This document shows positions 1 to 64,000 of a DNA stretch of 64,000 nucleotides, one piece after another. The stretch lies in assembly GCF_014697475.1 (NCBI RefSeq), contig NZ_JACJRV010000012.1, positions 62,001-126,000 on the forward strand, given 5' to 3'. The notes under the pieces are model-generated. The model was given only the letters and a program-made list of their open reading frames with translations, was not told the DNA's origin and did no database searches. Position 1 is the stretch's first letter. Each line of letters opens with the position of its first letter. Position numbers and translations under genes: made by a program. Source of the stretch: Nostoc sp. FACHB-152. GTDB lineage: Bacteria > Cyanobacteriota > Cyanobacteriia > Cyanobacteriales > Nostocaceae.

Positions 1-114
1 TGGTTGATTAGATAAAGGAGTTGCGATCGCTTGACATTGGATATTGCGAGCTAGTGCGATCGATTCTGGTTCTGTTAATTGCCCAACTGCGGCAGGTAAA
101 AAGCTTGGAAACAT
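1..114 (-). CDS. Partial CDS, N-terminus of unknown protein
   Basis: An open frame begins with ATG at 114 and runs leftwards off the window edge without a stop (38 codons visible). The peptide starts MFPSFLPAAVGQLTEPESIA and contains a HIP1 site translated as AIA. It lies divergently upstream of ccmK3. There is no clear Shine-Dalgarno sequence. I do not recognise the family; too little is visible to assign a function. Confidence 0.4.
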   Translation of the reverse strand, partial: MFPSFLPAAVGQLTEPESIALARNIQCQAIATPLSNQP

Positions 115-254
115 AGGCTATAGTTTACAGCACCCAACTACCAACTTGAAGTTTATTACTCAACACTAGTAAAAAAACTGTCCGCAATGTCACAACTGGT
201 CAAAACCCTCGTAAAATATATATCACTTCTATTATTGTCTCAGGAGCTAATGCC

Positions 255-566
255 ATGCCAATGGCGGTTGGCGTAATCGAAACTTTAGGTTTTCCTGCTG
301 TGTTAGCCGCAGCAGACGCAATGGTCAAATCTGCCGCAGTTACACTTGTATATTATGGTCAAGCGGAAAGCGCTCGCTTATTAGTTGCTGTCCGGGGACA
401 AGTTGCTGAAGTTAAAAGAGCCGTTGAGGCAGGAATTGCCGCAGGAGAACAAGCTCATGGTGGTCAAGTTATCACCCACTACATAGTTCCCAATCCCCCA
501 GAAAACGTGGAGACAATTCTACCTATCCACTTCACCCAAAAATCTGAGCCTTTCCGAATTTTCTAA
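255..566 (+). CDS. ccmK3: Carboxysome shell protein CcmK3 (BMC domain)
   Basis: A single bacterial-microcompartment domain of about 100 residues, the usual length for a CcmK hexamer subunit of the beta-carboxysome shell. The start [20 protein letters not shown] and the later HYIVPNPPENV segment match CcmK3 rather than CcmK1/2. The residues that line the central pore differ from the KIGS-type loop of CcmK1/2 and from the CcmK4 copy next door. CcmK3 is known to work as a mixed partner with CcmK4 rather than alone. A GGAG motif precedes the ATG. It lies 87 bp upstream of ccmK4 in the same direction, so the two are probably co-transcribed, away from the main ccmKLMN locus as is usual in cyanobacteria. 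The C-terminus is short. Confidence 0.93.
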   Translation: MPMAVGVIETLGFPAVLAAADAMVKSAAVTLVYYGQAESARLLVAVRGQVAEVKRAVEAGIAAGEQAHGGQVITHYIVPNPPENVETILPIHFTQKSEPFRIF

Positions 567-653
567 GCGATTTCGCCATTAAAATTTGTAACGAAGGTTT
601 CTACAATTAATCTTGTATCGCTACATAAGTTTATTCATATCAGGAGATTGCTA

Positions 654-1004
654 ATGTCACTACAAGCAGTTGGTGCGCTGGAAACTAAAGGTTTTCCTGC
701 TGTGCTTGCGGCAGCAGATGCTATGGTAAAAGCTGGACGAGTTACCCTTGTGGGATATATCCGAGTAGGGAGCGCTCGTTTCACGGTTAATATTCGTGGG
801 GATGTATCAGAAGTCAAAACTGCTATGGCTGCCGGTATAGAAGCAGCCGAAAATGTTCATGGTGGCACATTAGAGTCTTGGGTAATTATTCCCCGTCCTC
901 ATGAAAACGTTGAGGCTGTTTTGCCTATTGGTTATACCGAAGCTGTGCAACAATATCGAGACTCTGTAGAAAATCCAATTATCAGGTCTTCTAACGGTCG
1001 ATAG
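654..1004 (+). CDS. ccmK4: Carboxysome shell protein CcmK4 (BMC domain)
   Basis: BMC-domain shell protein of 116 residues. The core [20 protein letters not shown] and [17 protein letters not shown] is typical of CcmK4. The ATG at 654 is preferred over an in-frame TTG at 648 because a CAGGAG ribosome site lies just upstream and the protein then begins [10 protein letters not shown] like its relatives. The C-terminal tail of about 15 residues after the BMC fold ([15 protein letters not shown]) is variable in the family. With CcmK3 it probably forms shell facets that adjust permeability of the carboxysome to metabolites; that role is family knowledge, not visible here. Confidence 0.94.
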
Positions 1005-1781
1005 AGTTACGTTGATCAGCTATTAATCAAACAGCTAAAGTCAAAAGTCTACAGTCTCAGCGTTAATCGATAATTAATGTTTGATATTTGACTATTGACT
1101 TTTGGCTAAAAATAATGTTTGAATTTCTTTTTTTAAATCTGGATTTTTACTTCCCCCAAGTGCTGTATCCAGCAATTTATGGGTTAGCTCTCAGGAAAAC
1201 ATAGTAGTTTTACATAGACTTTGCAACTTTAATATAATTTTCATAAAATTCTCATAATTTCTAGCGGTATGCTTAGAGAATTGTATTGTTAGCGATCGCT
1301 TTGCTCGCTCGACACATATTTAGAAGTAAAAAATTAAGGAGTTAACTAGCACTTTCTGATCTCAGCAATAAAAGCTACACAGAATAATCAGAAAATTGCA
1401 TATTATCCAAGGAAAAACTCTTAAAAGCGAAACTTATCTGGGTAATATCACGTCAGAACTGGAGTAAATCTTTGTAATTGTTTTACAAAAGCTGAAAATT
1501 AAGCTTTTGTGGCTGAATGCTGATTGCCAGTTTATCGTTACTAGTTGGAAGTAGGTGTATTCTGTGAACTTTTTAAGTATGATTTACAAAAATTTAGATT
1601 TTATTAAGATGGCAGAAATTCAAAATACCATAATTTCTAGCACATAAAACATAAAGACAAAAACTGCAATTTAGAAATTTCTGCATAAAGTTCAGGAATA
1701 AAAACGTAATAACATATAGACTCGCAGAAATGTCTTGATAAAGTTAACCGATTCCTGAACAAATGTTGGCCGACATTTTAA
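1005..1781. other. Intergenic region, no gene seen
   Basis: 777 bp, AT-rich. Just after ccmK4 an imperfect inverted repeat pairs AGCTAAAGTCAAAAGTC (about 1033-1049) with GACTATTGACTTTTGGCT (about 1090-1107), a possible terminator. The right arm belongs to a dispersed repeat that recurs near 5880. An HIP1 site lies near 1294. A 29-codon ATG frame at 1114 has no supporting ribosome site. The rest is probably the long leader and promoter of the HetZ-related gene. Confidence 0.5.
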
Positions 1782-2978
1782 GTGCGATATATGGGGGTTG
1801 TGATGGAAACTGTAAAAATGAGGTTCGATGAGTGCAATCCTACTATGGCAACCGATGCGGAAACACTAAAAGAGTACTGGCACAGCCGTATAGCTGAGGA
1901 ATACCCAGATCAAAGTGCAACTACGAGAGAGAGTATTGTTCGTTGGCTGTTAGGAAGTGATTTAAAGCGGTTTGAACTATTTGAACCTAAAGAACTTGAG
2001 ATTGCCAAGCAAGCGATGGAGTATCGCTGGAAAATTTTATGTCAACGCTACTTAGGAATTGGTAGAGAACGGGCTTATCGCAACTTAATCACAAGATTGG
2101 GAAGTTTAGTTTCTTTACGTAATAAGATTCAAACTTGGGTAGCTTTAAGCCGCGATCGCCAACGCAGTGTAATGGATGTATTACAAGAAGTCATCCAAGA
2201 ATTACTGCAAAACGATACCTATATGCAGCAGCAAATGACTTGCATCGCCGAATTTACCACCGACAGAAGGCTGCAAGATACACTACTGTTTGCAACAATA
2301 GAAGAGTATGCTTTACGACCAGTACGCAATCAACCGTTGCTGGTGTATCGTTTTGTCAATTACCTCCGTCGGACTGGGCGTGGTGGTTTAACTCAAGTTC
2401 CTGGTAGTGACATGGTGAGATTAGTTTCCGAAGAAATTCTCACCGATGACAGTGATAGTCGGGTTAACTTGGTAGATACGCAAGCGATCGCCGAATATCA
2501 AGAAGCACAACAATTAGAAGAACAACAATCACTGCGGCAATCAGTCCAAAAAGCCTTTGAAGAATACTTACAAGAAAATCTAGAACCAGAAGCTGTAGAT
2601 TGGTTGCGACTGTATCTCCAAGGCAAATCTCAAGATGAGATTGCCAAGCAACTCAAAAAACCCATCCGCGATATCTATCGCCTGCGCGAAAAAATTAGCT
2701 ACCATGCAGTGCGTGTATTTGCCCTCAAAAATAAACCAGAACTCGTAGATAGCTGGCTGTCAACTTCCTTGGAAGAACATAATCTGGGATTAACACCCAA
2801 GCAATGGGAGCAACTTTATGAAAAAATAACTCCTCTTGGGCGGCAGGTACTAGATTTACGCAAAGCAGGTGAGTCCATCGAAGCTACAGCCCAAAAGCTA
2901 AAACTCAAAACCCATCAAGTAATGGCAGAATGGACAAAAATTTATCTCGCAGCCCAATCACTGAGAACTGAAGAATAA
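1782..2978 (+). CDS. HetZ-related protein
   Basis: About 395 residues. The C-terminal third carries two HTH-like segments: one around LYLQGKSQDEIAKQLKKPIR and one around LRKAGESIEATAQKLKLKTH. Between them is a GLTPKQWEQLYEK segment that matches the HetZ architecture as I remember it. HetZ is a transcription factor for early heterocyst differentiation; this looks like a paralogue rather than HetZ itself, because the N-terminal half differs. The annotated start at 1782 is uncertain: in-frame ATGs at 1791 (MGVVMETVKM) and 1803 (METVKM) are alternatives. The next gene on the same strand, 265 bp downstream, encodes a PilB/GspE N-terminal-like protein. DNA binding is inferred from the HTH pattern only. 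Confidence 0.7.
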   Translation: MRYMGVVMETVKMRFDECNPTMATDAETLKEYWHSRIAEEYPDQSATTRESIVRWLLGSDLKRFELFEPKELEIAKQAMEYRWKILCQRYLGIGRERAYRNLITRLGSLVSLRNKIQTWVALSRDRQRSVMDVLQEVIQELLQNDTYMQQQMTCIAEFTTDRRLQDTLLFATIEEYALRPVRNQPLLVYRFVNYLRRTGRGGLTQVPGSDMVRLVSEEILTDDSDSRVNLVDTQAIAEYQEAQQLEEQQSLRQSVQKAFEEYLQENLEPEAVDWLRLYLQGKSQDEIAKQLKKPIRDIYRLREKISYHAVRVFALKNKPELVDSWLSTSLEEHNLGLTPKQWEQLYEKITPLGRQVLDLRKAGESIEATAQKLKLKTHQVMAEWTKIYLAAQSLRTEE

Positions 2979-3243
2979 GGAGAATAACTAGCGATCATCG
3001 TCATCAATCACAGTCAGTACTATCATTAGGTAAAAATCAGTTGATTTGGGAATTCGCGGGACGCAACTGGAAAAGCTTTTCAACCAAGCAAAAATTCCGC
3101 CTGCTCCCATACCCATTTAACTGGATATCTTCTTACGTAAAGTAATTAATTTAACTTTTATCAAGGTAACAAAGTATCTTTATTTACTGCCAACTAAACT
3201 TAAAGCAAAATAAAATATAAGAAAACTTTCAGTAATCAAACTT

Positions 3244-4446
3244 ATGTTGTCTTCAGAGGACAAACCAATTGATACCGGAGCAAGTGGGCAACAAAGAAAA
3301 TCCAACACAGTTATTAACTTAGAGCAAGAAAGCGATCGTCAACAGGTATTTCAGCTAATCGAGAGTCTATTGTCCTTTGAAGCTTGCCTATACCACCAAA
3401 TTTTGCCCTTTAAATTAGAAGACAACATATTAACGCTGGGTATGGTTCATGCTCAAGACAGTGGCGCACTAGATTATGTGAATCGCATCTTGACTTATAT
3501 TAACTGCACGATGATAATTCAAGAACTTGATAATGAAAGCCATCGCAGTCTACTATCTGCATACCTTAACTATAAAAATACGCTTGGCTCAGACATTAAA
3601 GCAATTAATCATCCAAAAGCCGACACCGCCGCAGAATTAGAGCAACTCACACAAACAGGCATCATCTCATCTCACCAGCAACCACCATTATCTGTACTAA
3701 AGCCAACAGAAACTGCTCAATCTGCTCAAAAATTAATAGATTCTCCTCTCCCAGAACCTACCACCTTAACAAACAAGACAAAAGAAGATATTGCCCAGGA
3801 AGCAACACTCGCGACTAACTTAAATATTTCGCCAGTACCAAACCCTGAGTTAACCACTACTGTAGAAGTGCTATCATCACTTCCACCGAAAAAACTACTC
3901 GAAGAATTATTAGGGCGAGTTCTTGGTGGAGGAATTGGTCGTTTGTATTTAGAAAGACAACCTTATAAAGGTAAGATTCTTTGGAGCGATAACGGTGTTG
4001 TACAGTCTGTATTAGATAAGTTACCTCTCTCGGTTTTTCAAGGCGTACTTAATGAATTAAAGCGATTTGCTGGGCTACCTACCACCACAATTTCGGAACC
4101 AAAACAGGTAGAGAAAGAATGTTTATATCAACAAAGCCGTGTGTTATTACGCCTGCGAATTATGCCAGGAATTTATGGTGAAGAAGCCACACTGCAAGTT
4201 TTGCGGGGAGCCGCCTTAAAGTTTTATCAACAACAACACTTAGCTCGTCTTAGCCGTGATGTTTTGGGAATTTCTCAACAACTAACTTATAAATTACACG
4301 AATTGCATCAAAGGCTATTACTCAACTCTAGCCTGACATCAGAGCAATCAGATGCTTTAGTTGCTTTAAATCGAATCTTAGAAGATTTAGATCAACAAGT
4401 CAAAATACTCACAACCAATAACGATTCTGAAGTAAATAATAAATAA
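3244..4446 (+). CDS. PilB/GspE N-terminal-domain protein lacking the ATPase domain
   Basis: 400 residues. Residues about 25-120 look like the MshEN/T2SSE N-terminal domain. A low-complexity linker follows (about 120-205, rich in T, E, P and Q). Residues about 215-325 resemble the N2 domain of type II/IV secretion ATPases: GRLYLERQP, VLDKLPLSVFQGVLNELKRFAG, RLRIMPGIYGEEATLQVLRG, which correspond to the DIHIEP, IKIMA and P..GE..V.RLL regions of PilB. No Walker A or B motif follows, and the protein ends in a predicted helical region. It therefore cannot be a pilus motor. It may bind nucleotide such as c-di-GMP, as MshEN domains do, or act as a regulatory partner. It lies directly downstream of the HetZ-related gene. 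Confidence 0.6.
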   Translation: MLSSEDKPIDTGASGQQRKSNTVINLEQESDRQQVFQLIESLLSFEACLYHQILPFKLEDNILTLGMVHAQDSGALDYVNRILTYINCTMIIQELDNESHRSLLSAYLNYKNTLGSDIKAINHPKADTAAELEQLTQTGIISSHQQPPLSVLKPTETAQSAQKLIDSPLPEPTTLTNKTKEDIAQEATLATNLNISPVPNPELTTTVEVLSSLPPKKLLEELLGRVLGGGIGRLYLERQPYKGKILWSDNGVVQSVLDKLPLSVFQGVLNELKRFAGLPTTTISEPKQVEKECLYQQSRVLLRLRIMPGIYGEEATLQVLRGAALKFYQQQHLARLSRDVLGISQQLTYKLHELHQRLLLNSSLTSEQSDALVALNRILEDLDQQVKILTTNNDSEVNNK

Positions 4447-4641
4447 AAATTCTGTCAGTAAAACCTCTGATTCCGATCCCCTACAGAATTGTTATGTTGT
4501 AATTGAAGATTAGACCAATACCAAAAAAGTATTGTATAAATAATTACTTTAAAATTATGGATTAATACTATGGTTGCGGTTTAAAACCTTATAGTATTTA
4601 ACTTAATTTTCCGTTATTAAATTCATATTTAATGATATTTC

Positions 4642-5325
4642 ATGCAGACAGAGGTTTTTAGTGAACTTTTCCCTTTATTGAGTACAGCCAACCCACAAAC
4701 TTTAGAATGGCTGTTCAACGTAGCAATTGAACATGAATATCCAGTTGGCAGAGCTGTTTTAATGGAAGATGCTTGGGGTAACGCAGTTTACTTCGTAGTA
4801 TCTGGATGGGTTAAAGTGCGCCGTACTTCTGGAGATGATTCTGTTGCTATAGCAATTTTAGGTAAGGGCGATTTTTTCGGAGAAATGGCAATTTTAGATG
4901 AATCTCCACGTTCAACAGATGTAATTGCTCTTTCGCCCGTGAAGCTGCTAAGTATTTCTAGAGAGCGTTTTATTCAAATTTTATTTAAAGACCCACAATT
5001 ACATCATCGAATGCTGCAACTGATGGTGCGAAGATTACGGCAAATTAATCAGCGATTACAAATCCGTTCTTCACCTCCCGCCGTCAAACTGGCTCACACT
5101 TTAGTCAATTTGGGCGAAAGCTACGGACAAGAATCACCGCAAGGCAAAGAAATTTTCAATATTCCATTTAAAGATTTGGCAGAAGTGACAGAAATTGGTG
5201 TAGAAGAAGCCACTAAAATTATGGAAAAACTACATGAAAAAGGTTGGATTACCATTGATCGTGTTAATAACATCATTTACTTAGTTAATTTCAAACAATT
5301 GATGAATTTGGCAGGCAAGGTCTAG
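4642..5325 (+). CDS. Crp/Fnr-family transcriptional regulator
   Basis: 227 residues. Residues about 15-125 form a cyclic-nucleotide-binding beta-roll with the phosphate-binding cassette FFGEMAILDESPRST, which keeps the Gly-Glu and Arg-Ser residues of cAMP-binding CRP proteins. A long dimerisation helix follows (about 125-150, LMVRRLRQINQRLQIR). The C-terminal region (about 165-220) is a winged HTH: IPFKDLAEVTEIGVEEATKI is the recognition segment. Ligand binding is plausible from the cassette but cAMP versus another ligand cannot be decided. It is a monocistronic gene on the same strand as the HetZ-related pair; targets are unknown. Confidence 0.87.
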   Translation: MQTEVFSELFPLLSTANPQTLEWLFNVAIEHEYPVGRAVLMEDAWGNAVYFVVSGWVKVRRTSGDDSVAIAILGKGDFFGEMAILDESPRSTDVIALSPVKLLSISRERFIQILFKDPQLHHRMLQLMVRRLRQINQRLQIRSSPPAVKLAHTLVNLGESYGQESPQGKEIFNIPFKDLAEVTEIGVEEATKIMEKLHEKGWITIDRVNNIIYLVNFKQLMNLAGKV

Positions 5326-5943
5326 TTTTGTCTTGGGTGTCAAGTCATCAAAGTTCAGATCTTAGAAAAAGGATGTACCCAAACAGTAACCCTCATCCCG
5401 GTACTAAAAGCCTTCCTAATACCAAAGCTATCATTTGAGCCAGGAATCTGGTATAAATTTTGCAGCACTGGCTGGAGCTTCATCCTTGAGGGAAACCCGA
5501 CTTATTCACCTTCAAGAAACACTCACTAAAGAATGGTAACAAAGCCACCTGAATCTAGCTAAACTCCTTTGTAACGCTATATTAAATTTATGAGATATCA
5601 GGCAGAAGCACCAGACTCAACTTTTAGTCCGGTGCAGAGTGTTAAGTATTGAGTAATTAGTTTTAAAATTTAATTTATGGGCAATTAATTAAGAAAAGTT
5701 TTTCCGACTCGACAGTGCTGGAAACGCCTATTATATGAGAAAAAGATATTTATCATATGAATAAAAGTTGCCTAAACTCAGAGGCATTCGCCATACGTTA
5801 TTAAATTAATTAACGTAAATTTTTGCAAAATCTTAGTTTAAGGGTATTTTGTTCTTAGTTCTTTACAAAGTTCTACTATTGACTATTAACTTTTGGCTAT
5901 TAACTATAAACTCATAACTTATCACTCCTGTCTACTACTACAA
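5326..5943. other. Intergenic region with weak hairpin and dispersed repeat
   Basis: 618 bp without a convincing gene. An imperfect hairpin lies around 5608-5635 (GCACCAGA paired with TCCGGTGC). Close to the M61 peptidase start, positions about 5873-5910 carry ACTATTGACTATTAAC followed by TTTTGGCTATTAACT, related to the repeat near 1090. No RNA gene is evident. Confidence 0.5.
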
Positions 5944-7728
5944 ATGACTGAAGCAACAGCACCTCGTCTCGAAATCGGCGTTAAAGAAACCGTGCCGACG
6001 ATTCATTACTCGGTCGCAATGCCCCAACCAGAAACACATCTGTTTGAAGTTAGCTTGCAGCTTGTGAATCACGCATCCCCAATACTAGACTTAAAAATGC
6101 CTGTATGGACACCAGGCTCTTACTTAGTACGGGAATATGCTAAGAATTTACAGGATTTTGCAGCTTTTGCTGGTGATGAACCATTGTCGTGGCGCAAACT
6201 AAGTAAAAACCACTGGCAGATAAACACAGACGGTATTTCTGAATTAACTGTGCGTTACCGCATATTTGCCAATGAGTTATCGGTACGAACAAACCACTTG
6301 GATAGTACCCACGGTTATTTCAACGGGGCAGCCCTGTTTTTTAGGCTTAGAGGTTGTGAAAGTTTACCAATTCAAGTTACGATTGTGCCACCGCACCCTG
6401 AGTGGCGAGTGACTACTGCCTTACCTTCAGTTGAAGGACAGGCATATACATTCTATGCTGCTGACTTTGATACTCTTGTAGATAGTCCCTTTGAAATTGG
6501 GTATCACGAGTTATATCACTTTGAGGTGCTAGGAAAACCCCATGAATTGGCTATCTGGGGCAAAGGAAATTATCAAGTACAAAGAATAATTGCTGACATT
6601 CAGAAAATAATTCATGTAGAAGCACAGATGTTTGGCGGCTTGCCTTATGAAAGATACGTGTTTCTGCTGCACTTATTTGCCCAAGCCTATGGTGGGTTAG
6701 AGCATAAAAATTGTTGTTCGTTAATTTATCAACGTTTTGGTTTTAGCTCACAGGATAAATACGAACGTTTTATGCAATTGGTAGCCCATGAGTTCTTTCA
6801 CTTGTGGAATGTCAAACGCATTCGCCCAAAAGCTTTAGAAGTTTTTGATTACGATCGCGAAAACTATACATCTTCTTTGTGGTTCTGTGAAGGAACTACA
6901 AGTTACTATGATTTGATAATTCCTTTGCGGGCAGGAATTTATGATGCTAGGTCATATTTCCATAACTGGGGTAAAGAAATTTCTCGATATCTGACAACGC
7001 CAGGACGGAAAGTACAACCTGTGGCTGAGTCAAGTTTTGATGCTTGGATTAAACTCTATCGTCCAGATGCTAATAGCAATAATTCGCAAATTTCCTATTA
7101 TTTGAAGGGAGAAATGATTTCTTTGCTGCTAGATTTGCTGATTAGGGAGCGTTATGGCAATCAACGCTCTCTTGATGATGTGATGCGGCAAATGTGGCGG
7201 AAATTCGGTATACAAGAAATTGGTTATACTTCAGCGCAATTGCAGGAAGTAATTGAATTGATCGCAGAAATAGATTTAACTGACTTCTTTAACCGCTATA
7301 TTAATGGTACGGAAGAGTTACCTTTTAATCAGTATCTAGAACCTTTTGGTTTGCAGGTAATTGCAGAGCAAGAAGAAGAACCTTACTTTGGTTTGAGGTT
7401 AAATACTGAGAATGGTCGAGAAATCGTTAAGTTTGTTGAATTCGGTTCACCTGCACAATTAGCAGGAATTGATGCCGGCGATGAGTTGCTGGCTATTGCA
7501 GGTATACGAGTTACAGGACATCAATTGAGCGATCGCCTCAAAGATTACCAACCAAACGATACAATTCAGGTAACAGTTTTTCATCAAGACGAACTACGTA
7601 CCTGTTCTGTCACTCTTGCTGCACCACGCCCTAGTAAGTATCAAGTAGTTCCAGTAAACAATCCTGATGCAAGGCAAAAAGAAAATTTTGCTGGCTGGTT
7701 GGGTGTGCCGTTAACCACTCTTCGTTAA
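5944..7728 (+). CDS. M61-family metallopeptidase with PDZ domain
   Basis: About 594 residues from ATG 5944 (MTEATAPRLE). An in-frame TTG at 5893 lies inside a repetitive intergenic stretch and is unlikely to be used. The N-terminal beta domain is followed by the zinc-binding HEFFH motif at residues 282-286 and the downstream Glu ligand in EGTTSYYD (Glu 316), as in glycyl aminopeptidases. Residues about 475-565 form a PDZ-like domain (VKFVEFGSPAQLAGIDAGDE). No signal peptide is visible from this start, so a cytoplasmic location is suggested. The expected activity is removal of N-terminal Gly or Ala from peptides. A hairpin terminator lies 45 bp downstream. Confidence 0.92.
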   Translation: MTEATAPRLEIGVKETVPTIHYSVAMPQPETHLFEVSLQLVNHASPILDLKMPVWTPGSYLVREYAKNLQDFAAFAGDEPLSWRKLSKNHWQINTDGISELTVRYRIFANELSVRTNHLDSTHGYFNGAALFFRLRGCESLPIQVTIVPPHPEWRVTTALPSVEGQAYTFYAADFDTLVDSPFEIGYHELYHFEVLGKPHELAIWGKGNYQVQRIIADIQKIIHVEAQMFGGLPYERYVFLLHLFAQAYGGLEHKNCCSLIYQRFGFSSQDKYERFMQLVAHEFFHLWNVKRIRPKALEVFDYDRENYTSSLWFCEGTTSYYDLIIPLRAGIYDARSYFHNWGKEISRYLTTPGRKVQPVAESSFDAWIKLYRPDANSNNSQISYYLKGEMISLLLDLLIRERYGNQRSLDDVMRQMWRKFGIQEIGYTSAQLQEVIELIAEIDLTDFFNRYINGTEELPFNQYLEPFGLQVIAEQEEEPYFGLRLNTENGREIVKFVEFGSPAQLAGIDAGDELLAIAGIRVTGHQLSDRLKDYQPNDTIQVTVFHQDELRTCSVTLAAPRPSKYQVVPVNNPDARQKENFAGWLGVPLTTLR

Positions 7729-7772
7729 TGCAGTTAGTTTTGAATGTTAGTGAATATTAAGTAGTAACCAAT

Positions 7773-7796
7773 AGGGGCGCAAGAACTTGCGCCCCT
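7773..7796 (+). terminator. Hairpin terminator after M61 peptidase
   Basis: Perfect 11-bp inverted repeat AGGGGCGCAAG/CTTGCGCCCCT with a 2-base spacer, which would open to a small loop, 45 bp after the M61 stop. The T tract is weak. Confidence 0.6.
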
Positions 7797-8021
7797 TACT
7801 TTAGGAATGCTGTATATGTATCCACAAGTTACCACTAGCAACCGTTTTATTTTCAAGGCAGGTCTCTTATCGGAGAAGTCAAATGGAACGCATATGTTTC
7901 GTATGTGGAGAAAATAGCGTATCCTTTTGATTGGACTGCACAAACCGTGCAATAATTTCTACTTAATTATTTGTGATGTACTTATAAAGTCTTTTACCGA
8001 CTTAGTGGATAAGGCAGAATT

Positions 8022-9116
8022 ATGAATTTATCAGTTAAGCAACTACTCAAATGGCTAATTTTAACTCTGCTATTTCCTCTATTGTTTCTCAATGGATGGT
8101 TATTATTGCGTTTTTTTGAATATTTTAAACCATTGGTTACAATTTTTATTTTAGCTTCTTTGTTTGCATTTATTTTAAATTATCCTGTTTCATTACTGGA
8201 GCGACGAGGAGTTAAACGCAACTATGGCGTAACACTAGTTTTTGCATTAGCTACTTTGATATTAATAACTTTAGGGCTTACCTTATTGCCGATAGTTTCC
8301 GAACAATTTAATGAAATGGTTAAATTACTCCCTCAAAGGATTGATTCTACTGAGGCAAAACTGCAAGGCTTGAATGATTGGGCTTTCAGCCAAAGAATTC
8401 AAATAGATTTTAGCCAAATTTTTACAAAAATTACCGATAAAATTCCTAATGAATTAGAGTATATTTCTGATAAGCTCTTAAGCATTATTATAGATACAAT
8501 TGATAGTATTTCTGAATCTTTAATCACAGTAGTTTTAAGTTTTTACTTTTTATTGGATGGCCCAAGACTTTGGGAAGGTATCTTTAAAAAAATACCTTGG
8601 AGTTCTGCCCAACAGGTAAGCAAGTCTATTCAGCAAAACTTTCAAAATTACTTAATTGGCCAGTTAAGTTTAGCCTTACTGATGGGTGTTTCCCAAACAT
8701 TTATGTTTTTATTGTTTCAAGTGCAGTTTGGGTTGCTATTTGGGTTAGGAGTAGGAATTCTCAGCTTAATTCCGTTTGGGGATGTAGTTAGCCTAGCTAT
8801 TATTACTTTAATTATAGCGACACATGACTTTTGGCTAGCAGTAAAAGTGTTAGTAGTAGCTGTTATTATTGATCAGTTAATTGACCAAGCGATCGCGCCT
8901 CGTCTCTTAGGCAGTTTCACTGGGCTTAGACCAATTTGGGTGTTAATTTCTTTATTAATCGGAACTTATATAGCTGGTGTATTAGGGTTAATTATTGCTG
9001 TACCTTTAGCTGGTTTTATTAAAGATGTTACCGATGGCTTTTCTCTATCTAATAATTTCAATCATGCTGTTGTAGATGAAGATGCTATATTAACGCAAGA
9101 ATCGACATCTGCATAA
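8022..9116 (+). CDS. AI-2E-family transporter (PF01594-type membrane protein)
   Basis: 364 residues. Two N-terminal membrane segments (about 10-30 and 37-55) are followed by a third at about 65-92, a hydrophilic helical region (95-165) and about four further segments, with the family hallmarks DGPRLWEGIFKKIP and LIGQLSLALLMG. LIDQAIAPRLLGSFTGLRPIWVL is the conserved permease core. Members export small molecules or take part in Na+/H+ or AI-2 movement; the substrate cannot be told from sequence. It stands alone, with the next gene converging 10 bp after its stop. Confidence 0.88.
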   Translation: MNLSVKQLLKWLILTLLFPLLFLNGWLLLRFFEYFKPLVTIFILASLFAFILNYPVSLLERRGVKRNYGVTLVFALATLILITLGLTLLPIVSEQFNEMVKLLPQRIDSTEAKLQGLNDWAFSQRIQIDFSQIFTKITDKIPNELEYISDKLLSIIIDTIDSISESLITVVLSFYFLLDGPRLWEGIFKKIPWSSAQQVSKSIQQNFQNYLIGQLSLALLMGVSQTFMFLLFQVQFGLLFGLGVGILSLIPFGDVVSLAIITLIIATHDFWLAVKVLVVAVIIDQLIDQAIAPRLLGSFTGLRPIWVLISLLIGTYIAGVLGLIIAVPLAGFIKDVTDGFSLSNNFNHAVVDEDAILTQESTSA

Positions 9117-9126
9117 ATTCCAAATA

Positions 9127-10182
9127 TTAAATACCTTTAAAACCCATCTCGTTTTCTATTTGTTGGACTTGTGTAGAATTTACCTTATCTGTAGCAAGAG
9201 GGCGACGAGTTTGACGCAAAACTCCAATTTGGCTGATTAATATCCCAACTAAAATTAGACTACCGCCTAAATATTGAGCTTGAGTTGGGGCTTCATCTAG
9301 GATGAAATAAGCGGCTAAGATACCTGCAATGGGAGTAAAAGAGCCAACTAAAGAGGCTACAGATACCGTCGAAGCTCTCAAACCTTTAAACCAAAGTGAC
9401 TGACCTAAAACGACAATTACTGCACTATACAACAACATCCATTGCCACAAAAAAGGCGAAAATGCATCCATGAAATGGTGACTACCATAAAGTAATAAAG
9501 CCACAAAGAAAAATACGATAGTACCTAACGCAGTGCGAAAAACAGTGAAGATTCCTAAAGGGATATGAAAAAGATATTTTTTACCAATCACTGTTGCAAC
9601 TGCTGCTGCTATTGCTCCTACTGTTGCTAAAACTTCACCTATACCTAGATTAAAGCCTGCCATGTTCATCATGTTTGGCCCAGGAGGCTGAAGTACTATA
9701 GTTAAACTAACACCAATAAAAGCAGCGATCGCTCCAATAATTTCCCAAAGATTTACCCGTTCTTTTAACAACCAGATAGATAAAGCCAAAGTCAATGGTG
9801 GCTCTAATCTACCAACCAAAATAACATTGTTGACATTGGTTAGTGCCAGTGCTTGGAAAAACAAACTAGGAGCCAAAGCTCCTGATAAAATGGCTACTAC
9901 CGATAGCACTAACCAATTATTCACCGATATTTGCTGCAATACTTTTTTCTTCCACTGTCGTCTATAAATGATTAGCATAACCAACAAAGCACACAAGTTT
10001 CCCACAAACAAAACATTGCATAGAGAAATAGGATTTCTCCCATTTATTAAGTTTTGAGAACCAATTTCTGTTAGCTTACGGGTAACTGCACCAGATGCTC
10101 CAAAAATTAAGACTCCTAGCCAGAGGTAGACTTGGTTAGGAATTTTGTTCATGAAACGCTGCCATCTTTTCAGACTAGTCAC
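9127..10182 (-). CDS. EamA/DMT-family transporter
   Basis: 351 residues with ten predicted membrane helices in two EamA repeats (about 15-165 and 180-320). The conserved segments ALAPSLFFQALALTNVNN and GSFTPIAGILAAYFILDEAP mark the ends of the repeats. The track start is GTG at 10182; an ATG at 10152 (MNKIPNQVYLW) fits the usual short N-terminus better, but neither has a good ribosome site. Substrate unknown. It converges on the AI-2E-type gene with only 10 bp between the stops and no hairpin there. Confidence 0.88.
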   Translation of the reverse strand: MTSLKRWQRFMNKIPNQVYLWLGVLIFGASGAVTRKLTEIGSQNLINGRNPISLCNVLFVGNLCALLVMLIIYRRQWKKKVLQQISVNNWLVLSVVAILSGALAPSLFFQALALTNVNNVILVGRLEPPLTLALSIWLLKERVNLWEIIGAIAAFIGVSLTIVLQPPGPNMMNMAGFNLGIGEVLATVGAIAAAVATVIGKKYLFHIPLGIFTVFRTALGTIVFFFVALLLYGSHHFMDAFSPFLWQWMLLYSAVIVVLGQSLWFKGLRASTVSVASLVGSFTPIAGILAAYFILDEAPTQAQYLGGSLILVGILISQIGVLRQTRRPLATDKVNSTQVQQIENEMGFKGI

Positions 10183-10441
10183 AGCAAGACCATTTGTAAT
10201 AAAAATAATTTCAACAATACTAAATTTTCGAGCTTAAGTCTATGTGAACCCAGCCTGAGTTAGACTTAAGAATTAGATAAGATTTATTCAGACATAAGTT
10301 TCTGAGAAAATGCTGAATTTAAACTGAATCTTCATAACTAATAAATTCAGGAAATTTCTGCCTGATATTCACATAGGTTTCAGTAGCATCTGAGATGCTT
10401 TGGATAGTTACAAAGCTCAAACACAAGCAAGGAATTTACAA

Positions 10442-10822
10442 ATGAAACTCGCTCCCTCATTGCTTACAGGTGTTGCTCTAGCTGGTTTGTTGACTGTTTG
10501 GGATGTGCCACTTCAGGCGGTCAACCCTTCGCTAGTTCAAGTGTCAGCTGCTGAAAAGAAAGATGCTACAGGTTTGACTGTGCAACAAAAAATTGACTTG
10601 CTGAGTAAAAATAAGGGTCAGTTTGGTAGTGGAGATCAGTTACGTCGTTTCTTTTTTGGTGATTTGGAACCGCTTGCAGTTCAACCAGGCGGTGCAGGTA
10701 TGGTAGTTAACCTTTATAACAAGACTAATAATGTCACAATTGCTTATTGTGCTACTTATGATGTGGTAGTAGCAGTAAAAAAAGGCAAAATCAAGGAATT
10801 TGCTGCTGATGAGGTTAAGTAA
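10442..10822 (+). CDS. Secreted hypothetical protein
   Basis: 126 residues from ATG 10442. The first 25 or so residues (MKLAPSLLTGVALAGLLTVW) form a signal peptide with probable cleavage after the VSA region. The mature part is a small mixed-sequence domain with RRFFFGDLEPLAVQPGGAG and one Cys. An in-frame TTG at 10400 would add 14 residues before the signal peptide and is less likely. I do not recognise the family. A strong terminator follows. Confidence 0.7.
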   Translation: MKLAPSLLTGVALAGLLTVWDVPLQAVNPSLVQVSAAEKKDATGLTVQQKIDLLSKNKGQFGSGDQLRRFFFGDLEPLAVQPGGAGMVVNLYNKTNNVTIAYCATYDVVVAVKKGKIKEFAADEVK

Positions 10823-10873
10823 TTTTTATTACAGCTAGCTCCTATCAATAGCAATCATATCTAGTCAGATTTA

Positions 10874-10904
10874 GATAGCCAACTCCTTAAATAAGTTGGC
10901 TATC
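10874..10904 (+). terminator. Rho-independent terminator
   Basis: Perfect 11-bp stem GATAGCCAACT/AGTTGGCTATC with a 9-base loop, followed by TTATTATTT, 50 bp after the secreted hypothetical gene. Confidence 0.85.
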
Positions 10905-11414
10905 TTATTATTTAGCAGTATTTGACATTTACTTAAATATATTCAAAATCTAAATTAATTAAAATATTAATTTATACATAGATAGCAAATAAGCACATAC
11001 TATAAAAATCATATTTATCTAGTCACAAATCTACAAAGTTACCACCAGAACATAATTTTTTGATTTCAAAACCTGATAACATAAACAGGACAAAACCCAG
11101 GCTAACAAATTTATAGCTCAAGCTTGTTAGTAAATTAAATATAGAAATCCGGTTTGATTCCTGAACATACTTGTGTAGAGAGGCAATAGGTAATAGGGAA
11201 CAGGAAAGAAGGAACAAAGGTATACTGAGTTTTTTTCCCAAATCAAATATGAGTCCTATATATTTAAAAATATTTTTATGTCATTAATTAGAAAAACTGA
11301 TAACTAATAGATTTACAAGAATAAATTTTAATTTTTGATGTCAATTAAAAACTAGATAATAGGAAAGCTTCCTGAAAAGTTATCGATAATTCTGTGCAAT
11401 TAAGGAATCAAAGA
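10905..11414. other. AT-rich intergenic region, no gene seen
   Basis: Very AT-rich. It contains a short copy of the GGCAATAGGTAATAGG-type repeat (about 11180-11195, plus strand). A 72-codon minus-strand frame here overlaps the repeat, shows no family resemblance and is rejected as a gene. Confidence 0.5.
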
Positions 11415-12092
11415 ATGGGTCAGAGACCACAAAGATTATTAGCTTCTGGAGCAACTTTATTACTATTTGGATTGAGTATTGTTAGTTTCAGCACCCTGTT
11501 GACCAAGATAGAAACCGTTACAGCAAGAGAAGTAAAACAAAGACAAGCCACAAGGAGCAATGCTTGGTTAGCAGCTTCTTTTCCTGTAGAAAACTTTCAA
11601 GCATACACATCTCCCTTTGGTTATCGCCCATCTGCTACGGGTGGTGCAAATTGGGAATTTCATGGAGGCTTGGATATAGCTGCGCCCCAAGGCAGTTATA
11701 TTCGTAACTGGTGGGCAGGTACAGTAATTAAAGTTGCCGATCGCACTGCTTGTGGTACTCACATAGTAATTAAATCTGGCGAATGGGAACATACCTATTG
11801 CCACATGGAAGGTCATGTCGAGACAGCTAATGGTCGGCGATATTTGATAGACCGTGCTGGTGGAATTCAAATTTGGGAAGGTCAAGTAATTCCCACAGGA
11901 ATGAGAATTGGTCGAGTAGGTATGACAGGACGCACCACCGGGCCTCACCTTCATTGGGGGCTGAAATATGCAAATAACTATGTAGACCCTGCATTAGTGT
12001 TACGAGAAATGTTTACTCAGCAGCAAATTGCTACCAGAGAGTCAAAAATCGTTATTCAAGAGTCAAAAAATAGGGGTGATTCTGGTTACTAA
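11415..12092 (+). CDS. M23-family (LytM) peptidase
   Basis: About 225 residues from ATG 11415, chosen because AAGGA lies 8 bases upstream; an in-frame GTG at 11394 is possible. An N-terminal hydrophobic segment (about 12-30, LLASGATLLLFGLSIVSF) is a signal peptide or anchor. The peptidase core has the LytM residues: HGGLDIAAP (first His and Asp) and GPHLHWGLK (HxH), so all zinc ligands are present. It should cleave peptidoglycan cross-links in the periplasm or act as a murein regulator. Lone gene; the following 170 bp include a purine-rich repeat (about 12177-12212). Confidence 0.9.
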   Translation: MGQRPQRLLASGATLLLFGLSIVSFSTLLTKIETVTAREVKQRQATRSNAWLAASFPVENFQAYTSPFGYRPSATGGANWEFHGGLDIAAPQGSYIRNWWAGTVIKVADRTACGTHIVIKSGEWEHTYCHMEGHVETANGRRYLIDRAGGIQIWEGQVIPTGMRIGRVGMTGRTTGPHLHWGLKYANNYVDPALVLREMFTQQQIATRESKIVIQESKNRGDSGY

Positions 12093-12264
12093 TATTTGAA
12101 ACTGGGGGATTTTTATCTCAAAACTAAAACAGTTTATGAATAAGTAGGTCGTCGTGAATATTTATCGTCAGGATAAGGCAGGAGGCAAGAAGCAGAAGGC
12201 AGAAGAGAAGAGGCTTTTAGCTTAATTAATCTTTCGTAACATAGTTAGGTTTTTTCTCACCGAC

Positions 12265-12819
12265 TTACTTAATGCAACTAAACCCAGGTAGCAAAGGACT
12301 GGTCAATTCATCCTGACTATATAAAGTTGTAGCTATTCTTAAAACGCCTTGCTCTCGTCGATAAACTTCTACCTTCTGCTGCCTGCGGTCAAAAATCCAA
12401 TATTCTAGGACTCCTTGCACTGAATATAGCTTGAGCTTTGCTTCTCGATCACGCTTTTCATTCTTTTCGCCTTCAGACAACACCTCTACTACCAACTCTG
12501 GTGCGCCTGTCAAATGTCCAGCATCATCTAAAACTTGAGCAAGACGCTCATGACTTGCCCAAACTACATCAGGAATTACATTATCAGCATCAGAAAAAAT
12601 AATCCCTGGAGTAATTGCTGGTTCTCCCAGACCAGTCTCGTCTGCCCAAAGTTTTAATACTGTCCCAACATTGATACAAACCGCCTGATGCTTCCAATGT
12701 GGCACTCGTGTCACAAACAATTCCCCATCAATTATTTCATAGCGATGATTGCGATCGCCCTTAAAGAGTGATAAGTCTGCTGTTGTCCATCGCACTTGAC
12801 TTACTGGTGTGCTATTCAT
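12265..12819 (-). CDS. Uma2-family (DUF820) endonuclease-like protein
   Basis: 184 residues. The restriction-endonuclease-like fold is shown by IIDGELFVTRVPHWKHQ, PDVVWASHERL, the Asp and ELVVEVLSEGEKNEKRDREAKLKLY (the ExVxS...R..K element) and VLEYWIFDRRQQKVEVYR. These genes are extremely abundant in filamentous cyanobacteria and their role is unknown; nuclease activity is inferred from fold only. It is one of two intact copies in the window, plus a fragment near 34.2 kb. Confidence 0.9.
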   Translation of the reverse strand: MNSTPVSQVRWTTADLSLFKGDRNHRYEIIDGELFVTRVPHWKHQAVCINVGTVLKLWADETGLGEPAITPGIIFSDADNVIPDVVWASHERLAQVLDDAGHLTGAPELVVEVLSEGEKNEKRDREAKLKLYSVQGVLEYWIFDRRQQKVEVYRREQGVLRIATTLYSQDELTSPLLPGFSCIK

Positions 12820-12858
12820 CGAAACTGCTAAGGGGATGGTTTTCTAAATCATAAATAA

Positions 12859-12889
12859 TGTAGAGACATTGCACAGCAACATCTCTACA
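12859..12889. terminator. Hairpin between ftsH and Uma2 gene
   Basis: Inverted repeat TGTAGAGA...TCTCTACA with an inner ATTGC/GCAA pairing. It lies just after the ftsH stop on the minus strand and resembles a dispersed cyanobacterial palindromic repeat of the TGTAGAGA-type; it could also act as a terminator. Confidence 0.55.
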
Positions 12890-12909
12890 AATAGGTAAAT
12901 ATTACAGCT

Positions 12910-14862
12910 TTAATTAGGTACTGCAAATTTTTCGTCACTTACCTGAGCCTGGGTATGCTCACTGACAATTTTTCGGAATAGCTCACCTTCGATTGTCTCC
13001 TGTTCGGCTAACAAATCTACTAAATTTTCTAAGGCTACGCGATTCTCTTGCAATAATTCTTTGGCCTTTTGATAACAAGAGTTGATAATTTCACGGACTT
13101 GAGCATCAATCTTGGCGGCAATTTCCTCAGAATATTCTGATTTGTTCATCCAGTCGCGTCCTAAAAAGACCTCTCCACTCTGATTTTCTAGAGATAAAGG
13201 ACCTAATTCAGACATACCAAATCGTGTGACCATTTGCCGAGCCATACTTGTGACTTTTTGCAGGTCATCTCCTGCGCCTGTAGTTACCTCTGGCTTGCCA
13301 AAAACAATTTCCTCAGCAGCGCGACCGCCTAAAGTTGATGTAATTCTGGCTTTGAGTTGCGAACGAGAAATTAAGCCTTGTTCTTCATTGGGTGTAAACC
13401 AAGTTAAACCCAAAGCTTGTCCTCGTGGGATGAGTGTCACTTTCTGCACTAAGTCATGGTCTTTGAGCAAAGTACCAACTAAAGCGTGTCCGACTTCGTG
13501 ATAAGCAATTAAGCGTTTGCTCTTGCTGTCTACTAAGGGAGTACCTTCCATCCCTGCAACTACTCTGTCTACCGCATCATCTATCTCTAGGATGGTAATT
13601 GCATCTTTGCGTCTTCTGGCGGTGAGAATAGCTGCTTCGTTGAGTAGGTTGGCTAAATCTGCACCAGTAAAACCAGGTGTACGCCGGGCGATCGCTTCTA
13701 ATGATACACTCTCGTCAATCTTCTTATTTCGGGCATGAACTTGCAAGATTTCTAATCGCCCTTTTAAGTCTGGTGCATCAACAATCACTTGTCTGTCAAA
13801 GCGTCCCGGACGTAACAAGGCTGCATCCAAGACATCAGGACGGTTGGTTGCCGCAATAATAATAATTCCTGTATTGCCTTCAAAACCATCCATTTCGGTG
13901 AGTAACTGGTTGAGGGTTTGTTCCCGTTCATCGTTACCACCACCAATACCTGCACCCCGTTGTCTACCAACTGCGTCGATTTCATCAATGAATATTAGAC
14001 AAGGTGCATTTTCTTTGGCTTTTTTAAACAAATCACGCACACGAGATGCACCAACACCAACAAACATTTCCACAAATTCTGAACCGGAAATGCTGAAGAA
14101 TGGTACACCAGCTTCCCCGGCGATCGCTTTTGCGAGTAAAGTTTTACCTGTACCTGGAGGCCCAACTAACAACACACCTTTGGGAATACGTGCGCCTACA
14201 GCCGTAAATCTTTCTGGCTGTTTTAAGAATGTGACTACTTCTTCTAGTTCTTCTTTGGCTTCTTCTACCCCGGCTACATCTTCAAATTTCACACCAGTTT
14301 TGGCTTCCATTTGAAAACGCGCTCTAGATTTACCAAAGTTCATCGCTTGGCTAGAGGCATTTGTAGAACGGCGCAAAAAAAGTAACATTAAAGCTACCAA
14401 AGGCAAAATCCACATCAAGTTGATCAATAGCCCGACAGCTGCTCGACTGTTAGCAGAGGATACTTCACCAAACTCGACATTTTTCGCTTTGAGTTTGTTA
14501 ATTAATTCTGGATTTTGATTTAAAAGCCTTACTTGTAGAGGTGGTGCATCTGGCTTTTGCCCTTGGAGATAAACTTTAGCTGTCTGTTCAGTTTCGTCTA
14601 GTTCTACTTTTTTGACTTCGCCTCTCTCAGTTCTTTTAATTAGCTCACCATAATCTATTTCGCGCTCTGCTTTTTGTGCCAGGGCAGGTGTACCGCCGAC
14701 AATACTTGGCAACATCATTAAACTGGCTAATAACGCCCCAGACCAAGCAACTGATTTTGGCTTTCGCTTCTTATTGGTTGCGCCTAACTCTGGTTTAACC
14801 ATAGTTCCTTGTATTATGGGCGATCGCTGTTGCATCAATGCCTTTCTCCTGAAATTTTTCAT
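12910..14862 (-). CDS. ftsH: ATP-dependent zinc metalloprotease FtsH
   Basis: 650 residues. There are two membrane segments (about 40-62 and 145-165) around a lumenal/periplasmic domain. The AAA domain has Walker A GPPGTGKT at residues 234-241, Walker [12 protein letters not shown] and the second-region-of-homology arginines ([11 protein letters not shown]). The protease domain has HEVGH at 455-459 and the distal Asp ligand region. FtsH hexamers degrade membrane proteins such as damaged photosystem II D1 in cyanobacteria. Which of the four cyanobacterial FtsH isoforms this is cannot be settled here, though the N-terminus [19 protein letters not shown] resembles the FtsH1/FtsH3 type. ATG 14862 is used; ATG 14835 has an AGGAG site and is a possible alternative. 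Confidence 0.97.
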
Positions 14863-15443
14863 ATCAATTACCTTTTATCTGCTGGCATGAGCTTTGCGCT
14901 GGATTTATGCCTATTCTTCTAGCAAAAATTGCAATAACTGGAATTGAGTGTTTTTTATCTAGTCTAACTTCTACACAAAGCTATTCTCTACCTCTTTACC
15001 CATGCTACTCAAGGAATCCTCCTTAGTGGGATAAATTATACCCCTGGGAAAGATGAAGTTAAATTAATCCTGGCGAAATAAGCTGTTAATCAGCTAATTT
15101 GCCGTTTAGACCGCAGGGGAGCCAGCGCGTTGGGGAGACAGTGCCGTGGGCGGGTTTCCCGACTTGAGGCAACTTTCGTCGGCTCTGCCGACTTGTAGCG
15201 ACTGGCGTGAGCAGGGGAGAGTATTTTTGCTATTGATTCATAATTTTAATAGTGCAGTTTGTATGCTGAACAACTTATCAGCACAATTTCTATTGTTTAG
15301 CTACATGAGGTTTACCCTGATATATCTCGACCAATTTGACTACAAGCTAATAAATCGTTATTATAATACACATAGTCATAATGAGTACGACTTTTAGTAA
15401 ATATTTCTGTACTAGCTAATTATTTGTAATGGATGGGTGAATT
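14863..15443. other. Intergenic region with GC-rich dispersed repeat
   Basis: 581 bp between divergent ftsH and the FMN reductase gene. Positions about 15108-15220 hold a GC-rich repeat (GTTGGGGAGACAGTGCCGTG, GGCGGGTTTCCCGACTTGAG) related to the one at about 30420-30515. An 83-codon frame across it (15146-15397) is a by-product of the repeat. Confidence 0.6.
15108..15220. repeat. Dispersed GC-rich repeat (copy 1)
   Basis: Shares the block GTGGGCGGGTTTCCCGACTTG with the copy near 30450 apart from flanking changes, and the same surrounding motifs (GGGGAGACAG, GTCGCTAC on either strand). Its base composition differs sharply from the flanking AT-rich DNA. Confidence 0.65.
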
Positions 15444-15989
15444 ATGGTAAAAATTGTTGGCATTGGCGGTAGTTTAAGACCAAATTCCTATACGCAGCTA
15501 GCTTTACAAGTAGCAGCACAACGGTTAGAAGCTATAGGTGCAGAGGTAGAAATTTTAGATTTGCGGCAATTGCAACTACCATTCTGCAATGGTGAGAAAG
15601 AGTATCCAGAATATCCAGACGTAAAAAGATTGCGTGAGACAGTAAGTGGTACTGATGGATTGATTTTAGCAACCCCAGAGTATCATGGTGGCGTTAGTGG
15701 TGTGCTAAAAAATGCCCTTGATTTGATGAGTTTTGAGGAACTGTCTGGAAAAGTCACAGGACTGATTAGTGTTTTAGGGGGTCAATCTAACAGCAACGCC
15801 CTCAATGATTTACGGCTGATCGTGCGTTGGGTACATGGTTGGGTAATTCCCGAACAAATTGCCATTGGGCAAGCTTGGGGTGCTTTTAGTTCCGAAGGTA
15901 AGCTTGTTGATGAAAAATTGTCTCAAAGATTTGACCAATTTGCACAAAGTTTAGTAGATAGCACTCGCAAATTGAAAGGAATCAATTAA
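15444..15989 (+). CDS. NADPH-dependent FMN reductase
   Basis: 181 residues of flavodoxin-like fold. The FMN phosphate loop GGSLRPNSYTQLAL lies at residues about 7-20 and the flavin-ring loop PEYHGGVSGVLKNALD at about 79-94; both are diagnostic of the NAD(P)H-dependent FMN reductase/azoreductase/chromate reductase family. The natural acceptor is not predictable. Single gene with a shared terminator towards the convergent ferrochelatase-like gene. Confidence 0.92.
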   Translation: MVKIVGIGGSLRPNSYTQLALQVAAQRLEAIGAEVEILDLRQLQLPFCNGEKEYPEYPDVKRLRETVSGTDGLILATPEYHGGVSGVLKNALDLMSFEELSGKVTGLISVLGGQSNSNALNDLRLIVRWVHGWVIPEQIAIGQAWGAFSSEGKLVDEKLSQRFDQFAQSLVDSTRKLKGIN

Positions 15990-15996
15990 TTAATAG

Positions 15997-16018
15997 GGTG
16001 GGCAAAATTCTGCCCACC
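15997..16018. terminator. Bidirectional terminator
   Basis: GGTGGGCA/TGCCCACC stem with a 6-base loop, extended by flanking ATTAAT/ATTAAT-like arms, placed between two convergent stop codons (15989 and 16026). A-rich and T-rich flanks suit both directions. Confidence 0.85.
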
Positions 16019-16025
16019 TTATTAA

Positions 16026-17141
16026 TTAATGATGATGGTGGTGATGATGCTCAGTAGAGTGAGGATTAACTGTCAATGCTTCCTCTGACAATAACTGTGC
16101 AATAAAAGGATTTGCCCATTCCGCAGCCATTGCTAAGAATTCTGCATGGTCGTTAACACAAGCCATCTGCACATAATCCACACCAGAGTGCTGTTTTTCT
16201 AAAGCATGGATAATGTGATGCACATCTAACAGAGTTTCGTGGTTTTCTGTGGCGAAGCCGATGGGCATAAATATGATGACTTTCGCACCTAATTGAATTA
16301 GGTTTTTAGCAGCTTGTTCAGCGTTTGGCTGCGTCCATTCAATTAAAGGTGTGTCGTGATTTAGCCAACCCACTGAGATTAAGGGATAACGATTAATCAG
16401 TTTATCTCTAACTAAATCATACAGTGCTTGACTTTCGGTAATCCCAGAGGTAAATCCTTTCGCTTTGTGGGGACAACCGTGATTCATTAACACGATGCCG
16501 ATTTGCGAAGGTAGGTAAGTTGCGGCAAAATCAGCGTTGATTTTTTCCTCAACTAGATGCGCCATCAAGTCAATGTAGGCGGGTTCGTTGTAAAAAGAAG
16601 GAATATAACGCTGGCCTTTCACCCAGTGTTCTTCTCCCTCAGTCATTTCAGCTAAGGCATTATTTACTTGCTCGATCGCAATTCCACTAGTAAAAATAGA
16701 ATCAACAACCAACAACGGGTAAATTAGTAGCTTGTCAAACCCTTGGTTGTGGATTTCTGACAAAACCTGCTGAGGAAGAAAAGGCGCACAGAAGTTAAAA
16801 GCTTTGAAAACTTGAACGCGATCGCCCCACTTAGCTTGTAAATTTTGTTCAATACCTGCCCTTTGCTTTTCAAAGATGGCATTGTGTGGCGAGATGAAAT
16901 CGTGGTGTGTATGACCCCATTCATGGCGGTCAAATAGTGCCAAAAGCTTTGCTAATGGCGGATATATCCAAGTTGGGACAGGCGCAAACTTTGCTGTTAG
17001 AAGATTTAAAGCCTGTTCGTTATAGTTAGCGAAATCTTCGTAGCTTTCAACTTCACCATAACCCATGAGCAATACCGCTACACGGTCTTGGCCTGGTAGA
17101 TGCTCGTGGGTGTGTTGCAATTTTTCTGGGGTAGCAACCAC
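16026..17141 (-). CDS. Ferrochelatase-superfamily protein with C-terminal poly-His
   Basis: 371 residues from GTG 17141, with GAGG upstream. The sequence has the ferrochelatase pattern in both halves: VAVLLMGYGEVES near the N-terminus, then VLMNHGCPHKAKGFTSG, VGWLNHDTPLIEW and IFMPIGFATENHETLLDVHH. The FATENHETL segment corresponds to the conserved F.SDHIETL..I of HemH, where the Glu and His act in metal insertion. It lacks the chlorophyll-binding (CAB) tail typical of the main cyanobacterial ferrochelatase and instead ends in EHHHHHHH. It is probably a paralogue with a chelatase or metal-handling role, not necessarily protohaem synthesis. A small upstream ORF ends 10 bp before its start. Confidence 0.75.
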   Translation of the reverse strand: MVATPEKLQHTHEHLPGQDRVAVLLMGYGEVESYEDFANYNEQALNLLTAKFAPVPTWIYPPLAKLLALFDRHEWGHTHHDFISPHNAIFEKQRAGIEQNLQAKWGDRVQVFKAFNFCAPFLPQQVLSEIHNQGFDKLLIYPLLVVDSIFTSGIAIEQVNNALAEMTEGEEHWVKGQRYIPSFYNEPAYIDLMAHLVEEKINADFAATYLPSQIGIVLMNHGCPHKAKGFTSGITESQALYDLVRDKLINRYPLISVGWLNHDTPLIEWTQPNAEQAAKNLIQLGAKVIIFMPIGFATENHETLLDVHHIIHALEKQHSGVDYVQMACVNDHAEFLAMAAEWANPFIAQLLSEEALTVNPHSTEHHHHHHH

Positions 17142-17151
17142 AGTAAATTCC

Positions 17152-17223
17152 TCAATAGATACCAGATAATAAAGTTAGAAGCTCTGTAATAGCTTCTATG
17201 TATTTTTCTGGATCATAGACCAT
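17152..17223 (-). CDS. Possible small ORF upstream of ferrochelatase-like gene
   Basis: ATG at 17223 with GGAAGGG 4 bases upstream encodes 23 residues (MVYDPEKYIEAITELLTLLS and GIY), stopping 10 bp before the GTG of the ferrochelatase-like gene. The ribosome site and spacing suggest a leader peptide or translational coupling. It is short enough to be chance. Confidence 0.3.
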   Translation of the reverse strand: MVYDPEKYIEAITELLTLLSGIY

Positions 17224-17506
17224 TATCCCTTCCGGGGGGATAGGATCACTAGAAAATTAACAACAATATTTCAAAAGACATACTTAAGCTGATTACTAGA
17301 TACTGAGTAGCGAAATATCATTTCTCAGTATTCTAAAAAAGTATTTAAAGTTTTATGATGAATGCAACATTTTGCAAAAATCTCCTACTCATGTTGCATT
17401 TAAAGTATTTTTCTATTATTGTGTTCAGCTAAAAAATTTAGATAAAAGATTCATTGAAATAGAAAAAACTCAAGAATCAGAGTGTTAATGTTAAAACCAA
17501 AGATAA

Positions 17507-18064
17507 ATGAATATCATTATTTGCCCTGGAATTCATGATCCGGAATTAACCCAAAGCTTTATCTCAAGTGGGTTAGGGATAGATTTTGATAACACAAGCA
17601 GTCAAAGGATCATGGTTTTTCCAGAAAATGGATTTTTGGCTTTATCTGCACCTCATATTGTGCATTTTTTAAGCGATCGCCTAAAAAACAAACTAGACTC
17701 ACCAGTGATATTTATTAGCTTCAGTGCTGGGGTAGTAGGTGCAATAGTTGCCGCTTGGAATTGGCAAATTTTAGGAGGGCAAGTCAAAGCTTTTATTGCT
17801 ATAGATGGATGGGGAGTGCCTTTATGGGGGGATTTTCCAATTCATCGCTTGAGCCATGATTATTTTACACATTGGAGTTCTTTGCTACTGGGTAGTGGGC
17901 ATAATAATTTTTACGCAGAACCAACAGTTGACCATCTATCTATGTGGCGATCGCCCCAAACTGTTCAGGGTTGGTGGGTAGACTCCTCTGTTGAGGTTCC
18001 TCGTCAAAAAATGCGCTTAACTGCTGCCGAGTTTTTGCATTTGTTAGTAAAACGCTATGAATAA
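17507..18064 (+). CDS. Alpha/beta-hydrolase-like hypothetical protein
   Basis: 185 residues. IIICPGIHDPELTQSF at the start and VIFISFSAGVVGAIVAAW at about 68-85 resemble strand-elbow-helix of alpha/beta hydrolases, with Ser in SFSAG where GxSxG is expected. IAIDGWGVPLWGDFPIHRLSHD and the later VDHLSMW supply Asp and His candidates. This looks like a cyanobacterial family of unknown role; catalytic activity is uncertain because the elbow is non-standard. It lies 180 bp upstream of an MFS transporter, separated by a repeat hairpin. Confidence 0.7.
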   Translation: MNIIICPGIHDPELTQSFISSGLGIDFDNTSSQRIMVFPENGFLALSAPHIVHFLSDRLKNKLDSPVIFISFSAGVVGAIVAAWNWQILGGQVKAFIAIDGWGVPLWGDFPIHRLSHDYFTHWSSLLLGSGHNNFYAEPTVDHLSMWRSPQTVQGWWVDSSVEVPRQKMRLTAAEFLHLLVKRYE

Positions 18065-18109
18065 AAATAGTCCGGAAAACAGCGTAGGCAATCAGGAGTG
18101 AGAAATAGA

Positions 18110-18185
18110 AGAGGCAAAAGAGCAGGGGTGCAGGGAGCAGGGGAGAGGAATTTTCCCTCTGCCCCCTGCCCCTCTGCCCCTATCC
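18110..18185. repeat. Purine/pyrimidine mirror-like inverted repeat
   Basis: AGGGAGCAGGGGAGAGG on the left and CCCTCTGCCCCCTGCCCCTC on the right of a short AATTTT form an imperfect long hairpin. It is made of the GCAGGGG-type short repeats found at many places in Nostoc-like genomes, and could terminate the preceding gene. Confidence 0.7.
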
Positions 18186-18244
18186 CCCTGGCTCGCTCTT
18201 TCCCACCTTTCCCATCTACCCTAGTCAATATCATTGAGTAACTA

Positions 18245-19507
18245 ATGTTCCCAACTGAACCTGCTGCTGTAAATAATGGGTTTAGCGCACTGCTAAAAAA
18301 CCGCAATTTCATGCTCCTGTGGATTGGGCAATTAATTTCCCAGTTGGCAGATAAGGTATTTTTCGTTTTGATGGTTGCTTTACTAGAAGTCTACCCGCCG
18401 CCAGCTGGATTAGCAGAAAACTCTATGTACTCAACCTTAATGGTGGCATTTACAGTACCCGCAATTTTATTCGGTTCGGCGGGTGGTGTATTTGTAGATC
18501 TGCTGCCAAAAAAGGTGGTGATGATTGGCTCTGATATTGTAAGGGGACTATTAACATTGTGTCTGCCCTTGTTACCAAGGGAATTTTTTATTTTGTTAGT
18601 TCTCACCTTTGCCATCTCCACCGTTACCCAGTTTTTTGCACCCGCAGAACAAGCCGCTATACCCTTATTGGTACGTAAAGAGAATTTAATGGCAGCGAAC
18701 GCTTTGTTTAGCAGCACCATGATGGGAGCTTTGATAGTTGGTTTTGCAGTAGGTGAGCCGATTTTGAGTTGGGCGAAAAGCTTGATAGGAGAAGAATACG
18801 GCCAAGAAATCATAGTTGGTGGGCTGTATGTTCTATCGGCAGTCATGATGCAACCGATTAAGTTTAAAGAGCATAAACCTCATCGGGAACAGCGCACCTC
18901 CGTCAACCATTGGGCTGAATTTACAGAAAGTATCCGCTATCTCAAGAAAAATCGCTTGGTTTTAAATGCCATGCTGCAACTGACAACTTTATATTGTGTG
19001 TTTGCAGCTTTAACAGTACTGACAATTCGATTAGCAGAAGAGTTTGGTTTAAAAGAGAAACAGTTTGGCTTTTTCTTGGCAGCAGCAGGGGTAGGAATGC
19101 TACTGGGTGCGGGGATTTTAGGACACTGGGGAGATAGATTACACCGTAAGCCCTTACCCTTAATTGGATTTTTGGCGATGGCGGTAGTGTTAGGAGTGTT
19201 CACATTCACCCATAATCTTTTGCTAGCACTGGGACTTTGTGCATTGTTAGGTATAGCTGCTTCTTTAATTGGCGTACCGATGCAAACTTTAATTCAACAG
19301 CAAACACCACCAACTATGCACGGTAAGGTATTTGGTTTTCAAAACCATGCGGTAAATATTGCTTTATCAGCACCTTTGGCAATTACTGGTCCCTTAACTG
19401 ATGCTCTTGGCTTGCGTACTGTATTGGTAGCAATGAGCATTGTAGTTGCAGGCGTTGGTGTTTGGGCGTGGCAAAATACACGCCGAGTTTTACAGGATGT
19501 GATTTAA
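18245..19507 (+). CDS. MFS transporter (MFS_3/LplT-like)
   Basis: 420 residues with about 11-12 membrane helices. The motif between helices 2 and 3 reads GGVFVDLLPKKVVM, the MFS A-motif variant of MFS_3 and LplT-type proteins. A second half follows (FFLAAAGVGMLLGAGILGHW, DRLHRKPLP). PTMHGKVFGFQNHAVNIALS is characteristic of the group. It may move lysophospholipid or small-molecule substrates; the substrate is not visible. Confidence 0.9.
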   Translation: MFPTEPAAVNNGFSALLKNRNFMLLWIGQLISQLADKVFFVLMVALLEVYPPPAGLAENSMYSTLMVAFTVPAILFGSAGGVFVDLLPKKVVMIGSDIVRGLLTLCLPLLPREFFILLVLTFAISTVTQFFAPAEQAAIPLLVRKENLMAANALFSSTMMGALIVGFAVGEPILSWAKSLIGEEYGQEIIVGGLYVLSAVMMQPIKFKEHKPHREQRTSVNHWAEFTESIRYLKKNRLVLNAMLQLTTLYCVFAALTVLTIRLAEEFGLKEKQFGFFLAAAGVGMLLGAGILGHWGDRLHRKPLPLIGFLAMAVVLGVFTFTHNLLLALGLCALLGIAASLIGVPMQTLIQQQTPPTMHGKVFGFQNHAVNIALSAPLAITGPLTDALGLRTVLVAMSIVVAGVGVWAWQNTRRVLQDVI

Positions 19508-19747
19508 TCAGCCACAGTGGTTGATTGTCTATGATTAAAGATAGTTAGGTTTACTTACGAAGTATAAGTAGAGCAATTTCGAGTTTATATTTTGAAAATA
19601 GCGATCCCCAACAGATTTATTGTTTTGTAACCTCTATCTTCTGATTGATATTTAAAATCGATAAGCACTTAATCTAACTTTTCAATTAAAATGAAATGTT
19701 AAATACAGAATTGAAGCGTCAACTTAGCTATTATCTGAGGTTCGACC

Positions 19748-21646
19748 GTGACCTTGAGCTTGCCTTCCCCGATTAGTCCCGCAAAAACTGAGAATCAAAA
19801 CCAGTCTGCTGTTGTTCAATCGCCAGTTGTCACACCCAAGCGCGCAACTGGTGGTTTCGCTCTACTGGACAGCCTCCTCCGCCACGGCGTTGAATATATT
19901 TTTGGTTATCCTGGTGGAGCGATTCTGCCAATTTATGATGACCTTTACAAAGTGGAATCAACAGGTGCGCTGAAGCACATTTTGGTGAGGCACGAACAAG
20001 GCGCAGCCCATGCCGCAGACGGCTATGCCCGTGCCACTGGGAAGGTAGGAGTGTGCTTTGGTACTTCTGGCCCTGGTGCGACAAACTTGGTAACAGGTAT
20101 CGCTACAGCCTACATGGATTCCATACCGATGGTGATTGTGACCGGACAAGTACCCCGAAAAATGATCGGTACAGATGCGTTTCAAGAAACCGATATCTAC
20201 GGGATTACTTTACCGATTGTCAAGCACTCTTATGTAGTGCGCGACCCGAAAGACATGGCCCGAATTGTGGCTGAAGCATTCCACATCGCTAGCACTGGAC
20301 GGCCAGGCCCAGTGTTAATTGATGTCCCTAAAGATGTGGCTTTTGAAGAATTTGATTATGTACCTGTAGAACCAGGCACAGTTAAGTTACCGGGATATCG
20401 CCCGACAGTTAAAGGAAATCCTCGCCAGATCAATGCGGCAATTAAATTAATTAAAGAAAGCCGGCGACCACTGCTGTATGTTGGTGGTGGTGCGATCGCT
20501 TCTAATGCCCATGAGCAAGTTAAAGACCTCGCTGAGTTATTTAATATTCCTGTCACAACCACATTGATGGGGATTGGCGCGTTTGACGAAAATCACCCGC
20601 TAGCCTTGGGTATGTTGGGGATGCACGGCACAGCTTATGCTAACTTTGCTGTGAGTGATTGCGATTTGCTGATTTGTGTCGGCGCAAGATTTGACGATCG
20701 CGTCACTGGTAAATTAGATGAATTTGCCTCTCGTGCTAAAGTTATCCATATCGATATTGACCCAGCAGAAGTTGGTAAAAACCGGATTCCAGAAGTACCT
20801 ATCGTTGGCGATGTCCGCAACGTCTTGGTTGACTTGTTGCGACGCTGCAAGCAATCAGGTATCAAAGCCACACCCAACCAAAACCAAGAATGGCTAAATT
20901 TAATTAACCGCTGGCGCGAAGAGTATCCCCTAGTTGTTCCCCAACACGCCGACAGCATCTCACCCCAAGAAGCAATTAGCGAAGTCGGTCGCCAAGCACC
21001 CAACGCCTTCTACACCACAGATGTCGGTCAGCATCAAATGTGGTCGGCTCAATTCCTCAAAAATGGCCCACGCCGTTGGATTTCGAGTGCTGGGTTAGGA
21101 ACAATGGGTTTTGGCTTACCTGCGGCCATCGGCGCGAAAGTGGCCTTCCCAGATGAAGAAGTTATCTGTATTAGTGGTGATGCGAGTTTCCAAATGTGTT
21201 TACAAGAATTGGGGACTGCTGCACAGTATGGGATTAATGTCAAGACTGTAATTGTGAACAACGGTTGGCAGGGGATGGTGCGTCAGTGGCAACAAGCTTT
21301 CCACGGCGAACGTTACTCTTGCTCAAATATGGAAGTCGGGATGCCAGATATTGAGTTTTTGGCAAAAGCCTATGGCATTAAAGGCATCGTAGTGAAAGAA
21401 CGCAGTCAACTCAAAGATGCGATCGCCGAAATGTTGGCATATAACGGCCCCGTAATCTTGAATGTTCACGTCACCAGAGATGAAAACTGCTATCCAATGG
21501 TAGCCCCTGGTAAGAGCAACGCACAGATGGTAGGTTTACCCAAGCAGCCACCAACAAGCGCGGTAGAACCCGTGTGTTGTAGCCACTGCGGTAGTATGAA
21601 TGCTCCTAGCCATAACTTCTGCTCTGAGTGTGGCACTAAGCTGTAA
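19748..21646 (+). CDS. ilvB: Acetolactate synthase large subunit with C-terminal zinc ribbon
   Basis: 632 residues from GTG 19748 with TGAGG upstream. The TPP-enzyme order is complete: the N-terminal PYR domain with [17 protein letters not shown] and the catalytic Glu in [16 protein letters not shown], the central FAD/transhydrogenase domain, then the C-terminal PP domain with ISGDASFQM...[12 protein letters not shown] as the Mg-TPP motif. It condenses two pyruvates, or pyruvate and 2-oxobutyrate, in branched-chain amino-acid synthesis. After the normal end (about residue 605) a tail adds [20 protein letters not shown], a four-Cys zinc ribbon not found in most IlvB proteins. The small subunit is not in the window. 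Confidence 0.96.
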
Positions 21647-21674
21647 AAATTTCTGAAAAATTAACTTCCTTTTT

Positions 21675-21706
21675 ACGCAGGAGAGTACGTCTCCTGCGTT
21701 TTTTTA
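21675..21706 (+). terminator. Rho-independent terminator of ilvB
   Basis: ACGCAGGAG/CTCCTGCGT stem with a 7-base loop followed by a run of T, 29 bp after the ilvB stop. Confidence 0.93.
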
Positions 21707-21725
21707 TGGACAAAAGTTTACATAA

Positions 21726-21759
21726 AAAAATCCGACTATCTGTGTGATCTCGGATTTTT
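21726..21759 (+). terminator. Second hairpin upstream of TerB-like gene
   Basis: AAAAATCCGA/TCGGATTTTT inverted repeat with a 14-base loop, T-rich on both strands. It may be a back-up terminator or an attenuator-like element 80 bp before the next gene. Confidence 0.55.
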
Positions 21760-21838
21760 GTGGGAAAGCTAATGAAGAAGCAAGTTCAGCATTGAAAATT
21801 GCTTTTTCAATCAGTAACCAACTTTTCACAGGATTTTT

Positions 21839-22306
21839 ATGCCAAAACGTTTGCCCAGAGGCCGTAGTGCTAGTTCAGTTGCTCTAGAACCAGAAGTGGC
21901 GATCGCTATTATCGGTCTATTTTCCGCAGCTGCTGATGAAGGCATTACCTCAACCGAAGAATATGCGTTGAGTGAAATGCTTGAAAGTGTTAGTCAGTTT
22001 GAAGATTACACTGACGAAGATTTTGCCGAATTAGGTGAAAAAGTTGCAGCCCTCATCGAGGAAGAAGATCCAGAAGAACTAATTGCCCAAGCAATTAATT
22101 CTTTACCTAATAAAGGTTATCGAGAAGCTGCATATATCACCGCTATTTTGGTAGTGGGTATTGATGAAGAAGTATTTGACAGCGAACAAGACTATATTTC
22201 TGAACTTCAAGAAGCCTTAAATATTTCTGATGAACGCGCCCAAGAACTCATCGATGAAGTATTTGGGACAGAGGAAGAAGAATGTGAAGATGAAGACGAA
22301 GAATAG
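21839..22306 (+). CDS. TerB-like (tellurite-resistance B family) helical protein
   Basis: 155 residues. AIIGLFSAAADEGITSTEEY and YREAAYITAILVVGIDEEVF are two helical repeats with the acidic turn typical of TerB/DjlA-N folds, which coordinate metal in TerB. The C-terminus is a very acidic tail ending in EDEDEE. The role in cyanobacteria is unknown; TerB proteins in general take part in stress or membrane-linked metal responses. No other ter genes are present nearby. Confidence 0.7.
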   Translation: MPKRLPRGRSASSVALEPEVAIAIIGLFSAAADEGITSTEEYALSEMLESVSQFEDYTDEDFAELGEKVAALIEEEDPEELIAQAINSLPNKGYREAAYITAILVVGIDEEVFDSEQDYISELQEALNISDERAQELIDEVFGTEEEECEDEDEE

Positions 22307-22341
22307 TTTTTTTTGGTGCTGAATTTTTAATTTTACTAGCA

Positions 22342-22367
22342 GTGAGTGAAGCGATCGCTTCACTCAC
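22342..22367. repeat. Perfect 26-bp palindrome centred on HIP1
   Basis: GTGAGTGAA, then GCGATCGC, then TTCACTCAC: a perfect palindrome whose centre is a HIP1 octamer, 36 bp after the TerB-like stop. It may serve as a terminator hairpin. Confidence 0.8.
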
Positions 22368-22481
22368 CTTAAACAGTGTTAAATTCCCATCTCTACCAAC
22401 TTCAGGGTGCTTTCTACGTTTTTCTTGAGCGTTCGTTTTCAGTTAGGTGCAATATAGTAGCCATATTCCAGAGAGTCGAAT

Positions 22482-22961
22482 TTACTGTGCAGATTGAGTT
22501 GGTGATGGTTTAGAACGCTGCTGTTTGTAAAAACTAACTACTTTTTGGACATAAGTACCAGTAAAGCCTCTGTTGCAGCCTGTATAAGTGCCTGTCATCC
22601 ACCAACAAGCTACGCTATTTACAGCCGCAATTTCATTATTTTTAGTTACTTGGTACTGCTTGTTTAACTCACGGCTAGTGATGCAGGAAATTATTTGGCG
22701 GGCGATCGCAGGGCTATTTTCAAACTGCGTTGGTGTAATTTCTTTTTTAAGGCAAGATTTTGACCAAGCTTTGACGGTTCCAGGCTGGACTTGCCATTCG
22801 CTATAAAGTCCATCATCTTTTTTGCCTGTTTGGGGCGCAGCCAGTCGTAGTGCTTCTACCATTGCTGCGACTTGATTATTAGAAGGTTGTTGTGCTTGGG
22901 CTATAGATAATGACTGTCCAATGCTAAAACTAATAAGCATTGCACCAATTAATAATCGCAT
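22482..22961 (-). CDS. Secreted hypothetical protein with four cysteines
   Basis: 159 residues. Residues 1-23 are a signal peptide (MRLLIGAMLISFSIGQSLSI, ending AQAQ), so it is periplasmic or exported. The mature part has Cys in KSCLKKE, ISCITS, SVACWWMTG and TGCNRGF, likely two disulfides, and a Ser/Pro/Gln tail. It shows no family I can name. It is convergent with the TerB-like gene; 660 bp of gene-free DNA lie upstream. Confidence 0.75.
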   Translation of the reverse strand: MRLLIGAMLISFSIGQSLSIAQAQQPSNNQVAAMVEALRLAAPQTGKKDDGLYSEWQVQPGTVKAWSKSCLKKEITPTQFENSPAIARQIISCITSRELNKQYQVTKNNEIAAVNSVACWWMTGTYTGCNRGFTGTYVQKVVSFYKQQRSKPSPTQSAQ

Positions 22962-23622
22962 AAGTTTCTCCTCATCACTCTGGACTCAGTTTAAGACCAA
23001 GATGTAGGATAATACATTTTTTTAGCAGTAGGACTCATATCAGCCCTGGTTGATTTTTACTTAAGTGTCATCACTATACTCACTTGTAAGAAATTCAAGT
23101 AGATATTTTAAATTATTAGATCAATTAATATAATTAGCTTAATTTATTAGCTATATTTCAATTTTAAAACAAACAAATATTATTTGTGAGACTTTTACTA
23201 TCTCATTAAAGTATAAACTATTTAAATTATTTTTTTATTCAAAAAAAGTGTTTATCAACACTTCCTTTAAATTTAAAAATGTATAAGCTCTAAACTGAAA
23301 AACAAAGATAAATAGCAATCATTTCAGAGATATAGCAGTCCTAAATAAGATTCAAACAAATCTATTGCCTATTGCCCTCATAAGCAGTTTGTCAATCCAA
23401 TAAGATTGCTATAGCTAAAAAAATAAATATTTTTTCTTCAACCAACTAGAACACCAATTTCCGACAGCCAAAAATAGATTGGTTGAATTAGTGCAATCTC
23501 AACTTTGAATACTCAATTGGTGTTCTAGGAGGTTAATAGAAAAACTTCCAATTATCTTACTTGCTTAAAGAGAGTAAGACTCAGAACTTAAAAGCTAAAA
23601 CTGACTAGAAAAATTACAAAAC
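22962..23622. other. Intergenic region with 14-bp inverted repeat
   Basis: Extremely AT-rich 661-bp gap between divergent genes with no ORF of note. The main structure is the CTAGAACACCAATT inverted repeat described separately. It must contain the promoters of both divergent genes, but no clear -35/-10 pair can be picked out in such AT-rich DNA. Confidence 0.55.
23446..23528. promoter_or_regulatory. 14-bp inverted repeat upstream of ssuA-like gene
   Basis: CTAGAACACCAATT at 23446-23459 is exactly repeated in reverse as AATTGGTGTTCTAG at 23515-23528, 55 bp apart, 94 bp before the ssuA-like start. Such spaced dyads may bind a looping or LysR/tetrameric regulator, or be ends of a lost mobile element. 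Confidence 0.45.
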
Positions 23623-24663
23623 ATGAACAAGCCATTTCAACCACAACGCCGTACAACTTTAAAGCGTATTTTCCAATATTCTGTACTGGGACTATTTGCT
23701 TTATCATCTCCGTTGGTGGATAGCCTTGTGCAAAGCACCCAAGCGCAGACAAACGCTAAAGTAATTAACTTGGCGTATCAAAGTTCTGGTGATCTTGTCA
23801 AATCCAAGAAAGTTGTTGAGCCACGTTTCAAAGCATTGGGAGTAACTGTGAATTGGGTTGGGCCATTCGCAGCAGGGCCACAATTGATAGAAGCGTTGAA
23901 TGCAGGTAAGGTAGATATCGGTAATGTAGGAGAGACACCTCCAATATTTTCCCAAGCTGCACGCCCAGGTGTCATCCCTGAAGTTGTCTATCTTACTGGA
24001 CGTACACCCACTAATGGTCAAAATCAGGGTATTGTGGTGAAAGCTAATTCTTCCATTAAGAAAGTAGCAGATCTTAAAGGTAAGAAAATTGCTTTTCAAG
24101 TAGGGTCGAATGCACAATATTTACTAGCAAAAGCTTTGAAAGAGTTAGGGTTAAAATTTAGCGATATTCAAGTTGTTGCTTTGACTCCATCTCAAGCCCG
24201 CGATGCCTTTATTCAAGACAAGGCTGACGCTTGGGTGGGAGGCGATCCCCTTTTAGCTGAAGTGGAAAATACGACCCCAATTCGGGTTCTAAGAAATGCA
24301 GCAGGAATTAATACTCTCAACGGCTTTTATATTGGCAGGCGTAATTTTGTGACCCAAAATCCGCAATTGGTGCGAGTGTTTTTAGAAGAAGCACAGAAAG
24401 TAGGAGAAGCGGCTGAAAAAAACCCAAGCGACTATGCCAAAATCTTAGTTACTGAACAGAAATTAGCCCCATCAGTTGCAGATAAGGTGGCACGTCGTCG
24501 TACTTATAAATTGAGAAGACTGACTCCGGCTATCATTGCCGAACAGCAGGGCGTTGCTGATTTCTATTTTCAAGAAAAAGTCATCTCGCGTAAAATTGAT
24601 ATCAAAGAAGGCATTCTTGCTCCGATATTATATCAAGCTATCATACCTGATAATATTCCTTAA
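23623..24663 (+). CDS. Aliphatic-sulfonate-type ABC transporter substrate-binding protein
   Basis: 346 residues. The N-terminus QRRTTLKRIF plus a hydrophobic stretch (about 20-40) resembles a twin-arginine or long Sec signal ending in TQAQ. The mature protein has the SsuA/TauA/NrtA-type fold: INLAYQSSGDLVKSKKVVEP, LNAGKVDIGNVGETPPIF, VADLKGKKIAFQVGSNAQYL, DAWVGGDPLLAEVE. It should bind sulfonates or related small anions in the periplasm. No permease or ATPase gene is nearby, so it must work with a transporter encoded elsewhere or as an orphan receptor. A strong hairpin follows. Confidence 0.88.
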   Translation: MNKPFQPQRRTTLKRIFQYSVLGLFALSSPLVDSLVQSTQAQTNAKVINLAYQSSGDLVKSKKVVEPRFKALGVTVNWVGPFAAGPQLIEALNAGKVDIGNVGETPPIFSQAARPGVIPEVVYLTGRTPTNGQNQGIVVKANSSIKKVADLKGKKIAFQVGSNAQYLLAKALKELGLKFSDIQVVALTPSQARDAFIQDKADAWVGGDPLLAEVENTTPIRVLRNAAGINTLNGFYIGRRNFVTQNPQLVRVFLEEAQKVGEAAEKNPSDYAKILVTEQKLAPSVADKVARRRTYKLRRLTPAIIAEQQGVADFYFQEKVISRKIDIKEGILAPILYQAIIPDNIP

Positions 24664-24714
24664 ACAGGTAGAGGTAGGTTTATTAGGCTATTAAGTTAGC
24701 GATATCTTTTACGA

Positions 24715-24759
24715 AGACGTGAATACCAAGAGCGGCTCGCACTCTTGGTATTCACGTCT
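24715..24759 (+). terminator. Long hairpin after ssuA-like gene
   Basis: Perfect 18-bp stem, AGACGTGAATACCAAGAG paired with its complement at 24742-24759, with a 9-base loop. There is no T tract, so it may be an RNA-stabilising hairpin or repeat palindrome as well as a terminator. Confidence 0.75.
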
Positions 24760-25024
24760 ATTGGAGTTGACCTTGGGAACAGGAATGCAAGGCTGTTGTA
24801 TATAGCTTATTGAAGAAAATTTGTACCTCATTCACTTGCAATCTGCTGTAAATAAGGGGAATACAAACCGCAGAAGCGCAGAGTTCGCAGAGGAATAAGA
24901 GTTTCAGAGAATAATAGCAATAGCCAACTTAGTTAGAGCATTGGTAAATGATAAAACTTAGATACCAAAGCACTTTTACCTCTGTTGCTTGTCCCCTGCT
25001 ATGTTGCGTAAGTTCTCACTAAGT
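24760..25024. repeat. Intergenic stretch with CGCAGAG-type short repeat
   Basis: Positions about 24868-24895 hold CGCAGAAGCGCAGAG and CGCAGAGG, related to the GCAAAGGTGCAGAGGCGCAAAG motif at about 34066-34090 and CCTTTGCGCGACGG near 30413. No gene is seen. Confidence 0.45.
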
Positions 25025-25495
25025 TTAAAACATCTCGAATAACCCCTCATCTAATTCATAACCTAGCATTTGCGCCATAGATTTCAGCCGTGATGTACTG
25101 GGAATCTCTTGCTGTTTTAACCAATCAGTTAAAACAAATATTTTGTGCATCAAAAATATTTCTAAAGCTTCGGGATTATATTGAATGCCTTCTTTAGAAC
25201 TGAATTGGTGCGGTACAAGCATGGCGGTGTAACGACCCAATTCTCCGGCTTTCCAATCTAGTAAAAAAAGCAACCAAGGATATTTGGCATCTAGGCGGAT
25301 AAACCACAGCCGTAACTCTGGAACTTCTGAAAGTTCGCGGGGGTCGCCAGGTTCTAGGGGGTAATCGATATCAAAGGTTAACTGCTGTTCATAGGTAGCA
25401 ACTCCTTCTTGCAGCAGTTGTTCAATTACCGTTACAGCCGGTGACAAATCTAATGTGTTAATTGAGTCAGTGTTGAGTGCGATCGCAATAGTCAT
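25025..25495 (-). CDS. CRR6-family NDH-1 assembly factor
   Basis: 156 residues from ATG 25495 (MTIAIALNTDS). The upstream in-frame codons overlap rdgB and are unlikely to be translated. The segments YPLEPGDPRELSEVPELRLW, RLDAKYPWLLFLLDWKAGEL and MLVPHQFSSKEGIQYNPEAL match CRR6, which in chloroplasts and cyanobacteria is needed for maturation of NdhI and assembly of the NDH-1 hydrophilic arm. It is soluble. It lies immediately downstream of rdgB, probably in one transcript. Confidence 0.83.
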   Translation of the reverse strand: MTIAIALNTDSINTLDLSPAVTVIEQLLQEGVATYEQQLTFDIDYPLEPGDPRELSEVPELRLWFIRLDAKYPWLLFLLDWKAGELGRYTAMLVPHQFSSKEGIQYNPEALEIFLMHKIFVLTDWLKQQEIPSTSRLKSMAQMLGYELDEGLFEMF

Positions 25496-25523
25496 AGTAA
25501 TTTGTGAATGGTAATTGCTACGT

Positions 25524-26132
25524 CTATAAAAATAGGAAGTATGAATTTGATTCAGCACTCAGTATTGTATTCAATTGTGGTAGTAAAGCTGCAAAGGCTT
25601 TACCACGATGACTAACTGATTTTTTTACCTCTGGTGTCATTTGGGCAAAGGTCAGCTGCTTTTCGGGAACGTAAAACACAGGATCGTAGCCGAAACCACC
25701 TTCACCACGCTGTGCGTGAAGAATTTCTCCACGACAAATACCTTCACATTGCAGAACTATCTCACCATCAGGACGCGCGATCGCAACTGCACACATAAAT
25801 TGTGCTTGTCTATTAGTTTCGTTACCTAATTCTTTGAGTAGCCTAGCAATTCGGTCTGCGTCGGTTTTGCCATAACGCGCCGAAAATACTCCTGGCGCAC
25901 CATTCAAAGCATCTACCTGTAAGCCAGAATCATCTGCGATCGCCCATTTCCCTGTAGCTTTGGCGACTTCGGATGCTTTTAAACAGGCGTTAGCAGCAAA
26001 TGTATCGCCTGTTTCTTCAACTTCTAGGTCTTCAGGTTTAAGAGTTAATTCCCAACCAGAACTTGCTAGGTAAGCTTGCATTTCACGCAATTTACCTTGA
26101 TTGCTTGTGGCGACTACGAGTAGTTTTGTCAT
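25524..26132 (-). CDS. rdgB: XTP/dITP diphosphatase (RdgB/HAM1)
   Basis: 202 residues. The family signatures are all there: VVATSNQGKLREM (nucleotide-binding SxNxxK), WAIADDSGLQVDALNGAPGV, GGFGYDPVFYVPE and VSHRGKAF. The enzyme hydrolyses XTP, ITP and dITP to monophosphates, cleaning the nucleotide pool. It forms a minus-strand run with the phosphohexomutase upstream and CRR6 downstream. The C-terminus has a few extra residues (ESNSYFLFL). The start at 26132 directly borders tandem heptamer repeats. Confidence 0.96.
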   Translation of the reverse strand: MTKLLVVATSNQGKLREMQAYLASSGWELTLKPEDLEVEETGDTFAANACLKASEVAKATGKWAIADDSGLQVDALNGAPGVFSARYGKTDADRIARLLKELGNETNRQAQFMCAVAIARPDGEIVLQCEGICRGEILHAQRGEGGFGYDPVFYVPEKQLTFAQMTPEVKKSVSHRGKAFAALLPQLNTILSAESNSYFLFL

Positions 26133-26136
26133 ATTT

Positions 26137-26171
26137 CAGTTAACAGTTAACAGTTAACAGTTAACAGTTAA
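26137..26171. repeat. Tandem heptamer repeat (CAGTTAA)x5
   Basis: Five CAGTTAA units in tandem, followed by TGATAACTGACAACTGATAA and CTGTTAACT, which can pair back with the array. This is a short tandemly repeated repeat of the kind common in heterocystous cyanobacteria, placed 4 bp before the rdgB ATG (so within its leader). Confidence 0.9.
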
Positions 26172-26207
26172 AGGTGATAACTGACAACTGATAACTGTTA
26201 ACTCATT

Positions 26208-27644
26208 TTACTCTGCCCACTGTCTTGCCCAATCAAGAGTTTGATGTACTTGTTCGATTGTGGGGGCTTCGCAGTAGAGGCGCAGAACTGGTTCAGTACC
26301 GCTAAAGCGAATCATTAACCAGCTATTGTCAGCGAGGCGGAATTTATAACCGTCAATTGTTTGACAATCAATTACGGCTTTACCTGCAATCTCGGTTAAG
26401 GGTTGAGTTTGTAGTTGTTGTAAAAGACGCGATCGCACTTCCATACTGGCTAAGGGCAAATCAATGCGATCGTAGGCGGAGTTAAAATCTGTTTGCTGTT
26501 GCAAGTGGCGGTAATATTCGCTCAAGTCTTGCCCAGATTCAACAATTGCCTCTAGGACATACAATGCTGACAGTAGTGCATCCCGTTCTGGAATATGGCT
26601 ACCATAGCCAATACCGCCAGATTCTTCACCACCCAGCAATACTTGCGATACTAACATTCTGTCAGCGATGTATTTGTAGCCAACAGGTGTTTCAAACAGT
26701 GACAAGTTGTGCAACTTTGCCACGCGAGGAATTAAGTCAGAACCACTAACTGTTTTAATGATTTCACCTGTAAAGCCACGCCTTAAGGTTAAGTGGTCGA
26801 TTAATATCGGAATTAATATTTGAGAACTTAAGAAGTTGGCTTCTTGATCTACCGCCGCGATGCGATCGCAGTCTCCATCAAATACTAAACCAACGGTTAA
26901 ACCTGATTGATTGGTTTGGCGGTGATTTTTGATGACTTTAAATAGTTCAGAAAGATATTTAGGCAATGGTTCCGGCGCACCACCACCAAATAGGGGGTCG
27001 CGGTTGCTGTTGAGTTCTTTTACCTGATCGCCTAATAGTCTCCCTAGTCCGCTAGCAGCCGCCCCGTGCATAACATCAGCAAATACAGTTAGCTTACCAG
27101 AGGCGATCGCTTGCCGAATTTTGGCAATATCTACTTTCCCTTCTAGCCCTGCGGTGTAACTGGGCCAAGGGTCAAACTTTTCTATTTTGCCAGGGGTCTC
27201 TGCTATCGGTACTCCTGTGGGCAACAGTGCTTCTATCTCTTTAGTAATTTCTGGTGATACCGAACCACCAAAATAACCCTTGACTTTTAATCCTAAATAT
27301 GGGCCAGGATTATGACTAGCTGTAATAACTAACGCGCCTAAAGCGTTAAGTTGTTTGGCAGCCCAACTAAAAGCTGGAGTTGGGGCGTAGCTTTCACTTA
27401 ATAAAACATCAAATCCTACAGCAGTGACGGCATTGGCGACAGCACGAGCAAAGTCTTCTGCCATAAATCTGCGATCGTAACCGACAATAATAGTTCGGCT
27501 ACCAACTGTGGAATAATATGTATCATATAATACTTTGGCTGCAACTGGTGCTACTAGGGCTAGGCGTTCAAAGGTGAATTCGTCACCAATAACGCCCCGC
27601 CAGCCATCTGTACCAAATTTAATTGAGCTAGCTACAACTGGCAT
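26208..27644 (-). CDS. Phosphoglucomutase/phosphomannomutase family protein
   Basis: 478 residues. The four phosphohexomutase domains are visible: KFGTDGWRGVIGDEF at the start, the phosphoserine loop ITASHNPGPYLG at about 107-118, the Mg loop LVFDGDCDRIA, the sugar loop GGEESGGIGYG and the phosphate-binding RFSGTEPVLRLYCEAP. It interconverts hexose 1- and 6-phosphates; glucose versus mannose or glucosamine cannot be resolved, though GEESGG suits PGM/PMM. It is the first gene of a probable phosphohexomutase-rdgB-crr6 run. Confidence 0.93.
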   Translation of the reverse strand: MPVVASSIKFGTDGWRGVIGDEFTFERLALVAPVAAKVLYDTYYSTVGSRTIIVGYDRRFMAEDFARAVANAVTAVGFDVLLSESYAPTPAFSWAAKQLNALGALVITASHNPGPYLGLKVKGYFGGSVSPEITKEIEALLPTGVPIAETPGKIEKFDPWPSYTAGLEGKVDIAKIRQAIASGKLTVFADVMHGAAASGLGRLLGDQVKELNSNRDPLFGGGAPEPLPKYLSELFKVIKNHRQTNQSGLTVGLVFDGDCDRIAAVDQEANFLSSQILIPILIDHLTLRRGFTGEIIKTVSGSDLIPRVAKLHNLSLFETPVGYKYIADRMLVSQVLLGGEESGGIGYGSHIPERDALLSALYVLEAIVESGQDLSEYYRHLQQQTDFNSAYDRIDLPLASMEVRSRLLQQLQTQPLTEIAGKAVIDCQTIDGYKFRLADNSWLMIRFSGTEPVLRLYCEAPTIEQVHQTLDWARQWAE

Positions 27645-28001
27645 CGGGATATCCTATCTGTCCATCAGAGGATTCTAGCATTTGTACAGTTTATAAAGTA
27701 AAAAAAGAGTCTAGTGAAGGGGAAGAGGCAATAGGCAATAGGCAATAGGAGAAAGGACGATTCTATTTTTAGTCAGTGACAATACTGCTAGTGCGGTTAC
27801 ATGATCAGATTTCCGATTTTTTTAAAATGTCGAGGATCTCTTAGACTAAGAACTAGCGGTGTAAATAAATATTTTGAGTAGTAGTAGCCGCAAAAAGATT
27901 TTTCGGACAATGCTAATTAAACTCCCTAAATTTAGGGATGTTGATAGGTAAACCTATTGTTACAATACTTAACATACTCCATTCGACTGGTGGCTTTCTT
28001 G
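27645..28001. other. Divergent intergenic region with heptamer repeat
   Basis: 357 bp between divergent genes. It holds (GGCAATA)x3 at 27727-27747 and a small dyad CCTAAATTTAGG at about 27926-27937. No gene is seen. Confidence 0.6.
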
Positions 28002-29975
28002 ATGATGGTTAAGACACTTCCCCCGACTTCCCAATCGATTGAGGGCGAACTACAAGTAACTGAAGTGGTATCAGACAATGGTACACAAACTTTGGTTGTG
28101 CGTAGCCCGTCGTTAATTAAAAATGCCGATTCTGAAGCAATTCTATACAATCCTGTAGATGTTGCGGCACATTACCAAAAGAGACCGTTGCAAGTGTTGC
28201 AGCGAATTACGACGGTATTGCGACCAACTCTGGCTTTTGTTTTGGGGTTGTGGTGGGACAGCAAACGGGGAATTGTTGTGAAAAACGACCGTCGCCGCGC
28301 GGTGCAGTTGCGGGAACTGCTGACAAAGTTGGGGCCTGCTTACATCAAAATTGGGCAAGCTTTGTCCACCAGACCGGATTTAGTACCGCCTGTTTTCTTA
28401 GAAGAGTTAACTAAGTTACAAGACCAATTACCGCCTTTTCCTAACGAAATAGCATATCAGTTTATACAAGAAGAACTAGGCGCACCACCAGAAGAAATTT
28501 ATACAGAATTGTCACCCCAGCCAATTGCGGCGGCTTCTTTGGGACAAGTTTATAAAGGGAAGCTGAAAACTGGTGAAGAAGTTGCTGTGAAAGTGCAGCG
28601 TCCTGATTTGCGAGAGCGCATTACGATTGACTTATATATTTTGCGCCGCATTGCTGGTTGGGTACAAAAAAATGTTAAACGGGTGCGGAGTGATTTAGTT
28701 GGGATTCTGGATGAATTAGGCGATCGCATTTTTGAAGAAATGGATTACATTCATGAAGGCGAAAATGCGGAACGCTTTTTTCAACTGTACGGACATATGA
28801 AAGATGTCTATGTACCGAAAATTTACTGGGAATATACCAATCGTCGCGTATTGACGATGGAGTGGATTAACGGTACTAAATTAACGCAGACAGAAGAAAT
28901 CAAGGCGCAAGGCATAGATGCGCGTTATTTAATTGAAGTGGGTGTGCAGTGTTCTCTGCGCCAGTTGTTAGAACATGGATTTTTCCATGCTGACCCCCAT
29001 CCTGGTAACTTGTTAGCCACAACCGATGGGAAATTGGCTTACCTAGACTTTGGGATGATGAGCGAGATTAAACCACCGCAACGGTATGGTTTAATAGAGG
29101 CGATCGTTCACGTAGTTAACCGTGATTTTGAAGGTTTGGCTCAAGATTACGTCAACCTAGAGTTTTTATCACCAGACACAGACCTCACACCAATTATCCC
29201 CGCATTTGCCAGAGTATTTGCTGATGCTCAAGGCGCAAGTGTAGCGGAACTCAACATTAAAAGTATCACTGATGAACTTTCGGCGTTGATGTACGAGTAT
29301 CCTTTCCGCGTTCCTCCCTACTACGCGTTAATTATTCGCTCTTTGGTGACACTCGAAGGGATTGCTATCTATATAGATCCTAATTTCAAAGTTCTCAGCG
29401 AAGCTTATCCTTACGTTTCTAAACGCCTGTTAACCGACCCAGCACCACAATTAAGAACATCACTACGAGACTTACTGTTTAAAGAAGGCAAATTCCGTTG
29501 GAATCGTTTAGAAAATTTGTTACGCAATGCCCGGAATAATGAAGACTACGACTTTAATTTAGTATTAAATCAGGGAATAGATTTCTTATCTTCTGAACGT
29601 GGTTCATTTATCCGTGACAGATTGGTAGATGAATTTGTCAATAGTGCTAATGCTTTAAGTAAAAATGTTTTGCATAACTTCACCTACTTGTTGCGCGAAA
29701 GAGTAGGCTTAACCGCCATTAACGAAACACCAGCAGCAACAGTTGAACAAGAACAAACCTTAGAGCATATCAAACGGATTTTGCAAATTCTGCAAGAAAC
29801 TCGCGGCTTTGACCCCTTAGAGATGGCTCCGCGATTGGTACAATTATTAGTAAATCCTGGTGTGCAGCAATTGGGTCAGCAAATTGGGTTGCGGTTGGTG
29901 CAGAAGTCTTTAGCCCGATTAATTCGGGAGTTGTTAGCCGCAGAAGATATCGAGCAAATGAGAAAGGTTAGTTAA
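28002..29975 (+). CDS. ABC1-family (AarF/UbiB-like) protein kinase
   Basis: About 657 residues from ATG 28002; the in-frame TTG at 27957 is less likely. ABC1 hallmarks: the KxGQ motif in GPAYIKIGQALSTRPDLVPP, the Ala-rich loop PIAAASLGQVYKGKLKTGEE with VAVKVQRP holding the ATP-binding Lys, the catalytic loop FFHADPHPGNLL and the metal-binding YLDFGMM. A C-terminal extension of about 200 residues is typical of cyanobacterial and plastid members (ABC1K). Family members act in quinone or prenyl-lipid metabolism and stress. Membrane association is possible. Confidence 0.93.
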   Translation: MMVKTLPPTSQSIEGELQVTEVVSDNGTQTLVVRSPSLIKNADSEAILYNPVDVAAHYQKRPLQVLQRITTVLRPTLAFVLGLWWDSKRGIVVKNDRRRAVQLRELLTKLGPAYIKIGQALSTRPDLVPPVFLEELTKLQDQLPPFPNEIAYQFIQEELGAPPEEIYTELSPQPIAAASLGQVYKGKLKTGEEVAVKVQRPDLRERITIDLYILRRIAGWVQKNVKRVRSDLVGILDELGDRIFEEMDYIHEGENAERFFQLYGHMKDVYVPKIYWEYTNRRVLTMEWINGTKLTQTEEIKAQGIDARYLIEVGVQCSLRQLLEHGFFHADPHPGNLLATTDGKLAYLDFGMMSEIKPPQRYGLIEAIVHVVNRDFEGLAQDYVNLEFLSPDTDLTPIIPAFARVFADAQGASVAELNIKSITDELSALMYEYPFRVPPYYALIIRSLVTLEGIAIYIDPNFKVLSEAYPYVSKRLLTDPAPQLRTSLRDLLFKEGKFRWNRLENLLRNARNNEDYDFNLVLNQGIDFLSSERGSFIRDRLVDEFVNSANALSKNVLHNFTYLLRERVGLTAINETPAATVEQEQTLEHIKRILQILQETRGFDPLEMAPRLVQLLVNPGVQQLGQQIGLRLVQKSLARLIRELLAAEDIEQMRKVS

Positions 29976-30254
29976 CATCAGTATCTCATCTGGCAGGAAG
30001 GGCGATCGCTCCTAAGCTAATAATCACTTAATTTGTTTGTTGAGACTGCAAGGGAGCCGGGAAGCAGAGGAGCAGGGGAGAAGATTTGAAGCCCAAAATT
30101 TCAATTGTGCAACTTTTAAGCACAAAAGCTTCCATCTTGCCAGTTAGCCACGATAGGAGTATTAAGAATATCTCATGCAGAGTGAATGAGGAGATTTCCA
30201 TCTTTCACTCTTTTTTTATCCCTATCCGGTGATATTAAAAAATTTTTATTAAGT

Positions 30255-30366
30255 ATACCAATTCAAATAATGTTTGCAACAGATACCCCACCCGCCTGAC
30301 GGCACCCTCCCCTTGGCAAGGGCAGGGGTCTTATTTATGTGTCGCATTCTTTTTTCAAATTGGTAT
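30255..30366. repeat. MITE-like repeat, copy A (112 bp)
   Basis: Ends in ATACCAATT and AATTGGTAT (9-bp perfect terminal inverted repeats). The interior is nearly identical to copy B at 40252-40358, including CAGATACCCCACCCGCCTGA and GGGGTCTTATTTATGTGTCG. It contains no ORF. Confidence 0.85.
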
Positions 30367-30414
30367 TATTAGACCGCTTGCAAAAGTCCAACTTTTAAAT
30401 TCTTTCTTTGTGCC

Positions 30415-30515
30415 TTTGCGCGACGGCAGTCGCTACAACGGGGAGACAGCCGCGTGGGCGGGTTTCCCGACTTGAGCGGACTGTCGTGGGAACCCCCGCA
30501 ACGCGCTGCCTCCTC
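30415..30515. repeat. Dispersed GC-rich repeat (copy 2)
   Basis: Contains GTGGGCGGGTTTCCCGACTTG in common with copy 1 at 15108-15220, and CCCGCAACGCGCTGCCTCC. It is markedly richer in GC than the surroundings. Confidence 0.65.
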
Positions 30516-30635
30516 TGCGTGAGACAAAAAAATATTTATGCAAGAGGTCTATTGATAATTCAACATAGCAGTTATATTTTTATTGCAAGTTTAATTAGCA
30601 ATTAAACTGACTAAAAACTCCATAAAAGTAAATTT

Positions 30636-32009
30636 ATGCATCTCATGAAAACTATCTTGAGTCGAGTAGTAATCATCGGTACTATTTGTGTTGCTCCTCT
30701 TAAGATATTAGCAGCAGAAACTCCCACTGCTATATTTCATGCTTTTGATCAAACATATAGCGAGATTGAAAAGTTTGTTTGTGAATTAGGTAAGCAAGGG
30801 TATTCTCATATTCAAACTCCGCCAACGCAGAAATCTAACCCCAGTACACAATGGTGGGCGCGCTATCAACCTGTAGACTATAGCGTGATTGAAGGTAGAG
30901 GTTCTGAAGCAGATTTAAAAAAACTGATTGATAAAGCCCACAGTTGTAATGTCAAAGTTATTGCTGATGTTGTTTTCAATCATATGGCGAATTTGGATGG
31001 CGATGAAGATTTTGAAGACTTAACTAAATTTCCTGGTCTTTCTGTCAGTGATTTTAATTCTGCTTCAGACAGTCCAGGGAAAAAACCTTGTGGAATTGAC
31101 TATAGCGATCGCAATAGAGATTCAGAAATTAATTGTTGGTTAGGCGGACTTCCTGATTTAAAATTTACTGACAATGTAAAGAAAATTCAAAAAGCTCATT
31201 TAAAAAAATTACTCGATTTGGGAATTGATGGATTCCGGTTTGATGCAGCCAAGCATATGCCAGAAGATGTTGTGAAAGAGTACATCAGCTATGTTGATAG
31301 AGAAAGCAAAGGAAAAACTTGGAATTATTTAGAAGTAATTTCAGATAGTGATACTAAGGCAGAAGATTATAACGCGATCGCATCTGTGACAGATTTTATT
31401 CTTTACAACTCGATGAAAAATGCCTTTACTTTTGGTGGAGATTTAAAGTCGCTGCGAGTTCCCACAGCTGTGAATGATCCCCGTAGCGTCACCTTTGGCA
31501 GAAATCACGATACTATCAGCGAACTTAACACCTTTGCAATCAATCCCTACAGCGATCGCACTGACTCTTATTTAGCCACAGCTTATGTACTAGCCAGAGA
31601 AAGTGGTACTCCTCTAGTGCTTAACTGGGATAATGCCGATGCTCCTTTTATTAAATATGGAGTCAAGTTCCGCCAGATTATGCGTCAACGGGGAAATGAA
31701 GGCAAAAACGTCAAAGAAAATGTTTTGGCTGCTGTTAATAGTTCAACTGTGTTGCTGATGGAGCGAGGTAGTGAAGGATTTTTTGTGGTCAATAAAGCAG
31801 AGAACCAATTTAATATCCCAGCATTGGATTTAACCCTGACTAATTTAGAAGGATGTTATCGAGAACTCCGTAATAATTTTACCGTTGCTGTTGAGCGTCG
31901 TAACGGCAAAAAATTTATCACTCGTTGGGGAACTCGCAATAGAGGTGGTATGGAAATTCAAAGACGCGATGCACTCTACTTTATCCGAGAACCTTTTGAT
32001 CAATGCTAG
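30636..32009 (+). CDS. Secreted alpha-amylase-family (GH13) enzyme
   Basis: 457 residues. The first 25 or so residues (MKTILSRVVIIGTICVAPLK after a second ATG at 30645) are a signal peptide. The four GH13 regions are in order: VIADVVFNHM, GFRFDAAKH with the nucleophile Asp 203, YLEVI with the acid/base Glu 233, and FGRNHDT with Asp 292. The (beta/alpha)8 barrel is compact, like short bacterial alpha-amylases, with a small C-terminal beta domain (ALDLTLTNLEGCYRELRN). It should hydrolyse alpha-1,4-glucans outside the cytoplasmic membrane. No sugar-transport genes are adjacent. Confidence 0.93.
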   Translation: MHLMKTILSRVVIIGTICVAPLKILAAETPTAIFHAFDQTYSEIEKFVCELGKQGYSHIQTPPTQKSNPSTQWWARYQPVDYSVIEGRGSEADLKKLIDKAHSCNVKVIADVVFNHMANLDGDEDFEDLTKFPGLSVSDFNSASDSPGKKPCGIDYSDRNRDSEINCWLGGLPDLKFTDNVKKIQKAHLKKLLDLGIDGFRFDAAKHMPEDVVKEYISYVDRESKGKTWNYLEVISDSDTKAEDYNAIASVTDFILYNSMKNAFTFGGDLKSLRVPTAVNDPRSVTFGRNHDTISELNTFAINPYSDRTDSYLATAYVLARESGTPLVLNWDNADAPFIKYGVKFRQIMRQRGNEGKNVKENVLAAVNSSTVLLMERGSEGFFVVNKAENQFNIPALDLTLTNLEGCYRELRNNFTVAVERRNGKKFITRWGTRNRGGMEIQRRDALYFIREPFDQC

Positions 32010-32092
32010 ACAAGTTAAAAGGCTAATATCATGTCCGCTTGATTACTTACTAAAACCGATGAATCCCTCCCCGTCAACGGCTACCGTGTACA

Positions 32093-32289
32093 CAATACGG
32101 TTCGGTTAAAGGGGAAAGGAGAAGAAAAAACCTTTAACCCTTACCCTTTAACCCCTTCGGGGTGACGCTCGCAAGCTCGCTAACGCTGCGCTAACGCCAG
32201 TCGCTCATGGGGGAAACCCCCAAGACCGCGCTGGCTCACCTTTTCCCCAAACCAATTCTGAGTTCAAAATGCTTATCCGAACCGTATTG
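32093..32289. mobile_element. Repeat element with 13-bp terminal inverted repeats
   Basis: CAATACGGTTCGG at 32093-32105 and its exact complement CCGAACCGTATTG at 32277-32289 bound a 197-bp element; the match continues as a near match inside (TTAA versus ATAA). The interior holds the palindromic GCTCGCTAACGCTGCGCTAA-type repeat. It has no ORF and resembles a MITE. Its right end coincides with the point where AAA-ATPase homology stops. Confidence 0.7.
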
Positions 32290-32494
32290 GCATGACATCC
32301 GCAATATCGACATCGGTTGTTACTAAGTCTTCACTAGACTCAAAATACACTACATGGAAGTCGTCTTTTTCTAGTTCTGCGTGTAAGCGCAATATTTCTG
32401 TCGATTTACCTCGGCGATCGCTCACTATGCTACTTAACATACATAGCCATAAGATGATACTTGGATCTAACCTCTGACTCTCAGCATTTATCAC
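32290..32494 (-). pseudogene. Remnant of AAA/P-loop ATPase
   Basis: On the minus strand the stretch GKSTEILRLHAELEKDDFHV followed by VYFESSEDLVTTDVDIADVM resembles the Walker A and following strand of cyanobacterial AAA ATPases. The first half of the P-loop (GxxxxG) is absent, and after DIADVM the frame runs into the repeat element (PIRFG, stop). Only about 40 residues of homology remain, so it is a decayed fragment cut by the element. Confidence 0.6.
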
Positions 32495-32859
32495 CCTAGA
32501 GAGAATAGGTTAAATCAAATAATAATGATAGACTTTTTCAATAAATTACATAGTTTTGTGAACGTCTTAGCTAGTTATACTACCGCTAGTGGCTATATAT
32601 CAGGCTTTTCTAGCTGAGTTTACAAGCTCAGTTCTAAACTTGACTATTCCAGAAGGTTAAGAGAGACTAACTAATGACAGACGTGATGACTTATTAAAAT
32701 AATAACTTTTGTTAATTTTCTGAGATATTTATATTGAGAGATGGAACATTAGTTAAAAAATGGCAATTTTGTATCTAAGTAACAATGTTCCGAGGACAAG
32801 CTTTTTAGCATTGTGCTAAGGAGTACAGTCCAAGCTTACTATCGTGGTTGGCCAAAAGC

Positions 32860-33072
32860 ATGGAGACATTAGAATTCATAATTTATCCAGACGGTCGGGT
32901 ACAAGAGAAAGTCACTGGCATTGTGGGTGCTTCTTGTGCTGAGGTTACAGCAGCAATTGAAGCACAGCTGGGGCAAGTACTTAGTCAAGAGCCAACCTCA
33001 GAATATTTCGCTAATAATCAGGTACAACAATCTAACCTAGCGAATACCCAAGCTACTTACAGCGAATGGTAA
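32860..33072 (+). CDS. DUF2997-family protein
   Basis: 70 residues from ATG 32860; an in-frame TTG at 32848 is less likely. METLEFIIYPDGRVQEKVTG and VGASCAEVTAAIEAQLGQVL match the small DUF2997 fold: two strands and a helix, with a conserved Cys in the middle. The tail of 20 residues is disordered-looking. The function is unknown. It is the first gene of an operon with a Ycf35-type protein (42 bp downstream) and a ferredoxin, a combination that strongly suggests a shared redox or metal-related role. Confidence 0.8.
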   Translation: METLEFIIYPDGRVQEKVTGIVGASCAEVTAAIEAQLGQVLSQEPTSEYFANNQVQQSNLANTQATYSEW

Positions 33073-33114
33073 GTTTTCTGTCCAACAGTTTATTGTCGTC
33101 GATTTACAACCACC

Positions 33115-33501
33115 ATGTCACACTTTAGCCAAATTAAGACTCAAATCCGTAACCTTGAATCCTTAAAAGATGCGCTAACTGAATTGGGCATCGACTGGAA
33201 ACCCGGCCCTCGTGAGGTACGTGGCTATCGCGGTCAAACCCATCCTGCGGAAGTTACCATTGAGCAGGAAAATGGCTATGACATCGGCTTTAGATGGAAT
33301 GGCAAGGAGTATGAATTAGTAGCTGATTTACAATACTGGCAGCAAAATCTGTCTGTAGACGGTTTCTTGCGTCAAGTAACTCAGCGTTATGCTTTCCAGA
33401 CAGTTGTGAAAGAAACTGCAATGGCAGGCTTTCAAGTTACTGAACAGCAAAAAAATTCAGACGGTTCTATTCGCTTAGTAGTACAACGCTGGAGTGCGTA
33501 A
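33115..33501 (+). CDS. DUF1257/Ycf35-family protein
   Basis: 128 residues. SHFSQIKTQIRNLESLKDAL and LGIDWKPGPREVRGYRGQTH, then FRWNGKEYELVADLQYWQQN, are typical of DUF1257, the family of plastid-encoded Ycf35 in red algae. The biochemical role is not known. Its stop codon overlaps the ferredoxin ATG (TAATG), so the two are translationally coupled. Confidence 0.88.
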   Translation: MSHFSQIKTQIRNLESLKDALTELGIDWKPGPREVRGYRGQTHPAEVTIEQENGYDIGFRWNGKEYELVADLQYWQQNLSVDGFLRQVTQRYAFQTVVKETAMAGFQVTEQQKNSDGSIRLVVQRWSA

Positions 33502-33962
33502 TGGCTGACTTTCTGCCTTTGCCGGATGAACAGGATGATAACCGTTCCGGTTTGGAACCAGAGTTAGGCGGTTTTTTGCGGGATGACCCAGAACGTTCTG
33601 GTTTGGAACCTGAATTAGGTGGAGTGTTGCGGCAAAAGGGTGTTTATGTTGACGAAATCACCTGTATTGGCTGTAAACACTGCGCCCATGTTGCGCGAAA
33701 TACTTTTTACATTGAACCAGATTACGGGCGATCGCGCGTAATCCGACAAGATGGGGACGCGGAAGAAGTTATCCAAGAAGCAATTGACACTTGTCCGGTT
33801 GATTGCATCCATTGGGTAAATTATACAGAACTAAGAAAGTTAGAAGATGAGCGCAAATATCAAGTGATTCCTGTTGTAGGCTATCCGGTAGAACTGGCAG
33901 TTGCCGCTTCTGAAAAACGGCGGAAAAAGCAAAAACTCAAACACAAAAAATCCCGTTATTAA
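33501..33962 (+). CDS. Single-cluster [4Fe-4S] ferredoxin with repeat N-terminus
   Basis: 153 residues. An acidic N-terminal region carries two copies of RSGLEPELGG (about residues 14-23 and 34-43). The ferredoxin domain follows: VYVDEITCIGCKHCAHVA then TFYIEPDYGRSRVI and IDTCPVDCIHWV. CxxCxxC plus a distal CP gives one 4Fe-4S cluster, but the third inner Cys of a second cluster motif is missing. The C-terminus is Lys/Arg-rich (EKRRKKQKLKHKKSRY). It is an electron carrier for the operon, probably delivering to the DUF1257/DUF2997 pair or a nucleic-acid-bound partner, given the basic tail (inference). Confidence 0.9.
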   Translation: MADFLPLPDEQDDNRSGLEPELGGFLRDDPERSGLEPELGGVLRQKGVYVDEITCIGCKHCAHVARNTFYIEPDYGRSRVIRQDGDAEEVIQEAIDTCPVDCIHWVNYTELRKLEDERKYQVIPVVGYPVELAVAASEKRRKKQKLKHKKSRY

Positions 33963-33990
33963 AATAAACAAATTAAATAAATGTATTACA

Positions 33991-34013
33991 GGACTGGTTC
34001 AGCCAGTCCTTTT
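33991..34013 (+). terminator. Rho-independent terminator of DUF2997-Ycf35-ferredoxin operon
   Basis: GGACTGG/CCAGTCC stem with a 5-base loop (TTCAG) followed by TTTTATTTTT, 29 bp after the ferredoxin stop. Confidence 0.92.
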
Positions 34014-34132
34014 ATTTTTCAATATATTTTTTGCATGAATGTTGGAGAGGAAGAATTTTAAGTCTCACGCAAAGGTGCAGAGGCGCAAAGACTTAAAGAC
34101 AACTAACTTTTTGAGTAAGAAGTCTCATCTAA

Positions 34133-34243
34133 TTATTGCCAAATTTTTTGCAGATTGAGTACAAATCCAGGTAACACATTTTCACCAGAAAAGGTTTTAG
34201 GAGATTTTAGAACTTCCACCTGTGGGCTTATATCCACTTTGTG
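34133..34243 (-). pseudogene. C-terminal fragment of a Uma2-family gene
   Basis: On the minus strand a frame bounded by stops reads KVDISPQVEVLKSPKTFSGE then NVLPGFVLNLQKIWQ. It matches the C-terminus of the intact Uma2 protein at 40440-41015 (VEILESPPTVSGEDVLNGFL). The rest of the gene has been replaced by the PIN/antitoxin pair, so this is a remnant. Confidence 0.7.
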
Positions 34244-34253
34244 TCAAAAATTA

Positions 34254-34637
34254 TTAAATAATACTAATACTGTAAGCGCGAATTGCTGAATCAACTGTCG
34301 CAATCGTTAGTCCATGCTGTAAAGACTGACAGATTAACATTCTATCGAAGGGATCTTTGTGCAGTGCTGGTAAACTCGCAAGTTGAGTAACGCTACCTTC
34401 GTCTAAATCAAGATTTACAATTTGATGGCGATCGCGTTGTTTAGGAATATATATTTCAGGAGACTCTGGTAGTGGTAGCTTGCCCAATTGATATTTAATA
34501 ATGCATTCCCATATTGAGACAACGCTGAGATAAATCTGGTTATCTGGATTGCGAATAGAATTTATAATATCTGTCGATAAACGATTATCGCTACTAATAA
34601 ACCATAAAAATATATGAGTGTCTAAGAGAATTTTCAT
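34254..34637 (-). CDS. PIN-domain toxin (VapC-type)
   Basis: 127 residues. The acidic residues of the PIN active site are present: Asp in ILLDTHIFLW, Glu in SIWECIIKYQLGKL, Asp in HKDPFDRMLICQS and Asp in ATVDSAIRAY. It should be an RNase that cuts RNA when free. The start overlaps the antitoxin gene by 4 bp (ATGA), the usual arrangement of a type II toxin-antitoxin operon. Confidence 0.9.
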   Translation of the reverse strand: MKILLDTHIFLWFISSDNRLSTDIINSIRNPDNQIYLSVVSIWECIIKYQLGKLPLPESPEIYIPKQRDRHQIVNLDLDEGSVTQLASLPALHKDPFDRMLICQSLQHGLTIATVDSAIRAYSISII

Positions 34638-34873
34638 TTGCCTTCAAAAGCATTCAAAATCTCTTCAGGTAAAGGTTCATCAAAATCATCAGGTACAGTA
34701 AACTCTCCTGCACATAAACCGAAAGGTCGTAGCAGCTTGTTAGTGCTTTGAATTGGTTTTAGTTCAGCAATTTCTTTATCTGCTTGAATAATAATAAAAC
34801 TTTCACCTGCCTCAACTTGATTGAGATACTTTAAGGGATCTTGTTGGATTTCATCAACTGTAACTTTCTGCAT
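34634..34873 (-). CDS. Phd/YefM-type antitoxin
   Basis: 79 residues. VTVDEIQQDPLKYLNQVEAG followed by ESFIIIQADKEIAELKPI is the Phd/YefM DNA-binding N-domain; the acidic C-terminus DFDEPLPEEILNAFEGK would bind and block the PIN toxin. It is the first gene of the two-gene unit and presumably represses its own promoter. Confidence 0.88.
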   Translation of the reverse strand: MQKVTVDEIQQDPLKYLNQVEAGESFIIIQADKEIAELKPIQSTNKLLRPFGLCAGEFTVPDDFDEPLPEEILNAFEGK

Positions 34874-34934
34874 TTGAGATATTTCGGCGTAGCGGTAACA
34901 GAAGGATACACGGCCTAACTCGATTCTAAATCTC

Positions 34935-34955
34935 AGGCAGGCAATATGCCTGCCT
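34935..34955 (-). terminator. Hairpin between alaS and the antitoxin gene
   Basis: AGGCAGGCA/TGCCTGCCT perfect stem with a 3-base loop, 10 bp after the alaS stop on the minus strand. T tract poor. Confidence 0.65.
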
Positions 34956-34964
34956 TACAATAAA

Positions 34965-37604
34965 TTAACTCAAAGCAGAAGTTAACTCACTCTGAGCTTG
35001 TTCTAATGCTTCTGGTAATTTACTGTCATCGCGGCCGCCAGCTTGGGCTAGGTTGGGTCTACCGCCACCGCCGCCGCCGCAGATTTTAGCGATCGCACCG
35101 ACAAATTTCCCAGCCTGCAAACCTTTCTTGTTCACCTCTGGACTGAATGCTGCAACTATGCTAACTTTGCCAGCTTCCGGTACAGAACCCAACACCACTG
35201 CACCGTTACCGATTTTTTGCAGTAAGCGTTCCGCAGCAGTTTTCAAAGATTCCGGGTCAACGCCTTCGAGTTGGGCAACAATGATTTTATGGTCGCCTAC
35301 TATTTGGGCTGTTTCTAGTAAGCTGTCTGATTTAGCGATCGCTAGTTGTCCTTTCAGCGTTTCTAGTTGCTTCTCGGCGTTTCTCAGTTCAGTTTGCAGA
35401 GTAGTGATTCTCTCTGGTAGTTCTTCGGGTTTAACTTTAAAGCGATCGCTTAAATCTTTGACTACTTTATCCCGAATATTGAGGTAATCTAATATCGCTG
35501 GGCCGGAAACCGCTTCAATTCGCCGCACACCAGACGCAACGCCAGCTTCAGAGATAATCTTGAATACGCCAATCTCCGCAGTATTACTTACGTGCGTACC
35601 TCCGCATAGTTCCATCGACACGCTAGGAAAATCGATGACGCGGACTTCTTCTCCGTATTTTTCCCCGAACATGGCAACAGCACCTCTAGCTTTCGCTTCA
35701 GCTAAGGGTAATATTTCGATTTTTGCGGAGTGGGCTTCAGCAATCCAAGTATTCACCTGTTCCTCAACTTGCTGGACTTCTTCGGCTGTCAAAGCACGGG
35801 GACAGTTGAAGTCAAACCGCAATCTGTCAAAAGAAACGAGAGAACCAGCTTGAGATATGCCTTCATCAACGATTTTCTTTAACGCAGCTTGCAGTAAGTG
35901 GGTTGCAGTATGGTTAGCTTGGGCGCGACGACGACAAGCGTTATCAATTTGGGCGGTAACAGTATCACCTACACGCAGGGTTCCGCGTTCAATGCGTCCG
36001 AAGTGAACGAAGAAATCAGATTCTTTCTTGACATCTTCAACCCGGACTACAATACCATCGCCTGTGATATAACCGCGATCGCCTATTTGTCCCCCAGATT
36101 CAGCATAGAATGGGGTTTGGTTGAGAACGATTTGCACATCTGTTCCCACTTCAGCTTCCTCTTGGGCGATTCCACTTACTAGTAATACTTCTACTTTTGC
36201 TGTCGTCGCAGGTTGAGTATAACCCAAGAACTCAGTAGCGTGGATATGTTCTGCTAGTTTGTCGAGGGAACCTTGCACAGTTAAATCGATGGTTTCGTGT
36301 GCAGCTTTTGCACGTTCCACCTGCTTTTGCATTTCGACGTTGAATCCCTCAACATCAACGGTGAGGTTGTTTTCCTCGGCGATTTCTTGAGTAAGTTCTA
36401 AGGGAAAACCGTAGGTATCGTACAGAGTGAAAGCACTTTCCCCACTAATTTCGGTTTGTCCTTGCTGCTTCAGTTGTTGAATTATCTCATCAAGCAGTTT
36501 CTCGCCTCTATCCAAAGTTTTGAGGAAATTCGATTCTTCCCGTTCGAGTTCTGCTTTGATGGATGCTTCCCGTTGGCGAACATTGGGGTAAGCTGATTCC
36601 GAAAGAGCGATCGCAGTTTCCGCAACTTGGGTGATAAAATTTCCTGAAATGCCAAGTAATCGACCATGACGTACCACCCGCCGAATTAATCGCCGCAACA
36701 CATAACCCCGTCCTACATTCGAGGCGCGGATTTCATCAGCAATCATGTGAACTACAGAACGTACATGATCACCAATTACTTTTAAAGATACTTTGATGTT
36801 CTCGTCGCTGGTATGATAATCAATGCCAGCAATTTGGGCTGCTGTTTTAATAATCGGGAAAATCAAATCTGTTTCATAGTTATTTGGCACTTTTTGGAGA
36901 ATTTGCGCCATTCTCTCCAAACCCATGCCTGTATCTATATTCTTATTTTGCAGTGGTGTTAAATTCCCGGCTGCATCGCGGTTGTATTGCATGAATACCA
37001 AGTTATAGAACTCGATAAACCGGGTGTCATCTTCTAAATCAATATTGTCGTCGCCGCGTTCGGGGTGGAAGTCGTAATAAATTTCCGAACAAGGGCCGCA
37101 AGGGCCAGTCGGGCCAGATGCCCAAAAGTTATCATCTGCACCCATCCGTTGAATTCTAGCTTCGGGTACACCAATTTTGTCGCGCCAGATTTCAAAAGCT
37201 TCGTCGTCCTCTTCAAAGACGCTGACAACGAGGTTTTGGGGAGAAAAGCCAAAAACTTGTGTGGAAATTTCCCAACCCCAAGCGATCGCTTGTTCTTTAA
37301 AATAATCACCAAAGCTGAAGTTACCCAGCATTTCAAAGAAAGTATGATGCCGTTTGGTGCGTCCGACATTTTCAATATCGTTAGTACGGATGCACTTTTG
37401 CGATGTGGTTGCTCTTTTAAATTCGGGTGTGCGCTGTCCCAGGAATATCGGCTTAAATGGTAACATCCCCGCGATCGTCAGCAGCACGGTTGGATCTTCA
37501 GGCACGAGGGAAGCACTGGGGAGAATTTGGTGTTCCCGTTGGGCATAGAAGTCAAGGAATAAGGTACGAATTTCGTTACCGCTGAGGTAGGGATTAGAAG
37601 ACAT
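34965..37604 (-). CDS. alaS: Alanyl-tRNA synthetase
   Basis: 879 residues, the full bacterial length. The class II catalytic core runs from the N-terminus ([40 protein letters not shown]) through DTGMGLERM. The editing domain has the zinc motif [11 protein letters not shown] and, after a spacer, [15 protein letters not shown]. The C-terminal Ala domain ends with [17 protein letters not shown]. All parts needed for charging and for hydrolysis of mischarged Ser/Gly are present. Confidence 0.98.
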
Positions 37605-38120
37605 GGGTGAACTAAAGTATTAAGTATAAAGTTTGAAGTATGTAGACACCCTGCGGGTGAATTCTTGGAGGGTAGTGTCAATTTCAGCCTTCATCCTTTA
37701 TGTGGACGAAGTATGCCGCACAAGACGACATATAACTATTAGGGTAGCTACTTCTGTAACCTGTATCTACTATTAGCCGTCATCAACTACTCACACCAGG
37801 AAAGAGAGTCAGGAGTAGGGATAGTGGTTAATTTATTCTCAAGCTAAAGCTTTTCACTGTTTTTAAGCTATACACCCATCGACATCAACGCTTACAACAA
37901 AGCATGAATATCTTTCTGCACTACTCTCCACTCTTAACTTTATTTTTGCATTTTGTTTGGTTTTGTTGCTAGTAATTTTTACTTACACTGATAACTTTAA
38001 TATTATCGTATATTTCTATACTTGTATTATTGCTACCTTACTTTAGCTAGATGTGCGATCGCTCTATGAATGAAATCATTTATTTGTGAAGTATGCATTG
38101 AATATCTAGTGAGGTCAGTA
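37605..38120. other. Intergenic region, no gene seen
   Basis: 516 bp between divergent alaS and the HMA gene. AT-rich, one HIP1-like site near 38056. No RNA gene, repeat or ORF is convincing; a 17-codon in-frame extension of the HMA gene from 38070 is unlikely to be translated. Confidence 0.5.
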
Positions 38121-38330
38121 ATGGCATTAACACTAAACGTACCTAATATTGCTTGTGATGGCTGTGCTGAAACAATTACAGATTCTATCCGTGTAGTAGA
38201 TTCAGATGCTCGGATTGATATTAATGTTCAAGCCAAAACTGTCAAAGTAGAATCCGCAGTTTCCGAAGAATCTATTAAACAGGCAATTGTTGCGGCTGGT
38301 TATACCATTGAAGGTTATCAGGCAGGTTGA
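38121..38330 (+). CDS. Heavy-metal-associated (HMA) domain protein, copper-chaperone-like
   Basis: 69 residues from ATG 38121 with GAGG upstream. One ferredoxin-like HMA domain with the metal-binding CxxC in NIACDGCAETITDSI (Cys at about residues 11 and 14). Atx1-type copper chaperones of this length shuttle Cu(I) to P-type ATPases. No ATPase is adjacent. Specificity for Cu over Zn or other ions is not certain. Confidence 0.88.
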   Translation: MALTLNVPNIACDGCAETITDSIRVVDSDARIDINVQAKTVKVESAVSEESIKQAIVAAGYTIEGYQAG

Positions 38331-39100
38331 CTTAAATTTAATAAAATTTTTAGATCTAGACAGTTTTACTGTAATAATTTTATGTTAATGCTTCCGCCTA
38401 ATAAACAGTCTGGAGTTGACGTTAAAGAATTTCGATATGTACAGTAGTACAAAAAAATGTATATAAATAAACTTTAAACTTTTTCTGTAAATTCACTAGT
38501 AGCTTCGCGTTTTTCAAAAAACTAACTTTTGATTAATTAAAATCTCAACAATTCATACAGCTAAAATACTGGCTATTTTAACTCTTGCTGGTTTTTGTAG
38601 CTGCTCATTGTTCTGTAACTCAAGGCTTTTTCCTGCATATAAAGCCTGATCGCCCTTTGTTACATAACATTGGCAATATTGATTAGCATCTAGGTTTTTA
38701 CGGATAAGACGAAAATTTTATATTTTTTTTAACATTAATCTATCTCGAAAAATTTACTTATAAATAAAATCAATTTATCTATTTGATCGGGAAAATACGG
38801 TTATCTCTTTAACACTTAACGACTATATTTATAGTTGAAAAATTAAATGTAAATTCCGTATTTATACTGTTTAAAAAACCGCATTAAGAAAGGCATGAAT
38901 TAGCAAAATCAGAGAGTTTACTGGGTATATTAGCGTCAGTATTAAAAAGATTAAGAGGATATTAAAATTAACAGTATCTTATTAATTTGAAGTTATGACT
39001 ATCAAAGATGGGGAGAATTCCCCATAACAAGAATACTGACATATTCGTACTTGGAAAATACTAGGTAATTTTATTGTAAAATAAGGCAGCAATCACAAAA
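38331..39100. other. Intergenic region, no gene seen
   Basis: 770 bp, strongly AT-rich, with no ORF above about 25 codons that has a ribosome site, no clear hairpin and no HIP1 octamer. It may hold the regulatory region of the diguanylate cyclase. Confidence 0.5.
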
Positions 39101-40123
39101 ATGAACATTTCTATTCTGGTTTTTGGAAGAGATACATTTTTAACTACACTTCCCGATCAAATCCTTGATACAAGCGTTTTTAGTTTAGAAATCAATGCTG
39201 ATTTTCATCAGGCTGTATCAAACATACAAATCAACCCACCTGATGTTATATTGGTGCAAGCTAGCCTGGATGGAAGCATAGAATTATGTGGTTGGTTAAA
39301 AAATCAACCACAACTATCTTGGGTATATTGTATTCTCTTTGAGGATCGTCCCTACGAGCTTGCTGCTAGAAGCCAGCAGGGTTTGGAATGGGAATGGGAA
39401 ACTACTGCTACTGCACTAAGACAAGGTGCTGATGCTTATATTTGGCAAATGCTTGATGAAACGAAATATAACAAGTCACCAAGTGTAGCAGCACAACATC
39501 AATTAATATTATCTCAATTGAACGTTGGTTTACGAAAAGCGCAAAAGTATCGTGATTTAATGCGGACAAATGATTTATTATCAGCGATCGCATTAGCAGA
39601 TTCGTTAACCGAAATTAGTAATCGTCGGGCTTTAGAATGGGACTTACCGAGACAAATTAAAAAATCTCGTACTCAAGGAGGCCCATTGAGTTTGATTATT
39701 CTAGATGTCGATTATTTTAAAAAAGTGAACGATACCTATGGACATTTAGTAGGCGATCGCCTGTTACAGTTATTATCTCAACGTTTGCGACACAACCTGC
39801 GTTCTAAAGACACTCCATTTCGTTTTGGCGGTGAAGAATTTGTCGTGGTTCTGACTAACACCACTGGCGATGAAGCAATGATAGTTGCAGAACGTCTAAA
39901 TCGCATAGTCGGTGAACAACCATTTGCCATTAACGAAAACCTAACTATTCCTGTCACAATTAGCTTAGGCGTTGCTACCCTGCAACCCGATGATGACAAT
40001 AAAGGTCTTAGCTTACTAAATCGTGCCGATCAATGTCTTTTAGATGCAAAAGCATCTGGGCGTAACCAAGCTGTAAGTTGGAAGCACTCTCCTTTTTCAC
40101 ATCTCAAGGCTGTTTCTTCGTAA
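39101..40123 (+). CDS. Diguanylate cyclase with N-terminal receiver-like domain
   Basis: 340 residues. Residues about 1-145 look like a degenerate response-regulator domain (NPPDVILVQASLDGSIELCG; the phospho-acceptor Asp is replaced in DVILVQAS). The GGDEF domain (about 165-330) has DSLTEISNRRALE, LDVDYFKKVNDTYGHLVGDR and the active site GGEEF at 243-247, with an RSKD (RxxD) inhibitory site just before it. It should make c-di-GMP with product feedback. It is followed by a strong terminator and then a MITE-like repeat. Confidence 0.92.
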   Translation: MNISILVFGRDTFLTTLPDQILDTSVFSLEINADFHQAVSNIQINPPDVILVQASLDGSIELCGWLKNQPQLSWVYCILFEDRPYELAARSQQGLEWEWETTATALRQGADAYIWQMLDETKYNKSPSVAAQHQLILSQLNVGLRKAQKYRDLMRTNDLLSAIALADSLTEISNRRALEWDLPRQIKKSRTQGGPLSLIILDVDYFKKVNDTYGHLVGDRLLQLLSQRLRHNLRSKDTPFRFGGEEFVVVLTNTTGDEAMIVAERLNRIVGEQPFAINENLTIPVTISLGVATLQPDDDNKGLSLLNRADQCLLDAKASGRNQAVSWKHSPFSHLKAVSS

Positions 40124-40166
40124 ATAAATTAGATATGAAAATAGATATGTGTACTTGTAAAGGCAC

Positions 40167-40196
40167 TTGAGAGACGCGAGATTTCGCGTCTCTCAA
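40167..40196 (+). terminator. Hairpin terminator of diguanylate cyclase gene
   Basis: Perfect 13-bp stem TTGAGAGACGCGA/TCGCGTCTCTCAA with loop GATT, 44 bp after the stop. Confidence 0.8.
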
Positions 40197-40251
40197 CGTC
40201 TTGCTAATAAACACCTTGTTTTCTTACAGAATACTTTAACTATTTCAACTT

Positions 40252-40358
40252 ATACCAATTCAAATAATGTTTGCGACAGATACCCCACCCGCCTGACGGC
40301 ACCCTTACCAAGAGGAGGGGTCTTATTTATGTGTCGCATTCTTTTTTCAAATTAGTAT
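40252..40358. repeat. MITE-like repeat, copy B (107 bp)
   Basis: Near-identical to copy A at 30255-30366, starting ATACCAATT and ending AATTAGTAT, with a 5-bp shorter centre (CACCCTTACCAAGAGGAGGG versus a hairpin-like CCCTCCCCTTGGCAAGGGCA in copy A). Confidence 0.85.
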
Positions 40359-40439
40359 TAGTTAACATAAAATAACTGTATTAGAGTAAATATTGGGTTT
40401 GGTGAGCATTAATACACTCTCTTAATTTATCTAACTTGC

Positions 40440-41015
40440 TCACAAAATCATATCTAAGTTTAGCAAAAACCCATTTAAAACATCTTCCCCTGACACTGTT
40501 GGCGGAGATTCTAATATCTCAACATCTTTTCCTAGTCTATAAATCTCCACTTGTCGAGATTTACGATTAATTAAAAAGCCTAAACGCACACCATTATCTA
40601 TATATTCCTTCATTTTTTCCTGAGTAACTTTCAAATTATCACTTGGAGAAAGTAACTCAATAACAAAATCAGGCACAATCGGCGGAAACTTTTCCTTTTC
40701 TTCTTCAGTTAAAGCATTCCATCTTTCTAACTTTATCCAAGCCGCATCAGGTGAACGATCTGCGCCGTTAGGCAATTTAAAACAAGTCGAGGAATCAAAA
40801 ACTATACCCTGTTTATCTTGTTCGTTCCAAATCCAAAGTTGAGCAGTAATTCCTGCATTACGATTCCCCGTTCCTCCCCCCGTAGGTGGCATGATAATTA
40901 ATTCTCCCGAAGCGGTGCGTTCAAATCTTAAATCGCGGTTTGCTTGACATAGCTTAAAAAATTGCTCATCTGTCAGTTCTAAGACTGATTGCAGATTGAC
41001 GGTGAAAGCATTCAT
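40440..41015 (-). CDS. Uma2-family (DUF820) endonuclease-like protein
   Basis: 191 residues. ERTASGELIIMPPTGGGTGN, then SPDAAWIKLERW, IVPDFVIELLSPSDNLKVTQ with the PD-(D/E)XK-type Asp and Glu, and RLGFLINRKSRQVEIYR. It ends VSGEDVLNGFLLNLDMIL, the segment shared with the fragment at 34.2 kb. Role unknown; nuclease activity inferred from fold. Confidence 0.9.
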   Translation of the reverse strand: MNAFTVNLQSVLELTDEQFFKLCQANRDLRFERTASGELIIMPPTGGGTGNRNAGITAQLWIWNEQDKQGIVFDSSTCFKLPNGADRSPDAAWIKLERWNALTEEEKEKFPPIVPDFVIELLSPSDNLKVTQEKMKEYIDNGVRLGFLINRKSRQVEIYRLGKDVEILESPPTVSGEDVLNGFLLNLDMIL

Positions 41016-41063
41016 GGTAATGGCAGCTAATATTTAAAGCCTATAAACTATTTTATCCTCTCG

Positions 41064-41130
41064 GCGATCGCACCTCTGCACATTCCCACAGCGATCGCCT
41101 GTTTGAAAACCTAGCAGTTGATTAAGCTTT
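41064..41130. repeat. HIP1-containing dispersed module, copy 1
   Basis: GCGATCGCACCTCTGCACAT then GCGATCGCCTGTTTGAAAAC and CTAGCAGTTGATTAAGCTTT. The same arrangement recurs at about 43912-43976, and in part at about 41934-41990. It lies upstream of the antitoxin/PIN pair. Confidence 0.7.
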
Positions 41131-41217
41131 CACGCTCAGTGACCCACAGAATGATTATCTGTGTATATTTAATTTAGAGCAAAACAAGTATAAGCAGAAT
41201 TTGAATTCATTAAAATT

Positions 41218-41451
41218 ATGTTGCAATCAATCGAAGGCGTTTACAAAAACGGTAAGGTAGAACTTACAGAATTACCAAGTGATATTTCAGAAAGTATTGT
41301 AATTGTCACTTTTCTAGAGTCAAAAAAAACTCAACAGACAAACCAAATAATGCAGTTTGGGATGTTCTCTGGAAATCAACAATCAACAGAAGCAGATTTT
41401 CAAATTGCTGAATTTCATGGGGATGGTGATGATAGCTTAAACTGGTCATAA
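41218..41451 (+). CDS. Antitoxin-like protein (AF2212/PG0164-like)
   Basis: 77 residues. MLQSIEGVYKNGKVELTELP is a beta-strand-rich start typical of small AF2212-type antitoxins; the acidic C-terminus (AEFHGDGDDSLNW) should bind the toxin. It ends 6 bp before the PIN toxin gene, forming a type II pair. Confidence 0.75.
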   Translation: MLQSIEGVYKNGKVELTELPSDISESIVIVTFLESKKTQQTNQIMQFGMFSGNQQSTEADFQIAEFHGDGDDSLNWS

Positions 41452-41457
41452 GTAGTT

Positions 41458-41856
41458 ATGAAGTACGTTATAGATACTCATGCTCTTATCTGGTTTCTTG
41501 AAGGTAATACCCGCTTAGGTGCGAATGCTAAAGCTCTCCTTTCTCATCCTGATTCACAATTAGTTATTCCTGCGACTACTTTAGCTGAAGCTGTTTGGAT
41601 TGTGGAAAGAGGTAGAACATCTATTCCTCATCCTCAAGATATAATTTCCGCAGTAGAAGCTGACTCTCGTGTGGTTATTTATCCACTTGATAAAGATGTA
41701 ATTGCAATGACTATGAGCCTATCTGCTATTCATGAAATGCATGATAGACAAATTGTAGCTACTGCGTTACTTTTAGCAAATAACGGTGATGGTGTGCAGT
41801 TATTAACTTGCGACCAAAATATAACTGCTTCGGGTTTGGTTAGTGTTATTTGGTAG
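41458..41856 (+). CDS. PIN-domain toxin (VapC-type)
   Basis: 132 residues. Active-site acids: Asp in YVIDTHALIWFLEG, Glu in TTLAEAVWIVERGR, Asp in HEMHDRQIVATALLL and Asp in LLTCDQNITA. It is distinct from the PIN protein at 34.3 kb, with which it shares only the fold. Toxin RNase by family. Confidence 0.9.
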   Translation: MKYVIDTHALIWFLEGNTRLGANAKALLSHPDSQLVIPATTLAEAVWIVERGRTSIPHPQDIISAVEADSRVVIYPLDKDVIAMTMSLSAIHEMHDRQIVATALLLANNGDGVQLLTCDQNITASGLVSVIW

Positions 41857-41879
41857 TTTCTAGATAAAGTTTATTGTAG

Positions 41880-41990
41880 CGATCGCGCTCTCCACAATCC
41901 TAATGCGATCGCTGATTCTATGATTACACTGTAGGCGATCGCCTGTTTGAAAAAATGAGCGATCGCACTCAACATTCCCAAATACGATCA
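41880..41990. repeat. Cluster of four HIP1 octamers; module copy 2 (partial)
   Basis: GCGATCGC occurs four times within about 90 bp, including GGCGATCGCCTGTTTGAAAA shared with copies 1 and 3 of the dispersed module. It lies between convergent genes and contains no ORF. Confidence 0.7.
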
Positions 41991-42042
41991 TTTATCGTGG
42001 AAGAATGGTACATTTTGATATTAATATCGAACCTAAAGCGTT

Positions 42043-42828
42043 TCATCGAATTACAATTGGTTTTGGAGCGAGTTTGTATTTACTTAGAATTTCCTTTGCT
42101 GTTTTTCTAGAGAAATTTTTTAATTTAAATTGTTCAAGAACTTTACTAGCTGACATCATAGATCGTAGAAACAAAAGATAAAATACTTCTTTCTTTTGAT
42201 CCTGACTAAAGAATTGAACTTCTGCAATTTTTAAAAAAGCTGTAGCAATGTTTTCCCAAATCTCAATTTCTTTCTCTGGGTTATGATCACGGGATAAATC
42301 CATAATCCAAGCATCTACAGTGCGTGGAAAAACATCTGCAAAGATTTCTGCTATTATTTCGACTCTTTCTTTCTGTTCATCACTTAGCAAACTTGTTCCT
42401 ATAGGAGAATAAACTACACTACTCATACTAAGCATAACCACTTCGCATGAGTCTTCAGCACAGTCTTCTAGGATATCAATCATTGGGATGTCAATAACAA
42501 CTAGCTCATCAGTGGAGAACCCAAATACTTTATTAACTTCTTGGCAAACACTAAGGATAACTTTTTTTGCAACTCCAATAGGAATAATGAAAAACTCTCT
42601 ATCCTTATTACTTCTATATGCGTTGAATTTTCGATGAATTGTCTTCTCTGCTATTTCACAATCAGCAACCTTACAAGCAAAAGCAATATTGAATGGTTCA
42701 GGAACTCCAGACGCACCACGATAAATTTCCTTTGCGCGAATGTCTGGTTCTCGCGTTGTCCTACCAATTTTAAGAATGTGACTTGCGAATGACCTGTTTT
42801 CTAGAGCGTATATGTAGCCAGGATTCAC
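42043..42828 (-). CDS. GIY-YIG (T5orf172-type) nuclease-domain protein
   Basis: 261 residues from GTG 42828 with GAGG 6 bases upstream. The N-terminal 90 residues show the GIY-YIG fold in its T5orf172 form: GYIYALENRS, LKIGRTTREPDIRAKEIYRG, and the AEKTIHRKFNAYRSNKDREF helix with a Glu-Phe end that resembles the catalytic E. The C-terminal 150 residues are helical and unknown. In other bacteria such proteins occur with phage or mobile elements. It sits in the toxin-antitoxin zone. Confidence 0.8.
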   Translation of the reverse strand: MNPGYIYALENRSFASHILKIGRTTREPDIRAKEIYRGASGVPEPFNIAFACKVADCEIAEKTIHRKFNAYRSNKDREFFIIPIGVAKKVILSVCQEVNKVFGFSTDELVVIDIPMIDILEDCAEDSCEVVMLSMSSVVYSPIGTSLLSDEQKERVEIIAEIFADVFPRTVDAWIMDLSRDHNPEKEIEIWENIATAFLKIAEVQFFSQDQKKEVFYLLFLRSMMSASKVLEQFKLKNFSRKTAKEILSKYKLAPKPIVIR

Positions 42829-43018
42829 TCAAAGCCTCACGAAGTTTTACAAAATCTTTCTTACTATGATAGTTCATCCGTTCTATTTCATCAATGAATT
42901 ACGCAACTTTTGTCACTCAAAATACAGCAAATTGTGTGCTTCTACTAAATGTAGACAGTTAGTGAACAGAAAAATCAGATAAGTGTAGAAGGTAAGCTAT
43001 TACAAAAGCTTTCTTCTT

Positions 43019-43330
43019 CTACACCAATGTCATCACTTGCTCATATTCTTCTTTATGGCTTTGCAAAGCGTCCCAAATATCAAATTTTTGCTGAAGATTG
43101 AGCCAAAGTCTTGGCCCATTCCCTAAAGCTTTACCAAGACGGATTGCGATATCTACTGTAATTGATCTTTGACCATGAATCATTTCATTAACTACTTGAT
43201 TAGATATCCCTAAAATTTCTGCAAATTTAGGGATATCAATATCTAAATCATCTATGATATCTGCAATTACTTCACCAGGATGTATTGGTCTGACTAATCT
43301 ATCTTGAGTAATATCTTGCCAGTTATTCAT
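43019..43330 (-). CDS. HigA-family antitoxin (XRE), without adjacent HigB
   Basis: 103 residues from ATG 43330 (TTG 43336 is less likely). RPIHPGEVIADIIDDLDIDI then FAEILGISNQVVNEMIHGQR is the HigA HTH. HigA normally follows a RelE-type HigB toxin, but neither side has room for one, so it is an orphan, probably a lone repressor or a decayed pair. Confidence 0.85.
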   Translation of the reverse strand: MNNWQDITQDRLVRPIHPGEVIADIIDDLDIDIPKFAEILGISNQVVNEMIHGQRSITVDIAIRLGKALGNGPRLWLNLQQKFDIWDALQSHKEEYEQVMTLV

Positions 43331-43415
43331 AATCAATGACCAACCATTTAATATTCAACTGACACTATAAATTAGTGATAATCTTCAAGCTATATATTAT
43401 TATAGGAAAATAGCG

Positions 43416-43589
43416 ATGCCTACCACAGCACAGGCGTTGAAATGTTTTCAACTTTGCTGCGATCTTACCATCAAGTACTGCTCTATAGACCTGGTGACTC
43501 TGGATCAGCGCACTGGGAATGTAATTATTCTGGCAAAAGAAGAAATTAATCTTGAGATTAAGCCTACTGGAGAATGGGAGTTTGTATGA
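43416..43589 (+). CDS. Small protein, DUF6888-like
   Basis: 57 residues, ATG 43416 to TGA 43589. The sequence starts MPTTAQALKCFQLCCDLTIK and continues YCSIDLVTLDQRTGNVIILA, with a C-terminal EIKPTGEWEFV. The stop overlaps the next ATG (ATGA), so it is translationally coupled to the following gene. From memory, such pairs occur in filamentous cyanobacteria as DUF6888-DUF6887; the name is uncertain and the function unknown, but a toxin-antitoxin-like pair is conceivable. Confidence 0.65.
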   Translation: MPTTAQALKCFQLCCDLTIKYCSIDLVTLDQRTGNVIILAKEEINLEIKPTGEWEFV

Positions 43590-43792
43590 GTGTCAAACCA
43601 GACTTTGCTACCATGACCACAATTGAACTTCGAGCCTACATCATAGAGCATCGGGATGATGAGGAAGCTTTACAAGCTTACCTTGACAAGCTTCATCAAC
43701 AGAAACCACGCTCACGGGTGTATAAACCTGAAGAAGATGTAGCTGAAGCGATCGCAGAATATCTGAAAGGTAAAATAAACAAGGAAATATAA
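43586..43792 (+). CDS. Small protein, DUF6887-like
   Basis: 68 residues from ATG 43586. PDFATMTTIELRAYIIEHRD and EEALQAYLDKLHQQKPRSRV are helical and charged; the middle is followed by a YKPEEDVAEAIAEYLKGK helix. The start overlaps the stop of the preceding 57-residue gene. It is possibly the antitoxin-like or partner half of the pair. Function not known. Confidence 0.7.
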   Translation: MSVKPDFATMTTIELRAYIIEHRDDEEALQAYLDKLHQQKPRSRVYKPEEDVAEAIAEYLKGKINKEI

Positions 43793-43911
43793 GTTTCTCA
43801 GCCTGGAAGTTGTGACCACCTGTGTCTGTATGAAAAGATGTACCATCTCATTCCACATTCCCAAACTCGATACCTTCGGTAAGCTACGCTAACGCCTGTG
43901 TGCCAGGATGA

Positions 43912-44714
<803 letters not shown>

Positions 44715-44855
44715 TTCTTTCTGGTAATCTAGACTAGATAAATTATACTAATTGTGCAGGCGATCGCATATTTTCTATACCCTTAAACAGTAATTTAACC
44801 TCTAGCTTATGTGCTTGTTCTATCTATATCCACTGAAATATTAGGGATCTTAATA

Positions 44856-45932
44856 CTAGTATGCTTCTTCATCAAAAGTTGCAATTAATACGACCTCATT
44901 GGATGTTGTGATGCTTGTAATATTTCTGTAATGTTTTGAACGTGCAAACGTGCGAATAGATATCACTTCGCTATCAAATATATTAGTAAATTTACGACGC
45001 GCGAATAAAATAACTTCTCCTTCCATTTCTAATACAAGTCCTGGTCCATTTCCTATACTAATTGTATGAATACTAGAAACCAAACTTCCTAGTCCTTCGT
45101 ATTTTCTTACATACGAAACTGTAGGAGCAGAAGAACCACTTCTCTTTAATCCTAATGCAAGTAGTTCACCATTATACGTACTAAGAAACAAAGCTTGAGA
45201 ACTATTATGAACAAATTGCAAATCTTCTGGATCAATTGCATTTCCAGAGTTTAATTTTACGAATAGACTGTTTAAATCAAACTTATTTTGTTCTTCTAAA
45301 TCTGTAACAATCCATTTTTCTTGTTCTAAGTTATTCTTTGATTCAATTACTTCTTCTAGAAATGCAGTTCTAACACTATTAAATAAAGTTGGGGTGACAG
45401 TTGTCGGATAATTGACAATATCAAAATCCAGCCAAGCAGTTCGCAGGGAGTATTCTGAAATATGTTTCTCTTGTCGACCATCATTAATTCCTAAATCAAA
45501 ATCGTCTAAAAATGAGAACCATCCGTCAGAACCACATGAGGCATTTACTGTGCCATACTTAGCTGTTGTGTGAATACACTTTGCATCAGTGCGTTTTTTA
45601 GTATCATCAATTGGTGCAAGACTTTCTGATTCCCAGTCAAGATCAAGATGATAAAGCCCTGTGTTTGAACCAACATATAATCGACCATTATAAATATTTA
45701 AATCAAGTAAAATATCTGCGTTTATTCTCAAATCCCATTCAACAGCTTCTATAAAATCTGTATCAATTTCGATTGATAGTGATTGTATTTGCTCAATAGC
45801 TCTAAGGAATTCTGCTTTTCCAGTCTCATCATTTATTCTATGACGGAATCGCTCATGATCGATCCAATCATTTCTCAAAATAGCTGTAGGGCCATACTCT
45901 AGCCCAGCAGATGTTGATCGATTTGCAGGCAT
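44856..45932 (-). CDS. Hypothetical protein, propeller-like
   Basis: 358 residues, not a family I recognise. After a short charged N-terminal region, blades such as ILLDLNIYNGRLYVGSNTGL then YHLDLDW, and ALFLSTYNGELLALGLKRSG, resemble beta-propeller strands; a helical insert lies at about 180-225. It has no signal peptide or membrane segment. It is on the same strand as chlH and the xisHI pair but 40 bp beyond the chlH terminator, and 142 bp downstream of xisH, so it may be co-transcribed with xisHI. Function unknown. Confidence 0.7.
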   Translation of the reverse strand: MPANRSTSAGLEYGPTAILRNDWIDHERFRHRINDETGKAEFLRAIEQIQSLSIEIDTDFIEAVEWDLRINADILLDLNIYNGRLYVGSNTGLYHLDLDWESESLAPIDDTKKRTDAKCIHTTAKYGTVNASCGSDGWFSFLDDFDLGINDGRQEKHISEYSLRTAWLDFDIVNYPTTVTPTLFNSVRTAFLEEVIESKNNLEQEKWIVTDLEEQNKFDLNSLFVKLNSGNAIDPEDLQFVHNSSQALFLSTYNGELLALGLKRSGSSAPTVSYVRKYEGLGSLVSSIHTISIGNGPGLVLEMEGEVILFARRKFTNIFDSEVISIRTFARSKHYRNITSITTSNEVVLIATFDEEAY

Positions 45933-45972
45933 TTATTTTTTCTTTTTTGTCTTTCTAACAGATGTTATAAAA

Positions 45973-45993
45973 GGCACGGTATTACCGTGCCTC
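45973..45993 (-). terminator. Terminator of chlH
   Basis: AGGCACGGTA/TACCGTGCCT inverted repeat, followed on the minus strand by TTTTATAA, 25 bp after the chlH stop. Confidence 0.85.
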
Positions 45994-46017
45994 CTAACTT
46001 ACTCTTTGTTGGTAAAC

Positions 46018-49000
46018 TTACTCAATCCCCTCAATTCGGTCTTCAACTTCTTGGTACAACTCGCGGAGGCGGTCTAAATTCTCCTCGCTAGTTTCCCAAT
46101 AACCGCGACCATTAACTTCCAACAATGTGGATACCATCTTGCGGAAAGAATGGGGGTTGAGGTTCATCAAGCGTTTCTGCATTTCTTCATCTTTGATGAA
46201 GGTTTCGTTCGCATCCTCATATATCCAGTTGTCCACAGCGCCGGCTGTTGCACTCCAACCCATTGTGTTTACCAACCGCTTGGAGAGTTCGCGTACACCT
46301 TCGTAACCGTGAGACAGCATACCTTCATACCACTTGGGATTTAACAATTTGGTACGGGCATCTAAGCGCACGGTTTCGGATAATGTGCGGACTTGGGCGT
46401 TGGCTGTGGTGGTGTCTGCAATATAGGATGCTGGTTTCTTACCATCACCGCGCAGACTTGCTACTAACTTAGTGGGGTCGGAGTCGAAGTAGTGAGAAAC
46501 GTCTGTCAAGCTAATCTCAGAGGAATCCAAGTTTTGGAAAGTTGCATCAGCAGTTTTAAGGGTGCTTTCAAAAATCTGCCGGGATTCGTCCATCATTCCG
46601 GGGCTATCGGAATTGAAGGAGAAAGATTTCCGTTTCAGATACATTTCCTGTAACTCGGCTTCACTGTCCCAAGTGCTGTTTTCTACTGCCAAGTTAATAT
46701 TTGACGAGTAGGAACCAGACGCATTGGAGAAGACGCGGGTTGCGGCTTGACGCAGATTAATTCCCATTTCTTCAGCTTGCTGCATGGCGTGTTTGCGGAC
46801 AAAGTTCATTTCTAAGGGTTCATCCGCTTCCGCCGCCATCTTCACCCCTTGGTCTAGCAGATTCATCTGGTTGATGAACAAGTCGCGGAATACACCAGAA
46901 CAGTTGATGACTACATCAATTCTGGGTCGTCCCAACTCTTCTAGAGGTATTAACTCCAGCTTATTCACCCGTCCCAAGGCATCGGGAACAGGACGTACAC
47001 CCACCATCCACATGATTTGTGCTAGGGATTCACCGTAGGTTTTGATATTATCGGTTCCCCAGAGAACGCAGGCGATGGTTTCGGGCCAATTACCCCCGTT
47101 TTCGGCTTTGTTCCTTGCCAAAAGCCTATCAACAACGATTTTCGCTGATTGGACTGCGGCGGCTGTAGGAATTGATTGGGGGTCGAGGGCGTGAATGTTT
47201 TTACCTGTGGGCAATACATCCGGGTTACGGATGGGGTCGCCACCAGGGCCGGGAAGAACGTATTCGCCTTCTAAGCCTTTGAGTAATGCGCCTAGTTCGT
47301 TGTCTGCACAAACTTGTTGCAAGCAGAATTCTAAATACTCGAATAGGGGTTTCAAGGCTGAGGTATCAACTTTGGGATAGCCGGCTTTGTGCAGTGCCTC
47401 TACCCAAGGTTCCTTTTTGCCCATGTTGAAGAAATTCAACTTGGAAACTAGAGAAACCCTTCCTTCTGCGTCGGTTTGTTCTTGTACTAAGGCGCGGACG
47501 GCGGCGCGAGTAGCTAGGGTGATGTCTTGTAGAAGTTGGACATCTTCTAATACGCCCCGATCGCTATTTTTGTAAATTTCGTCAATATCCCGCCCCAGGC
47601 TATTGGCGATAATCCGGGGTAAGCTGAGAATTTCTTCTTCTTGGCGGTCTAGGCTGGCGATATTAACTAGGGTTGCGATCGCTTCTTCTGCACTTGGCGG
47701 TTTACCAATGACGTGCAAACCACAAGGTAACAACCGAGATTCGATTTCCATTAACTTGCGGTAGACGCTGCCAACGATATTATCCCGTTCTTCTGGGGTC
47801 ATATCTTTGGCATCTGTTTCTGGCAAATTGATATCTTTATCCAGGTTGACAATGCGGCATTTATCCATGATCGTGTTGACGATGGGGATACCACGACCGC
47901 TATCTTTCAAGGTTTGGTAAGAAGCAATTAATTCGCTGAGTTCTTTCAACCCTTTATACAAGCCAGCGTTTTCTGCGGGTGGTGTCAGGTAAGAAATTGT
48001 CTCGGCGTAACTGCGGCGTTTGGCAATTGTCGCTTCACTGGGGTTGTTAGCGGCGTAGTAGTACAGGTTAGGAATTGTCCCAATTAAGTTATCGGGGTAA
48101 CATTCGCCTGACATCCCCATTTGCTTACCGGGCATGAATTCCAAGGAACCGTGTGTACCAAAGTGCAGTACAGCATCAGCACCCCAAATTCTTTCTAGGT
48201 AAGTGTAGTAAGCCGCAAAACCGTGGTGAGGGCTGGCGGAACGGGAGAACAACAGCCGCATCGGGTCGCCTTCATAGCCAAAGGTAGGCTGAACACCAAT
48301 GAAGACGTTACCAAATTGCTTACCGTAAACTAAGAGGTTTTGTCCGTCGCTGTTGAGGTGTCCTGGTGGTGGCCCCCAGTTTTCTTCTAAGCGTTGGGAA
48401 TAAGGTGTGAGTGCTTCGTATTCTGGCACTGACATCTTATAGGCAATGTTAAGTTCCGGACTGGCATACTGTGCTTGTGCGTCGTGGATGACTTGTTCCA
48501 TCAACTCTTTAGCGTTTTCTGGCAAGTCTTGCACGTCGTAGCCGTTGTTTCTCAACGCCTTCATGACTTCGTAGATGGAACCGAATACATCTAGGTATGC
48601 GGCTGTCCCGACGTTACCTTTATCGGGGGGGAAGCTGAAAACGGTAATCGCAACTCTTTTATTTAGTTTGGGTTTGCGACGAAGATTAGCCCACTTCAAA
48701 GCACGTTGCGCTACGGCTTCGATGCGGTCTTGGAGTGCGATCGCCTTTCCTGTCGCCCCATCTCTACCCGATAATATAATCGGCTCGATCGCGCCATCAA
48801 GTTCGGGAATGGCAATTTGTAAAGCTACTTGAATCGGATGTAAGCCTAAATCGCTATCTAACCATTCTTCGGTAGTTTGGAATACCAAGGGTAAAGCCAC
48901 CATGTATGGGCGATTTAAGCGTTTGAGTGCGTCAATTGCCTTAGGATGGTCTTGTCTAGCTGGGCCGCCAACTAAAGCAAAACCAGTTAAGGATATGACA

Positions 49001-50004
49001 GCATCAACTAACGCTGTATTTGTAGTTGGTTCGTAGAAGTAAGCATCTACCGGTTTGGAAAAGTCCAAACCACCAGCAAATACTGGCAATACCCTTGCGC
49101 CTAGTGATTCCAACTCCTGCACCATTGCTACGTAATGGGCATCATCACCTGTAACTAGGTGAGTACGTTGTAATACTAGCCCTACACAGGGTGCTAAAGG
49201 ATCTTTCAGATCTTGAGGGATATCCCTTCGGGCTGTATACCAGTTGAGATATTCCCTAACATCCTCATACATGGTTGTGGCTAAAGGATGCCAAATCCCC
49301 ATGTCTGGATAAACTACTGGTGCTTGATATTCTAAAGATGCAACTTTTTGTTTTTCTACGCCTTTTAATACATATTTATCAGCCAGCATCAGCAAGAAGT
49401 TCTCCAGGTTTTCTGGCGAACCCCCCAGCCAATACTGAAAACTCAGCATGAAGTTGCGTGCGTCCTGTGCCTTATCCATTGGCAAGAACTTCAGTACTTG
49501 GGGTAGTGTCCGCAACAGCTTCAGCATTCCATCTTGGAATCCCGCACCGGATTTTTCTTTGCGTTTCCGCATGAATTGTGCGATCGCACTTTTCGATTGT
49601 CCCAACTGTGCCAAAGAGAAAGTACCCATTTTATTCAGGCGCATTACCTCTGGCATTGATGGGAAAACAACGGCAACGTCGAGATTATCGCGGTATGGTT
49701 CTACGGCTGCTACTACTTTCTGTGCTAAGTCTTCGATAAAAATCAGAGAGGCAATAAAAATATTGGCACTTTGTATCTCCCGTTGGAACTCCTCGTAGTT
49801 TTCGGGGTCGCGGAGTTCCTCAATTAAGTACCCACTGATTTCGATCGCAAGATCGGGACTGTTCGAGTTAATCGTGCGAACCGCTTGCGACAATGCACTC
49901 TGGTACTGGGACTCAAGCACGACATAGACCACCTTAATTAAATTACGTCCGCGCAGGTTTTCAGGCGCAATGTGTCTAATGGTGGACTTGACGTGGGTGA
50001 ACAT
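46018..50004 (-). CDS. chlH: Magnesium chelatase subunit H
   Basis: 1328 residues, the full ChlH length. The N-terminal DUF3479 region ([40 protein letters not shown]) distinguishes it from CobN. The body has the porphyrin-binding His/Glu loops [20 protein letters not shown] and [20 protein letters not shown] and ends [19 protein letters not shown]. It binds protoporphyrin IX and, with ChlI-ChlD, inserts Mg2+ for chlorophyll synthesis. The regulator of its expression is not visible in the 345-bp upstream gap. Confidence 0.98.
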
Positions 50005-50349
50005 GCTTCCTCTGCTCCTTTGATGCGTGTTCTCTACTGGAAGTTCTTCAGCGGCCGAGACCGCTACAGGTTACTTCTTTTTTTCGGCAATAAGAGTTTT
50101 TTATCAGAAAAACCTTGCCCAGAGAGCATTTTGCCTGATTTCTGACACAAATTGATATAAAAAATGAAATATTTTTTTACAAATGTTGACAACTATCTCA
50201 GCAATTAAAGAAAATTTCGTAATATTTCTTTATACAGCGATTTAGCTATGTAGTTATAAATAATTATTTACCTCAACAATTTCAAGAAAAAACCCCTCTG
50301 TGTCACAGAGGGGAAATAGGAGTTGAATAAGTTAAAAATATGTACAAAA
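50005..50349. other. Intergenic region upstream of chlH
   Basis: 345 bp between chlH (start at 50004, minus) and the M23 peptidase. Contains the terminator of the M23 gene and the chlH promoter region, in which no specific motif can be named with confidence. Confidence 0.5.
50293..50313 (-). terminator. Terminator of M23-SH3 peptidase gene
   Basis: CCCCTCTGTG/CACAGAGGGG with a 1-base spacer (a loop of about 5 when folded), followed on the minus strand by TTTTTTC, 37 bp after the stop. Confidence 0.88.
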
Positions 50350-51177
50350 TTAAGGCTGAGAACCAGGAGCATTACCATTAACAACAGCACTGGCTATCCA
50401 GCTATTAGTCCCAGCAATACGATACCAACGGCGATCTGGCCGGCCTGTCCAAATATCGGCTACAGAATCACCATATTTCCAGGCATCAAAATTAACTCTC
50501 ACATAGCCACCCAATCTACCCACAATCGAAGCTGATGTAGAAGCAGCAGAACGCACATTCACCCCACCAGGAGCAGTAATGGCACTAAAATTCACAACTT
50601 TGATGTCAACAGGAGTGGAAGTAATAATTGATCTATTTTTGGAGATGTATGTCCCACTTGTCATAGTTAAAACTCGATACCCATCTACTACTAAGTTTCG
50701 ATTGGGAAAATTGATATGAACATGAGGCCCTGTAGATATCGCACATTTAGGATCATTGGGAGTATCAGCAGCCACTACACCTATCTGGTCGCCTCTTCTG
50801 AAAAATTGACCTCTAGACAATCCTGTTGCTTTAACGTGCATTAGTGTGTAATCACCATCTGCCGAACGAAGCCAAATGGAATTATGATTATCTCCGCCTC
50901 TAGCTTGGCAAACGCTTAATATTGTGGAGTCAACGGGTGCCAAAACAGGAGTACCAGCACGAATAGCGAAATCCACAGCATTCCATTGTGCATTCCAGCC
51001 ATCTTTATGAGAACCAGTTCCTCGGCTGATCGTAGCACTTGTACCGCCTTGCCAAGGTAGGCTCCATTCTGCTGCGATCGCTGGAAGAGTAATGGCTGAA
51101 GACATAAGAAGAATACCTGGAAACGCGATCGCTTTTAATCTAGCTGTGAATTGAGATGAAATAATACGCATTTGCAT
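50350..51177 (-). CDS. M23-family peptidase with SH3 domain
   Basis: 275 residues. A signal peptide (about 1-36, IAFPGILLMSSAITLPAIAA) precedes the LytM core, in which AVDFAIRAGTPVLAPVDSTI and STGPHVHINFPNRNL supply Asp and the HxH motif; the first zinc His is replaced or displaced (NAQWNAVDFA has no His where HxxxD is expected). A bacterial SH3-like domain follows (APGGVNVRSAASTSASIVGR, about 215-265). It is probably an amidase/endopeptidase-like murein-binding protein, perhaps inactive as an enzyme. Confidence 0.85.
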   Translation of the reverse strand: MQMRIISSQFTARLKAIAFPGILLMSSAITLPAIAAEWSLPWQGGTSATISRGTGSHKDGWNAQWNAVDFAIRAGTPVLAPVDSTILSVCQARGGDNHNSIWLRSADGDYTLMHVKATGLSRGQFFRRGDQIGVVAADTPNDPKCAISTGPHVHINFPNRNLVVDGYRVLTMTSGTYISKNRSIITSTPVDIKVVNFSAITAPGGVNVRSAASTSASIVGRLGGYVRVNFDAWKYGDSVADIWTGRPDRRWYRIAGTNSWIASAVVNGNAPGSQP

Positions 51178-51832
51178 TTATACCAGAGAACTTTTCGTGA
51201 TGTGCCACTATCTTGGAATACAAAATAAAAGTTCTCTAAGAGTAGAAAAACCGAAATACTCATCAAGAAATAATCAAGGTAAATCTTAGCGATTACTTCA
51301 TAAATTTTGTAGTACATCTACTTGGTTTTTCCAGATAAGAAATAATCAATTATGTAAATATATGGCAGTTTTAAATATATCTTAAAAAAGAAAATACTTA
51401 CTTTTTTTAAAAGTCATATACTTGGGTAAGCGCGAGTTTTATCAATTAAATAACTCGTATAGATTAGAGATTATATTGAAAGATATACATTTAGAATATA
51501 GTGAATAATAAAAGCTAGGGCTAATTCTAAATTTCAATAAATTGTGAAAGGTTAAACGAGATGAAAATAATTGATAAACTGTATCCCTAGACGATTTGAT
51601 TGATAGATTATAAAATCTTTAACCTTCCCACACCATCCAAACTAGCATTCCTAGTAGTATTTCCACTGGATGTACAGCGTAATCATTCACATCAATATTT
51701 AAACTAGGCTCTATAGACTGGATTTAGGGTAAAAACCTTCCATTTTCAACCGTAGTTAAGTTCAAATCGCGTTTGACTTTTGCAAGCGAGAAGTCACTAT
51801 AAGACATAATCAATCATAGTGTGTGCATAAAG
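51178..51832. other. Intergenic region, no gene seen
   Basis: 655 bp, AT-rich. Contains GTAGTACATCTAC near 51310 but no convincing promoter or RNA gene. A 60-codon frame at 51135-51317 overlaps the M23 gene start and is rejected. Confidence 0.5.
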
Positions 51833-52660
51833 TCACTGAGTTTGAGTATTATCTTGTTGAGCCTGTAATTTTTGAAGCTGCTCGACAGTTAAACCTGTAA
51901 CATCAATAATGATTTCCGGACTAATACCTTTACTAATCATTTTGATGGCAATCTCTTGAGCTTTTTGTTCAAGGCCCTGTTCAATACCTTGTTCAATACC
52001 TTGTTCAAACCCTTCTTTAAGCCCTTGTTGCAAAATATCTTGATAAATCACTGACTCGCGCATAATATCACTCCGCAAAATTTTTTTAATCACATCTTTA
52101 TTTAATACTAGCCCAGATAACACTGCTGTTGATGCGGCAACATTACTTCGGATTCTGGTATCATTGATTGCTTGAATAGCTTCAGCAACTTGTTCTAAAG
52201 TTCTTCCTTGATCATCCGTTTGACTTAAAGTTGCAAACGGTAACAAACCTGGAGAATTGAAAAATATTTCGGTTGGCTGTTCCCATAGTCGAATTACATT
52301 AAATCTGTGCCAGCTATTTTCTAAAACAAATTCAGTTTGATAAACAAGCTCAGAATCACTAGGCTGTAAATAAATTACAAACTGACGCATTTGCTTACGA
52401 GGAAACTTTCGATACACCCGTAAGCGATAATCACACATACGAAAGGGAATTTCGACTTTTGGTTTAGTTTGGAATTCGAGATGGAGGACGATTTCATCTG
52501 ACTGCAACAAAATTAGTGCATCTGCACGTATTGGTTCAAGTGATAATTCAGATGGACTAAGTTCAGTAAGTGTAATTGGTTCATTGAGTAACCAAGTCGC
52601 AAAGTCAGTAGAAAATGATTCAGCAAGAAATTTGCAAACATTATCAAACATAGCCTGCAA
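51833..52660 (-). CDS. Rpn-family (PD-(D/E)XK transposase-like) protein
   Basis: 275 residues. The nuclease core is FDNVCKFLAESFSTDFATWL, then RADALILLQSDEIVLHLEFQ with the D..E.Q residues, then RMCDYRLRVYRKFP. A tail at about 225-245 has tandem EQGIEQGIEQGLEQ units typical of Rpn/DUF4351-like proteins, and a helical end (GLTVEQLQKLQAQQ). Rpn proteins promote recombination and some act as RecA-independent nucleases. It diverges from the LpxB-related gene; 57 bp lie between the starts. Confidence 0.85.
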   Translation of the reverse strand: MQAMFDNVCKFLAESFSTDFATWLLNEPITLTELSPSELSLEPIRADALILLQSDEIVLHLEFQTKPKVEIPFRMCDYRLRVYRKFPRKQMRQFVIYLQPSDSELVYQTEFVLENSWHRFNVIRLWEQPTEIFFNSPGLLPFATLSQTDDQGRTLEQVAEAIQAINDTRIRSNVAASTAVLSGLVLNKDVIKKILRSDIMRESVIYQDILQQGLKEGFEQGIEQGIEQGLEQKAQEIAIKMISKGISPEIIIDVTGLTVEQLQKLQAQQDNTQTQ

Positions 52661-52717
52661 TTATGTAGGTATGATTGTGCGTCTATCAGTAACTGTATAT
52701 CTCTTCACTATTAACTC

Positions 52718-54007
52718 ATGACTCCAGTCGATATTCTCATTCTCTCCAATGGGCCAGGGGAAATCACAACCTGGGTGCGTCCAGTTGTGAAAGCATTGCG
52801 GCAAAAACTAGGAGATGACCGCTCTCAGGTAAGAATTTCTGTAGTGTTGTCACCTTGCCCGAATGCGAGTGGTAAGGAAGCTGCGATCGCTCGTTCTTAC
52901 CCAGAAGTTGATAGAGTTCAGAAAGCAGAATATTTTTGGCAATTTTTGCTTTGGGGAAAAACTGCTGAGAATTGGGATTGGAGTCGTCGTGGTGTCGTAG
53001 TTTTCCTCGGTGGCGATCAAATTTTCCCTGTGATAATTGGTAAAAAATTGGGATATCGCACTGTAGTCTACGCCGAATGGGAAGCCCGTTGGCATAGCTT
53101 GATTGACCGCTTTGGTGTGATGAAGCCGAAAGTAGCTGAGAAATTATCTCAGAAATACGCCGATAAATTCACAGTTGTGGGCGATTTAATGCTAGAAGCA
53201 CACAACTCACTCCCCACTCCCAACTCCCAACTCCCCACGCCCCACTTTCCCACCATCGGTATTCTTCCTGGTTCAAAACCCGCAAAATTAACTCAAGGGG
53301 TTCCCTTAACTTTAGCTATTGCTGAATACATCCACGCCAAAAAACCGGAAATTAAGTTCGTTATTCCTGTAGCACCGACGTTAGACTTAGAAACCTTAGC
53401 CAGTTTTGCAGATCCGCAGAAAAACCCTTTTATTAAAATTTTTGGCTCCAATGGTGCTGAGTTAATTCTTCCAGAAGAGAATCACAACGAATCAATCTCT
53501 ACTAATAAACTACCTGTCCTGAAAACAATAACAGGTACAACAGTGGAACTGTGGAGAGAAACACCTGCCTATGGAATCTTATCTAATTGTTGTCTCTGTT
53601 TAACTACAGTTGGCGCAAATACGGCTGAACTTGGTTCTTTAGGCGTACCGATGCTTGTATTGCTGCCAACTCAACAACTTGATGCGATGCGTTCTTGGGA
53701 TGGTTTACCAGGATTATTAGCTAATTTACCAGGAGTGGGTACAACATTTGCCAAATTAATTAACCGGCTATTTCTGCGGCGTAAGGGTTTACTAGCATGG
53801 CCGAATATTTGGGCGCAAGAAGAGATAGTTCCAGAATTGGTAGGTCAACTCCAGCCGCAAGAAATTGGCGAAATGGTACTAGATTTGTTAGCGCATCCAG
53901 AAAAATTAGAACAAATGCGGAACAAACTTAGACGTGTTCGTGGCGAAAGCGGCGCAGCGCAAAAAATAGCGCAGATTGTCTGCGAGGAAATTGAGAAGAT
54001 AGCGTAA
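52718..54007 (+). CDS. Lipid-A-disaccharide-synthase-related protein
   Basis: 429 residues. ILILSNGPGEITTWVRPVVK, VVFLGGDQIFPVIIGKKLGY and LTTVGANTAELGSLGVPMLV are the family signatures of the LpxB-related cyanobacterial/plant group, with a GT-B-like fold. It probably transfers a sugar onto a lipid; the reaction is not proven. Residues about 165-180 (HNSLPTPNSQLPTPHF) are encoded by a Nostoc-type short repeat lying in frame within the gene (about 53205-53252), probably a surface-loop insertion. Confidence 0.9.
   Translation: MTPVDILILSNGPGEITTWVRPVVKALRQKLGDDRSQVRISVVLSPCPNASGKEAAIARSYPEVDRVQKAEYFWQFLLWGKTAENWDWSRRGVVVFLGGDQIFPVIIGKKLGYRTVVYAEWEARWHSLIDRFGVMKPKVAEKLSQKYADKFTVVGDLMLEAHNSLPTPNSQLPTPHFPTIGILPGSKPAKLTQGVPLTLAIAEYIHAKKPEIKFVIPVAPTLDLETLASFADPQKNPFIKIFGSNGAELILPEENHNESISTNKLPVLKTITGTTVELWRETPAYGILSNCCLCLTTVGANTAELGSLGVPMLVLLPTQQLDAMRSWDGLPGLLANLPGVGTTFAKLINRLFLRRKGLLAWPNIWAQEEIVPELVGQLQPQEIGEMVLDLLAHPEKLEQMRNKLRRVRGESGAAQKIAQIVCEEIEKIA
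53205..53252 (+). repeat. CCCCACTCCCAACTC-type repeat inside a coding gene
   Basis: CACTCCCCACTCCCAACTC and CCAACTCCCCACGCCCCAC are the short repeats usually found between genes in Nostoc-like genomes. Here they are in frame within the LpxB-related gene and add the Pro/Ser-rich loop SLPTPNSQLPTPHF. Confidence 0.75.
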
Positions 54008-54069
54008 GCAATTACGAATTACGTTAGCGAAGCGGTAGCGAGCCTGCGAGCGTCATTACGAATTATCAA

Positions 54070-54453
54070 TTAGTCAGACTGTCCATCACGCCGCCCCAGT
54101 TCATAAATGCCACAACCGATGCAGGCAAGTATACCCATACTAATTGCCCAACTGCGACCTAAGCTGATTTCTACGCCCCAGTTACATAAACTGCCTATGC
54201 CCAAAAACGGCACGATGCTAAATAATGAGGCGTAAAAAGCGTTTTGGGATTCTCTGGCTTTGCGAGTTTTTTCAAATTCTGATTGGCTAGTATAAAGCGA
54301 TCGCTCGGCAAAATTAAACCAACGGTTTAACTGTTCAATCACCCATTCACTGAACGGGAAAAACCCTAAGTACAACGCTAACGACCACAAACTAGCACCA
54401 GCGATCGCAACGGTATCTAAATCAAAACGGAAAGGCAATATATCAGTCAGCAT
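54070..54453 (-). CDS. Hypothetical membrane protein
   Basis: 127 residues with about three membrane segments (about 15-35 AIAGASLWSLALYLGFFPF, 74-95 FYASLFSIVPFLGIGSLC, 100-118 SWAISMGILACIGCGIYEL) and a charged middle (SQSEFEKTRKARESQN). Not a family I recognise. It converges with the LpxB-related gene; the 62-bp gap holds a GCGAAGCGGTAGCGAGCCTG short repeat. Confidence 0.7.
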   Translation of the reverse strand: MLTDILPFRFDLDTVAIAGASLWSLALYLGFFPFSEWVIEQLNRWFNFAERSLYTSQSEFEKTRKARESQNAFYASLFSIVPFLGIGSLCNWGVEISLGRSWAISMGILACIGCGIYELGRRDGQSD

Positions 54454-54747
54454 AGCTTGATCGCGTCCTGCAAATAGTCATCTTGGCCTTTTTTCAATGC
54501 CCAATAGACTTATTCAGCAATTTTAAGCATAAACGCTTACAGTATTTCAACTATCTAATAGCTTTATCTGAGTGTAGATCAGTTTTTATACTAAGTTGAG
54601 TTCAGAATTTACTCTGAGTAACTGAGACAATGCAGTTATCAACAGGATTTTCGTCTGAAAATAACATCCTCATAATTTCTTTATATTTATTTAGTACTTA
54701 TGTTATTACTACCAAATTCAGCTCCCCAGATTGAAATGGCAAGTTGA

Positions 54748-55158
54748 ATGATATTAAAGAACATAAATATGCAATATCTCTACCATTTAGCCAATGCTAG
54801 CCTGACACTGCGATTTGTAGAATACTTGATTTCTAGACCTTATTGTTCTCAAAGTATTGTCACAGTCATTAGCCAAGTTGATGGCTGGATAATCAATATA
54901 AAAATGAAATCTCCACTTCATCCTCAACAGGATGGAAACATGAGAGCTTTTTTGAGTGAATTAGGAGTAGTTTACTCCCCATCACAGCTCATAAATTTAG
55001 TGTTGACTAGCTTGGACACTGGAGCCTCTGTGGTTGATGTTATGCATCGCTATCAAGTTGCTATAGTTTCGCATGGGCTTCCTCAAAGCAGTGAGATTGA
55101 AGCTTTCCGGCAGCACTTTATCAATGGACTGGGTTACTGTCCCCAAAACTTAGCTTAA
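54748..55158 (+). CDS. Hypothetical protein
   Basis: 136 residues (129 if ATG 54769 is used). A soluble, mixed-helical protein: YHLANASLTLRFVEYLISRP, then NMRAFLSELGVVYSPSQLIN and LVLTSLDTGASVVDVMHRYQ. It has no signal peptide and no family I can name. Its stop codon overlaps a perfect terminator, so it is a single gene. Confidence 0.6.
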   Translation: MILKNINMQYLYHLANASLTLRFVEYLISRPYCSQSIVTVISQVDGWIINIKMKSPLHPQQDGNMRAFLSELGVVYSPSQLINLVLTSLDTGASVVDVMHRYQVAIVSHGLPQSSEIEAFRQHFINGLGYCPQNLA

Positions 55159-55190
55159 TTCTCGTTCTACAACACTTGTAGAACGAGAAT
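55158..55190 (+). terminator. Terminator overlapping the stop codon
   Basis: Perfect 15-bp stem ATTCTCGTTCTACAA/TTGTAGAACGAGAAT with loop CAC. The first stem base is the last base of the stop codon of the preceding gene. Confidence 0.8.
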
Positions 55191-55395
55191 AATTAACTAA
55201 ACTGCGAAGGGGTAGGATGCTTAGTTCTTCGTTGCTATTTTTACATAGCTCAAAAATAGTTAATTAGACTGGAGTCTACTCTGCCTCTGAGTGAGGGAAA
55301 TCAGAGAGAGAATAAATAATTAAACTGGTAAAACTTCTGCGAAGTCCACTGTGATGCTAAAAATGAAGAAGAGGCGATCGCACTCAATCTATATC

Positions 55396-55550
55396 TACGA
55401 GAGAAAATTTCCTGCTATCACTATATCTGGTTCAGATTGTAAAAGCTCACCAGGTTGACAATTCAATACTTTGGAAATCTCGTTTAAGTGTTCTGGTTTT
55501 AATCTTAGTATTAAGTCAAACTTATGAATTCTGTACAATTGAAAACCAAC
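55396..55550 (-). pseudogene. C-terminal remnant of an XRE/HTH gene
   Basis: Minus-strand frame directly after the hydrolase stop: FQLYRIHKFDLILRLKPEHL then NEISKVLNCQPGELLQSEPD and IVIAGNFLS, ending in TAG. LNEISKVLNCQPGELLQ is the C-terminal helix pattern of Cro/C1-type HTH regulators. It has no start codon, since it begins where the GC-rich hydrolase ends, and is in the same frame as that gene. It is a remnant of host DNA cut by the insertion. Confidence 0.6.
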
Positions 55551-57299
55551 CTAATTTTTTACATTTGCTGAATTAACTGCCGTTTTCTTGAGCCTTTCTA
55601 TCCGGCGTTGGAGAACCTCTACACGCCCTGAATCTCCCAGGAAAAAGACGCAGCGAGTGCCTTCTGCGGGGGTTTTGAGACTGATGAGGTAGTCGGTGAC
55701 GATGTTGTTGACACAAGCATTGCCGGCGGTGAGGGCTACACCGTGCTGTTCGCCCTCGACGGTCAGCAGGCTCGCGCCGAGCGTCTTGGCGAGGCTGATG
55801 CCGCCCTCGTGCGGGGTGGCCGGATCGCCAGTGACCGACACGACCAAGGTTTTAGGGAGTCCTTTGATGTTCTGGGCGTAGGGGTAGCCGAGGGTGGGTT
55901 TCACGCGCCAATGCTCACAGAGGTCACGGGCGTTGACGGGCCGGCCGGTGTCTAGGAAGGGCGCAACCTTGAAAATGTCGCGCGTCATTGCGCTCTCCTG
56001 CTCAGGCGTGTGGCGTTCCTCGTCAAGGCAGTTAATGGCCAGCAGGGACTCGTTGCCATTGCCGTAGCTACCGTCGGCACTGCGCTGGCTGAGGATATCG
56101 CGCAAGAACAGCAGGGTTTTACCGCTTCCGGCTTTGAGTTCGGTGATGGCTTTGATCACCGCAGGCCAGCCCGCCTCGTCGTAAAGCCCAGTGGTCACAC
56201 CGTCAATTACGGCGGTGTAAGTGACCTTGCGTCCGTCTGCGGTGATGATCGGTTTATCAATCAGTGGCCGCACGATCTGCTGGAAGGCGGCGGTAGCTTG
56301 CTTGGGATCGGTGCCGAGCGGACAAGTCGGGGTTTTAGCGCAGAAGGCCGCCATGTTGTCGAAGGCACGCTGGAAACCCGCAAACTGGACGAGGCGACGC
56401 TCGGTGGTGCCGGTGGTGGGGTCGATCGCGCCGTCGAGTACCATGGCCCGCACGTTCTGTGGGAAGGTTTCAGCGTAAATCGCGCCGAGCCGGGTACCGT
56501 AGCTGGCGCCGAAAAAGGAGAGCTTGTCATCGCCAAGCACCGCGCGGAGTACGTCCATGTCACGGGCGACATCGCGCGTGCCGACGTGAGCCAGCACGTC
56601 CTCACCGCCGGAACGCTCGGCGCATTTTTGGTACAACTGACGGGTCTCGTGGTCGGTGTAGTCCTTGCCCCCAGAGTTGATCGAGTTGACCAACTTGTCG
56701 GCCTCTCGTTCGGCATCGGTGAAGCAGTCTAGGGCTGGTGTCGAGGCCGCAACCCCGCGTGGGTCGAACCCGATCAGGTCAAACTGCTTGGCGATCGGAC
56801 TGTCGTCCAAGTCCTTTGCCACCATGACCGCGTAGCTCATCCCGGAGTAGCCGGGGCCGCCTGGGTTGAGCAGTAGGGAACCGATTCGTTTGCTCGGCTT
56901 GCCCTTCGCCGGTACGCGCAGGAGTGCAATCTGCGCGGTTCGCCCGCCGGGGTTCTGGTAATCGAGCGGCACCTCAAGCCGAGCGCATTTGAAGGTGTCG
57001 TTGGCGAAGTTTTTAGCGTCGGCATCCGTGGTGGCGTAGCCCTCGCACGAGCCGAAGGTCAGTTTCTGGTCGTAGAAGCGTTTCAGCTTTGCAGGGATAG
57101 TTCCTCCAGGCTCTGACGGGTAACCGAATGTGGGCTGGCCGCAGGCACTAAGAACCAGTATCACGGCCCCAATCATTAGCGAGCTTCGGACGTGGGGCTG
57201 GTGAGCAAGCATGGTTCTCCTCTTAGCGGTAACCGTTGGCTCTGAGGCGTGCGTGGGTAGGCCAGGATCTTGCTTGTGGTTAGAGAAAATGTGAGACAT
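55551..57299 (-). CDS. TAP-type alpha/beta hydrolase lipoprotein (actinobacterial-like)
   Basis: 582 residues. An N-terminal leader of 29 residues (MSHIFSNHKQDPGLPTHASE) precedes the lipoprotein signal MLAHQPHVRSSLMIGAVILV with lipobox LSACG at Cys 53. The tripeptidyl-aminopeptidase-like hydrolase follows: LLLNPGGPGYSGMSY, FDLIGFDPRG, nucleophile FFGASYGTR (Ser 266), DP in VSVTGDPATPHEGG and His in VEGEQHGVAL. The sequence is GC-rich and strongly resembles mycobacterial or other actinobacterial exported proteases. The C-terminus looks extended (RVEVLQRRIERLKKTAVNSA). The gene stands out from the host AT-rich DNA and was probably acquired. Confidence 0.88.
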   Translation of the reverse strand: MSHIFSNHKQDPGLPTHASEPTVTAKRRTMLAHQPHVRSSLMIGAVILVLSACGQPTFGYPSEPGGTIPAKLKRFYDQKLTFGSCEGYATTDADAKNFANDTFKCARLEVPLDYQNPGGRTAQIALLRVPAKGKPSKRIGSLLLNPGGPGYSGMSYAVMVAKDLDDSPIAKQFDLIGFDPRGVAASTPALDCFTDAEREADKLVNSINSGGKDYTDHETRQLYQKCAERSGGEDVLAHVGTRDVARDMDVLRAVLGDDKLSFFGASYGTRLGAIYAETFPQNVRAMVLDGAIDPTTGTTERRLVQFAGFQRAFDNMAAFCAKTPTCPLGTDPKQATAAFQQIVRPLIDKPIITADGRKVTYTAVIDGVTTGLYDEAGWPAVIKAITELKAGSGKTLLFLRDILSQRSADGSYGNGNESLLAINCLDEERHTPEQESAMTRDIFKVAPFLDTGRPVNARDLCEHWRVKPTLGYPYAQNIKGLPKTLVVSVTGDPATPHEGGISLAKTLGASLLTVEGEQHGVALTAGNACVNNIVTDYLISLKTPAEGTRCVFFLGDSGRVEVLQRRIERLKKTAVNSANVKN

Positions 57300-57363
57300 G
57301 GGGATAAACTCCTTCGAGCTAGTTATTGATGGGTTCAGGTATCAACGGGGTCATCGATTCCTT

Positions 57364-57752
57364 TTACGCTGCATTGCTGGTTTCATCCTTGATTTCGGTA
57401 AATGCTTTTAATTCGAGCATTTTGCCGCAGCGAAAGCACCAGACATCGCAGTACGAGTAATGAGTAGCCCTCCGGTCTTTGTCCTTCAGGGTGAGGTCGC
57501 CCAGTGCCGTGACGAAATCCCTCTCAGCAATTAAGTTCGCAACGATATTCAAAGGCGGTTCCACATACTCTGTTACCATCCATTGACGAACGACTTCTTT
57601 TCCGTTCAGGGCTTGTCGCCGACAAATGTCCATTCCATGTCGTCGGCGCAGAACGACAAGAATCCTTCATAGTTGCCTTGAGCGATCGCCGCGTTTGCCG
57701 CTTCTAAAATTGCTTTATTGTTCTCTGAAATCCGAATCTTTCCTCTGTTCAA
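57364..57752 (-). pseudogene. Frameshifted NTF2/SnoaL-like gene
   Basis: On the minus strand the first part reads NNKAILEAANAAIAQGNYEG then FLSFCADDMEWTFVGDKP and hits TGA at 57606-57608. One base added in the CCC just before restores the frame into LNGKEVVRQWMVTEYVEPPL and HYSYCDVWCFRCGKMLELKA. Together they form a complete NTF2-like protein, so a one-base deletion has split it. The start is probably TTG 57752, since no ATG is seen. It is cyanobacterial in composition. Confidence 0.75.
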
Positions 57753-57803
57753 AGCAACAAAGTGGTGTGAGTTGTTATGCTGTTGCCCCTCACTGGTTTA
57801 CTT

Positions 57804-58091
57804 CTAGAGACTGGTAAACGGCTTACATTGAATCGCCTTCACATTTCGCAGATAGTCCAACTGTGGCTCGAAGTCAGTCGGACAGAAGACATAAACATTG
57901 TCCTGCGATCGGCTAATGACTAAACGGTAGCTGCGTGGAATCCCTTTAGAACTTTCGATCACTTCGATTCTGGGAATCACTTGTAAACTAACTTGAGCCA
58001 GGGATGGAAAATTGAACAGTAGGAGTACGCCGAACAGAATTGTGATTGCGGTTGTAGTTGTGATTTTGGTTGAAAAAATCTTTCGGTTCAT
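57804..58091 (-). CDS. Small secreted hypothetical protein
   Basis: 95 residues. A signal peptide (about 1-32, TTTTAITILFGVLLLFNFP ending LAQ) then a small beta-rich domain VSLQVIPRIEVIESSKGIPR with two Cys (VFCPTDFEP and IQCKP) that may form a disulfide. No family recognised. The gene lies 17 bp downstream of the peptidoglycan-binding gene and in the same direction, so the two are probably an operon. Confidence 0.7.
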   Translation of the reverse strand: MNRKIFSTKITTTTAITILFGVLLLFNFPSLAQVSLQVIPRIEVIESSKGIPRSYRLVISRSQDNVYVFCPTDFEPQLDYLRNVKAIQCKPFTSL

Positions 58092-58108
58092 TAGAAATCT
58101 TCTGTGGC

Positions 58109-58546
58109 TTATGGTTGTGTAATGTTCTGTTGTTTCCAGGGAAGTGGGGATCGATAGGGGTTTTCGTGCATATCCAGGACTTCCCAGGTTGTTGGATTGA
58201 CTCGCCCTGTAACTGGGATTTTGTATCGTCTCTGGAGATCGCGTACCGCAGACGCTGTGACCGCACCAAAGGTGCCATCGACGATCGCCCCTTTTGGATT
58301 GCCTAACCTCACACCTGCGGCTCCTAAAAAGCCATTGTCTTGAAGAATGCGTTGTAACAATTGCACATTTCTGCCGCGATCGCCTTGGCGTAAGGTAGGT
58401 AAGGTTAAATCAGTGTAGGCAGTGGCGATCAGAATGGGGGAGGTTTGTTGTGGAGGAATGCTGTGTGCGATCGCTGGATGAGTGAGTGAACCTCCGAGCA
58501 ATCCTGTCGCTATCGTTATGAATCTGAAAATGGTTTGAAGTTTCAT
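58109..58546 (-). CDS. Secreted peptidoglycan-binding-domain protein
   Basis: 145 residues. A signal peptide (about 1-27, FITIATGLLGGSLTHPAIAH) is followed by a PG_binding_1 domain (about 52-128): LPTLRQGDRGRNVQLLQRIL, VDGTFGAVTASAVRDLQRRY, VTGRVNPTTWEVL. It should bind the cell wall in the periplasm, without an enzymatic domain. It forms a two-gene unit with the small secreted protein after it. Confidence 0.88.
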   Translation of the reverse strand: MKLQTIFRFITIATGLLGGSLTHPAIAHSIPPQQTSPILIATAYTDLTLPTLRQGDRGRNVQLLQRILQDNGFLGAAGVRLGNPKGAIVDGTFGAVTASAVRDLQRRYKIPVTGRVNPTTWEVLDMHENPYRSPLPWKQQNITQP

Positions 58547-58704
58547 GATTGTCCTCCTGATAGATCAGTTCTAGTTAGCATCAATTTTGTGTCGGAGTGA
58601 TTGACAAAAAACTGGGGCTTATTCATGGTGTTCCTTGTGTAGTACGTTTGACTCTATCTCGCATTGCTGAAACGAGTTTGTTTCGGCATCATCCGATTTA
58701 GACA

Positions 58705-59082
58705 CTAATGTTCAGAATTCACTTGCCATGTAATCACAATGATTTCCGCAAACGGTAAGACAAGTATTAGCCGCGAAAACGCTCCTAAAATGGCTTCCAT
58801 CGTCCAGTTCTGACTCTGAACCTCCCAGATCATCGAAACAATATAGAATCCCATGACCAACCAGGGTAGAATTACTGCTGAATTCCGTCTGCGATAGAAG
58901 CGGATCGTCCTCTCGCGCCAAAATGGGAAGGTGCTGAGGAGACAAAAAATGTAGGAGGTTCCTGCACTGATGAACAAGCTTCTTTGAAGACCCGAAGGCA
59001 GGTTTGGGTATCCAAGTGCGATCGCCGTCAAACAAACTCCGAGCGCGAGGTACAGAAAAGTAAACAAGGTAAATCGTTTCAT
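58705..59082 (-). CDS. Hypothetical membrane protein
   Basis: 125 residues from ATG 59082, with GGAG 9 bases upstream. About four membrane helices: FTFLYLALGVCLTAIALGY (5-23), SLFISAGTSYIFCLLSTFPF (34-53), VILPWLVMGFYIVSMIWEV (68-86) and LGAFSRLILVLPFAEIIVIT (98-117). No family recognised. Confidence 0.7.
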   Translation of the reverse strand: MKRFTLFTFLYLALGVCLTAIALGYPNLPSGLQRSLFISAGTSYIFCLLSTFPFWRERTIRFYRRRNSAVILPWLVMGFYIVSMIWEVQSQNWTMEAILGAFSRLILVLPFAEIIVITWQVNSEH

Positions 59083-59102
59083 TATTTCTTCTCCGGTAAA
59101 GC

Positions 59103-59444
59103 TTATTCTCTGTACCAGATACGCACACATTGAAAGCAATTGATTGCAAGACCCTGACTGATCATCACTGGGTGGAAAGCATTACTGGTCGTCACTCCGT
59201 AGACATCATCACTTGTGCCTTCAATCCGATCAGGTAAAACAACAGTTTCAACATTGATCACCTGTATCGTTGTATTTTCAATCCACTGATTTACAGTACT
59301 AACAACATCAGAGAAGGATTCGTAATCGGAAGCTCCGCCGAAGGGCCCCCGTTCAGTAATCCGAGGTGCAAAATCTTTGCACTGAATCATTTGATTTACC
59401 ACCTTAAAACTGTAGAGTTGAGCATCAATTCGAGTAGTGGGCAT
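59103..59444 (-). CDS. Hypothetical protein
   Basis: 113 residues. MPTTRIDAQLYSFKVVNQMI, SFSDVVSTVNQWIENTTIQV and NVETVVLPDRIEGTSDDVYG look like a small soluble alpha/beta protein; two Cys lie near the end (INCFQCVRIWYRE). It is 20 bp upstream of the membrane-protein gene on the same strand, so the two probably form a unit. No family recognised. Confidence 0.65.
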   Translation of the reverse strand: MPTTRIDAQLYSFKVVNQMIQCKDFAPRITERGPFGGASDYESFSDVVSTVNQWIENTTIQVINVETVVLPDRIEGTSDDVYGVTTSNAFHPVMISQGLAINCFQCVRIWYRE

Positions 59445-59518
59445 CGCCCACCATTTTTAAAACCTTTCACGGTAAAGCTTTGTGGGCAGTGCTAGCCCTA
59501 CGAGATATATTCCAAAAC

Positions 59519-60310
59519 TTAAGCCAACCTTGCCAGTAAACCCCTAAGAACAGAGGCAAAAGCATGAAAGCTGATATGGGCTAACATTGCAGCCTCTAGC
59601 GAATATTGCCAAAAGAGCCAGCCAAACGCGATTCCCCCAATCCCATTCAGTAACAACGCCCGAATAATCACAACTGGAGTGAGGGGAACGATCGCAGCAG
59701 TCGCTGGCAGGTGTAGTAGTCCAAATACCAAAGCGGCTAGAACAATCGCACCTTGGTATATTCCTTGGCTTGGCAGCGTAATGCCTTGTTTGAAGATTTT
59801 CCATGCTATCCAAACAAGCAGTGACATTAAGCCCCAGCGCATCAGAATTTCCTCAGTGATGCCGCCATAGAACATTGCTGTGAGCAAATTCAACCAACTT
59901 GGCACTGTATTATTGGCTGCCCGTAGCTCTTCAGGTAGGACAGGTTGCATCAACTGATCGAGCAACAAGAGAACGATCGCCGCCGCTGCACCCACACCCA
60001 AGCTCCACTTCATCTCAACGGCAAAAGATGGAGACTTAGCGGTGTGAAACACCCAATGATCAATCAAATGGGAGCTTAATCCAACACGATAGGCACAACC
60101 AATTCCGATTAGAATGCTGATTGCTAGTAGAATTGAATACTGTAGTCCTTGCAGAAGCATTAAAATCCCCAATGGTGGCACTTTTTCCAGTATTTCTGGC
60201 GACAGTTTCGCTAACTGTTGCTCGACTAAAGGAATAGACGCGATCGTAAACATCACAATTCCCACACTGCCCAATACAAATAAAATCCCGAATTGTTTCA
60301 GAATTGCCAT
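59519..60310 (-). CDS. CPBP-family intramembrane glutamic endopeptidase (1)
   Basis: 263 residues with about eight membrane helices. Motif 1 is GGITEEILMRWG with Glu 153-154, motif 2 is LVFGLLHLP and motif 3 is LAHISFHAFASVL, all with the expected catalytic Glu and His. Composition is cyanobacterial. CPBP proteins cleave in the membrane or protect against peptides; the substrate is unknown. It is followed on the same strand by two unrelated-composition CPBP genes. Confidence 0.9.
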   Translation of the reverse strand: MAILKQFGILFVLGSVGIVMFTIASIPLVEQQLAKLSPEILEKVPPLGILMLLQGLQYSILLAISILIGIGCAYRVGLSSHLIDHWVFHTAKSPSFAVEMKWSLGVGAAAAIVLLLLDQLMQPVLPEELRAANNTVPSWLNLLTAMFYGGITEEILMRWGLMSLLVWIAWKIFKQGITLPSQGIYQGAIVLAALVFGLLHLPATAAIVPLTPVVIIRALLLNGIGGIAFGWLFWQYSLEAAMLAHISFHAFASVLRGLLARLA

Positions 60311-60338
60311 TGGTTTAACCTCCAGATGATCCGTCCTA

Positions 60339-61076
60339 TCAGCCCATGCCAGCAGCTACCATCACTGGAATTGTGGGCAAGTTGAAAACGACGTGAACAA
60401 TGACAGCACTCCAGACCGAGCCGCTGCGGCGGAAGACCTCGGCAGTGGCGAGACCAGCGACTACGGCTGCGGGAAAGACGATGTTGATGCCGTGACCAAG
60501 GGCAAAGATCAAGGTGCTACCCACGACCCCGATGAACGAACCGTAGCGCAGCAGCGCGTTAGCGACGACACCCCGAAAGAGCAACTCCTCACCAAGAGGC
60601 GTGACGATTCCGAGGAACAACGTGGCTAAAACCAGGGATAGTACTCCGCCTCTGCCGCCCTCTGTGTACACACCCTGAACATTGTTGGTGTTCCCGGTGA
60701 TCTGAATCCAGCCCAGAACTGCCAATCCCTTGAGTACGAAGGCAACCAATCCGACTCCGATCGCGATGAGCAGCCAGTGCTTAGAGACTGGGCGCACGCC
60801 AAAGGCGTTCAGGGAACGAATCCGCAATAGTGCTGCCGCTGCAAACCCGGCAATTCCGGCGATGCCAGAGAGCGAGGTGAAAACCAGTCCATAGATTACG
60901 GGGTCAAGACCGAGCCGCTTGAGTTGTGAACCAACCCCGAATCCGATGATCGCGAAGACGACGAGACCGACGGCGATCTCAAGCCAGCCGGGACGGGAAA
61001 CCTTATTGGGCAGAACCAAGGACGCAACGGGGAGCTTCCCTGGCTTTTGTGGGTGGTTAGAAGACACTTTAGACAT
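60339..61076 (-). CDS. CPBP-family intramembrane glutamic endopeptidase (2), GC-rich
   Basis: 245 residues. The N-terminal 28 residues (MSKVSSNHPQKPGKLPVASL) resemble the leader of the hydrolase lipoprotein at 57.3 kb. About eight membrane segments follow, with motif 1 PLGEELLFRGVVANAL (Glu 163-164), motif 2 LIFALGHGINIVFPAAVVAG and motif 3 SAVIVHVVFNLPT. The gene is GC-rich like the hydrolase, unlike CPBP gene 1. It is likely transferred from an actinobacterium; the substrate is unknown. Confidence 0.9.
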   Translation of the reverse strand: MSKVSSNHPQKPGKLPVASLVLPNKVSRPGWLEIAVGLVVFAIIGFGVGSQLKRLGLDPVIYGLVFTSLSGIAGIAGFAAAALLRIRSLNAFGVRPVSKHWLLIAIGVGLVAFVLKGLAVLGWIQITGNTNNVQGVYTEGGRGGVLSLVLATLFLGIVTPLGEELLFRGVVANALLRYGSFIGVVGSTLIFALGHGINIVFPAAVVAGLATAEVFRRSGSVWSAVIVHVVFNLPTIPVMVAAGMG

Positions 61077-61127
61077 GGTGATGAAGTTCTCTGGTACATT
61101 TGCTGATGGTTTTACGAAATTATGAGA

Positions 61128-62111
61128 TCATCGATAATCCTTCCGATGGCTTTGGGAAAGGGGTTCGGATGCCTCATCGCGTTTGAACACCCGGAAAACA
61201 ATCACCAGGAAAACGGGAATCAGCACGAGAGAGGTGATGTCGTAGAATCTTGCATGGTACTCACTGATGCTGAACAGGGCTGGCGTAGTGAAGAAGCTTC
61301 CAGACCAGTTGAACAAAAGAAAGTACGCGATGTTGTTAGCGAAATGTGCGCCGATCGCAAGCTCGGTGGTGCCGTCGATCAATGAAACGATCGCAAACAG
61401 CAGACCCGTGCCGACGAAGAGTCCGAGGAACATCCCGATCCATCCGCCCTCCTGTGACTCTGGATTGGTGGCGTGCGGCAGCGTGAAGATCACAGCCGAG
61501 ACGATCGCCAGAAACACGCGGTTCGACCAGATCAGGCTTGCGCCCTGCACGATGTACCCGCGAAAGAAAAGCTCCTCGGTGGTCGTCTGGATCGCAGTGA
61601 TGACCAGTGCGATCGGTACAAAGAGCGCGAACGTCTTGAGGTCGGAGTTGAAGGAGAAGCTATCGGGGTAGAGGAGGTACTGCCCCAGTCCGGCTAGCAG
61701 CACCCACGGCACAAACCCAGCCACAAAGCCGTGACCGATGCGCCGCCAACTGATCTTCTCCCGCGCCGTGACGAGTGTCCGGGGATGACGCTGGTGGATG
61801 AGGGTGACGGCGATGAGGATTCCCGCGAGCCACACCGGAAAACCTGCCATGCTCACGACAAAGCCCCCCACCCGACCGAACGCGGCATAATCCAGCCGAC
61901 CGAAAGCCGCGACACCCTCTTTGCCGCCGATCGCGAGCGCGACGAGCGCACTGGCGAAGTTGGCAACGACCATCCAGGCAAAGAGGATGATCATCAGCCC
62001 CAGAACATACCGCCACCACCGATACTTACCCCACCGGGCAGCCTCGACGTAAGTCGCGTCTTTCACTTCTGTTCCGATTCCCTGGTGTCTTTTGATTGCT
62101 TTAATCTTCAT
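61128..62111 (-). CDS. CPBP-family intramembrane glutamic endopeptidase (3), GC-rich
   Basis: 327 residues from ATG 62111 with AAAGGAG upstream. The first 15 or so codons are AT-rich, then composition becomes GC-rich. About nine membrane segments; motif 1 TTTEELFFRGYIVQGASLIW (Glu 179-180), motif 2 VIFTLPHATNPE, and a final motif region LAIGAHFANNIAYFLLFNWS with the catalytic His/Asn. The Arg/Lys-rich C-terminus (VFKRDEASEPLSQSHRKDYR) is cytoplasmic. Transferred composition as for CPBP 2. Confidence 0.9.
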   Translation of the reverse strand: MKIKAIKRHQGIGTEVKDATYVEAARWGKYRWWRYVLGLMIILFAWMVVANFASALVALAIGGKEGVAAFGRLDYAAFGRVGGFVVSMAGFPVWLAGILIAVTLIHQRHPRTLVTAREKISWRRIGHGFVAGFVPWVLLAGLGQYLLYPDSFSFNSDLKTFALFVPIALVITAIQTTTEELFFRGYIVQGASLIWSNRVFLAIVSAVIFTLPHATNPESQEGGWIGMFLGLFVGTGLLFAIVSLIDGTTELAIGAHFANNIAYFLLFNWSGSFFTTPALFSISEYHARFYDITSLVLIPVFLVIVFRVFKRDEASEPLSQSHRKDYR

Positions 62112-62277
62112 CTTGGTCTCCTTTACTCATATATATATATGTAGTACTTGGAAGTTAGCGAACCTGTTTTGCAGTCATTCCAGTGAGGCGTTTAAATTCA
62201 ACAAAACAGGCAAAAACTAGCGAGCAAATGCGCGATCGCCGACTAGCACTCACAAACAAGTCAGGTATAAATAGAGC

Positions 62278-62913
62278 TTAGGGACTTGCTGCAACAATGG
62301 CTGTCATCAACTCTGTCATTTTCCAGCGTGCGGTATATCGAATGGTATTGATAAATAGGACTGGGGCAGTTGTCACTCCACTGTGTATTCCACTTTCGAT
62401 ATCTTCGTGGATGCGATCAACATATACTTGTTTAAACAAGTCTTTGAGAAACTGAGGAATATCAAGCCCCAAATCATTGGCGTACTCTACAAGATAACCG
62501 TTCTCTAACTTCTGTTGATAAACAAATAAAGTATCGTGCATTGACCAAAACTGTCCTTGGGCAGCGGCGGCTTCAGCGACTTCGGCGGCTCGTTGAGCAT
62601 GAGGATGAATCTGTGTTTGCGGAAAATGACGGAAGATAAAGCATAAATAATCTTCTCCAAAAGAAGCACTCAGCTCTTGTTTGATTCCTTGAATCATCCT
62701 GTAAACGTCCGCACTTATAGAGCATTGATAGTCTCCATACATCACCAGCACGACCTTGGCACTCAGCACACCTTGCATCCAATCTTGAGTTGAAGGGGGT
62801 ACAAGTAAAGAACTGTAGCTGCGATCATCGTTCATTTTTTTACGTTTGCAGCAAGTATGGAACTTTGCAATTGACTTGCTCAATCCATTGACTGCATCTC
62901 TATTTGCATACAT
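62278..62913 (-). CDS. DsbA/thioredoxin-fold protein with altered active site
   Basis: 211 residues (185 from ATG 62835). No signal peptide is evident. VLVMYGDYQCSISADVYRMI corresponds to the DsbA CxxC site but has CSIS, so only one Cys is present. ICFRHFPQTQIHPHAQRAAE and SGVTTAPVLFINTIRYTAR (cis-Pro loop TAPVL) complete the fold. It may bind or reduce via a monothiol route, or be redox-inactive. It resembles the thioredoxin-like domains attached to NhaA. Start is uncertain. Confidence 0.75.
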   Translation of the reverse strand: MYANRDAVNGLSKSIAKFHTCCKRKKMNDDRSYSSLLVPPSTQDWMQGVLSAKVVLVMYGDYQCSISADVYRMIQGIKQELSASFGEDYLCFIFRHFPQTQIHPHAQRAAEVAEAAAAQGQFWSMHDTLFVYQQKLENGYLVEYANDLGLDIPQFLKDLFKQVYVDRIHEDIESGIHSGVTTAPVLFINTIRYTARWKMTELMTAIVAASP

Positions 62914-63056
62914 TCAATATAGGAAATTGCCTTCAAGCTGTCTTCTATAGCGAGTTAAAATTTTTACAGTATAAATTGATAGAGCAATCATGCCATCGTG
63001 GAGTAGAAGGCTAGTTATAACTCAAGTTAGAATCCCAATTCTATCGAAAGTACATC

Positions 63057-63146
63057 CTATAAATTAACAATGCCGCGTTTAACGGCAACAGTTACAGCTT
63101 GGGTGCGTTCGTCCTTGACGTTGCCGTAGGCATCGCTCACATCTAA
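63057..63146 (-). pseudogene. C-terminal remnant of LuxR/NarL-type regulator
   Basis: On the minus strand DVSDAYGNVKDERTQAVTVA then VKRGIVNL, ending in TAG, matches the end of a LuxR-type HTH domain (DRTQAVTVALKRGI). Stops bound it upstream (TAG at 63147-63149), so only about 29 residues remain. Confidence 0.65.
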
Positions 63147-63239
63147 CTAGCAATAAGAAGCGCCTCTTACAACCAGGATGAGTACGATCCTGGTTGCAAA
63201 ATAGCGGGTTGAGGCATTGATATTTGCTGGCTTCTGCAC

Positions 63240-63833
63240 TTAGTTGCGATCGCTGGCACGATCGATCAGTGCGTTTGAGGGCAAGCTCGGATCAAGTACC
63301 TTGCGCGCACTGTCAACCCCTACAACGGGCAGTGTACCCGGATCAAGCATACCGAGTTGAACCAATACACTCGCCTGATCCCAGTAGAGATGTTCGTGGG
63401 CTAGCTTGTCATCACGAAACTGAACAATTACTACCAATGCCACTTCAACCCGTTTAAGAGTCGGAGCAATGCCAGGTAGCATCCAGTCCATCTGGATGGT
63501 ATGAGTGAACTTAAGTAGCATTTCATCGACGAGTTGATTGGTTCCGATTGTGCGCGAGACCGGAGTCAGCTCCATGTCCGGCGGCATCTGTGGAATGAAG
63601 TACTTGGAATAAAACTCGCGCAGTGCCGGTTTCCCTACTCCCCCAATCATTACCGGAATGCCGTTAACGTAAGCATCCTCAACCATCGTGGCGAGAGTAT
63701 CTTCAGTGTTGTGAGCGTCAAACTCAAGCCGCAGATGCTCATCCCAGAGTTCTTGCAAAAACTTCTGGGCTGGTGTCAGGTTGCTAGTTGCCTTTCCATT
63801 TGCTTGTTCGTCTACAGATTGCTGTTTGACCAT
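63240..63833 (-). CDS. NTF2/SnoaL-like protein
   Basis: 197 residues. KFLQELWDEHLRLEFDAHNT, EDTLATMVEDAYVNGIPVMI with a Gly-Gly-Val-Gly loop, LREFYSKYFIPQMPPDMELT and VALVVIVQFRDDKLAHEHLY are the NTF2-like cone pattern. DHLYWDQAS-type C-terminal residues suggest a small-molecule or steroid-like binding pocket. Enzyme activity unknown. It has a longer C-terminal extension (about residues 155-197) than typical SnoaL proteins. Confidence 0.85.
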   Translation of the reverse strand: MVKQQSVDEQANGKATSNLTPAQKFLQELWDEHLRLEFDAHNTEDTLATMVEDAYVNGIPVMIGGVGKPALREFYSKYFIPQMPPDMELTPVSRTIGTNQLVDEMLLKFTHTIQMDWMLPGIAPTLKRVEVALVVIVQFRDDKLAHEHLYWDQASVLVQLGMLDPGTLPVVGVDSARKVLDPSLPSNALIDRASDRN

Positions 63834-64000
63834 GATTGGATTCTCCTAGTTCTATCTATTTCAAAAGCTGGGATTGACAATTAGCTTTGGGGTATTTTGT
63901 AGCTCCATTACCGCCTCGTCCTTTTTTCCGAAATTTTGAAGACTTTAAATTCTTTTAAGGTGTGATGACACCGGACTCCTGAGAAAGCTAATGGGTTTCC
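63834..64000. other. Window edge, promoter region of NTF2-like gene
   Basis: 167 bp upstream of the NTF2-like start (minus strand), with no gene or clear motif. Confidence 0.4.

Follow-up and report, generated by a model that had tools for sequence, protein, structure and literature searches.

Shuffled families of expression sites that keep one conserved 5′ end are known, the variable lipoproteins of mycoplasmas being an example. The expression of newly arrived genes is an open question. As far as the account in PMC11111574 extends, a deletion or a tandem duplication that needs no long homology can provide horizontally transferred genes with a captured promoter. For translational coupling and for bicistronic designs with a leader cistron, as PMC12548453 presents them, it is proposed that translating an upstream ORF makes a structured start downstream of it accessible.

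In the window, which is the whole 64,000-nt stretch of Nostoc sp. FACHB-152 DNA analysed here, the genes for a TAP-like alpha/beta hydrolase (TAP) and for a CPBP protease begin with MSHIFSNHKQDPGLP (start at 57299, minus strand) and MSKVSSNHPQKPGKLP (start at 61076, minus strand), respectively. An earlier note had claimed that they share an N-terminus and the DNA upstream of it, and that their proteins are not homologous. The ORF check confirmed both ORFs and both N-termini, and the proteins are unrelated, one being a TAP-like alpha/beta hydrolase and the other an Rce1-like CPBP protease. The match is longer than the note had listed: when 400 nt around each start were compared, the local alignment spanned about 105 nt, beginning some 60 nt 5′ of the ATGs and reaching into the coding part, and the leader model puts the shared stretch at the two positions that open Table 1. 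This alignment, a check of the kind that the note had proposed, gave a similarity better than chance: under either of two scoring schemes, the observed score was reached by none of 500 dinucleotide-shuffled pairs.

Table 1. Features of the window around the TAP and CPBP genes
Feature	Position	Strand	Source
Shared 5′ unit (leader and first codons) ahead of the TAP hydrolase	57253..57357	-	Alignment, BLASTN, nhmmer
Shared 5′ unit ahead of the CPBP protease	61030..61135	-	ORF list, leader model
29-codon extension MSHIFSNHKQDPGLPTHASEPTVTAKRRT, from the transplanted ATG to the probable own start of TAP	57213..57299	-	
TAP-like alpha/beta hydrolase from its probable native start	55551..57212	-	ORF list, domain match
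ATCGATGAC junction, where 215 bp are deleted between direct repeats of 9 bp, by comparison with L072	57350..57358	-	
89-aa ORF upstream of the junction; SnoaL-like match under the curated cut-off	57364..57633	-	
CPBP (Rce1-like) intramembrane protease; the unit is its own 5′ end	60339..61076	-	
CPBP-A, second CPBP gene, directly upstream of the unit-bearing CPBP	61128..62111	-	
CPBP-C, third CPBP gene, directly downstream of the unit-bearing CPBP	59519..60310	-	
125-aa ORF, no Pfam match	58705..59082	-	

The homology of the two leaders is confirmed. BLASTN among the fetched loci matched them at 64.4% over 104 nt (E 4e-6), and nhmmer with a model of 28 leaders, the TAP copy being in its training set, recovered the TAP leader with E 9.5e-22. 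When the leader model was run on the own genome, both copies, which are training sequences, were found with E 5e-23 and 1e-20 among four matches at E ≤ 0.5, the other two being weaker. The BLAST search of the own genome with the CPBP leader did not report the TAP copy; its best other match, of 32 nt (contig 158 of G000, E 0.01), was taken as chance. The pair is also absent among the 20 largest repeat families listed by an ungapped repeat finder.

Searched with the TAP and CPBP proteins, 145 family genomes yielded further copies of both genes; those that were fetched can be aligned in their N-termini and leaders, and a first leader HMM found more leader copies in 20 fetched regions. With the sequence-only model from the 28 leaders, 46 of 217 family genomes gave a total of 80 matches at E ≤ 1e-4 (hand count), 28 of these being the training sequences. 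At E ≤ 0.5, some match was present in 195 genomes; most of these matches are weak and were treated as background. Across the window and 60 fetched regions, 81 nhmmer matches at E ≤ 0.02 were examined; 79 have a start codon and two have none. The 79 units were sorted by a script according to their ORF content, with recipient labels from Pfam, into 31 CPBP, 21 TAP, five oligopeptidase remnant, four esterase, three SDR, three SnoaL-like and two RidA units, and ten others. These ten comprise short ORFs as well as CPBP and TAP units that are truncated or remnants, and two of them lie directly ahead of a truncated copy of the 58705-type gene (L117 and L133). The 5′ unit, from about −60 to +45, is thus shown to recur ahead of at least four further unrelated genes.

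Almost all CPBP units (30 of 31) precede an ORF of at least 230 aa. Among the 26 TAP-type units, that is, the 21 above and five of the others, the frame stays open in 22 across the tag and on into the coding sequence of TAP, 21 of these having been classed as TAP because they are open; 16 precede a full-length TAP and four are remnants. Other units lie ahead of truncated CPBPs or short ORFs. The unit-bearing loci are same-strand gene arrays, some of them on plasmids typed as conjugative, and a CPBP on a Chroococcidiopsis plasmid carries the tag. The plasmid arrays L197, L199 and L200, the last two typed as conjugative, contain many small enzymes, mostly on the same strand, and between them encode RidA, NTF2-like, ester cyclase, SDR, cupin, DsbA and CPBP proteins; a class A beta-lactamase is encoded in L197, and a TetR gene is present in L197 and L200. 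In the window, three different CPBP genes are consecutive (59519–62111, minus strand). All three were matched, some partially, in eight of 20 fetched regions, and an extra copy of CPBP-A occurs in L062, L064 and L078. The window TAP has 582 aa and its nearest relative, L150, has 581 aa, against 551–553 aa in the other full-length TAPs of the clade; these two share a C-terminal extension of about 30 residues (55551–55640 in the window, minus strand).

Leader and tag were absent from the TAP relatives inspected in Nocardia, Mycolicibacterium, Prescottella, Rhodococcus and a Polaromonas plasmid, and the tag was absent from the CPBP relatives inspected in Nonomuraea, Devosia, Sphingomonas, Agrobacterium and Sinorhizobium. 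For TAP, this inspection covered 23 of the 39 loci from the database search, and, where Prescottella, Rhodococcus and Pseudonocardia have the gene on a plasmid, it was confined to annotated N-termini. Two Streptomyces TAPs (L187 and L189) align weakly upstream of the ATG, from query residue 1 or 7, which was taken as alignment extension because a start codon is missing at the matching place. A native tag on non-cyanobacterial homologues, which would speak against capture, was therefore not seen among the TAP and CPBP relatives inspected. The idea of the earlier note, a common translation start captured by foreign genes, is supported by the unrelated proteins, by these relatives without the unit and by the additional unrelated recipients.

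The TAP of the Polaromonas plasmid (L196) is 76% identical to the window TAP, is devoid of the leader and adjoins a prolyl oligopeptidase and a TetR gene, which points to exchange of this gene set between cyanobacteria and betaproteobacteria. In the tree, the tagged TAPs form two clades: a Nostoc clade, beside Polaromonas, and a clade of Calothrix, Cyanosarcina and Nodosilinea, which adjoins Nostoc mirabile (without the unit) and some actinobacteria. Their union in one clade was rejected on the body alone (p-AU 5e-48), in a test for which the group was defined by the tag and which was run after the first tree had been seen. Two or more gains of the unit, its movement between TAPs, or several losses would therefore explain this distribution. 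The upstream end of the CPBP unit overlaps the stop codon of CPBP-A, whose ORF ends at 61128, and this overlap is suggestive of a direction from CPBP to TAP.

The junctions are diverse. In the window, ATCGATGAC joins the 89-aa ORF and TAP; compared with L072, the left arm is identical at 343 of 351 positions and the right arm at 147 of 158, and the two repeat copies are found at L072 792–800 and 1007–1015, 215 bp apart. This deletion trimmed an existing TAP leader and did not create the sharing between CPBP and TAP, whose original junction is too diverged to be read. In L067, an esterase 5′ end meets a prolyl-oligopeptidase 3′ part at GGCGATCGC (L067:8997-9119), and similar units occur in L072, L126, L151 and L155. 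A HIP1 palindrome is contained in GGCGATCGC, and the fusion suggests that HIP1 sites may serve as deletion points. A search of the Polaromonas oligopeptidase for the motif had no match, and the fusion is therefore read from the cyanobacterial copies alone. In L118 and L140, the TAP leader is fused to mid-TAP. The upstream region of one gene is found joined to an unrelated gene, as in capture, and no fixed recombination point of the kind found in an integron-type cassette array was detected.

The start of the hydrolase that the earlier note had placed 29 codons later, with a lipoprotein-type signal, is probably the own start of TAP in the window (57212). It is preceded by AAGAGGAGAACC, the signal was recognised by eye, and the TAP of Nostoc mirabile, without the unit, has a matching ATG preceded by AGAAGGAGAATC, a similar ribosome site. 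Of 25 RidA matches beginning at residue 1, 24 are without the unit and have the inner ATG in common with the tagged RidA of L074; SDRs without the unit in L139 and L152 have, by eye, the same inner start and 5′ context as the tagged SDRs. Since the inner starts of TAP, RidA and SDR are kept, the transplanted start usually precedes the native start and does not replace it. Exceptions are the RidA of L152, without its own N-terminus, and the inner Met of TAP, which is Leu in the truncated L128 and Ile in the full-length Calothrix L065, where the outer start or a later Met must therefore serve. Ahead of the SnoaL-like gene stands an ORF of 12 codons with a CPBP-like beginning, closed by a stop codon.

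Over −30 to +35 of the start codons, the predicted folding of 12 tagged TAP genes has a mean of −6.2 kcal/mol at the outer start and −15.0 kcal/mol at the inner start. For starts without the unit, the predicted values are −19.0 (Polaromonas, annotated start), −14.4 (Prescottella), −4.6 (N. mirabile) and −3.9 kcal/mol (Rhodococcus). The weak outer and strong inner folding fits a leader cistron that would open the native start, and the upstream ORF ends near the downstream start or runs through it, as in a leader cistron. The scan for sigma-70 consensus promoters, limited to this type, found none on the coding strand of either unit, and the coding strand showed no terminator either; at CPBP, one promoter-like and one terminator-like site occur on the opposite strand. 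The Rfam search of 57000–61400 had no match. A perfect palindrome, GGGGTCATCGATGACCCC, is present in the TAP leaders of several relatives, and a role as an operator was set aside: its counterpart in CPBP arrays is imperfect and falls within the last part of the CPBP gene upstream, and the window has lost the left half through the deletion.

An HMM trained on 29 distinct CPBP units recovered, at E ≤ 0.01, all 21 TAP, both RidA, all three SnoaL-like and all four esterase units, and none of the five oligopeptidase or three SDR units (SDR E 0.02–0.66); these E-values apply to the fetched set, which was partly chosen with the mixed model, and the esterase value (about 2e-5) is insignificant on its own when scaled to 217 genomes. 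The non-coding half of this model still recovered 18 of 21 TAP and all three SnoaL-like units at E ≤ 0.01, with RidA and esterase failing, and its first 60 coding bases recovered one of 21 TAP and both RidA units. In the reverse direction, a model of 17 TAP units matched 29 of 31 CPBP units when the unit was used entire, 15 when it was limited to the non-coding half and one when it was limited to the coding half. A chance resemblance, or the convergence of strong translation starts, would find some support in the common ribosome-site and ATG context of the TAP and CPBP leaders; it was rejected by the shuffles and by this cross-family test, including the matches of the non-coding half alone, and its probability is practically nil. 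The earlier note also suggested that the peptide may be an N-terminal tag that had escaped recognition, with sorting or membrane insertion as possible roles; this found no support. Such a tag, which would be read by the cell and possibly by the CPBP protease itself, we regard as very unlikely. It would account for the SNH/SDH core seen in CPBP, TAP, esterase and oligopeptidase remnant and for the indels of the CPBP tag, which are multiples of three. Nevertheless, the non-coding half links the families best, the coding half being hardly detectable across them, and the peptide is weakly constrained, both of which make such a tag unlikely. Between the two TAP clades, the tag has a nucleotide identity of 0.65–0.74 and an amino-acid identity of 0.32–0.50, against 0.62–0.64 and 0.57–0.59 in the body (for instance, 0.72 and 0.41 against 0.62 and 0.57), and no conservation of the peptide beyond that of its DNA was found. 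This DNA is itself not exceptionally conserved, 6–46% of equal-width windows of the TAP body being as similar in nucleotides. The pN/pS of the CPBP tag is 0.67, against 0.33 in the rest (30 sequences), a value reached by none of 195 equal-width windows; that of the TAP tag is 0.97 against 0.43 (15 sequences), an imprecise value (bootstrap range 0.44–2.86), equalled or exceeded in 91 of 527 body windows. Constraint on the peptide is therefore weak, although the CPBP frame is kept. In addition, TAP orthologues without the tag exist, RidA and SDR, which are cytosolic by family, also bear it, and in the SnoaL-like gene (three loci) and the truncated 58705-type gene (two loci) the ORF of the unit stops before the next ATG, so that the peptide is not attached to these proteins. 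A role of the unit as a leader for translation is more likely than one as an address label of the protein.

How the leader came to stand before these genes is a separate matter. Cassette-type or site-specific recombination, integron-like or with an invertible expression site, would give a fixed 5′ end with exchangeable genes, as the single 5′ end, the several recipients and the same-strand arrays on plasmids could suggest. It is most improbable, because the boundaries of the shared stretch differ between recipients, Rfam found nothing in the region searched, and the 25 longest inverted pairs listed for 54000–64000 include no unit copy, although a 21-nt match of 76% touches the CPBP start. The repeated transplantation of the CPBP 5′ end upstream of the starts of other genes, by illegitimate recombination, is well supported. 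The main rival concerns its consequence: deletions and partial duplications in a fast-reshuffling array may have left the CPBP 5′ end before the next gene as neutral debris, with no role for the recipient, which would use its own ATG. This reading is quite possible, though short of an even chance. Several copies stand ahead of truncated or remnant genes, including the four TAP-type remnants, junctions differ from case to case, the window has a short-repeat deletion, the peptide is weakly constrained and a coding-strand promoter was not found. The remnants and truncated genes behind units, which fit debris, also count against a leader role, as do the native starts without the unit in N. mirabile and Rhodococcus, which are not structured. 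On the other hand, debris does not readily explain that most TAP-type units open into TAP, with the restriction on their classing given above, that they are open also in the second TAP clade, whose body is about 57% identical, and that a full-length Calothrix TAP has lost the inner Met.

The unit probably acts as a leader cistron that opens structured starts, and transplantation of the CPBP end together with this action is, as a whole explanation, favoured by a little over even chances. The shared stretch would be the 5′ end of CPBP: a leader of about 60 nt holding a ribosome-binding site, then the ATG and approximately 15 initial codons. Illegitimate recombination would have set it repeatedly upstream of the own starts of other genes, within same-strand arrays that Nostocales and a small number of other cyanobacteria acquired horizontally. 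Ribosomes would load easily at this weakly structured site, and we infer that their passage would open the structured native start behind it. The product may be an N-terminally extended protein, as for the in-frame TAP, RidA and SDR, or a coupled second cistron after a stop, as for the SnoaL-like gene. The stronger proposal is doubtful, although possible: that this is a natural bicistronic-design element, in which the CPBP translation start was transplanted, repeatedly and independently, before GC-rich foreign genes in cyanobacterial arrays that are in part on plasmids, and was kept by selection because its translation unlocks structured starts.

If this explanation is true, what is portable in this natural example, seen repeatedly in many genomes, would be a leader ORF with its translation start and not a promoter. 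N-termini common to neighbouring genes can then be recombination scars and can mislead the annotation of start sites. Among the best-ranked titles of the literature search, no description was found of one translation start recurring on several unrelated genes. The mycoplasma-type expression sites resemble this system in that one 5′ end is joined to different downstream sequences, but no invertible or site-specific switching was seen here, and the recipients are unrelated enzymes and not antigen variants. With coupling and bicistronic design, in so far as PMC12548453 presents them, the unit would share a translated upstream ORF, proposed here, ahead of a structured start; there the partners are neighbouring genes or engineered leaders, whereas here a natural unit is common to unrelated genes and is partly in frame. 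The promoter capture presented in PMC11111574 is similar in joining foreign genes to the upstream region of another gene by illegitimate recombination, with 9-bp microhomology by design in that account and, here, 9-bp repeats at the junction of the later deletion in the window. It differs, to the extent of the same account, in that an intergenic translation start and first codons are carried here, without an evident promoter, and in that one unit is found on several unrelated genes with the native start mostly kept. Against these sources, the capture of upstream regions by foreign genes is known, and the recurrence of one translation start on unrelated genes would be the new element.
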